Positions 1 through 35,305 of a stretch of DNA of 35,305 bases are shown here, one piece after another. The DNA comes from Dysgonamonadaceae bacterium (GTDB lineage Bacteria > Bacteroidota > Bacteroidia > Bacteroidales > Azobacteroidaceae). The notes beneath the pieces were generated by a model. That model ran no database searches and had not been told where the DNA came from. It saw only the letters and a list, made by a program, of their open reading frames with translations. The stretch is taken from positions 1 to 35,305 of the forward strand of contig JAISFI010000051.1 in assembly GCA_031263685.1 (NCBI GenBank), read 5' to 3'. Position 1 is the stretch's first letter; every line of letters begins with the position of its first letter. The translations under genes and the position numbers were made by a program.

Positions 1-175
1 ACTGTTCACCGCCTATGAATCGACTGTTCACCGCCTAGGAATCGACTGTTCACCGCCGATGAATCGACTGTTCACCGCCGATGAATCGACTGTTCACCGC
101 TCGGTGAATAGACTGTTCACCGCCGATGAATCGACTGTTCACCGCTCGATGAATAGACTGTTCACCGCTCGATGC
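1..175. repeat. 22-23 bp tandem repeat array, eight units
   Basis: About eight head-to-tail units begin with ACTGTTCACCGC and end with GAATCG or GAATAG. Units are 22 bp, or 23 bp when the middle reads CTCGGT or CTCGAT instead of CCGAT. The array touches the left edge of the window, so its true length is unknown. It lies downstream of the GH5 stop codon. Small open frames across it on both strands only reflect the period and encode repeats such as NSRFIGGEQSIHR, so I do not call a protein. There are no unique spacers, so it is not CRISPR. The flank at 181-200 carries GAGCCTCGGTG, the core of the second array near 34220-34360. Confidence 0.9.
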
Positions 176-243
176 GTTGATCGAGTGAGCCTCGGTGCGC
201 TGATCCTTATCGGTACTATGGCGAAAGTTCATCATCCTCTTTT

Positions 244-1581
244 TTACTTATTGGCGCCGCAACGCCGTTTTTCGTTATACCTGCGTATCAGCGTCAGGGT
301 TGAGTCGGTATCAAAAACCGAGTTCAGCCCCTGCTCCTCCTGCGCAGGGTCGCCCAGATAGTCGTCTCCCGTTTGCCAGTAGAGGTGGGCGGGCCGTCCG
401 TAGCCGCCCCACGTCCAAAAGTTGCAGCCGGCAAGGGCGGCTTCGGGATGCTCCCGGCCTTCGGGGGCGGTGGCGCTTACCACCTGCATAAAGATGTTCT
501 CGTAGTACCTGTCGCGGGCGGTGGTGGCATCGGTGGGGGTAAACAGATGCTTGTCGCGCGGATACCCAAACTCTTCGATGACAAGCGGTTTGTGCATCTT
601 TTCAGCCAAACGCAGATGCTGCCATATATATTCATTCGTCCGGACAATTGCCGTATCCACATCCTGCACGAGGCTGCCGGAGCGTACCCATGACCAATTT
701 TTCGGCCAAATGTGAATCGTGATGTAATCGACATTCGGGTCGGCGTTGATGCCGGTTACCAAGTCCCAATCCATTTCGCTCCCCATAAATCCTTCGTTTC
801 CCGTGGAAATCAAATGATTGCAGTCAAGCGAGCGGATGAGCGCGGTGGCCTCGCGCAACCATTTTACAAAGGCGGTTTTATCGCCTTCGCTGAAAACGCG
901 CGGCTCGTTACCCACCTGCCACGCCATAATGGCGGGGTCGTCTGCATATTTTTTACCGGTGTAGCGGTTGGTGCGGGAGATGACGTTTTTAACGTGACGG
1001 AAAAACAAGGCGTGGCAGCTATCGCAGCCGGCATACTTGGACATTTGCTGTTGGAATGCCGTCCAATCCTGCACGCCAAACTCAGGCGCCCTGCCCTGCC
1101 CCGCCCATTCGAGGTACTGCCCGTAGCCGCCCGACCACTCCCACGAGTTGTTGAGGTAGAGCACGGCGTACATGCGGCGCTTGCCCATCTCGGCAAGCAG
1201 GTAGTCCAGCCCGTCAAAGATGGTGTCGTTGTACACGGAGGGCTGCTGCTGCAAGGTCGGGCGTATCTTTACGACCTGCCCCTCGAGGCCGTCCGCACCT
1301 ACCAGAATACGCAGGTTGTCTATGCCCAGCTGCTGCATCAAGTCCAGCTCCTGCTGCAAGCGCTCGCGGTTGCCGCCCTGCCCCGTGGAGGCAAGAATGG
1401 CGCCGTACCAGAGGTTGGCGCCGATAAAGGAGTAGGGCTTTCCATTGACCTGAAACCGCGCGCTATGCACGGTTACAAACTCGCTCCTGCCGGAGCAGGA
1501 GGCAAGGAGGGTCAGGGAGGCTATGGAGGCCAGGGCAAACAGTATCTTTTTCATTACTTCTTTCATTACTTCTTTCATCAT
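244..1581 (-). CDS. GH5 endo-beta-mannanase, lipoprotein
   Basis: Glycoside hydrolase family 5, most like the GH5_7 mannanases, predicted to cut internal beta-1,4-mannosidic bonds at the cell surface or in the periplasm. The signal peptide ends in the lipobox LASC (Cys29). The acid/base is Glu226 in the motif WQVGNEP and the nucleophile is Glu337 in VIEEFGYP. The early segment GANLWYG is also typical. At 445 aa it is full length. The first ATG overlaps the GH3 stop as ATGA, which suggests translational coupling. However, three ATGs lie in a 12-bp tandem repeat, and the third (base 1554, MKKILFALA) gives the more canonical signal peptide. It is the last gene of the PUL operon. Family assignment is by motif recognition; substrate is inferred from the neighbouring GH26. 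Confidence 0.9.
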   Translation of the reverse strand: MMKEVMKEVMKKILFALASIASLTLLASCSGRSEFVTVHSARFQVNGKPYSFIGANLWYGAILASTGQGGNRERLQQELDLMQQLGIDNLRILVGADGLEGQVVKIRPTLQQQPSVYNDTIFDGLDYLLAEMGKRRMYAVLYLNNSWEWSGGYGQYLEWAGQGRAPEFGVQDWTAFQQQMSKYAGCDSCHALFFRHVKNVISRTNRYTGKKYADDPAIMAWQVGNEPRVFSEGDKTAFVKWLREATALIRSLDCNHLISTGNEGFMGSEMDWDLVTGINADPNVDYITIHIWPKNWSWVRSGSLVQDVDTAIVRTNEYIWQHLRLAEKMHKPLVIEEFGYPRDKHLFTPTDATTARDRYYENIFMQVVSATAPEGREHPEAALAGCNFWTWGGYGRPAHLYWQTGDDYLGDPAQEEQGLNSVFDTDSTLTLIRRYNEKRRCGANK

Positions 1582-3884
1582 CTTACTACAAATCTTTGCT
1601 TCAGCAGGTCTTCGTCTCGCGAGGATTTCCCCACCATTACCGTAAACTCGCCGCGCTCTACTCCGTAGCGCATGTCTTTGCTGTAAAAGGCCAGCTTGTT
1701 GGGGGTAATGGTAAAGGCTACGGTCTTTGCTTCTCCTGCCTTGAGGGGTACGCGGGCAAAGTCTTTGAGCTCCTTTACGGGACGGGTTGCGCTGCTCGTG
1801 TTGTCGCGCAGGTAGAGCTGCACAATCTCAACGCCCTCGCGCCTGCCGGTGTTCTTTACGCGTACCTTTACCTCAATGCTTTCTTTGGCGGAAACAAGGG
1901 TCTTGCTTAGTTGCAAATCCGAGTACCGGTAGGTGGTGTACGACAGCCCGTAGCCAAAGGGGTAAAGCGGCGTGCTCGGCTTGTAGTCGGCGTAAGGGTG
2001 AAAGTACTGCGAGGGCTTGTGGTTGTAGTACATCTGTATTTGCCCCACGCTGCGCGGAATGGTAATGGCCAGCTTTGCCGAGGGGTTAACTGCGCCGTAA
2101 AGGATTTCGGCAATGGCCTGTCCGCCGTACATGCCCGGCGCCCACGCCTCCACAATGGCAGGCAGGTTTTGGGCAGCCCACTCCACGCCAAGCGGCCTGC
2201 CGTTGATCAGTACCAGAATGGTGGGCTTGCCCGAGGCGGCCACTTTTTGTATCAGCTCATTTTGCAGCCCTGCCAGGTCAATGTCCGAGCGGTCGGTATC
2301 CTCGCCGTCGGTGCGCTCTGTCCAGCGGTAGCGCATCATGTACTCGCCGGCCACCACAATGTTAAGGTCTGCCGAGCGGGCTTTTTGGGCGGCCAGGGCT
2401 ACCCTGCCCCTGTCCATATTGCGCGGATCCCAGCCCTGATCAACAAGCTCAAAGGTGGTTTCGGGAGCGGCCTGCCTCAGCCCTTCGAGCACGGTAATCA
2501 CGTTATCGGGGCGCTGCTGCGCCGACCAGTCGCCCAGAATGTTTTCGTCATCGGCGTTGATGCCGGTAACGAGGACTTTCCTGTACTTCTTTGCCTGTAG
2601 GGGTAAGATGTTACCCTCGTTCTTCAGCAGCACAATGCCGTTGCGTGCCGACTCCAGGGCGGTACTCCTGTGCTCGCGGTTGAGACGTATTTGCATGGAC
2701 TCTTCAACATCCGCATAGGGCTGCTCAAACAGCCCCAGCCGGAACTTGACCGCAAGAATCCGGCGCACCGATTCGTCTATGCGCTTTTCGGGGATACGCT
2801 TCTCGCGCACCAGCTCTGCTACCATCCTGTTCCAGTGGATGCCGTGCATGTGCATGTCCATTCCCGCCGCAATGGTTTGGTAAAACGCTTCCTTGAGGCT
2901 GTCGGCGGTAGCGTGCAGGTCGTAGACGTGCTCAATATCCATCCAGTCACTCACCACAAATCCTTTGAACTTCCACTCGCCGCGCAGCACGTCTGTCATC
3001 AGCCAGTCGTTCGTATGGCAGGGTATGCCGTTCAGCTCGTTGTGCGACATCATAACGGACATGGCACCCGCCTCAATGCCCTTGACGTAGGGCGGAAAGT
3101 AAACCTCGCGCAGGGTACGCTCCGACAGGTCGGCAGGCGCGCCGTTAGTGCCGTTGGCAGGCTGGCTGCCGCCGACAAAGTGCTTGATGCACGCCAGTAC
3201 ATCCCTCTTGCCGTTTAAGTCCTGCTGATAGCCGCGCACCGATTGCGCACCCATCAGCGACACCAGGTAAGGGTCTTCGCCAAAGGTTTCGCCCACACGC
3301 CCCCAGCGGGCATCGCGCGCCACCTCTACGTTGGGGTTAAACGTCCAGTGCATGTTCATGGCCCGCATCTCAAGGGCGGTTTGGCGGGCTATGGCGTAGG
3401 CCGCTGCCGTGTCAAAGGAGCAGGCCAGGTTGATATTCGTAGCATACACCGTGTTGTCGGGCGCATTGGCGTTGCCGTGTATGGCGTCTATGCCGAAGAT
3501 GACGGGGATGGGCAGGCGGCTTTGCATGGCCAGCGATTGCAGGTAGTTTGCCTCTTCAACGGTAAGGACGTGCAGGAAGGAGCCAATCAAGCCCTGCTTT
3601 GTCCAGCTTTCCACATCTTCGATGCTTGTGTTTGGATAAAAAGCGTTGGCGGTGTTGTTGTGCAGCTCCTCTTCTGTGAGGCTTCCCTGCGCCGCCCTGA
3701 TGTGCTCAATGCCGACAAACTGGTTCATTTGCCCGACTTTTTCTTCCAGCGTCATCCGTCCCAAAAGATCTTCTACTCGCTGTTCAACTGAAGCGGAAGG
3801 TTCTTTATAAAGTTCAGGCTTGTTATCCGAACACGAGGCGGCAGCTAAAGCGATTGACATGATGGTAAGGGTACAGTGTTTCAT
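1578..3884 (-). CDS. GH3 beta-glycosidase (BglX-like), lipoprotein
   Basis: Family 3 exo-acting beta-glycosidase, likely beta-glucosidase or beta-mannosidase, that would trim oligosaccharides released by the mannanases. A signal peptide with AASC (Cys18) suggests a lipoprotein. The N-terminal barrel carries GIDAIHG (131-137), ARWGR (192-196), KHF (234-236) and the nucleophile Asp313 in VVSDWMD. The second alpha/beta domain follows, and the C-terminal fibronectin-III-like domain (about 660-768) contains VQLYLRD and KELKDF. At 768 aa the length is normal for the BglX group. It starts 11 bp after the SASA esterase and overlaps the GH5 gene by 4 bp. Glucosidase versus mannosidase cannot be settled from motifs; a glucomannan substrate would need both activities. 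Confidence 0.93.
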   Translation of the reverse strand: MKHCTLTIMSIALAAASCSDNKPELYKEPSASVEQRVEDLLGRMTLEEKVGQMNQFVGIEHIRAAQGSLTEEELHNNTANAFYPNTSIEDVESWTKQGLIGSFLHVLTVEEANYLQSLAMQSRLPIPVIFGIDAIHGNANAPDNTVYATNINLACSFDTAAAYAIARQTALEMRAMNMHWTFNPNVEVARDARWGRVGETFGEDPYLVSLMGAQSVRGYQQDLNGKRDVLACIKHFVGGSQPANGTNGAPADLSERTLREVYFPPYVKGIEAGAMSVMMSHNELNGIPCHTNDWLMTDVLRGEWKFKGFVVSDWMDIEHVYDLHATADSLKEAFYQTIAAGMDMHMHGIHWNRMVAELVREKRIPEKRIDESVRRILAVKFRLGLFEQPYADVEESMQIRLNREHRSTALESARNGIVLLKNEGNILPLQAKKYRKVLVTGINADDENILGDWSAQQRPDNVITVLEGLRQAAPETTFELVDQGWDPRNMDRGRVALAAQKARSADLNIVVAGEYMMRYRWTERTDGEDTDRSDIDLAGLQNELIQKVAASGKPTILVLINGRPLGVEWAAQNLPAIVEAWAPGMYGGQAIAEILYGAVNPSAKLAITIPRSVGQIQMYYNHKPSQYFHPYADYKPSTPLYPFGYGLSYTTYRYSDLQLSKTLVSAKESIEVKVRVKNTGRREGVEIVQLYLRDNTSSATRPVKELKDFARVPLKAGEAKTVAFTITPNKLAFYSKDMRYGVERGEFTVMVGKSSRDEDLLKQRFVVR

Positions 3885-3895
3885 GCTGATTACAG

Positions 3896-5299
3896 TTAAA
3901 ATTGGTCTGTTCTAAAGGGCAGCAGCGGCAGCCCGTTAGCATCAAAGAGGTTGGGGATGATTTCGCCGAAGCAGTAGCGCACGGCAACCGGCTGTGCAAC
4001 CTTTTTGGCCGACACCGTAATGGTTCCGTCCTTCTCTACTCTTGCGGCGGCAGGATAAAACTGCCTGTCTGCACCGCAGATTTGGAAGCCGCAGATTTCC
4101 TTCCCCCTGCACGAGAGCTTACCGTAGGACTTTACGGTAACAACCGCCTTGCCTTTTGCCATGCGCAGGCTTTCAAATGCGGGGAAATCGGTTTGCAAAC
4201 CCGTTACGCCGTAATGTCCGGCAAGCGCCGACCACACCAGACGCATGCCGACTTCCTTTTTAATGCGCGGATGAATGTCCGAAATGTCGTTCACCAAATC
4301 GCCAACAGAAATCATGCCCGTACGGGGAATGGCCAGACAACGCTCCTGCTGCTCGCGCACAAGCGCGGCGCTTGTTTGCCAGTAGCCGTTCCAGGGAGCA
4401 ATTTGTACGTAGTAGAATGGAAAATCGCTGCCAAAGACCTTGCGCCAGCCGTCAATCAGCGCGCCGAAAAGCAGCCCGTAATCTTCCGGAAACTCAGTAT
4501 TTGCCTCGCCCTGATACCAGATTGTGCCGGCAATACGGTAGTTTATAAAGGGAAAAATCATGGCGTTGTAAAGCGCAGAGGGTTCTGTTGGGCACCAGTT
4601 TACGGGCGTAATTTTATCGGCCAGCGTTTTAAGTACGGTGTCGCGGCAAAAGACCTCGCCCGGCATCCACGCTTGCACGCTCGACCCGCCCCAGTACGAG
4701 GCAATCAGCCCGACCGGAGCGCCTGTGGCCTGGTGGATTTGTTTGCCGAAGTAGTAGGCAATGATGCTCATTTTATCGGCGCTTTCGGAGGTGCAAACCT
4801 CCCAGCGGCCGCTTTGGTTTTCGAGCGGAAAACGGCTGTAGTCGTGCTCCACGCGGAAAAAACGCAGCTCGTTGTTGGCGGCGTTTGCCACCTCGTCGGC
4901 CACATCAAGGGCGCTGCGGTCGTAGTCCCTGAATGCAAATTCCATATTCGACTGCCCCGAGGCAAGCCAAACCTCTCCGGTCATAATATCGGAAACAGCG
5001 ATGCTGTAATTGCCGCACACAAAGTCGATGCTGTACCTCTTATTGCTTGCTTTGGGGGTGCGCACGGTGGTTTCCCACAAAGAGTTTTTGCCCGGCACGG
5101 CGGTGAGCGTATCGCTCGGATTCCAGCTGCACACCACCCTTACGGTAAAGGTGCTGGGGCCCCAGCCCCACAGCTTTACGTCGGTATTCTGCTGCAAAAC
5201 GGCATGGTCGCCAATAATCGACGGCAGGCGAAGAGGTGTTTGCGCGGCGGTAGCTAGCGCAAAACAGGTAAATAAGGATAGGATAAGCGTCTTTTTCAT
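3896..5299 (-). CDS. SASA-family carbohydrate O-acetylesterase
   Basis: Sialate O-acetylesterase-like (SASA, SGNH fold) esterase. Here it probably removes acetyl groups from mannan backbones rather than from sialic acid, since no sialic acid genes are nearby. A signal peptide (1-19, cleaved near TAAQ) predicts export. The nucleophile block is WLASGQSNMEF (Ser117), the middle block GTIWYQGEAN (258-267), and the Asp/His block DIHP (Asp341, His343). The N-terminal 20-105 region, starting LPSIIGDHAVLQQ, is the usual beta-rich domain. At 467 aa it is complete. It lies 10 bp after GH26 and 11 bp before GH3, within the operon. Deacetylation would expose acetylated glucomannan to the GH26/GH5 enzymes; that role is inference from context. 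Confidence 0.88.
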   Translation of the reverse strand: MKKTLILSLFTCFALATAAQTPLRLPSIIGDHAVLQQNTDVKLWGWGPSTFTVRVVCSWNPSDTLTAVPGKNSLWETTVRTPKASNKRYSIDFVCGNYSIAVSDIMTGEVWLASGQSNMEFAFRDYDRSALDVADEVANAANNELRFFRVEHDYSRFPLENQSGRWEVCTSESADKMSIIAYYFGKQIHQATGAPVGLIASYWGGSSVQAWMPGEVFCRDTVLKTLADKITPVNWCPTEPSALYNAMIFPFINYRIAGTIWYQGEANTEFPEDYGLLFGALIDGWRKVFGSDFPFYYVQIAPWNGYWQTSAALVREQQERCLAIPRTGMISVGDLVNDISDIHPRIKKEVGMRLVWSALAGHYGVTGLQTDFPAFESLRMAKGKAVVTVKSYGKLSCRGKEICGFQICGADRQFYPAAARVEKDGTITVSAKKVAQPVAVRYCFGEIIPNLFDANGLPLLPFRTDQF

Positions 5300-5309
5300 T
5301 GCTCTAAAA

Positions 5310-6674
5310 TTATCTTGTAACTACAAATTGTTGGTTTACCGCGTTGAGCCACCATTGTTTGCCGGCATGTTCGTGGGGCAGAATGTCGGAATCTGCGGCA
5401 TTGTAATCATACCAGGGCATAAACCACGCCCAGCGCGCTCCCGCGTTCCACTGTTCGCCTATATTTGCCACGTTGCCGCACTCGGCAAGGGTTATCATTT
5501 TGGTGGGATACAAGTCCTGAATTTGCTTAAACTGCGCTGCGGTAGCCGTAGCGCTCGCGTTGTTGTACAAATCGCGGCCAACAATATCCACATAGCCGTT
5601 GCCCGGGTAAAAGGGCGAATCGGTTACTTCGGTTGTCCAAATCCAAATAAGGTTGTTTAAGCCTTTGGATTCAAAATAGTTGAACATATAAATCCACAGG
5701 CTTTTGAAGGCTTCTGCGCCATCGCGCCCCCACCAGAACCAGGCCGCACCCTTGTAGCCCGTTGCGTACATATTCCCTGCCGCCTCATGCAAGGGACGCC
5801 ACAAGACGGGGATGTTTTTATTTTTCAACAAAAGCAGGTAGTCCGCCATTTTTCCCAAATCGGCAAGCATTACTGTATTCTCCCAAGTTCCTGAAACTAA
5901 CGCATTTGCAGGACGAAAAGTAGTTTCTTCCGGACGAAAGGTTACATCACCACCAGCAGCGGTTTCCGATTTCGGAACATTCCAATGCCACATGGCGCCA
6001 ACAATGCCGCCTGCATTGTGCCAGTTTTCTATTACCGAAATATCACCGTAATCGATCCAATTCGTCGGCGAAGCCCACAAGTGAATATAATCGAATACGT
6101 TGATTTTGGGAAATTTGCCTGTCCACCGTTCAACACGTTCGGCCTCTACGGTATTCCACGCCACCTGCGCCACGGTTCCGGCAATGATTTTGTTGCCGTA
6201 GCTTCCTCTTAAATAGTTGTATAGCGCCACTGCTTCGGGCGAGGGGTTTTCGGTAACGGGATTTTTTGCTATTTCAAGTGCGGCAGCGGTTGTAAAGGAG
6301 ATTTTTATTTCGTTAGTTTCCACTTGATTGGGGCCAAGAATGACGCCTTTGGGTATGGTCAACGTATACGTTTTTTCCGCTTGCAAGCCGACAATATTTA
6401 TTATAATTTCTTTCGACTGAACGGAAATACTCGAAATTCCGGTATCGTTTATGGAAACTTTGCTGTGTCCCGCCGAAGGGCAAAATACGATTTTGTCAAA
6501 TTCAAGCCTGACGGAAATATCGCCAACAGGTACATTGACTGCGTTGTTTTGCGGAATTGAATGAAGCAATACGGGCGGATCAATTTCGAGAACAGCAGAT
6601 GTATCAGATTCCTTGCAGTTTGTTAACAATATAGCTGTCAACAGAACCAATAATATGTTTGATGCTTTTTTCAT
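5310..6674 (-). CDS. GH26 endo-beta-mannanase with N-terminal Ig-like domain, lipoprotein
   Basis: Family 26 mannanase. I start it at the ATG of MKKASNILLV (6674), because an upstream GTG/ATG start at 6692 would add six residues before a normal signal peptide ending LTNC. Residues of about 30-130 form an Ig-like domain (PP...P..NAVNVPVGDI, resembling bacterial Ig_5). The catalytic barrel follows, with acid/base Glu297 in RPLHEAAG, the WFWWG motif, and nucleophile Glu398 in TLAECGN (numbered from this start). It is the first enzyme gene after the binding-protein genes and is preceded by a hairpin at 6686-6716. Its job is endo-cleavage of mannan at the cell surface. The Ig domain probably acts as a spacer from the membrane. 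The family is secure; the exact specificity is inferred. Confidence 0.92.
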   Translation of the reverse strand: MKKASNILLVLLTAILLTNCKESDTSAVLEIDPPVLLHSIPQNNAVNVPVGDISVRLEFDKIVFCPSAGHSKVSINDTGISSISVQSKEIIINIVGLQAEKTYTLTIPKGVILGPNQVETNEIKISFTTAAALEIAKNPVTENPSPEAVALYNYLRGSYGNKIIAGTVAQVAWNTVEAERVERWTGKFPKINVFDYIHLWASPTNWIDYGDISVIENWHNAGGIVGAMWHWNVPKSETAAGGDVTFRPEETTFRPANALVSGTWENTVMLADLGKMADYLLLLKNKNIPVLWRPLHEAAGNMYATGYKGAAWFWWGRDGAEAFKSLWIYMFNYFESKGLNNLIWIWTTEVTDSPFYPGNGYVDIVGRDLYNNASATATAAQFKQIQDLYPTKMITLAECGNVANIGEQWNAGARWAWFMPWYDYNAADSDILPHEHAGKQWWLNAVNQQFVVTR

Positions 6675-6685
6675 TTTTGAAAAAG

Positions 6686-6716
6686 GGGACATTCTTTCAC
6701 ATAAAAGGAATGTCCC
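6686..6716 (-). terminator. Terminator-like hairpin inside the PUL operon
   Basis: A perfect 9-bp stem (GGGACATTC at 6686-6694 with GAATGTCCC at 6708-6716) encloses a 13-nt A/T-rich loop. On the minus strand it is followed by CCTTTTTC. It sits in the only long gap (66 bp) of an otherwise tightly packed operon, 24 bp after the TIG-protein stop and just before the GH26 start. It could be a leaky terminator or an mRNA-stabilising stem that gives more binding-protein than enzyme message. Confidence 0.6.
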
Positions 6717-6740
6717 TCTTAGAAAAAATACCGTTAAAGA

Positions 6741-8636
6741 CTACATTATTATGATAGAAACATCTTCGATGGTGTATTTCTGTCCTCCGACAATCAAACC
6801 GCTTGATTGCAGTTTTTCTAAAATTTCGGGCGTTATTTCCAGATCAAAATTTCCTGTAATATCGAAATAGTCTGTTCCGGTTGCAATTTCGGACCAAGTT
6901 GCTCCATCTTTGAATGAACCTTGCGCACCTGCTTCCACATCCGATGTTTTTACATGGATGATGCTGCCAACCGTTGCATTTGCAAATTTTTCTTTCTCAA
7001 TTTGCGCATATCCCGACCAGCTACCGGTAGAAGTCGGTCCGGTATAAATTACAGTTTCCACAGCGCCGTTCGCTTTAACGTTGATGATGTATGAAATGTC
7101 GCCGTTAGACGAAACAAGCTTCAACGTATTGTCTCCGGAAGCGCCGGAAGGAATACCGATATAGAGGTTATTTCCGCTCAAAACATACTGCATAGTTGTT
7201 CCATTCCATTCAATGCCGGTTAGTTTGTCTTCATTCGTAATTTCAACCTGCCATACACTGCCGGCAGCGATTTCTCCTTCGGGCATTACCGGAATGTAAG
7301 CTACTAAAGGTTTATCCACCGTAAGCGAAGTTTCGGTTGTTACGCTTTCACCGTTTGCCATGGTCAAAGTAATTTCGCCAGTTTCTGCATTGGTTGGTAC
7401 TTTTACGGTCAGGCTCGCAGACGAAGTTGCCGTTACATCCACGTTTTTGTTGCCGCCAAAGGTAACGGAAGCCACTAAATCGAGATTCTCACCTTGTATT
7501 TCTACATTTTCACCTGCCGAAACCGGATTCGGATTATAAGCTGCAAATACCGGCTTCAGTGTTTCAATATGGACACTCCCGGTTTTTCCGCTTGCTGTGT
7601 TCAAAACTAAATCACCACTTTGTGCACCTTCGGGGAAAGCAACTTTTATTCTGCCCGGTTCTATAACCGTAGGAGTTACCGGATTATCTATGCCTGCAAA
7701 CGTTACAGTAGTTACAAGATCCAGATTTGTACCACTGACTGTGATTTCGTCGCCTGCACGCAAACCGGCAGCAGGAGTGGCTTCAAGTTCATCCGGAGCT
7801 GCCACGTCGATATTTCTCACTATCACACGCACGCCGGATGCGGGAATCATAACCACCGCTCCGTTGCTAATATTATTGGGTAAGGTAAATGTTAATGTAT
7901 TATTTAGGATATCGAAGGGCACTGATGTTCCGTCGGGCATTTCTACCGTAACGACAAGATCGAGGTCTTTTCCTGCTGCGGAGATTTGTTCGCCCGGTTT
8001 TATGCCCGTCTGGGTCAACGTTTCATCTACCGAAGGTAATACTACTTGCAATGCTGTTTCCGATTTAAGTTCAAACGGTATCTCGGCAGTATCTGCCAAA
8101 ATAATAGTGCCTGTTCGTGCTTCGGCAGGAAGCACAAGTTCTATTTTTTCGCGCGTCCATGTAGTGAAGTTCTGACATTTCACTTCTATTTCTTCGGCAA
8201 AAACAACTTTTTGAATCAAGTTCAGATAGTCTCCTTCAATAGTAAGCGTTTGCCCTCTCTTGAGAGGCGAAGGAGTTATGCCGGTAATTGTAATCGGCTC
8301 CGTAAAAGTCAATTCGCCTTTGGCAGTCAATTTACTACCACCTGCCAAAAGCAACTCGATGATACCCGGTTCGGCTTGTTGCGGAACAACAATTTTGAAC
8401 TTTGTTTTATCGCCGTTTTCGCGTAAAAGATCTTCTATTTTAATGTTTCCGGGGAACACAACGGCTATTACCGGATCTAAATTTTCACCGACAAAGGTCA
8501 TCTCGCTGCCGCGCAATGCGGGATTGGGGCCAAAGGCTTTAAGTTGCGGCGCCGTACTCTCTATTCCGTCTTCAGAACAAGCGAAAAACACAACGGCAGC
8601 AATCATTGCCCATGCTATTTTAAATAAATTTTTCAT
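6741..8636 (-). CDS. Multi-TIG/IPT surface lipoprotein, probable mannan-binding protein
   Basis: A lipoprotein (signal ends FFAC, Cys20) of 631 aa, built from about five IPT/TIG Ig-like repeats of roughly 85 residues (about 30-455). Each has the pattern of a short entry strand, P-x-x-(G/A)-G-(D/E)-x-(I/V)-x-(I/V)-x-G-x-(N/D)-L, and a V-T-F/V-x-F segment. A linker domain (about 455-535) and a C-terminal beta-sandwich (535-631) follow. The latter, with STGSWSGYAQI, GATWSEIA and GLIVGGQKYTIEDV, looks like a carbohydrate-binding module. I chose the ATG of MKNLFKIAW because the longer frame starts inside the end of the preceding gene. Gene position, third after susC, suits an accessory surface glycan-binding protein. 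The C-terminal module's family and ligand are not known to me. Confidence 0.85.
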   Translation of the reverse strand: MKNLFKIAWAMIAAVVFFACSEDGIESTAPQLKAFGPNPALRGSEMTFVGENLDPVIAVVFPGNIKIEDLLRENGDKTKFKIVVPQQAEPGIIELLLAGGSKLTAKGELTFTEPITITGITPSPLKRGQTLTIEGDYLNLIQKVVFAEEIEVKCQNFTTWTREKIELVLPAEARTGTIILADTAEIPFELKSETALQVVLPSVDETLTQTGIKPGEQISAAGKDLDLVVTVEMPDGTSVPFDILNNTLTFTLPNNISNGAVVMIPASGVRVIVRNIDVAAPDELEATPAAGLRAGDEITVSGTNLDLVTTVTFAGIDNPVTPTVIEPGRIKVAFPEGAQSGDLVLNTASGKTGSVHIETLKPVFAAYNPNPVSAGENVEIQGENLDLVASVTFGGNKNVDVTATSSASLTVKVPTNAETGEITLTMANGESVTTETSLTVDKPLVAYIPVMPEGEIAAGSVWQVEITNEDKLTGIEWNGTTMQYVLSGNNLYIGIPSGASGDNTLKLVSSNGDISYIINVKANGAVETVIYTGPTSTGSWSGYAQIEKEKFANATVGSIIHVKTSDVEAGAQGSFKDGATWSEIATGTDYFDITGNFDLEITPEILEKLQSSGLIVGGQKYTIEDVSIIIM

Positions 8637-8658
8637 TTGATAGTGTTTTATTTGTTTG

Positions 8659-9918
8659 TTATTTTGCGGGTACAATTCTTACGTTATCAATCCAAAGTGT
8701 CGGATGACAGGGAGTTCCTGCTATACCGCCCTCATTTACAAAAAGCGTCAAACCGGAATAGTGTCCTGTCCCTTGCGGGCTAACGGCTTCGCCACCGGAA
8801 TTGTATTTACATTCGCTCATCGGAATCGTAACAGTTGTCCAATCGCTATTATAAATGCCATCTTTCCACGGAATAATAAGCATACGGGGATAATCTGCGC
8901 TGGAAACATAACTGTTAGCACTGCCACCCCATTTCGAATCGAAGGTTAAGCCGTTACCATTTTGCCAGTTAAGCATAACATCGCTCGCACCTGTGAAAAT
9001 AATTTGCAAAGCCGCCGCCGACCAGTCGGTATATTTGATCTCGAACTTCAACACATAATTGTTCATTTTACTTGCGTCGAAAAAATCAGGATCGGTAGCA
9101 AGATAAGTCCAGTTTTCCCAGCTAAATGTACCGTCATTCCACGCATCATCGGTCATTTCGGCAGAACCGTCGCCTAACCTGAGATAATTGCCATTGATAC
9201 CGCCTTCCGTTGCGACGCCGCTTCCGCCATGCCAACCGCTATAATAATCATAATCGGGCGAAATACCGTTATTGAATGTTGCGATAATATTCCGGCTGTC
9301 TTTGTAATGGAACGGACTTTTCGTTGAGCCATAAACAGATGTAATGGTAACAGGGCCTTCCAATGCGCCTTCGGGGACTTCCACCGTAATTTTACTCAAA
9401 TCAATATCCACAATAGTCGCTGCAACATCGCCGGTAAAGGTAACTTGCAATGGCACATTGGGATCATCAATGAAATAATTACCATTAATCTCCGTAACAT
9501 CTCCTGCCACAGTCCATTCAAAAGACATGGAATTTACGGTTGGAGCAGGGACTTTAACTTCAAAATCGTAATAGCACGAATCCGTTGCTGTATAAAGTTT
9601 TATCAGATTTTGTTTAACACCCGGAATGGCGGAAGGGATACTGACGATAATAGAATTGTCGGTAATATAAGCCGGATTGAGTACGGCGGGGACGTCGTTA
9701 AACAAAATTTTATTGACACCAGCCAATCCTTTACCTATGATGGCGAGACGTGCACCGAGAAATTCTCCGGTTACAAGATTGTCGGGCAATTCTGTCGATA
9801 AAGCCCGCACATATTGAACCTCCGGTTTTCCGCCGGTAACTTGTTCATCTTCGTTTTCGCAGCCGAAACTCATGATGAGCAGCGCGAAAATCAATATTAT
9901 ATTCAATACTTTATTCAT
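8659..9918 (-). CDS. Surface glycan-binding protein (SGBP-B-like), lipoprotein
   Basis: A 419-aa lipoprotein (MSFGC, Cys20) with two IPT/TIG-like Ig domains (about 28-205) followed by a C-terminal beta-sandwich of about 215 residues. The latter is rich in Trp/Tyr (YYSGWHGGSG, DGTFSWENW, LNWQNGNG, TDWSAAALQI) and ends in LWIDNVRIVPAK. This layout matches surface glycan-binding proteins encoded after susD in xyloglucan and mannan PULs (SGBP_B_XBD type C-terminal domain). It should hold the polysaccharide on the outer membrane next to the SusCD complex. Gaps to susD and to the TIG protein are both 22 bp. The ligand (mannan) is inferred from the GH26/GH5 enzymes. Confidence 0.88.
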   Translation of the reverse strand: MNKVLNIILIFALLIMSFGCENEDEQVTGGKPEVQYVRALSTELPDNLVTGEFLGARLAIIGKGLAGVNKILFNDVPAVLNPAYITDNSIIVSIPSAIPGVKQNLIKLYTATDSCYYDFEVKVPAPTVNSMSFEWTVAGDVTEINGNYFIDDPNVPLQVTFTGDVAATIVDIDLSKITVEVPEGALEGPVTITSVYGSTKSPFHYKDSRNIIATFNNGISPDYDYYSGWHGGSGVATEGGINGNYLRLGDGSAEMTDDAWNDGTFSWENWTYLATDPDFFDASKMNNYVLKFEIKYTDWSAAALQIIFTGASDVMLNWQNGNGLTFDSKWGGSANSYVSSADYPRMLIIPWKDGIYNSDWTTVTIPMSECKYNSGGEAVSPQGTGHYSGLTLFVNEGGIAGTPCHPTLWIDNVRIVPAK

Positions 9919-9940
9919 TTTTTGTATAGTTTTGAAGATT

Positions 9941-11626
9941 TCAAAATGTATAATCTACCGGGGTTTCCCGGATTCTCGGTGTTTTTGCGATCGTTTCGTT
10001 GGTCAGCGGCAAGACCAACTGGGCAGCCGTGATAGTAATTGGGCTTGCATCCGGATTCAAATAATAGGGCGTTCCCTTTCCGGCAGGGTCTTCATCGGGA
10101 GTTTGAGACGTAAAGCCTCCATGATACATATCGGCGGCATTACGTTCCTCAACTGTATATTCCGCATTGGAGACATATTGTTTCCAACGTTCCATGCCGT
10201 TCAGATAAGCAACGGCGGCATCGGCAGCACGATAACTCATCCGTTTGATGTCGAAAAAGTTGATGCTTTCCAGTGCAAACTCCACACGGCGTTCTTTGAT
10301 TAATTGGTCGTAAGTAATCGACGTTACATCGTTTGTCAGACCTGCGCGGGCGCGAACTTGTTTGTAAACATCTATCGCCAAAGCGTCGGTTGTTGAAGTT
10401 CCCGCGCCGATACAAGCTTCCACGTACACCAGATATACATCTGCCAAACGAAGCAGATAAATATTGTTCGGGGCATCCTGATTGCTTGCACCGGATTTTC
10501 CGCCACAATCGGCATCGGCGCCAATCACATATTTTCTTACGTGATTGAGCATTTCGTTGAAAGTTTCCGTTTTTTCGTCTGCTGAAAAATTTTCATAGAA
10601 ATAACCACCCCCACCAAGATTGTCAAAATGGTCGCCGTTACGCATAAACGTATTGATACGGCGAGCATCGCCCGGTTCAAAAGCTTCCTGCAAGCTCCGA
10701 GTAGCGCCTTTGCCGGCACCCCAGGAATTGCCGAGATTGATTAGCGCATTGCGCGAAAGCGATACATTACGGGCATTTCCGAAAGCATAACCATCTTGCG
10801 TACACTGAATAGCAAAAAGCGATTCGGAATTGTTGTTGCCGGCCGGGTAAAACAAATTACCCAAGTCATTGTACAGCGTTAATCCGCTGTTTTCGATCAC
10901 TTCTCTTGCGTATGCTTTCGCCTTTTCAAAATTTGCAGCCGAATCGCCGTCATCGAGATGCGAAGCCATCGTCAGGTGTAATTTTGCCAGCATACCGATA
11001 GCCGTCCATCGGGTTGCTCTACCGGATTGATAAGGCGTAGCAGGCAAATGATCTTTTGCAAATTCCAGATCGCGGCGCATAAATTCGTATACACTCTTTT
11101 GCGTGTGACGCACTATTTCGTTACTCTGCATGTTATTGTTTGTAATAACAGGCACATCTTTCCAGTATTCGGTCAGGAAATAATAGGCGAAAGCGCGCAC
11201 CAGACGGGCTTCTGCCAAACCTTTATCAATAGCAGTCTCGCTCACGTCATTCATACGGGCGGCATCGGGCATCCCATTTATTATGTTGTTGCAATAGGAA
11301 ACAACGCGATACAAGCCATTCCAACCTGCCGTCATGAAAGTATTGGTATTTGTAAAGGTCATAGAATAAAACTGGCCTTCTTCGGCATAAGTGTAAAACA
11401 AGTCGCCTGCAAGTTCGTCGCCCGCCATCCACATAAAGTTTGTGTGAAAATCCTGCCAAACCCAGGCAGCGTACAAAGACGCCGTATTGGCATCGATCGC
11501 AGCTTCCGAGGTGTAGTAGGTTTCAAGTACCTGCTGATCTTCGGGAATCACCGTCAAAAAGTCATCACAAGCCGTAGTAGCCAATAATGCTATTGCTGTT
11601 GAAAATATTTTTAATGTATTTTTCAT
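9941..11626 (-). CDS. susD: SusD/RagB-family nutrient-binding lipoprotein
   Basis: Outer-membrane lipoprotein that forms the lid of the SusC channel and captures oligosaccharides. The signal ends LATTAC (Cys20), followed by DDFLTVIPEDQ, the standard SusD start. TPR-like helices occupy the first 250 residues, including ARLVRAFAYYFLTEYWKDVPV. The family's C-terminal signature ELIKERRVEFALE-like segment is present as QLIKERRVEFALES, then FFDIKRM. The protein ends with TPRIRETPVDYTF. At 561 aa the length is normal. It lies 22 bp after susC and is translated from its own ATG. The SusD label is a family name, not a claim of starch specificity. Confidence 0.96.
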   Translation of the reverse strand: MKNTLKIFSTAIALLATTACDDFLTVIPEDQQVLETYYTSEAAIDANTASLYAAWVWQDFHTNFMWMAGDELAGDLFYTYAEEGQFYSMTFTNTNTFMTAGWNGLYRVVSYCNNIINGMPDAARMNDVSETAIDKGLAEARLVRAFAYYFLTEYWKDVPVITNNNMQSNEIVRHTQKSVYEFMRRDLEFAKDHLPATPYQSGRATRWTAIGMLAKLHLTMASHLDDGDSAANFEKAKAYAREVIENSGLTLYNDLGNLFYPAGNNNSESLFAIQCTQDGYAFGNARNVSLSRNALINLGNSWGAGKGATRSLQEAFEPGDARRINTFMRNGDHFDNLGGGGYFYENFSADEKTETFNEMLNHVRKYVIGADADCGGKSGASNQDAPNNIYLLRLADVYLVYVEACIGAGTSTTDALAIDVYKQVRARAGLTNDVTSITYDQLIKERRVEFALESINFFDIKRMSYRAADAAVAYLNGMERWKQYVSNAEYTVEERNAADMYHGGFTSQTPDEDPAGKGTPYYLNPDASPITITAAQLVLPLTNETIAKTPRIRETPVDYTF

Positions 11627-11648
11627 ATCAATTTGTTATTTGAATCAA

Positions 11649-14600
11649 TTAAAAAGTTATGTTAGCGCCTAAAGTAAATACTCTGGGCGAAGGATACCTG
11701 CCCAAATCTACGTTCGAGAAACCTGCCGACTGGTTGAAAGAACCTATTTCGGGATCATAACCCGAATAATCGGTAAATGTATATACGTTTTGAACGTTTG
11801 CATACACTTTCACACCTTGAATACCGGTTTTGCTTAGCAACGTTTTGGGCAAATGATAAGCCAGTGAGATGTTTTGGATTCTGAGATAAGAACCATCTTC
11901 AATCCAACGGTCGCTCATACGGGCATTGCCGGCGCCGTCTCCATTGCTGAAACGCGGCAGGGTTGGGTGTTGATTCAGGTTAACGATGTAGCTGTTGGAC
12001 GGATCTGTTCCGTTTGTATTGTCGCCATCGTAATAGCCAAGTTGAGCGCGGTTTAGAACAGCGGGCGACTGCGGGTCCCAGGTAATTTGTTCTTTTTCCA
12101 TCTTCATCCGGGCAACGTTGAAGATGTCGCCGCCAACGGAAGCCAACAATCCAACATTAAGTTCAAAGTTTTTGTAATTAAACGTATTGTTGAACCCGAA
12201 AGTAAAATCAGGATTCGGGTCGCCGATGATTGTCTGGTCGTAATCGTCGATCACTCCGTCGGGCGTTCCGTCAGGACCGGATATATCTTTGAATTTCATA
12301 TCGCCAATCCAAAGGCCGCTGTTGCGGTCGTAAGGCATATCTGGTTTAGGCGAATTTTGCAAATCTTCGTAACTGGTATAAAGCCCATCGGATACCCAGC
12401 CGTAAAATACGCCAATCGGTTGCCCTACTTTAATAATGGATGCCTGATTATATCCGCCCAGGAAAATCATCTGTTGAATATTGGCCGGATAGATAGGCGT
12501 TCCGAAATTATCCAAAGCAACAACTTCATTTCTGTTGAATGAAAAAACAAGATTCGTGTTCCACTTAAAATCTTTACCATTGATATTATAAGTATTTAGG
12601 GAGAGATCGACTCCTTTATTATCTACTTGACCAATATTCATGGTTGCGGTTTGAATATCCTTATAATCCGAACCGCCGAGCAAGGGAGAAACGGACGGCT
12701 GCAACAAGAGATCTTTGGTTGTTTTATAGTAAACATCTACGGTCAAATCAATGCGTCCGCCAAAGAACCCCAGATCGAGGCCGGCGTTATATTGAACGGA
12801 TGTTTCCCATTTTAAATCGGGGTTGGCATTGTTGGCCATGCGGTAGGCGGTTCCTTGCCATGTTTGGAAAGCATTCATCGTCGAGCCGTAAAGGTAGGTG
12901 CCGATATTATCGTTCCCGTTCTGGCCATAACCGAAACGCAATTTGCCATTATACAACCAGTTTTGCACATTTTCTAAAAAGCTTTCGTTAGAAAAGCGCC
13001 ATGCAGCGGCAAACGACGGAAAGTAGCCCCAACGGTTGTTCACCCCGAAACGGGAAGATCCGTCGGCACGCATCGTTGCGGTTAGCAGGTAACGGTTGGC
13101 ATAATTATAGTTGGCGCGTCCAAAGAATGATACTTTTGCAATAGCGCCTTTCCAAGCGTTATTACTTAGGAAGGCGCCATCGGCGCCGATCACTTTGATG
13201 TCATTCGACGAAAGATGGTCTTTGATCAGTTGTGTGCCGTCCCATTCCGAACGGGATGTTTCGTTACCAACCATTAGATTAACGGTATGTTTGTCGATTT
13301 TCAAATCATAATTTACCAGATTTTTCCACAGCCAATACATGTTATGCTCTTCTCGACTCATAATCATGGCATTGCGGAACTGACCATAATCATAATTGGG
13401 TCTAAAACCGAGTTGAGTGTTGTTTTGATTGTCGAAACCAAATTCCGTCCGGTAATTCAAGTTGTCGAGCATATTGATCTGTCCGTAAACATTTCCCATC
13501 ACTCGTTGGCGCTTGAGATTGTTGGTTACTTCGGTAGCCATGGCCACGGGGTTGAAGATGGAAGACCCCTGTTCCGTTGTTTCCGGATTGGCATAATTGC
13601 CGTTCAAATCGTAAACAGGAACATCCGGACGCATCATCAGGGATTGGAAAACAATGCCATTGATACCATCGTTATTGATAATATTTTCGGATGTTTGGGA
13701 ATACGACAGGCTACCGCCCATTTTGAAGTATTTGTTGTATTGGTGGTCGAGGTTAAGTCTGCCGGTATATCGTTCAAAGTCGGAGTTTAGAATCACACCG
13801 TCTTGTCCTGTATAGCCGAGAGAAAGCGCATAATTGGTATTGTCGATGCCTCCCGTAAGCGAAAGGTTGTGATTCTGCATCCATGCATTGCGGGTAACGG
13901 CGTCCTGCCAATCGGTACCTTCGCCCAAAATTGACGGATCTACATAAGTAGCATCCACATTCGGCAAAAATCCTTCGTTGTAAAGTTGCATTTGATAAGC
14001 GGCAAAATCACGCAGGTTCATGACGTCCAATTTCTTTGCATGGGTTTGCAGGGCGACATAACCGTCGTACGTAACTGCCGTTTTGCCTTTTTCTCCACGC
14101 TTTGTGGTAACGATAATCACGCCGTTAGCGCCTGCAGAACCGTAAATAGCCGTGGCAGAAGCGTCTTTCAACACATCGATGGAAACAATATCGGACGGAG
14201 CGATAGAAGCCAGTGGATTTACAGCATTCTGTCCGCCCGAACCTCCACCCCACTCAAAGTTGGCAGTGGATGCCGCCCCCGAACCGCTCACGGGAATACC
14301 GTCGATAACATACAAAGGTTCATTGCTGTTGTTCACCGAACTTGCTCCACGGATACGAATAGAGTTTGCCGCACCCGGAGCGCCGGAATTGGCTTGCAAT
14401 TGTACCCCGGCAACACGTCCTTGCAGTGCCTGATCGAGGTTGGTAATAATCGACTCTTTCATTCTTTCCGACGAAATACTCACAACCGATCCTGTCAGGT
14501 CGCTTTTTTTCACGGTACCATACCCGACAACTACGACTTCGTCGAGAACTTTCTGGTCTTCCTTCAACACAACGTGATAGTTGGTCGTGCCCGGGCTTAC

Positions 14601-14840
14601 TTTTACCGTAGCGATTTCGTAACCTGTGTACGAAATTTTGACCGTTGCGCTGTTGGCCACGGTCAGGGTAAAATTACCATTCCGGTCGGCAACCGTTCCG
14701 TTACTTGTTCCCTGTTCGATAACGCTTGCGCCGATAAGCGCTTCGCCTGCCTCATCATTAACTTTTCCGCTGATTTTCACTTGCGCCGTTGCGTGAGCAA
14801 CAATGACTGAGGTCATTAAGATAAATAAAAAGTGCTTCAT
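11649..14840 (-). CDS. susC: SusC/RagA-family TonB-dependent glycan transporter
   Basis: Outer-membrane TonB-dependent channel that imports oligosaccharides captured by SusD. After a signal peptide (1-19, ending ATAQ) comes a carboxypeptidase-regulatory-like domain (about 21-95, ISGKVNDEAGEALIGASV). Next are the TonB box region DEVVVVGYG (100-108), the plug (about 110-235, LQGRVAGVQ, IRGASSVNNSNEPLYVIDG, VLKDASATAIYG) and the 22-strand barrel to the C-terminal aromatic FTLGANITF. It has no extra N-terminal STN domain, so an anti-sigma link is unlikely. At 1063 aa it is full length. It is the first gene of the PUL operon, behind a promoter with a putative AraC operator. Substrate is inferred as manno-oligosaccharides. 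Confidence 0.97.
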   Translation of the reverse strand: MKHFLFILMTSVIVAHATAQVKISGKVNDEAGEALIGASVIEQGTSNGTVADRNGNFTLTVANSATVKISYTGYEIATVKVSPGTTNYHVVLKEDQKVLDEVVVVGYGTVKKSDLTGSVVSISSERMKESIITNLDQALQGRVAGVQLQANSGAPGAANSIRIRGASSVNNSNEPLYVIDGIPVSGSGAASTANFEWGGGSGGQNAVNPLASIAPSDIVSIDVLKDASATAIYGSAGANGVIIVTTKRGEKGKTAVTYDGYVALQTHAKKLDVMNLRDFAAYQMQLYNEGFLPNVDATYVDPSILGEGTDWQDAVTRNAWMQNHNLSLTGGIDNTNYALSLGYTGQDGVILNSDFERYTGRLNLDHQYNKYFKMGGSLSYSQTSENIINNDGINGIVFQSLMMRPDVPVYDLNGNYANPETTEQGSSIFNPVAMATEVTNNLKRQRVMGNVYGQINMLDNLNYRTEFGFDNQNNTQLGFRPNYDYGQFRNAMIMSREEHNMYWLWKNLVNYDLKIDKHTVNLMVGNETSRSEWDGTQLIKDHLSSNDIKVIGADGAFLSNNAWKGAIAKVSFFGRANYNYANRYLLTATMRADGSSRFGVNNRWGYFPSFAAAWRFSNESFLENVQNWLYNGKLRFGYGQNGNDNIGTYLYGSTMNAFQTWQGTAYRMANNANPDLKWETSVQYNAGLDLGFFGGRIDLTVDVYYKTTKDLLLQPSVSPLLGGSDYKDIQTATMNIGQVDNKGVDLSLNTYNINGKDFKWNTNLVFSFNRNEVVALDNFGTPIYPANIQQMIFLGGYNQASIIKVGQPIGVFYGWVSDGLYTSYEDLQNSPKPDMPYDRNSGLWIGDMKFKDISGPDGTPDGVIDDYDQTIIGDPNPDFTFGFNNTFNYKNFELNVGLLASVGGDIFNVARMKMEKEQITWDPQSPAVLNRAQLGYYDGDNTNGTDPSNSYIVNLNQHPTLPRFSNGDGAGNARMSDRWIEDGSYLRIQNISLAYHLPKTLLSKTGIQGVKVYANVQNVYTFTDYSGYDPEIGSFNQSAGFSNVDLGRYPSPRVFTLGANITF

Positions 14841-14874
14841 AGAATCCTTAAATTTAATTCAAAATATAATGCTG

Positions 14875-14882
14875 CAAAATTA
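14875..14882 (-). promoter_or_regulatory. -7 promoter element of the susC operon
   Basis: TAATTTTG on the minus strand matches the Bacteroidetes -7 consensus TAnnTTTG and lies 35 bp before the susC ATG. No TTG is present at the expected -33 distance, which suits an activator-dependent promoter. Confidence 0.55.
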
Positions 14883-14904
14883 TTGATTTTGAGGACGTAA
14901 ATAT

Positions 14905-14938
14905 GTACTGTTTTTATCTTTTTATAGTACTATTTTAA
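14905..14938. promoter_or_regulatory. Putative AraC operator: 12-bp direct repeat, 22-bp period
   Basis: On the plus strand GTACTGTTTTTA (14905-14916) and GTACTATTTTAA (14927-14938) match at 10 of 12 positions and start 22 bp apart, two helical turns. They sit 22 bp upstream of the susC -7 element, where an AraC dimer would contact polymerase. Assignment to the AraC regulator encoded next door is inference. Confidence 0.5.
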
Positions 14939-15086
14939 CAAAGTGAGATTTACAATGGAAAATGCATGATAAACCGCATATCTTGTATAAGAGATTATAT
15001 TTTGTCTGATGTCTTGTCAGTTCGTTTTCTGTTACGAAATCATTCGTTTGCCGGTGAAATCTGTGCTTTCTTATCTATTTTCAGTA

Positions 15087-15974
15087 TTATACCACATTTT
15101 TTTTCTTTCTGTAGCTATCGCGGAACTCTTTGGGAGCACATTCTTTTTTTCTTTTAAAAATACGATTGAAATTGGACAGGTTGTTAAAACCGCAATCGTA
15201 GCAAATTTCGGCGATCGACTTGGAGGAATCGACCAACTGGCGGGCAGCGTAACCCAAACGAATGTCGATAATATAATCGGAAAGAGTTTTACCTGTGCGA
15301 AGTTTGAAAAAGCGGCTGAATGACACAGGCGTCATTCCCGTTATAGCGGCCAACTGATTCAGACTGATTTTTTCTCGATAATGCGTATTGATGTAATTTT
15401 CAACTTTCTGTACACGGCGGCTGTCCGAATGTGGCGGCTCAATTTTGGCAAACGAAGAACTGGACAAGGTATGCGCTTCGTCTGCATATTTCGACAATTC
15501 GTAAAGAATGGTCAGGAATTTGATCACGGCGTAAAAGTCTTTGGCTCCGCTCAACTCGTCGAGCAAAAAATATACCTTCATGATGGCAGAGAGTGGAAAC
15601 GCCAGACCGTTTTTTGCCATTCCGAGCATTCGACGGATGGACGCAAACTGATTTTTATCGACAAAACTTTGAAAAAATAAGTCCGGCGAAAATTGAATGG
15701 TAATTTCGCGGATTTTTTGCGAAGTACACACATATTGTTCCCATGTGTGTTCCAGATTGGGACTGGTAATCAGCACCATGTCAAAATCGCCGATAACTTC
15801 GGCAGAGTCGCCCACAATACGCCTTACGCCCGCCGCCCGTTCGCAGAAATTGAGTTCGTACTCCTTGTGATGATGCATCGGATACGTAAATTCCGTCTTG
15901 TAACGGTCGGCTATATAAAAACAGTCTTTGTCCGACAAGGGGGTAATTTCTCTGATGATTTGATTTTGATACAT
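15087..15974 (-). CDS. AraC-family transcriptional regulator with cupin sensor domain (PUL regulator 1)
   Basis: A 295-aa cytoplasmic DNA-binding protein. The N-terminal cupin-like sensor (about 1-150) contains TYPMHHHKEYELNF. The C-terminal AraC HTH pair (about 188-290) has REKISLNQLAAITGM, FSRFFKLRTGKTLSDY, SIAEICYDCGFNNLSNFNR and the closing signature FKRKKECAPKEFR. It lies 246 bp upstream of susC in the same direction and most likely activates the PUL; it would replace the hybrid two-component or ECF systems common in other PULs. It is clearly a paralogue of the regulator at 20637-21521: both start with REITPLS(D/E)KDCFY. The gene has no obvious -7 element directly upstream. Inducer is unknown. 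Confidence 0.93.
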   Translation of the reverse strand: MYQNQIIREITPLSDKDCFYIADRYKTEFTYPMHHHKEYELNFCERAAGVRRIVGDSAEVIGDFDMVLITSPNLEHTWEQYVCTSQKIREITIQFSPDLFFQSFVDKNQFASIRRMLGMAKNGLAFPLSAIMKVYFLLDELSGAKDFYAVIKFLTILYELSKYADEAHTLSSSSFAKIEPPHSDSRRVQKVENYINTHYREKISLNQLAAITGMTPVSFSRFFKLRTGKTLSDYIIDIRLGYAARQLVDSSKSIAEICYDCGFNNLSNFNRIFKRKKECAPKEFRDSYRKKKNVV

Positions 15975-16017
15975 GTTTTTCAGTTATAATTTTAGAGGAC
16001 TTTGTTGCAGCAGGCAT

Positions 16018-16043
16018 TGGCCACCGTTATTGGCCACCGTTAT
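16018..16043. repeat. 13-bp unit duplicated in tandem
   Basis: TGGCCACCGTTAT occurs twice back to back, spanning the stop codon of the Rpn-family gene. It looks like a small slippage duplication. Confidence 0.85.
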
Positions 16044-16972
16044 ATCAGAGAACTTATTTCTTCCCTTGTCAAGCCCGTTAGTTTCATGACGGCTTCCGGC
16101 GACATTCCATCTTTTAATGCCCGTTCGGCAACTGATTTCAGGCCTCTCTCGATGCCTTCTTTCAAGCCTTCTTCGCGACCTTCCATTCGACCTTTTTTAA
16201 TGCCTATTTCAATACCTTCATCGATACCTTTTTCGTGGCCTTCAAACAATCCGGTCTGAATCACGCTACGCTGATAGCGCAAGGCTTCAAGGTGTGCGTC
16301 GTAGATGCGCTGTTCTTCCCGGCTCAGACTGTCCCGCCGCAATCGCTCGCGGGCTTCTGCCAAGCCGCCTGCTTTTGCATCTTCCGGTATGTCGCCCGTT
16401 TTCAGGAACGATATCCATTCGTCTAAGGGCGTTACCGCTTTTTTGTCAAATTCATCGACACGTATTACGTAATATTCGGGAAACAGCCTGCCGACTTCCT
16501 TGTGAACGAACTGTTTTTGCTGATTGGCCGACAGTTGCAGGACATCATTGGTGTGGATACCTCTAAATTCGGTCAGGCCGTGATAGACGTAATCATTGCC
16601 CTGTCCTAAATCGAAATAAACGATGTTGATGGAATATACTTTTTTTATGATGGCAAAAGAGTCGCCTTCACTGATGTATTCCGTTATGACCTTGGACGTT
16701 CCGTACAGCATCCGGTGGAAATAATCCAGTTCGCGGTTATTTTGAATCTCAATAATCACCATTTCGCCCTTGCTGTTTTCGGCCAGCATATCGACGCGAT
16801 TGAATTTGTCTTCGGAATCTTCCTTGTTGCCTTCGCTTTCCAGTATGCGTTCAATCCGGATGGCTTCGCCCAGTAAAGCGGACAGAAAGCCTTCCAGTAC
16901 TACAAAATTCGATTTCTGCCGCAGCAAACGCTTGGCCGCCCAGTCGAACATGATAAAATTACTTCTTGCCAT
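16040..16972 (-). CDS. Rpn-family recombination-promoting nuclease / PD-(D/E)XK transposase-like protein
   Basis: A 310-aa protein of the Rpn/PDDEXK_2 group, whose members are putative transposase-like nucleases that stimulate recA-independent recombination and are very abundant in Bacteroidales. It opens with FDWAAKRLLRQKSNFVVLEGFLSALLGE. The nuclease core is Asp61 (RVDMLAE) with Glu75-Ile-Gln77 (IIEIQ), the E-x-Q form usual in this group. The C-terminal 240-310 segment is a charged stretch with GxxxGxxxG-like spacing (IGIKKGRMEGREEG) and likely a coiled coil. A -7 element TAAGTTTG lies at 16996-17003. No terminal inverted repeats are seen, so I do not call an insertion sequence. It separates two halves of a mannan locus and may have moved in or helped rearrange it. 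Confidence 0.9.
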   Translation of the reverse strand: MARSNFIMFDWAAKRLLRQKSNFVVLEGFLSALLGEAIRIERILESEGNKEDSEDKFNRVDMLAENSKGEMVIIEIQNNRELDYFHRMLYGTSKVITEYISEGDSFAIIKKVYSINIVYFDLGQGNDYVYHGLTEFRGIHTNDVLQLSANQQKQFVHKEVGRLFPEYYVIRVDEFDKKAVTPLDEWISFLKTGDIPEDAKAGGLAEARERLRRDSLSREEQRIYDAHLEALRYQRSVIQTGLFEGHEKGIDEGIEIGIKKGRMEGREEGLKEGIERGLKSVAERALKDGMSPEAVMKLTGLTREEISSLI

Positions 16973-16995
16973 AACATCTTATATTATTAGACGTG

Positions 16996-17003
16996 CAAAC
17001 TTA
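16996..17003 (-). promoter_or_regulatory. -7 promoter element of the Rpn-family gene
   Basis: TAAGTTTG on the minus strand fits TAnnTTTG, 24 bp before the ATG. Confidence 0.4.
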
Positions 17004-17125
17004 CCTGTTTTTTCCGAGATTTACAAATATAACTGATTTTGTTGCCACAAAGCCAAACGATTATAATATGGATATGCTTTTGACACACCCGCTTATTATT
17101 ATCACTCCTCTTTCCTAACGGTGTC

Positions 17126-17187
17126 TTAGCAGCAGTGCTAAAGGCGCTTTAGCAGTAGCACTAAAGGCGCTTTAGCACTGCTGCTAA
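17126..17187. repeat. Large palindrome with nested inner repeat
   Basis: Two 18-bp perfect inverted arms (TTAGCAGCAGTGCTAAAG at 17126-17143 and its complement at 17170-17187) flank 26 bp that contain a smaller CTTTAG/CTAAAG pair. The word GGCGCTTTAGCA appears twice. It lies after the stop of the DUF4469 gene and could act as its transcription terminator, although no T-run follows on the minus strand. It could also be a REP-type element. Confidence 0.75.
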
Positions 17188-17212
17188 AGCACCCTTAGCA
17201 AAATTGCCCTTT

Positions 17213-17932
17213 TCAACCCACCGTTACGTGATAGCCAAGCGTTACGGCACGCGGATGTTTCAGCGAGCTGCCACCGCCCGTAAACTGTGTCACAATGCGC
17301 AGTTCGTAAGTTCCCGCCGACAGGTTTGCCGGGACGATGAACAGGATGCGCGAAGGATCGTTAATGGCGATGTACTGCGGTTCGAGCTTGACGTCTTCGG
17401 ATGTATCGACGTTGCGCAGATACAGTCCGCAGGATTCGTCCTTGCCCGTGATTTTGATGTATGCACCCTTCAGTTCGGCGTTGAATCCGAGAGTAAGCGA
17501 TCCGTCCGTCTTGCCTGTCGACAGGTCGGTAATGGTGAACAGTGCGATTGGGTCGGGATGTTCGCCCATGATTTCTACCGACGTCTCGGCAACGGCATTC
17601 CGCAGGTCGACTCCCTGCGAGATGGCCACGTGCAGGTGGTTGCGTTCCGGATTCCATGTTTTGTCGTAAAATACGCCTCTGACCATTGCTTTCATGTACA
17701 CGAGACCCGTGCTTACATTGTGTCCGCTCAGTACCAGGTCGATGCACTTGCGGTTGTAGCGCGTGATGACATCGAGTACCGTTTCCGTTTTCAGTTCCAT
17801 GCCTTCGGCTTTCAGTTCGTCGATAATGCCGTCGACATTTACGCTGCCGAAGCTTTCAATCATTGCGCTGAAGTCGTTTGCTTCAGGCGTGAGCCAGTTT
17901 TTCTTTAACCAGGCTTTTAATTTTCTAACCAT
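17213..17932 (-). CDS. HU-like DNA-binding domain plus DUF4469 Ig-like protein
   Basis: A 239-aa protein without signal peptide. The N-terminal 1-125 resembles the HU-type domain of Bacteroidetes DNA-binding-domain proteins (WLTPEANDFSAMI, SVNVDGIIDELKAEGMELK). The C-terminal 130-239 is an Ig-like DUF4469 domain (NDPSRILFIVPANLSAGTYELRI, LKHPRAV). Members are common in Bacteroidales as stand-alone or clustered genes, and their role is not established. The gene begins 12 bp after the CE7 stop, so it appears to be the last gene of the GH26-CE7 operon. That is odd company for a putative nucleoid-type protein, and the link may be accidental. Confidence 0.8.
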   Translation of the reverse strand: MVRKLKAWLKKNWLTPEANDFSAMIESFGSVNVDGIIDELKAEGMELKTETVLDVITRYNRKCIDLVLSGHNVSTGLVYMKAMVRGVFYDKTWNPERNHLHVAISQGVDLRNAVAETSVEIMGEHPDPIALFTITDLSTGKTDGSLTLGFNAELKGAYIKITGKDESCGLYLRNVDTSEDVKLEPQYIAINDPSRILFIVPANLSAGTYELRIVTQFTGGGSSLKHPRAVTLGYHVTVG

Positions 17933-17944
17933 AACTTTTGAGAT

Positions 17945-19234
17945 TTAATGAGTGATATAATTACATTGTTTTTTCAGCCATTCGGAAAAGGCTGCGTTTT
18001 CTTCCGGATACGTCCAGTGCCCTGTATTGAGATAGAGTTTCAACTCTTTCTCTGCCGGAATAACATTATAAGCGGCATGCATGGAGGTCGGCGGGCATAC
18101 AAGGTCGTTGAATCCCCAAGAATACAGGCCTTTGGCTTTGAGCCTGCGTGCGAAGTTTACCACGTCGAAACAGGCCAGCGTTTCCACTTCGCCCGCGTTC
18201 GGTTTTGCATCCTTGAAATAGTGCGGCCATCCGCCTGCGCGGTGGTTCAAGTAACCGGCGTAATCGCACAGCGCGGGATAGTTTGCGGCCAGGAAATCGA
18301 TGCGCGTATCCAGTGCGGCGGTGATGATGGAGAGTGCACCTCCCTGACTGCCGCCGGTTAAGCCGATGGTTTCGCCGTCAAATTCCGGCAGGGAATAGAT
18401 GAAGTCGACGGCGCGGACGCAGCCGGTGTATACTCTTTTGTAATAGTGCTTGTTGCGGTCGTTCAGGTTAAAGTGCGGGTAGCGGTTGAGCGCGCCCAGG
18501 CTCAGATTGACGTACAGTTCGGGGACTTGAGTGACCGAAATGCCGTGAATACCTATGTCCAGCGTGATGATGCTGTCCGAGAGCGCATAGCCGGAATAGG
18601 GACGGACGCCTGCGCCCGGCACGCGGAGCACGGCGGGGTATTTACCCGGTTTTTTAGGCGTCAGCAATATGCCGTATATGCGCGAGCCGGAGCGTTCGTT
18701 TTGGAAGCTGACTTCGTAACAGTTCATCGTGGAAGTGCATTTTTGCGGTAGCAGGAGGAACTTCGCATCCAGGGGCGTTTGTCGGGCGGTGGCGATGGAT
18801 GCTGTCCAGAAGGCATCGAAGTCTTTCGGGTCGGCGGTTGTAGGCCGGATGTTGTCTACGTCGTATCCGGCCGTTGCCATTTCTTCGTATTTAACGCCGT
18901 TGATTTCAGCAGAGACTTTGCAGCGCAGGAACCCGGGAGCGTTCATGGATGCTTTCAGGGTGAGTTCGCCGTTTTTGAGTATGACGCCTTTTTTGATTTC
19001 CGTTGGAAAACATTCCGGGCCGAGTTCGTAATCGACGGAAACGTCCTTCATCAGTACATTGTCTTTGATGACTTGTATTTTGAAGACGGCGGTTTCCTTC
19101 AGCCCGTACTTCCAGTCGGCGTGATCCGGGGAGACGAGGATATTCACAAGTTTTTGAGCAGGCTGCGCCTGGATGCTTACGCCTGTTGCCAGCAGGCAAA
19201 AAAGAGAACAGGCAAACAAGAATTTTCTTTTCAT
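17945..19234 (-). CDS. CE7 acetyl(xylan) esterase (AXE1 family)
   Basis: Alpha/beta-hydrolase of the AXE1/CE7 family that removes acetyl groups from plant polysaccharides or oligosaccharides. A signal peptide (MKRKFLFACSLF to VSIQAQ) predicts export. Residues of about 28-125 form an extra N-terminal Ig-like domain, and the AXE1 domain spans about 128-429. The catalytic triad is visible: Ser296 in GLTGGSQGGA, Asp377 in GFNDLVCPP, His406 in NTGHW. I start at base 19234, since the longer frame (19276) would overlap the GH26 stop and add 14 residues before a normal signal. It sits 28 bp after GH26. In a mannan locus it probably deacetylates mannan, complementing the SASA enzyme; acetyl-xylan remains possible. 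Confidence 0.92.
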   Translation of the reverse strand: MKRKFLFACSLFCLLATGVSIQAQPAQKLVNILVSPDHADWKYGLKETAVFKIQVIKDNVLMKDVSVDYELGPECFPTEIKKGVILKNGELTLKASMNAPGFLRCKVSAEINGVKYEEMATAGYDVDNIRPTTADPKDFDAFWTASIATARQTPLDAKFLLLPQKCTSTMNCYEVSFQNERSGSRIYGILLTPKKPGKYPAVLRVPGAGVRPYSGYALSDSIITLDIGIHGISVTQVPELYVNLSLGALNRYPHFNLNDRNKHYYKRVYTGCVRAVDFIYSLPEFDGETIGLTGGSQGGALSIITAALDTRIDFLAANYPALCDYAGYLNHRAGGWPHYFKDAKPNAGEVETLACFDVVNFARRLKAKGLYSWGFNDLVCPPTSMHAAYNVIPAEKELKLYLNTGHWTYPEENAAFSEWLKKQCNYITH

Positions 19235-19262
19235 ACGATTGAATTTGTTATAGTTTACGAAT

Positions 19263-20390
19263 TTACAGTTTAACATCTTGATTCATCAAAATAAGTGGAG
19301 TTTCTACAAATGCCTTGAAGTCGGCTTCCGCCGGATGTCCCGGATAAGGCAGATAATAATGGTTGGGCTTGTCCGGCTCCCAGGCGTTGCGCCAGAATAG
19401 CACCCATGCCGGGCGGTATTGTTGCAGGATGGGATATAATATTCCGGTAAAATACGTAGCGTCCCATACCGATTCTTCGCCGGTTTCGCCGACGATGGGC
19501 AGCTTTCCCGATTTTTCCGCATAAGCGGTTACAATCCGGAGGTTTCGTTCAAAATCTGTTTTGTATTGCGCAACATCTTCGGGCGTCTGGCCTTTTAGAT
19601 AATGGTCGAAGCCCAGTACATCTACGTATTCGTCGCCCGGATAGCGTTCCAGGTAGTGTTCCTCGCTTTGTGCGTTTGAGGATGAATAGGCGTAGAGGAG
19701 GTTGTGCACGTTTTTTGCTGTGCGCAGATAAGTCTGGGTCATTATCCACAGTTGTTTGTATTCGTCGGGGGTGCATTGGGCGCTACCCCACCAGAACCAG
19801 TCGCCGGTATGTTCGTGATACATGCGGAAGATGACGGGGATGGGCATTCCGCAATCGTCTTTCAGGCAGAGGAAGAAGTCGGCCAGCCGGTCGAGCCACA
19901 GCAGGTAGTGCGCGTGATTGCTGCCGCCGACCAGTATGGAGCGCACGACGGTATCTTGGGCGCAGTCCCAGGAAGAGCCGCCGGTGGCAGGGTTATCTCC
20001 GTGCCAACTGAAAGTAACAATGCCTCCGCGTGCAGATGCTTCACGTACATACTCTTTCATGTTGTTGAAATTGACCGAATCCAGGTTATGTGTTGCGCCG
20101 AGTTCGATGTGCCCCAGTTCCAGGCCGGTGACGGCGGGGTAGTCGCCGGTCATATCTTTTACGTCCGATTTGCCGTCGATGCCGAACCAGCCATGTCCAT
20201 AGGCGGGATCGTCCTGATGCCCGAGCAGGATGCCGGTTTCGGACAGGAGGAAGAGGCGGTTGTATAATTCGGCGATGTTGGACGTAGCCTCTTTATCTAT
20301 GGGCGTTTTCGACAGTGTATTATTTGTCTGGCTGCATGAGCAGGCCAGGCAAAGGATGATTAGGGACATTGTATTTCGCATATTGTTCAT
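19263..20390 (-). CDS. Second GH26 beta-mannanase, lipoprotein
   Basis: Family 26 glycoside hydrolase of 375 aa with a lipoprotein-type signal (IILCLACSCSQ). The barrel begins with LLSETGILLGHQDDPAYGHGW. The acid/base is Glu193 in FRMYHEHTGDWFWWG and the nucleophile is Glu302 in PIVGETGEES. Unlike the first GH26 (5310-6674), it has no Ig-like domain, and the sequences differ widely outside the active site. The GHQDD(P)..YGHGW type resembles mannanases described as releasing short products, which I infer only weakly. It is the first gene of a three-gene operon, GH26-CE7-DUF4469, divergent from an AraC gene. Two GH26 enzymes plus one GH5 suggest division between surface and periplasmic cleavage. 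Confidence 0.93.
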   Translation of the reverse strand: MNNMRNTMSLIILCLACSCSQTNNTLSKTPIDKEATSNIAELYNRLFLLSETGILLGHQDDPAYGHGWFGIDGKSDVKDMTGDYPAVTGLELGHIELGATHNLDSVNFNNMKEYVREASARGGIVTFSWHGDNPATGGSSWDCAQDTVVRSILVGGSNHAHYLLWLDRLADFFLCLKDDCGMPIPVIFRMYHEHTGDWFWWGSAQCTPDEYKQLWIMTQTYLRTAKNVHNLLYAYSSSNAQSEEHYLERYPGDEYVDVLGFDHYLKGQTPEDVAQYKTDFERNLRIVTAYAEKSGKLPIVGETGEESVWDATYFTGILYPILQQYRPAWVLFWRNAWEPDKPNHYYLPYPGHPAEADFKAFVETPLILMNQDVKL

Positions 20391-20422
20391 TGATCTGTTA
20401 TCTTAAAGTTTTTTTGATGTCA

Positions 20423-20430
20423 CAAAGATA
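20423..20430 (-). promoter_or_regulatory. -7 promoter element of the GH26-CE7 operon
   Basis: TATCTTTG on the minus strand is a perfect TAnnTTTG match, 32 bp before the GH26 ATG. No -33 TTG lies at the expected spacing, as at the susC promoter. Confidence 0.6.
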
Positions 20431-20445
20431 GAGTGTAGAAGATAA

Positions 20446-20479
20446 GAAAACTAATATTATTATGCGGAAAACTAATATT
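20446..20479. promoter_or_regulatory. Putative AraC operator: identical 13-bp direct repeat, 21-bp period
   Basis: GAAAACTAATATT occurs at 20446-20458 and again, without mismatch, at 20467-20479. The 21-bp period places both on one face of the helix. The pair ends 15 bp from the GH26 -7 element and lies in the divergent region shared with the second araC gene, so it may serve both. Confidence 0.55.
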
Positions 20480-20584
20480 TTAATGAATTAATTGGATGTG
20501 GCAGAAAACAGGATGTATTATATTGCTAAATAATTATATCTTAGATAATTGATTATGACATATCAGAATGTCAGAAATAAATAT

Positions 20585-20592
20585 TATTTTTG
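20585..20592 (+). promoter_or_regulatory. -7 promoter element of the second araC gene
   Basis: TATTTTTG fits TAnnTTTG and lies 44 bp before the ATG at 20637. It lies downstream of the alternative in-frame ATG at 20568, which therefore is unlikely to be the start. Confidence 0.5.
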
Positions 20593-20636
20593 TCGGGCAA
20601 TATTGTAATCCAATTACGAATAATTATAATACAATA

Positions 20637-21521
20637 ATGAATACACAAAACATTTTAAGAGAAATCACTCCCCTGTCGGAAAAAGACTGTTTTTACGTGG
20701 TAGAACGTTTCAAGTCCGAGTTCATTTTCCCTGTACATACTCATCCGGAGTATGAATTGAATTTTATCGAAAAGGCAAAAGGCGCTCAACGTATTGTAGG
20801 TGATTCTATTGAAGAAATCGACAATTTGGAATTAGTGCTTATTACCAGTGAAAATCTGGAACACGTCTGGGTAAATCACAATCATAAGTTAACTATGATC
20901 AGGGAAATAACCATACAATTCCACCCTTCGCTTTTCGATAGAAATTTGATACATAAAAATCAGTTTAAAAGTATCAAGGAAATGTTTGATAAAGCAAAGA
21001 AAGGTCTTCTTTTTTCACGTCGAACAATTGAAAAGGTGGAACCGCTGCTGTCATCGTTAATCTTTGAAAAAAACGGCTTTTATTCTCTCCTTAAATTAAT
21101 GTCTATTTTGTATGAATTATCCCAGAGCGACGATTCACGTATTTTGGCAAGCTCTTCGTTTGTAGGAAAAGAGGTTACTTTTGACAGTCGCCGTGTAAAA
21201 ATAATACACGAATACATTGAACAGCACTACCGGGAGAAAATCAAAATAAGCGATGTCGCTATGCTGGTCTATATGACGGAAGGAACATTCAGCCATTTTA
21301 TCAAACGCCGTACAGGCAAGAGTTTTACGGATTATGTGCTGGATGTTCGGCTGGGATATGCCATCCGCTTACTGGTTGATTCAACACATTCTATCGCCGA
21401 GATTGCCGATTTGTGCGGCTTCAACAATCTGTCGAATTTTAACCGGATTTTCAAGAAAAAGAAGCTCCTTACGCCAAAAGATTTTCGTAATCAGTACAAA
21501 AAGACGAAGATGATTTTGTAA
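20637..21521 (+). CDS. AraC-family transcriptional regulator with cupin sensor domain (PUL regulator 2)
   Basis: A 294-aa paralogue of the regulator at 15087-15974. The start at 20637 (MNTQNILREITPLSEKDCFY) is chosen by alignment with that paralogue and by the -7 element just upstream; the frame is open from 20568. The N-terminal cupin-type sensor includes FPVHTHPEYELNF. The C-terminal AraC HTH pair includes REKIKISDVAMLVYM, FSHFIKRRTGKSFTDY, SIAEIADLCGFNNLSNFNR and KKKLLTPKDFR. It is divergent from the GH26-CE7 operon and most likely controls it through the repeat at 20446-20479. The last 66 bases of the gene are repeated at 22999-23070 beyond an insertion. The gene itself is intact. Confidence 0.93.
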   Translation: MNTQNILREITPLSEKDCFYVVERFKSEFIFPVHTHPEYELNFIEKAKGAQRIVGDSIEEIDNLELVLITSENLEHVWVNHNHKLTMIREITIQFHPSLFDRNLIHKNQFKSIKEMFDKAKKGLLFSRRTIEKVEPLLSSLIFEKNGFYSLLKLMSILYELSQSDDSRILASSSFVGKEVTFDSRRVKIIHEYIEQHYREKIKISDVAMLVYMTEGTFSHFIKRRTGKSFTDYVLDVRLGYAIRLLVDSTHSIAEIADLCGFNNLSNFNRIFKKKKLLTPKDFRNQYKKTKMIL

Positions 21522-21527
21522 TAGGGA
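21456..21527 (+). repeat. Left copy of a 72-bp direct repeat (araC 3' end)
   Basis: This copy covers the last 22 codons of the second araC gene and six bases beyond its stop. It matches 22999-23070 at 70 of 72 positions. The two differences (CGT/CGC, CAG/CAA) are synonymous in the araC frame. Confidence 0.95.
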
Positions 21528-21529
21528 TT

Positions 21530-21731
21530 CTAATGTAATAAAGGAGCTAAACGAATCGTTGTGCACACTAATCCAGTCGCCGTGTTCGTTGGGCGCGAGG
21601 CCGGTCATCAGTCCTTGTGCCTGCATATTGATTACAGAGCGGTACCGGGGCGCACCAAATCGAGTTTTTGTTCACGGCTGAGGTAGTCGTCCACAGGGTG
21701 GTAGTATATTTTTGCTTTTGTCAGAACTGTT
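21530..21731 (-). pseudogene. Fragment of a type ISP-like restriction-modification enzyme
   Basis: Directly after the DUF1016 stop the minus strand reads LTKAKIYYHPVDDYLSREQK, ending at a stop near 21640. A second frame then gives MTGLAPNEHGDWISVHND and FSSFI up to the repeat border. The pair KAKIYYHxxxDYLSREQK and PNxHGDWIxxxNDxF resembles, from memory, the methylase part of predicted helicase/type ISP restriction-modification proteins. The fragment lacks both ends and has a frame change, so it is dead. It suggests the cassette derives from a defence locus. No search was run. Confidence 0.55.
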
Positions 21732-22742
21732 TCATTTAAGCGTTTTAAAAACTACATTGCGAAGTTCTTCCAAATCGGGCAAATACATTTGATATTTCGA
21801 CACAAAAAGTTGGTTGCTGTTGCCATACATTGCGTACTGCACCATTATTTCGTCTTTTTCGCGGGCAAGGATAATGCCTATGGGAGGATTGTCGCCTTCG
21901 TTATTCTTGTCAATGGCAAAATATCCCAAATAAAGGTTCATTTGTCCGATGTCCTCTTGTTTTACTTTCCCTGTTTTCAGGTCGATAACTACATAACATC
22001 TCAATATGATATGGTAAAAAACCAGATCGGCATAATAATGCGTATTGTTTACCGTAAGGCGATACTGCCTGCCTACAAAAGCAAATCCTTTGCCGAGTTC
22101 GAGAAGAAAATGTTCGATGTTCTCAATCAAAGCGTCTTCAAGCGCCGATTCGGAAGGTTTTTGTTCGGGGATATTCAAAAAATCAAGTGTGTAAGTGTCT
22201 TTGATTATGTCTTCGGGCGCTTCAATGCGATTTCCGCTTCGTGCCAATGCCAGAATTTGCTCCTTATTTTTACCCAATGCCAACTGTATAAACAGCCCAC
22301 GTTCTTTTTGGTTTCGCAATTCGCGTACACTCCAGTTTTCACTGGCTGTTTCGGCAAGATAAAAATTGCGTTCAAGTTCGTTATCTATATTTATCAGTTC
22401 AATGATGTGCGACCAACTTAATTTTCCAGACAGTGTCTGGAAAATTGGGAAACGGATGTAAAACATCCTCATACTGAACAGGTTTGATTTTGAAAATCCC
22501 TTGCCGATCCGTGTCGTTAAATCTTTCGACAGGTTTATCAAAAGCGTATCTCCATAGTTCGCCCTCACTTTGCCATCCTGCTCAAATTCGACAATATATT
22601 TGCCTATATTCCAGTATGTTTCAACGAGTACGCTGTTAATAGCGGTTGCAACCTGTTTTTTAGAATTGCCCACAAGCAATGCTATCTGCTGAATCAGCGA
22701 GTCGTATTGCCTGTCTTTTGTATGTCTTAATGTTACTTCCAT
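21732..22742 (-). CDS. DUF1016 (YhcG-type) PD-(D/E)XK nuclease domain protein
   Basis: A 336-aa protein of the DUF1016/PDDEXK nuclease group, which often sits in restriction-modification and other defence clusters. The N-terminal domain (about 10-140) includes VLVETYWNIGKYIVEFEQ, SKDLTTRIGKGFSKSNL and RNFYLAETASENWSVRELRNQ-type segments. The C-terminal nuclease core has Asp239 (YYADLVFYH) and Asp254-Leu-Lys256 (VVIDLKTGK), followed by GQMNLYLGYF. I start at the ATG at 22742 rather than a TTG six codons earlier. A -7 element TAAATTTG lies 15 bp upstream. The gene is intact, though its restriction-like neighbour is a fragment. A function in defence is an inference from family context. Confidence 0.9.
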   Translation of the reverse strand: MEVTLRHTKDRQYDSLIQQIALLVGNSKKQVATAINSVLVETYWNIGKYIVEFEQDGKVRANYGDTLLINLSKDLTTRIGKGFSKSNLFSMRMFYIRFPIFQTLSGKLSWSHIIELINIDNELERNFYLAETASENWSVRELRNQKERGLFIQLALGKNKEQILALARSGNRIEAPEDIIKDTYTLDFLNIPEQKPSESALEDALIENIEHFLLELGKGFAFVGRQYRLTVNNTHYYADLVFYHIILRCYVVIDLKTGKVKQEDIGQMNLYLGYFAIDKNNEGDNPPIGIILAREKDEIMVQYAMYGNSNQLFVSKYQMYLPDLEELRNVVFKTLK

Positions 22743-22757
22743 ATTTCTTATTTTTTG

Positions 22758-22765
22758 CAAATTTA
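22758..22765 (-). promoter_or_regulatory. -7 promoter element of the DUF1016 gene
   Basis: TAAATTTG on the minus strand fits TAnnTTTG; a TTTG lies 15 bp upstream (22781-22784). The element leaves a very short leader, about 10 nt. Confidence 0.45.
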
Positions 22766-22998
22766 CTCTTTTTCTTTACCCAAATCGTTATCGCTATGAG
22801 TGTACGGCTACCACTGCCGAAAATTTTCCGCTTTCTTTTCGGCTTAGTTCGCCACTTGTACGCTGATTCCCTTGCTGTCGTTGTTCTCGTTCTGGCGGTC
22901 GGTTGTCCATAATAACGGTAATAGGCTTGTTTTTTTTAATAGTCCTGACAATTTTGGGCAAAGGTATTGCTTTTCTTGGATTTAGCAGTCAAAAGCAA
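22766..22998. other. Right part of the insertion, no confident gene
   Basis: The only open frame of note is a 38-codon minus-strand frame, 22794-22910, starting MDNRPPEREQRQQGNQRTSG. It is hydrophilic, Gln/Arg-rich and matches nothing I recognise. It may be the start of a gene lost from the cassette. The rest is A/T-rich and featureless. Confidence 0.4.
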
Positions 22999-23070
22999 AA
23001 AAAGAAGCTCCTTACGCCAAAAGATTTTCGCAATCAATACAAAAAGACGAAGATGATTTTGTAATAGGGA
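22999..23070 (+). repeat. Right copy of the 72-bp direct repeat (orphan araC 3' end)
   Basis: This copy encodes KKLLTPKDFRNQYKKTKMIL plus stop but has no gene in front of it. It matches 21456-21527 at 70 of 72 bases, and both differences are silent. Downstream, 23071-23221 holds no gene that I can see. Confidence 0.95.
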
Positions 23071-23221
23071 AGCGGTATGTGAACGACACGATTAAAAAAA
23101 CAAATATTTGGTTGGTAATCAGAAAGAAATTATCTTTGCGGACAAATTAGGTACACGACTACTCAATTTGTCCATATAAGATATACTTTTCCCTTAACTT
23201 GATAATACTTGGAGTAAGCCA

Positions 23222-24253
23222 TCAGCGAACAGCCGCCGATACCCTCGCAAACGCCGCCGCATCCATCCTCCCGAAATCCCGTTCCAAATACTTGAGATAG
23301 CCGGTGATGGCAACCATCGCCGCATTGTCCGTAGTATAGGCAAACGGCGGTATATGGATTTTCCAGCCATATTGACGGGCATGAGATACAAAAGCGTCCC
23401 GCAATCCGCTATTCGCGGAAACGCCACCGGCCAGCGCTATTTCCCGGATGTTCAAATCTTTTGCTGCCTTGCGGAGCTTATCCATCAAAATATCTATGAT
23501 GGTTGCTTGAAGGGAAGCGCACAAATCGACCTTATTATCTTCTACGAAAGACGGATTTTCGATCAGTCTGTCCCGCAACAGATACAAAAAAGAAGTCTTT
23601 AATCCGCTGAAACTGTAGTCATAACCGGGCACGTGGGGCTTGCTCAACTTGAATGTATTCGGGGTTCCCTGCCGGGCAAGTTTATCCACGACCGGCCCAC
23701 CGGGGTAAGGCAATCCCATGACTTTTGCACATTTGTCGAAAGCCTCGCCTGCCGCGTCATCGATGGTCTGTCCGATGATTTCCATATCATTGTAAGCTCT
23801 CACCAATACGATTTGAGAATTTCCGCCGGACACTAACAGGCATAAGAACGGATATTCCGGTCGACTGCTATCATCGTCTTCCTTCTCTCTGATAAAATGC
23901 GCCAAAACATGCGCCTGCAAATGATTTACATCGATCAACGGAATATCCAGCGCCGTAGCAAATCCTTTGGCAAACGAGACGCCCACCAGCAAAGAACCCA
24001 GCAAGCCCGGCCCGCGGGTATATGCAATTGCCGACAATTCTTCTTTTTTCACTTCCGCCCGATGCAAGGCTTCATGTACTACCGGAACAATATGTTGCTG
24101 GTGCGCCCGCGAAGCCAGTTCGGGAACTACCCCACCATAAGCCTCATGTACCGATTGCCCGGCAATCACGTTCGACAACACAACTCCGTTTCGGATGACT
24201 GCTGCCGAAGTGTCATCGCAGGAAGATTCTATTCCCAATATAATTGTGCTCAT
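23222..24253 (-). CDS. tsaD: tRNA N6-adenosine threonylcarbamoyltransferase TsaD
   Basis: Essential enzyme that, with TsaB and TsaE, transfers threonylcarbamoyl from TC-AMP to A37 of ANN-decoding tRNAs. The start MSTIILGIESSCDDTSAA fixes the ATG at 24253; the longer open frame has no homology. The metal site is HLQAH (His111, His115) with Asp309 in TTDNAAMVA. Other signatures are GGVVPELASRAH, GPGLLGSLLVG, LVSGGNSQ and GLPYPGGP. At 343 aa the length is normal. A ten-codon upstream frame ends at the start codon in an ATGA overlap (24250-24282). It is divergent from the tamB-like gene, a pairing I recall in other Bacteroidales. Confidence 0.97.
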   Translation of the reverse strand: MSTIILGIESSCDDTSAAVIRNGVVLSNVIAGQSVHEAYGGVVPELASRAHQQHIVPVVHEALHRAEVKKEELSAIAYTRGPGLLGSLLVGVSFAKGFATALDIPLIDVNHLQAHVLAHFIREKEDDDSSRPEYPFLCLLVSGGNSQIVLVRAYNDMEIIGQTIDDAAGEAFDKCAKVMGLPYPGGPVVDKLARQGTPNTFKLSKPHVPGYDYSFSGLKTSFLYLLRDRLIENPSFVEDNKVDLCASLQATIIDILMDKLRKAAKDLNIREIALAGGVSANSGLRDAFVSHARQYGWKIHIPPFAYTTDNAAMVAITGYLKYLERDFGRMDAAAFARVSAAVR

Positions 24254-24285
24254 AATAATTGTACTCGTAATAATGTACTCATAAA
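24243..24285 (-). repeat. 15-bp tandem repeat with a ten-codon upstream ORF at the tsaD start
   Basis: Three imperfect units of the type TAATTGTACTCGTAA cover the tsaD start. The outermost carries an ATG (24282) that opens a ten-codon frame, MSTLLRVQLL, whose TGA overlaps the tsaD ATG. The second unit has ACG instead of ATG. The peptide could couple translation to tsaD or be a by-product of start duplication. Confidence 0.6.
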
Positions 24286-24312
24286 TCTCAAAAATTGTAG
24301 AAACCCGGACAA

Positions 24313-27300
24313 TTGTCCCGATTTTTTTGTATTTTCGCCGCAAATTTACGCAATAAAAATAACAAGTCTATAAAACCGATCAAATACATAATTGTTGGAG
24401 CGCTGGTATTGTTGCTGTTCTCTTATCTCCTTCCGACTATTTTGCTGAGTATTCCGTCGATTCAACAAAAAATCACAGATTTAGCAGAAGAGGAATTGCA
24501 CAATAAATTGGGAACAGATGTTTACATCGGTTCCGTCGAATTTGAATTGTTCAGCAAGATTGTGTTGAAAGAAGTAAATTTGTGCGACCAGTCCGGAGCT
24601 ATGTTATTTAACGCACAGCGTTTGTCTGCCGGTTTCAATCTCTTACCGCTGCTGCACGGCAGGCTGGTTTTTTCGTCGGCTCAATTATTTTCCTTTCAGT
24701 TGGATTTGCGAAAAGAAACCCCCGATTCTCCGTTGAATATACAGTTTATCATAGATGCCTTTGCCAGTAAAGACAGTACGGAAAAATCGGGAATAGACCT
24801 GCATATTCATACCTTGAATATCCGGCGGGGCAAATTTAGTTACCATGTAGCGAGCGAAATGCCTACTCCGGGCGTGTTCAATGCAAAACATCTGGATATC
24901 AGCAATATATCTGCCAAAATAAAAATCTCTGAATTATCGAAAGATACCCTTGCCGCAACGTTCAATAACTTGAGTTTGAAGACCCAGTCAGGCCCGGAAA
25001 TAAAGCGGCTGTCATTTTCCGTGAACGGATCGGCCAAACAGCTCAGTATTCATCCGTTTGAATTATGGTTGCCGAACAGTCGGCTGAAAATAGACAATTT
25101 CCAAGCCGTCTTCCCCGAAAAAGGGAAAGCAGACCAGTTGCTCTCCCAGACGGAAATTTCCCTGCAAATCGTTCACGCCGAGATCACTCCGCAAGACATC
25201 GGAACTGTGATACCCGCATTGGCCAATTTTCAGGAGAAAATCTCCTTGAAAGGGAAAATACATGGAACTTATGACAAGCTTTACCTGTCTGACGTCCAAG
25301 TGAACAGCGACAATATGGCGTTGACGTCCAATCTTTCGCTTTACAACCTCTCCATGCCCGATTCTACCTATATCGACGGCGACATCAACCGCTTTTACAT
25401 CACATCGCAGGGGATTCAAAAAATTATCAACGAACAGGGAACTGTATCAAAAAACACGGCATACAGCATAAAACAACTGGTACAAACCGATTTTCGCGGC
25501 CATATCTCCGGATATTTCCGTCAACTGACAATTTCCGGTATCTTTTCAACTACTTGTGGAAATCTGGATGTTGACGTTATCGCAGGAAAAAATAAATTCG
25601 ACCGTTTTTTCTTACAGGGACATATACAATCTTCGGAACTGGACATACATAAACTGTTTCCGGAAGAAAACCCTTACGGGAAAATCGTCTTCGACGTCAT
25701 TGTCGATGCCAGGCAGGATGTCAATAAAAAACCGGCAGGAACAATCAATGCGAACATCAGTCAACTGGAATTTTCCAGACACACCTATGAGAATATCCGT
25801 TTTAAGGGCGATTTTACGCCTTCCGGTTTCAACGGAAAGGTGGAGATAGACGACTCTTTCGGGAAATTATTTGCCGAAGGTCTTTTCAAAATCGACGGAA
25901 ACATTTCCGAGTTTAATTTTCGCGCTAATGCAGAGCGTATCCAGTTAGACAAACTTAACTTGTCGAAAAAATACCCAAATTCGGAATTATCTCTTACCGT
26001 AGATGCCAATTTTACCGGAAATACCCTGGAAAATACGGAAGGAACGATCTCTATCCAACATTTTTCTTTTCAGGTGCCGGACGATACGCTGCTGCTTGAT
26101 TCCATTATCGTCAACGCTTCCGGCAGGGGCGAAAACCGGAAAATCTCCGTACAGTCGGACATTGCAAGCCTGCAACTGTTGGGCGCTTATTCGTACCGCC
26201 AACTGATTCCGGCTGTCAAACAAACCATGTACCGCTATATTCCGGCCGTCATTCCTCCTCCTCAGCAAATGATTCTCGATGAAAATAATTTTTACCTGGA
26301 CGTCACTGTCGAGAATACGGAGAAACTGTCGAAAATTTTGCAGTTGCCGTTTACTGTTTTCAGTCACAGTGATTTGCATGGACAATATAATCATACGAAA
26401 GGTTCTTTTGATTTTTACGCACATTTTCCCAGACTTAACTGGGGAAATATGAAAATGGAAGAGATTACCCTGACGCTCAATAATTCGCAGGAAATGGCCA
26501 ACCTGTCTCTGAAAGGCATACGCAGTGGAAAGTTCGATGTAAAAACAGATTTCGAGATGCGTCTGAATGCCGGTAACAATGAATTAAAGAGTTTTGTTGA
26601 ATGGAAAAACAGAGAAGAATCTCTGTATCAGGGTAAACTTTCGGCCTTAGCTAAATTTATACCGTCTCACCAACAATCTCAGAGAAAGGTGAGTATAGAC
26701 TTATTTCCGACCCAAGTTTTTTTCAATAACAATGCTTGGGAAATTTCCCCGGCCAACTTCGAGATAGCTGGAAGTGAGATAACTGTTAACCACCTGGACA
26801 TTGCACATGCCGACCAGTTCATCAAAATTGACGGATGTATTTCTAAAGATACCGCAAACTTTTTATATGCCGACCTGAATAAAATAAATTTAGCCGACGT
26901 TTTCGATGCATTAGCTATTCCCAGCCTGGATTTCGGAGGAATTGCCACCGGAAAGGTCATCCTGAACGACTTGTACCTGAACCGTAAATTGACCGCAAAC
27001 TTAGCGATTAAATCCTTTTCTTTCAACGAAGCCGTTATGGGCGATTTGGAATTAGACGCCCATTGGAACAATGAAAAACAGGGGATTGCCATGGATGGAA
27101 AAGCTCGCCAAAACGATACAACGCTGATCGATGTTGGCGGCATGATATATCCGCTGCATGAAGAACTTTCCATACATTTCGACACGCACAACGCCAACGC
27201 CGCTTTTCTCCGAAAATACCTGGACAATGTTACTTCCGGTTTTTCGGGAAAGATAACCGGCGATATCCACTTGTTCGGAGACTTTAAAAACGTCGATATT

Positions 27301-28830
27301 GAAGGAAATGTTTTCGTCAGGGAAGGTCAATTCGGGATTAATTTCTTAAACACGGTCTATAATTTTTCCGATTCCGTCTATTGTAGCAAAGGACATATTG
27401 CAATCAAGAATACAGCGCTATATGATGTTTATGGAAATAAGGCTATTGCCAATGGAGCTGTCAGACATCAAAATTTCAAAGACTTCAGTTATCTCGCGAA
27501 TATTTATGCGAATAATTTTCACGTATTCAATGCGACGGAAAGGCTGAATCCTACGTTTTTTGGTACGGCTTTTGGTACAGGAAACATAAAACTGTCCGGA
27601 AACGATGATAATATAAATATTGACGTCAACATACAAACCAATCAACACACCAAGATGTCATTGAATTTCAATGATAAATCCAACATTGAAGACTACAACT
27701 TCATCACCTTTGTTTCCAAGAATAAAGGATTACCGGAAGGCGCTGCCGGTCTTGAAATGAATAATCAACCGCTCAATGCACCTTCTTCGCAAACCAATAT
27801 CAAACTGAACCTGCTCTTGGATGTAACTCCCAACGCCATGCTTGAATTGCATATCGACCCTACTTCCGGCGATAAAATCAAAGCATGGGGCAGAGGAAAT
27901 ATGCAAATACAATATGGAAGCATGATGCCTCCACGAATCTACGGAAACTATTCCCTGGAAAGAGGTACCTATAATTTCAGTCTTCAACAGGTGATTTATA
28001 AAGATTTCCACATCAAGGAAGGAAGCGCGATCAGCTTTCGGGGAGATCCGTACCTGGCCAATCTGGACATCAACGCCACCCATTCGGTATCTGCCAATCT
28101 GGGAGATCTGGACCAAAGTTTTAGCGGAGAACAAAAAACGTCGATGAATAGTGTAATGGTCGACTGTTTGCTGAAGATTAACGGCGAGTTGCAACACCCT
28201 TCCATCAAATTCGACCTGAATTTGCCTAACTCCAGCAATGAATTGGAAAGGCAAGTGAAAAGTATTGTCGGCACGGAAGAATTAATGAACCGGCAAATCA
28301 TTTTCCTCCTGGCTTTAGGCCGGTTTTACACGGAAAACAACCAATATGGAAATTCGAACAACGATATTGCCAACGTGGCATCATCTACTATTTCCACACA
28401 ATTAACCAGTTTGTTAGGCCCTTTGAGCGAGCACCTGCAAATTGGAACAAACATACGAACAAGCAACTATGAAGAATATTCGGATACGGAATTTAAAGTA
28501 TTATTATCAAGTCAGTTACTAAACAATCGACTGCTGATCAACGGCAATCTGGGATACAAAGACAAAACGTCTGAGCAAAGTTCTTTTGTTGGCGATTTCG
28601 ACTTGGAATACAAGTTGTCTGCCAGTGGAAATATCCGCTTAAAAGCATACAATCACTACAACGACAAATATTATTACGTGAAATCCGCCTTAACCACCCA
28701 GGGAGTCGGCATCTTGTTCCGAAGAGACTTCGACGGCATGTATGATTTCTTCAAAACAAAGAAAAAAACATACATGGAATTGCAGAACAATGTAATAGAC
28801 TATGGAGAGGACGAAATTTTCTATAGATAG
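24313..28830 (+). CDS. tamB: TamB-like translocation/assembly module protein (DUF490)
   Basis: A 1505-codon AsmA/TamB-type protein predicted to bridge the periplasm and move lipids or help assemble outer-membrane proteins. After one N-terminal membrane anchor (YIIVGALVLLLFSYLLPTIL) come long beta-groove repeats with alternating hydrophobic residues. The C-terminal TamB domain (about 1060-1490) includes AWGRGNMQIQYG, GNYSLERGTYNF and IIFLLALGRFYTEN, and ends in a barrel-like segment (GSGNIRLKAYN-type, VGILFRRDFDGM). There is no ATG near the start. The frame opens with TTG at 24313, but that lies before the likely promoter; the ATA at 24370 (IKPIKYIIVG) would give the expected protein. It converges on the barrel gene with one base between stop codons. 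Confidence 0.92.
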   Translation: MSRFFCIFAANLRNKNNKSIKPIKYIIVGALVLLLFSYLLPTILLSIPSIQQKITDLAEEELHNKLGTDVYIGSVEFELFSKIVLKEVNLCDQSGAMLFNAQRLSAGFNLLPLLHGRLVFSSAQLFSFQLDLRKETPDSPLNIQFIIDAFASKDSTEKSGIDLHIHTLNIRRGKFSYHVASEMPTPGVFNAKHLDISNISAKIKISELSKDTLAATFNNLSLKTQSGPEIKRLSFSVNGSAKQLSIHPFELWLPNSRLKIDNFQAVFPEKGKADQLLSQTEISLQIVHAEITPQDIGTVIPALANFQEKISLKGKIHGTYDKLYLSDVQVNSDNMALTSNLSLYNLSMPDSTYIDGDINRFYITSQGIQKIINEQGTVSKNTAYSIKQLVQTDFRGHISGYFRQLTISGIFSTTCGNLDVDVIAGKNKFDRFFLQGHIQSSELDIHKLFPEENPYGKIVFDVIVDARQDVNKKPAGTINANISQLEFSRHTYENIRFKGDFTPSGFNGKVEIDDSFGKLFAEGLFKIDGNISEFNFRANAERIQLDKLNLSKKYPNSELSLTVDANFTGNTLENTEGTISIQHFSFQVPDDTLLLDSIIVNASGRGENRKISVQSDIASLQLLGAYSYRQLIPAVKQTMYRYIPAVIPPPQQMILDENNFYLDVTVENTEKLSKILQLPFTVFSHSDLHGQYNHTKGSFDFYAHFPRLNWGNMKMEEITLTLNNSQEMANLSLKGIRSGKFDVKTDFEMRLNAGNNELKSFVEWKNREESLYQGKLSALAKFIPSHQQSQRKVSIDLFPTQVFFNNNAWEISPANFEIAGSEITVNHLDIAHADQFIKIDGCISKDTANFLYADLNKINLADVFDALAIPSLDFGGIATGKVILNDLYLNRKLTANLAIKSFSFNEAVMGDLELDAHWNNEKQGIAMDGKARQNDTTLIDVGGMIYPLHEELSIHFDTHNANAAFLRKYLDNVTSGFSGKITGDIHLFGDFKNVDIEGNVFVREGQFGINFLNTVYNFSDSVYCSKGHIAIKNTALYDVYGNKAIANGAVRHQNFKDFSYLANIYANNFHVFNATERLNPTFFGTAFGTGNIKLSGNDDNINIDVNIQTNQHTKMSLNFNDKSNIEDYNFITFVSKNKGLPEGAAGLEMNNQPLNAPSSQTNIKLNLLLDVTPNAMLELHIDPTSGDKIKAWGRGNMQIQYGSMMPPRIYGNYSLERGTYNFSLQQVIYKDFHIKEGSAISFRGDPYLANLDINATHSVSANLGDLDQSFSGEQKTSMNSVMVDCLLKINGELQHPSIKFDLNLPNSSNELERQVKSIVGTEELMNRQIIFLLALGRFYTENNQYGNSNNDIANVASSTISTQLTSLLGPLSEHLQIGTNIRTSNYEEYSDTEFKVLLSSQLLNNRLLINGNLGYKDKTSEQSSFVGDFDLEYKLSASGNIRLKAYNHYNDKYYYVKSALTTQGVGILFRRDFDGMYDFFKTKKKTYMELQNNVIDYGEDEIFYR
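24330..24337 (+). promoter_or_regulatory. Probable -7 element of the tamB-like gene
   Basis: TATTTTCG followed by CCGCAAATTTAC is one base from TAnnTTTG and has the usual Bacteroidetes context. A TTG lies at 24313-24315, 14 bp upstream. If real, transcription begins near 24344, after the first possible start codon. Confidence 0.4.
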
Positions 28831-28831
28831 C

Positions 28832-29395
28832 TCAGAAATGATAACTGACAACGAGCAACCCTACATATCCGACGTTTATCTCAAAAACATTTTCGTTGTC
28901 TGCCGGAATATTGTTTTCCGGATTACAGTAATCGGTATATAAAAAATTCAGACCGACATCGGTTGAAATGGAAATATGAGGTGAATAAAAATAGCTTATT
29001 CCAATGAGCGGACTTATGCCATAGCGGGTATAGCGATTCGGCATAAAATTACGCGACCAGTAAGTGAATTTTCCGTCCGCGCCGTAATGCAACTGCCAGC
29101 GATTGGCAATGACAGGCAGGTTTCTTTCGTAACCAAGCCGCAATCCAATAATTCTGTAACCTTCCTTACCGTTGCTCCAGTCAACATCCAGCCCGCTGCG
29201 CAAAGCGTTCTTTTCGCTGAAATGCCATTTGTAATTCAGCATACAGGATTCATTCTTTTTCGACAGAAATGTTAAAACATTGGAAATGTCAATCCCAATT
29301 TCGTGCCGGTACTGACCGGCGCTCTGCGAAATAACGGCGACACTGCACAGAGACAGCGCCGCCGTTAAAAAAAGTCTTAAATGCTTTTTCATCAT
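28832..29395 (-). CDS. Small outer-membrane beta-barrel protein
   Basis: A 187-aa protein with a signal peptide (MKKHLRLFLTAALSLCSVAVIS, cleaved near SQSAG). Alternating-pattern strands suit an 8-strand barrel (HEIGIDISNVLTFL, RIIGLRLGYERNL, YGISPLIGISYFYSPHISISTDVGLNFLY), and the C-terminus ends in aromatic Phe (VVSYHF). It starts 3 bp after the stop of the repeat lipoprotein gene and so is co-transcribed with it. I do not recognise a specific family; the partner gene suggests a lipoprotein-barrel pair at the surface. Confidence 0.8.
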   Translation of the reverse strand: MMKKHLRLFLTAALSLCSVAVISQSAGQYRHEIGIDISNVLTFLSKKNESCMLNYKWHFSEKNALRSGLDVDWSNGKEGYRIIGLRLGYERNLPVIANRWQLHYGADGKFTYWSRNFMPNRYTRYGISPLIGISYFYSPHISISTDVGLNFLYTDYCNPENNIPADNENVFEINVGYVGLLVVSYHF

Positions 29396-29398
29396 TCC

Positions 29399-30868
29399 TT
29401 AATCAAAAGCAAAAAGTTTTTCAATATGATCGATCAGCTTTTCATAATAGATTTCCGTATTTTCGGAAGTTCCGTCCTTGTAATAAAGACGGGCATATTT
29501 TTCGCCGTCAATCTCATCCATTTTTAATTCGCCGATTTCCTTATCGTTGTACAGTACCTTGATGTTGACGCAGTTGTTGATTTCGACAATGCTGGGATTA
29601 CTGGATGTTGATAGCGTTTTGATATCGGCAATAGCTGTAAGTTTCAGGTTTTCCTGAGTTATCGTAAACGAAAGACTGTTCACAGCGCCATTGCCATTAT
29701 CGAAAATATCGCTCAAATCTTTGGAATTGTCAATGTCTTTGCTTAAACTGAGCGTACAGGCAATCGACAGATTGTTGACTTCGGCCGTTTCGTCCTTAAT
29801 GGAGATGCTTGCCGAATAGCGCGCTGCTGCTTCCTGCTTGAGTCCGGCTTCAATATTGAGGGGCTTGGCATATACTTTTGCGTTTGTCGAAGTCGGTATG
29901 CCGTATTGCGTATAGTTGGCCGTAACGTCAATATCTATCATTGACGTATTGTCTTTTTTGAAATGCGCTTTAATTTTTGTCGGCAGATAGGTTGTTTTGC
30001 CTTCAATGTCGCAACTCTTGTCGGTATAGTCGGTAAGCGCAAGTTCGCAGTTGTTGTTCGACGAATTTTCCTTATCCGGGAAAACAGCAAGGAAAGAATT
30101 GTTTGAGGAGTTTTCCCAACTTTTCGTACTGTTGTTATACACGTATTTTCCTTTTAATGTTGCAAAATTAAAACGTCTGTCGTTGTCAATACCGTCTTCT
30201 ATACTTTTGCCAAGATCAAATTTATCGTCTAATTTTTCGAGAATATTGCCGGTAAAATCAATGAAGTCCGATGCGCCCCATTCCTTGCCTTGAGTACGGG
30301 TATACTCACCGTTCCCTACACCGACATGGGCATATTTTCCACTGTCGTAAGTATATGAGCCGTTGCCTGCGCCGACATGCTCGTACCAGCTAATCTGTTT
30401 TATTTCGTTATAGTCGCCATTGCCAGCACCAACATAGACAAAGTTGTCATTGTCGCGAGTATATGAGCCGTTGCCTTCGCCGACCCACGTATAATAGGTG
30501 TTGTAATGTGGTTCATAGTCGCCGTTGCCCTCGCCAACATAAACCCCGCCAGCGCCCATCTGCCACGAGTAATCGCCTTTGCCTGCGCCAACCCAGTTAT
30601 ACCTGAAGTATTCCTCTTCGGCGAATACAAGGCTGAACAGACTGCTGTTGCGGACGTTGTCGAACATTGCACTAATCCGGTCGAAAGAGGCTTGAATATT
30701 TGCCTTGTCTTCTTCTACTGTTGTTACGATGTCTTCATCGTCTTTGTCTGTACAGGACGTTGCGAAACTTGCCGTAGCAATAAGTACGGCAAAGAAAATC
30801 TTACTGGTCACTTTGACCGATAAAAGGTTTGCTTTCTTAAGAAGGTCAGAAAAAAAGTTTTTTGTCAT
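29399..30868 (-). CDS. Lipoprotein with six [WYH]VGxGxGxY repeats, function unknown
   Basis: A 489-aa lipoprotein: the signal ends in FATSC (Cys39), followed by an acidic linker (DKDDEDIVTTVEED). Residues 92-189 hold six copies of a nine-residue core, such as YVGEGNGDY and HVGAGNGSY, at starts 92, 110, 128, 145, 164 and 181. The period is 17-19 residues, compatible with short beta-hairpins or a solenoid. Residues of about 195-489 form a larger domain with beta-rich pattern (FATLKGKYVYN, IKAHFKKDNTSMIDIDVTANY, LYYKDGTSENTEIYYEKL) that I do not recognise. It is the first gene of a two-gene operon with the small barrel protein and has its own promoter. Function unknown; surface location is likely. 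Confidence 0.85.
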   Translation of the reverse strand: MTKNFFSDLLKKANLLSVKVTSKIFFAVLIATASFATSCTDKDDEDIVTTVEEDKANIQASFDRISAMFDNVRNSSLFSLVFAEEEYFRYNWVGAGKGDYSWQMGAGGVYVGEGNGDYEPHYNTYYTWVGEGNGSYTRDNDNFVYVGAGNGDYNEIKQISWYEHVGAGNGSYTYDSGKYAHVGVGNGEYTRTQGKEWGASDFIDFTGNILEKLDDKFDLGKSIEDGIDNDRRFNFATLKGKYVYNNSTKSWENSSNNSFLAVFPDKENSSNNNCELALTDYTDKSCDIEGKTTYLPTKIKAHFKKDNTSMIDIDVTANYTQYGIPTSTNAKVYAKPLNIEAGLKQEAAARYSASISIKDETAEVNNLSIACTLSLSKDIDNSKDLSDIFDNGNGAVNSLSFTITQENLKLTAIADIKTLSTSSNPSIVEINNCVNIKVLYNDKEIGELKMDEIDGEKYARLYYKDGTSENTEIYYEKLIDHIEKLFAFD

Positions 30869-30936
30869 TTTGAATAATTTATAATATTAGGTTAATTCTT
30901 TTGTCTTTGCAGTAAAAAACACTCTTAAACCGGCGA

Positions 30937-30944
30937 CAAATGTA
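30937..30944 (-). promoter_or_regulatory. -7 promoter element of the repeat-lipoprotein operon
   Basis: TACATTTG on the minus strand fits TAnnTTTG. A TTG lies 18 bp further upstream (30963-30965), matching the -33 element. The leader would be about 60 nt. Confidence 0.55.
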
Positions 30945-31018
30945 CGGATAATTTTTGAAATACAATACATAAAATAACAGGAATTATACTTCGCGCAGTT
31001 TAAAATGCATGAGATGAG

Positions 31019-31340
31019 GGAGTAGAAACCGGAAATAAACCTGAGTTCGGTATCAGGATAGCCCGTTAGGGCTTATATCTCAATAGAAATCCGTTTTAAA
31101 ACATTTCCCAATGTCCGTCAGGACATTCATTGATGAAACCTCTACGAGGTTTTCGTTGTGATTTGAACCATTTTTCTATTGAGATATAAGCCCTAACGGG
31201 CTATCCTTACGCCGAATGTTATTTCCGGTTTCCACTCCTTTATTTCATACATTTTTTCTATTGAGATATAAGCCCTAACGGGCTATCCTTACGCCAAATG
31301 TTATTTCCGGTTTCCACTCCTTTACTTCATACATTTTTAC
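31019..31340. repeat. Hairpin-rich repeat cluster: one inverted and two tandem 82-bp copies
   Basis: Copies B (31176-31257) and C (31258-31339) are direct repeats of 82 bp with few differences. Copy A (31019-31089) is inverted: its 34-bp core, 31056-31089, is the exact complement of 31173-31206. Each core contains the mini-hairpin AGCCCTAACGGGCT. Between A and B are two more: AATGTCC/GGACATT around GTCA, and AAACCTC/GAGGTTT around TAC. The cluster fills the 516-bp gap between the repeat lipoprotein gene and the PAP2 gene, in which I see no coding sequence. It would be transcribed downstream of PAP2 and could terminate that message; it looks like a REP/MITE cluster. Confidence 0.85.
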
Positions 31341-31384
31341 TGTACGAGGCATGGTTTTGTGCATCGTCATTGCAAATCGTTATC

Positions 31385-32767
31385 TTAAAAAAATGCAGTA
31401 AAACGCAGTCCGGTCGATAAGTTGTTGATCGTTATCTGCTCCGTAAGATCATTTTCATTTACCGGAAAATCGTTTAATTCATCTGCAATGGTAAATTTGA
31501 ATGTTGGCTTCAAGTATTTGTAGTCGGAGAACAGGCTGATACCGATGCGTGGAGTCATCATGCAGGTAAGGGAAAATCCTGTTCCGCAGGTAAAAGCTGC
31601 CAGTGGCTGATAGGATACCAGAGGAATGGTTATCGGGCCGGATGTATTATTCTCTCCTACAAAAGTTCCGTTGATGTTGATGTTCCCTTTTACACCAACA
31701 GTAATGCCTGCAAGGGCGTTGATCTGCAACAGGAATTTCGACCCCAGCGTCCTGGCATATTGCGGTCCAACCAGCAAACTCAACATCCCCATTGCCTGTT
31801 CATTCAACATACCTTTCTGTACCTGCACGCCTTTATAGACGAAATTGTCCTCGTCTAAATCTTCGTCCATGAATGGAAAATGAGCAAATACTATTTTACC
31901 GCCCATTCCCCATCGCTTATTGAAATAGTATGCGCCTTCGAGTACGCCTTCTATTCCGGAAAAAGTAGCATCAGTGCTGCTGAAACAATAAGAATAAGCC
32001 ATGCCGGCGGCAAGAAAAGAAGGTACATCGATCTCCTCGTGAATTGTGAAATCGGAAAAGAAATCGCCTCTGTCTTTGTAAAAGCGGTCGACAATCAAAT
32101 AGGCGAGTTCGGTCGACAGGATACCAATGCCGGCTCCCGCCAGAATGTCCGAAACCCAATGCCTGTTGTTCAAGCTTCGTTCCGCTCCGGCAAAAGAACT
32201 GATTGCGTAACCGGCTATACTGTAGGCCGGTTCCTTATATCCATACTCTTTGTGTAAAAAAGTAGCGTTCATGAAAGCGGTGGCCGTATGTCCGGAGGGG
32301 AAAGAATTATAGCTCGTTCCGTCGGGACGAAGTATTTTGGTCGAATATTTGAGCGAGTTGACAATGGTGCTCATAATCACCATACCGGCGCCCCAGTTGA
32401 TCGCCTGTCTGCTCCAGCGGTTTAATCCTTTCTTGCCTGCCAGACTCAGGGCGAATACGCCGGTAGCCGGTGCATACTGTAAATAGTTGTCTAAGGGATT
32501 GGAGAAGTCGGGGATGTAGCGGTTTCTCGCCTCCATGACGGCTACACGGTCTCCCCAGGTGAGGGCGCTGGACGTTAACAGCAAGGCCGGCGCTATCCCT
32601 TTTCTGATCCAGGCGTTTTTTATCAGGTAGGAAGAAGGCGGGGCGGAGGTAGATTTGTGGAAGTTTTTTATTGTATCTACCTGTGCATAAGCGTCAACCT
32701 TATTGACTGCCAGTAATACAGTCAATAAGGTTGCGAAATAAATTGAACGGGATTTTACACGCTTCAT
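31385..32767 (-). CDS. PAP2-family phosphatase with C-terminal outer-membrane-like domain
   Basis: Membrane-associated type 2 phosphatidic acid phosphatase, likely acting on lipid phosphates at the envelope. With the ATG at 32767, a signal peptide is followed by the PAP2 core: KYSTKILRP (140-148), PSGH (157-160) and R197...HWVSD (His203, Asp207). Residues from about 235 to the end form a beta-rich domain (VLEGAYYFNKRWGMGGKI, FLLQINALAGITVGVKG, LSTGLRFTAFF) ending in Phe, like an outer-membrane barrel. This two-part build is found in other Bacteroidetes PAP2 proteins. The start overlaps the glyA stop by one base (TAATG), so translation is probably coupled. An upstream GTG at 32773 is less likely. 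Confidence 0.9.
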   Translation of the reverse strand: MKRVKSRSIYFATLLTVLLAVNKVDAYAQVDTIKNFHKSTSAPPSSYLIKNAWIRKGIAPALLLTSSALTWGDRVAVMEARNRYIPDFSNPLDNYLQYAPATGVFALSLAGKKGLNRWSRQAINWGAGMVIMSTIVNSLKYSTKILRPDGTSYNSFPSGHTATAFMNATFLHKEYGYKEPAYSIAGYAISSFAGAERSLNNRHWVSDILAGAGIGILSTELAYLIVDRFYKDRGDFFSDFTIHEEIDVPSFLAAGMAYSYCFSSTDATFSGIEGVLEGAYYFNKRWGMGGKIVFAHFPFMDEDLDEDNFVYKGVQVQKGMLNEQAMGMLSLLVGPQYARTLGSKFLLQINALAGITVGVKGNININGTFVGENNTSGPITIPLVSYQPLAAFTCGTGFSLTCMMTPRIGISLFSDYKYLKPTFKFTIADELNDFPVNENDLTEQITINNLSTGLRFTAFF

Positions 32768-34047
32768 TACCACGCAAACAGTGCGTATTCTTTCATCATC
32801 GCGTTTACTTTTTCTCTTACGGCGTTGATGGTGGCGTCGTCGTGCGCTTTAGCGAGTACGGTATCGATCAGTTCGACGATTTCGCCCATCAAAAGCTCTT
32901 TTGCTCCGCGAGTGGTGATAGCCGGCGTTCCGAAGCGTAATCCTGAGGTTTGGAAAGGGCTGCGGCTGTCGAAAGGCACCATGTTTTTATTGGTCGTGAT
33001 GTCGGCGGCAACCAGGGCTTTTTCGGCTTCTTTTCCGGTTAGTTCCGGAAATTTAGTGCGAAGGTCGACCAGTATCAGGTGATTGTCCGTTCCTCCGGAC
33101 ACGATTTTATAACCTTTGTCGATAAAAGCCTGCGACATGGCTGCGGCGTTTTTCTGTACCTGTGCCTGATAGGTTTTGTAGTCCGCTTCCAGCGCTTCGC
33201 CGAAAGATACGGCTTTAGCGGCAATGACATGTTCCAGCGGCCCGCCCTGAATGCCCGGAAATACGGCGGAATCCAGCAGCGCCGACATCATCCGTATTTC
33301 TCCTTTCGGTGTTTTCTTTCCCCAGGGGTTTTCAAAATCTTTGCCCAGTAGGATGATTCCTCCGCGCGGCCCGCGCAGTGTCTTGTGCGTAGTAGAAGTA
33401 ACGATGTGAGCGTGCAGCAGCGGATTATTCAACAGTCCGGCGGCGATCAACCCGGCGGGATGCGCCATGTCGACCATGAAAATAGCGCCAATCCGGTCGG
33501 CTACCTGGCGGATGCGGGCGTAATCCCACTCGCGGGAGTAGGCAGAGGCGCCGGCAACGATCAGTTTCGGTTTTTCCGTCAAGGCGATATGTTCTAACTG
33601 GTTGTAGTCGACGCGTCCGGTATCTTCGGAAACATTGTACTCCAGTGCCTGATATATCAATCCGGAGAAATTGACGGGCGACCCGTGCGACAGATGTCCG
33701 CCATGCGCCAGGTTTAAGCCCAGGAATTTGTCGCCCGGATTCAGACAAGTCAGGAAAACAGCCATATTGGCCTGCGCTCCCGAGTGCGGCTGAACGTTTA
33801 CCCATTCGGCCCCGAACAGTTGTTTGAGCCGGTCGATGGCTATCAACTCACTCTGATCCACGACTTCGCAGCCGCCGTAATACCGTTTTCCGGGATAGCC
33901 TTCCGCATACTTGTTGGTTAATACGGATCCCATGGCTTGCATTACCTGATCGCTTACGAAATTCTCCGAAGCAATCAACTCGATTCCTTTCAATTGGCGC
34001 TGACGTTCTTTTTCGATGATGTCAAAAATAGCATTATCTCTTTTCAT
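32767..34047 (-). CDS. glyA: Serine hydroxymethyltransferase
   Basis: PLP enzyme that interconverts serine and glycine with tetrahydrofolate, feeding one-carbon metabolism in the cytoplasm. All hallmarks are present: LIASENFVS (24-32), [15 protein letters not shown] (45-59), PHSGAQAN (87-94), [12 protein letters not shown] (193-204) and the PLP lysine Lys222 in [14 protein letters not shown]. At 426 aa it is full length. A -7 element TACATTTG lies 39 bp upstream. It is followed by the PAP2 gene in a TAATG overlap, an unusual partner with no obvious metabolic link. Confidence 0.98.
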
Positions 34048-34085
34048 GATTCATTGATTGTTTGATTGTTTGATGAATGAAGTTG

Positions 34086-34093
34086 CAAATGTA
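34086..34093 (-). promoter_or_regulatory. -7 promoter element of glyA
   Basis: TACATTTG on the minus strand fits TAnnTTTG, 39 bp before the glyA ATG. The same octamer is used by the repeat-lipoprotein operon. Confidence 0.5.
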
Positions 34094-34132
34094 CATGAAA
34101 TTTTCCAATTACACACGGGCAGATAAAAATTA

Positions 34133-34215
34133 TCCGGATTGCTTCGGGCTATTGACTTCGTAATGACAATGCTCTCTGCACATCATTGCGAGCCGCTTGC
34201 GGCGAAGCAATCCGG
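34133..34215. repeat. 83-bp REP/MITE-like element with 14-bp inverted ends
   Basis: TCCGGATTGCTTCG at 34133-34146 is the exact complement of CGAAGCAATCCGGA at 34202-34215. Inside lie CATTGCGAGCCGC and TTGCGGCGAAGC. The CATTGCGAG...GCGAAGCAATC words are common in dispersed repeats of many bacteria. It sits upstream of the glyA promoter and directly before the tandem array. Confidence 0.75.
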
Positions 34216-34219
34216 AAAC

Positions 34220-34360
34220 TGATCGTTTGAGCCTCGGTGAACCGATCGTTTGAGCCTCGGTGAATCGATCGTTTGAGCCTCGGTGAATCGATCGTTTGAG
34301 CCTCGGTGAATCGATCGTTTGAGCCCCGGTGAATCGATCGTTTGAGCCTCGGTGAATCAA
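34220..34360. repeat. 23-bp tandem repeat array, six units
   Basis: Six near-identical units begin GATCGTTTGAGCCTCGGTGA and end with ATC (one unit has ACC, one has CCCCGG). Only three or so substitutions exist among them, so the array is young or homogenised. It ends in TCGAGGGAAGCTCGA, a small palindrome, before the stop of the MBG protein gene. The open frame through it is a by-product of the repeat. It shares the words GAGCCTCGGTG and GAATCGA with the array at 1-175. Confidence 0.9.
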
Positions 34361-34389
34361 TCGAGGGAAGCTCGATTATTTTCCGGCAA

Positions 34390-35305
34390 TTATTTTTCTA
34401 CAATAATCTTCCTGTTCCCCGGCACGCCGTTCGTATATATGCGCACATAATAAACGCCTGCGGATAAGCTGGAAACATCTATCTTTCCGGTAAACACTCC
34501 ATCTGCCAAAACACAGAGACCCGACTGATTGTAGATTTCTACTTTTTCGACGGGGCAATCGCTTTGAATATACAAATCGTGCTTCACCGGATTGGGATAG
34601 ACGGATACTTTCGATACGGATACACCTTCCATGCCGCTGGGGAGCATTACTTCCAAACGTCCATAGGCCAATTGATAATCGTAGTTGTTGTCGTAACCAC
34701 CCGCCAGAATGATGTCATAAAATCCTGCGGGAGAATCCTTATCGGCGCCGCAGCTAATCGACGGCAATGCATCCAGTACGCTCTCGGATTCGCTGTTCTT
34801 GAATCCGGAATAAGAAAGCGTAAAGGCGGGGTTGTCTTCGCCTTTGTTTCGGACGGCGTCGTTGGCTGTGATGGTAAGCGGCGCGCGCGCAATCATTAAT
34901 ATTCCACGTATATATTCGAATGTGTAGTTTGTCGCTGAACCGCCATCAATTCCTATCTCATAACCTCCTGCGCTTGATGTTGAATTAATACTGCTGAAAT
35001 CAATAAATGGCTTTTCCGTCAAAACATCTTCTGTTTCATCATTCTTAAAACCGGAATAATGCAGGGTAAAATCCGGGTTAGGGTCTCCATACAGACGGGT
35101 TTCGGTATCTGTCGAAACCGTTAATAATGCAGGAGTTATGCTTAGTTCGCCTTTTACATACTGGAACGTGTAGTTTTCGGCTCTCACTCCCGACGCCGTA
35201 ATGGTATATGTACCCACATTGCTTTGCGGCGTGGCGCTGCAACTGAAGTTCGGTTGTCGAGTCAGGACTTCTTCCGTTTCATCGTTCACAAAACCACTGT
35301 ACGTG
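34390..35305 (-). CDS. MBG-repeat surface protein with T9SS sorting domain (3' part only)
   Basis: The last 305 codons of a large protein whose start lies beyond the right edge; the frame stays open to base 35305. It carries MBG-type repeats of about 80 residues, each with PxFTLxYSGFKNxExExVL then NYxFxYxxGxLxI (YSGFVNDETEEVL at the edge, YSGFKNDETEDVL, YSGFKNSESESVL). The final 80 residues are a Por/T9SS type A sorting domain: VSVYPNPVKHDLYIQS, VEIYNQSG, LSAGVYYVRIYTNG, KIIVEK. This domain would direct export by the type IX system and anchoring at the cell surface. Function of the missing N-terminus is unknown; similar proteins are often adhesins or leucine-rich repeat surface proteins. Confidence 0.92.
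   Translation of the reverse strand, partial: TYSGFVNDETEEVLTRQPNFSCSATPQSNVGTYTITASGVRAENYTFQYVKGELSITPALLTVSTDTETRLYGDPNPDFTLHYSGFKNDETEDVLTEKPFIDFSSINSTSSAGGYEIGIDGGSATNYTFEYIRGILMIARAPLTITANDAVRNKGEDNPAFTLSYSGFKNSESESVLDALPSISCGADKDSPAGFYDIILAGGYDNNYDYQLAYGRLEVMLPSGMEGVSVSKVSVYPNPVKHDLYIQSDCPVEKVEIYNQSGLCVLADGVFTGKIDVSSLSAGVYYVRIYTNGVPGNRKIIVEK

Follow-up and report, generated by a model that had tools for sequence, protein, structure and literature searches.

The window, meaning the whole stretch of 35,305 nt that was analysed, includes an araC-family regulator gene whose 3' end is present twice. The 72-bp sequence that closes this gene recurs in direct order at a spacing of 1,543 bp, with 97.2% identity between the copies (E about 1e-28 to 1e-30 for the pair), and the 1,471 bp that separate them hold an intact YhcG/DUF1016 gene and the frameshifted remains of a type IIG restriction-modification (R-M) gene (Table 1). 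A first-pass annotation of this DNA had already described two 72-bp copies of the araC 3' end around 1.47 kb with a DUF1016 nuclease gene and an R-M fragment, and this description is confirmed, the nuclease gene by PF17761 and PF06250 and the fragment by the PADLOC profile PDLC03597. The same annotation remarked on an intact target gene and a missing recombinase; indeed, araC is whole and the insert contains no integrase.

Copy A comprises the last 63 coding bases of araC, the stop codon, and 6 nt past the stop. The araC product is unchanged because this attached copy restores both the reading frame and the stop codon. Copy B does not form a reading frame by itself, and this orphan adjoins tsaD. 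The two mismatches between the copies fall at repeat positions 33 (T/C) and 39 (G/A), and in the araC frame they read CGT/CGC and CAG/CAA, both silent. It had been proposed that such silent differences reflect coding selection on both copies. The silence itself stands, but alone it is weak evidence for selection, since chance alone would make an estimated 6% or so of substitution pairs silent.

Table 1. Features of the araC locus, in window coordinates
Feature	Position	Strand	Evidence
araC-family regulator gene, the target	20637..21521	+	PF12833 1.5e-19; 89% protein identity to araC of L038
Repeat copy A, araC 3' end and 6 nt after the stop; more likely the newcomer end	21456..21527	+	repeat comparison
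Type IIG restriction-modification scrap, frameshifted	21528..21733	-	PADLOC PDLC03597 match, two adjacent pieces
YhcG/DUF1016 PD-(D/E)XK nuclease gene, the cargo	21732..22742	-	PF17761, PF06250, PADLOC PDC-S02
27-bp perfect palindrome with 1-nt centre, in the YhcG coding sequence	22420..22446		inverted-repeat analysis
Spacer, YhcG start to orphan repeat	22761..22998		no match elsewhere in the genome
Repeat copy B, orphan araC 3' end; more likely the original resident end	22999..23070	+	both differing bases as in L038

The start of araC was placed by reference to the homologue in L038, the mechanical open reading frame starting at 20568. A search of the genome found neither a third full copy of the repeat elsewhere nor a second copy of the insert. 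Searches for tRNAs, Rfam RNAs, integrases, and transposases came back empty. The R-M scrap consists of two adjacent, out-of-frame pieces between the YhcG gene and copy A, which match profile positions 1168-1190 and 1204-1229 of PDLC03597 (E 0.009 and 7e-5); a Pfam search of these pieces gave no match. The window also has tandem repeats, an 82-bp unit present twice at 97% identity (31171-31341) and units of 22-23 bp at both window ends (1-174 and 34221-34363).

Both domains of the YhcG family are present in the product of the cargo gene, DUF1016_N (PF17761, 5.6e-43) and YhcG_C (PF06250, 1.4e-58), and its best PADLOC match is PDC-S02 (3e-129). An alternative TTG start lies at 22760. The D...DLK core is conserved in the YhcG alignment, and in an AF2 model (pLDDT 75.7, pTM 0.45) the C-terminal nuclease domain is predicted to have a fold resembling that of NucS/EndoMS. 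A sequence search of PDB gave no match, and no relatives turned up in the viral contigs scanned. Judged from its sequence, the protein is probably a defence-type nuclease and a passenger of the cassette, carried along with it, because Fic genes show the same kind of footprint equally often (see below).

The footprint at other genes

The generality of this arrangement was assessed by gathering YhcG relatives across the order (97 of 393 genomes at E <= 1e-60; 100 loci retrieved) and counting a footprint wherever a direct repeat scoring 40 bits or more had copies on both sides of the gene, each no farther than 600 bp away. Flanking direct repeats were found at 22 of the 94 testable YhcG genes in the order, as against 4 of 206 other open reading frames of 200-600 aa in the same loci (Fisher p 6e-9) and 2 of 358 in araC loci (Fisher p 2e-14), with some of the counted YhcG genes sharing one array, so that the counts are not fully independent. 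The same test applied to other accessory families gave 5 of 23 for Fic and 2 of 25 for DUF3990. The Fic result indicates that the footprint belongs to inserted accessory genes and not to YhcG alone, and the idea of a mobility specific to YhcG is weakened accordingly. The 72 of 94 YhcG genes that have no repeat by this test imply that other routes exist or that repeats decay. Neither YhcG nor araC causes the footprint; it reflects a general mode of movement at many unrelated genes in gut-type bacteria, with no special regulator site.

Indeed, the duplicated sequence differs at every locus, and the neighbouring gene stays intact. Duplicated 3' ends belong to larC (L161), an ftsE-like gene (L239, copies at 98%), and a DUF2461 gene (L179/L302), and duplicated 5' parts to an MGMT gene (L149) and a glycosyltransferase gene (L244). 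Elsewhere the repeat is the 5' UTR of pfk (L235), a terminator (L184, and also L340, where it surrounds Fic), the entire intergenic stretch of convergent genes (L191), or the stretch just past a phosphate-transporter-like gene, in copies that are 100% identical (L240), and a DUF3990 cassette duplicates its neighbour's 5' end (L322); these neighbour names were read off the sequences and not taken from a family-library search. The suggestion that a regulator 3' end serves as a dedicated attachment site does not survive this comparison, since each YhcG insertion duplicates a different sequence. Repeats measure 37-182 bp across the cases, and 16 YhcG inserts span 1.03-1.64 kb, with no terminal inverted repeats (TIR) and no shared end sequences among them. 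A transposon was rejected because TIR and shared inner ends are lacking, and an integrase- or tRNA-type island because there is no integrase and no common att core.

Several loci deserve separate mention. At L149, the intact gene continues past the repeat on its 5' side, in sequence that is homologous but divergent. At L240, the relative G271 aligns only as far as the stop of the transporter gene, so a single-copy site is not shown there. L147 carries an array (3714-7640) of three YhcG genes with related repeats of about 60 bp between them. G174 has two families of dispersed repeats, about 110-130 bp long and in dozens of copies (query L240 1500-4800, query positions 2323-2468 and 2640-2759). 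The repeats at L175 resemble what we take to be group II intron ends and were set aside. An ancestral linkage of tsaD and YhcG was considered for G065, where three genes intervene and the YhcG genes form an array of their own, and was dismissed as coincidence. No flanking target repeat was found around E. coli K-12 yhcG in the 2.2-kb stretch searched.

An empty site with a single copy, and a single gene end bordering different cargo, had been named in the first-pass annotation as things to look for. Both were found at the DUF2461 gene, a site comparable to araC and the one at which variation in cargo was assessed. In G455, a congener, DUF2461 runs directly into the conserved next gene with one copy of its end (1,217 bp at 91.4%). 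In further congeners the cargo at this site is a DUF3791 reading frame and a YhcG fragment in G128, an HTH protein and a HipA-like reading frame in G445, and a DNA methyltransferase and an ATPase in G437, all names being read from the sequence. In G319, three copies of the DUF2461 3' end, the first belonging to the gene itself, set apart a DUF3791/DUF3990 (toxin-antitoxin-like) cassette and a YhcG gene that is broken. Over the repeat, the second copy has 85.7% DNA identity to the gene and encodes the same 26 residues, and silent differences distinguish the three copies. Downstream of the middle copy, the flank resembles another species, and the last copy then carries the flank of the G455 empty site.

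How the gene end came to be doubled

The one close relative of the araC site is L038, a Tannerella MAG with the same araC at 83.7% DNA identity, a single 3' end, and a different downstream gene. Because this sole relative has a different neighbour, the exact pre-insertion junction is not seen at araC; the downstream flanks of copies A and B have no significant similarity to L038. At both differing positions, L038 has the base of the orphan copy and not that of the araC-attached copy. Since the orphan matches L038 at both sites, and since the distal orphan at DUF2461 carries the empty-site downstream flank, the orphan was more likely there first, with the gene-attached copy as the newcomer, a call that in the window rests on two bases. 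The orphan had been thought to come from another araC gene; its agreement with L038 makes it likelier to be the resident end.

An insertion is present, its target is doubled, the host gene is intact, and a recombinase is absent. We consider it quite probable that the window holds a single-gene YhcG cassette, about 1.47 kb together with the R-M scrap, which was inserted at the araC 3' end and thereby doubled the last 72 bp. The cassette may have entered through RecA-type, Campbell-like recombination within the duplicated stretch, the incoming molecule being perhaps a circle or a joined fragment of gene end and cargo. The gene would then receive the incoming end, and the resident end would become the orphan on the far side. 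A cassette would first be captured at a new gene by illegitimate insertion with long target duplication, the mode proposed for R-M genes, and the two modes are perhaps successive, with capture by long target duplication and spread between relatives by recombination. The silent differences, the distal flank in G319, and the divergent 5' extension at L149 favour the import of a gene end, and the non-coding targets and identical L240 copies fit insertion in one step.

A one-step insertion with long target duplication, in which no gene end is imported, has a substantial if less than even chance of being the whole explanation. It would readily produce repeats of 37 to 182 bp, non-coding targets included (L191, L235, L240, L184), would explain the many non-coding repeats without an imported gene end as well as the perfect identity at L240, and has a precedent in R-M genes, whose duplications are of the order of 100 bp (PMC3874152, PMC3031569). 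Yet it yields neither the pattern in G319, where identical residues accompany diverged DNA and the middle copy is followed by a flank like that of another species, nor the extension at L149. Homing-like insertion, in which the YhcG nuclease cuts the gene end and is copied in, seems unlikely. The relation of the nuclease fold to NucS/EndoMS and the strong enrichment of YhcG genes for the footprint would suit it, but Fic shows the footprint at the same rate, a DUF3990 cassette does so at a gene 5' end, and the targets have no common sequence.

Still less likely is a cryptic integrative element that uses gene 3' ends as attachment sites with its integrase supplied in trans. Restoration of a gene end is typical of integrase-borne islands, and the arrays at L147 and L302 resemble stacked cassettes, but the repeats differ per locus with no shared att core, 5' ends, UTRs, and intergenic DNA are duplicated too, and there are no common inner ends or TIR and no integrase in the insert. 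Lowest among these readings we place a remnant of a tandem araC duplication, with the second gene mostly deleted and YhcG in its place, which had been put forward earlier as the outcome that would overturn the cassette. Two direct-order copies of one gene end are what it would leave. Against this, no further araC sequence lies between the copies, nothing like a tandem araC remnant turned up, only one araC is present in L038, and the same pattern surrounds YhcG at unrelated genes; the accompanying question of cargo variation was addressed at DUF2461.

A palindrome within YhcG genes

A perfect inverted repeat whose arms are 8 nt or longer lies in or next to 89 of 106 YhcG matches. Its usual position is 12 nt ahead of the codons for an LSW[ST]H motif, and it sometimes occurs in tandem units of 36-48 bp. 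The sequence CAGACANTGTCTG has 12 occurrences in ten genomes, 10 of them inside YhcG genes, and the genome of the window has a single site (22427-22439). The palindrome is present in homologues from Klebsiella, Pseudomonas, E. coli, Vescimonas, and Leptolyngbya; a Nostoc homologue with the same peptide, CQTLSGKLSWSHY, has no palindrome in its coding sequence.

Pairing was measured in 85 distinct 27-mers from a site chosen without regard to pairing. At this site 63% of positions pair, compared with 40% when the 3' letters are reshuffled (maximum 44% of 1,000), 39% when synonymous codons are shuffled (maximum 42%), and 27% at random centres, the sequences sharing ancestry so that pair counts are not independent events. 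Between L212 and L215, two pairs have changed on both sides, and the amino acids differ. Mismatches include 23 G-T and 28 A-C with no wobble excess, and the fact that G-T is not commoner than A-C points to DNA rather than RNA. The excess of pairing over 39-40%, the two-sided changes, the lack of a wobble excess, and the absence of the palindrome in Nostoc despite the same peptide are the reasons why it looks to be under DNA-level selection.

Palindromes also occur just outside the gene, upstream at L154 and L157 and downstream at L203 and L378 (Nostoc), the one at L203 having the same arms as the intragenic copy. E. coli K-12 yhcG contains three tandem palindromic units with a CAGAC...GTCTG core (L287 4129-4233), and a fourth unit with the same core lies just past its stop (L287 4969-4995).

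Residues 106-150 of the window protein, in the DUF1016 N-terminal domain, are weakly similar to the LmbU family of HTH regulators, which are homodimers (PMC6510168). Such a match was found in 9 of 18 YhcG relatives, the best at an E of 0.0018, far below the cut-off of the LmbU model. We tentatively suggest, as a possibility on the doubtful side, that YhcG genes encode, just ahead of this HTH-like segment, a palindrome that is bound by their own protein, such that protein and site co-evolve and the cassette brings a regulator or licence of its own to wherever it lands. The covarying palindrome is a candidate self-recognition site and offers a concrete DNA target for the YhcG family. Palindromic elements are known in coding genes, the Rickettsia palindromic elements being an example. 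Like these, the YhcG palindrome lies within a reading frame and sometimes forms tandem units of a multiple of 3 nt; unlike them, it is tied to one gene family and one position, and in the window genome it is unique and not dispersed.

Relation to known systems

The window gene is like the PADLOC PDC-S02 and Pfam YhcG (DUF1016) family in both domains, and nothing was found on this family that describes such an insertion mode or an intragenic palindrome. Among the papers searched, likewise, none combined DUF1016 and direct repeats. Integrase-borne islands and integron cassettes share with the present case a restored target gene and cassettes stacked in direct order, but here there is no integrase and no conserved att or attC, and the site sequence differs per locus; of the IntI and attC of an integron, neither an integrase nor a common site was found.

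The araC insertion is accounted for as a single case of a broader way for genes to move that is in part already known. Judging from the survey, small accessory genes, here solitary nucleases, Fic, and toxin-antitoxin-like pairs, may spread in this order without a recombinase, reusing the ends of host genes, with empty sites and cargo that varies. If so, the defence gene pool would have a general route in insertion with long target duplication, so far known mostly from R-M genes, and hotspots could be searched for at gene 3' ends. To call the insert a new type of defence cassette, as was done at first, overstates the case, as work on R-M genes has described insertion with long target duplication before, and the footprint is shared here by cassettes of Fic and DUF3990. 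Nobusato et al. 2000 (Gene 259:99) and Furuta et al. 2010 (NAR) reportedly dealt with the insertion of R-M genes in this manner.

Insertion of R-M genes with long target duplication (reviewed in PMC3874152; see also PMC3031569 and PMC1643837) resembles the present case in its accessory DNA-modifying genes, its variable direct repeats of about 100 bp, the absence of a known mobile element, and, as seen here at the DUF2461 site, a single-copy empty site. What differs here is the cargo, a solitary DUF1016 nuclease (elsewhere Fic or DUF3990) accompanied in the window by an R-M scrap, and the setting, a Bacteroidales-like host order in which the targets are often gene ends. The copies, moreover, can differ silently, as if one end had been imported.
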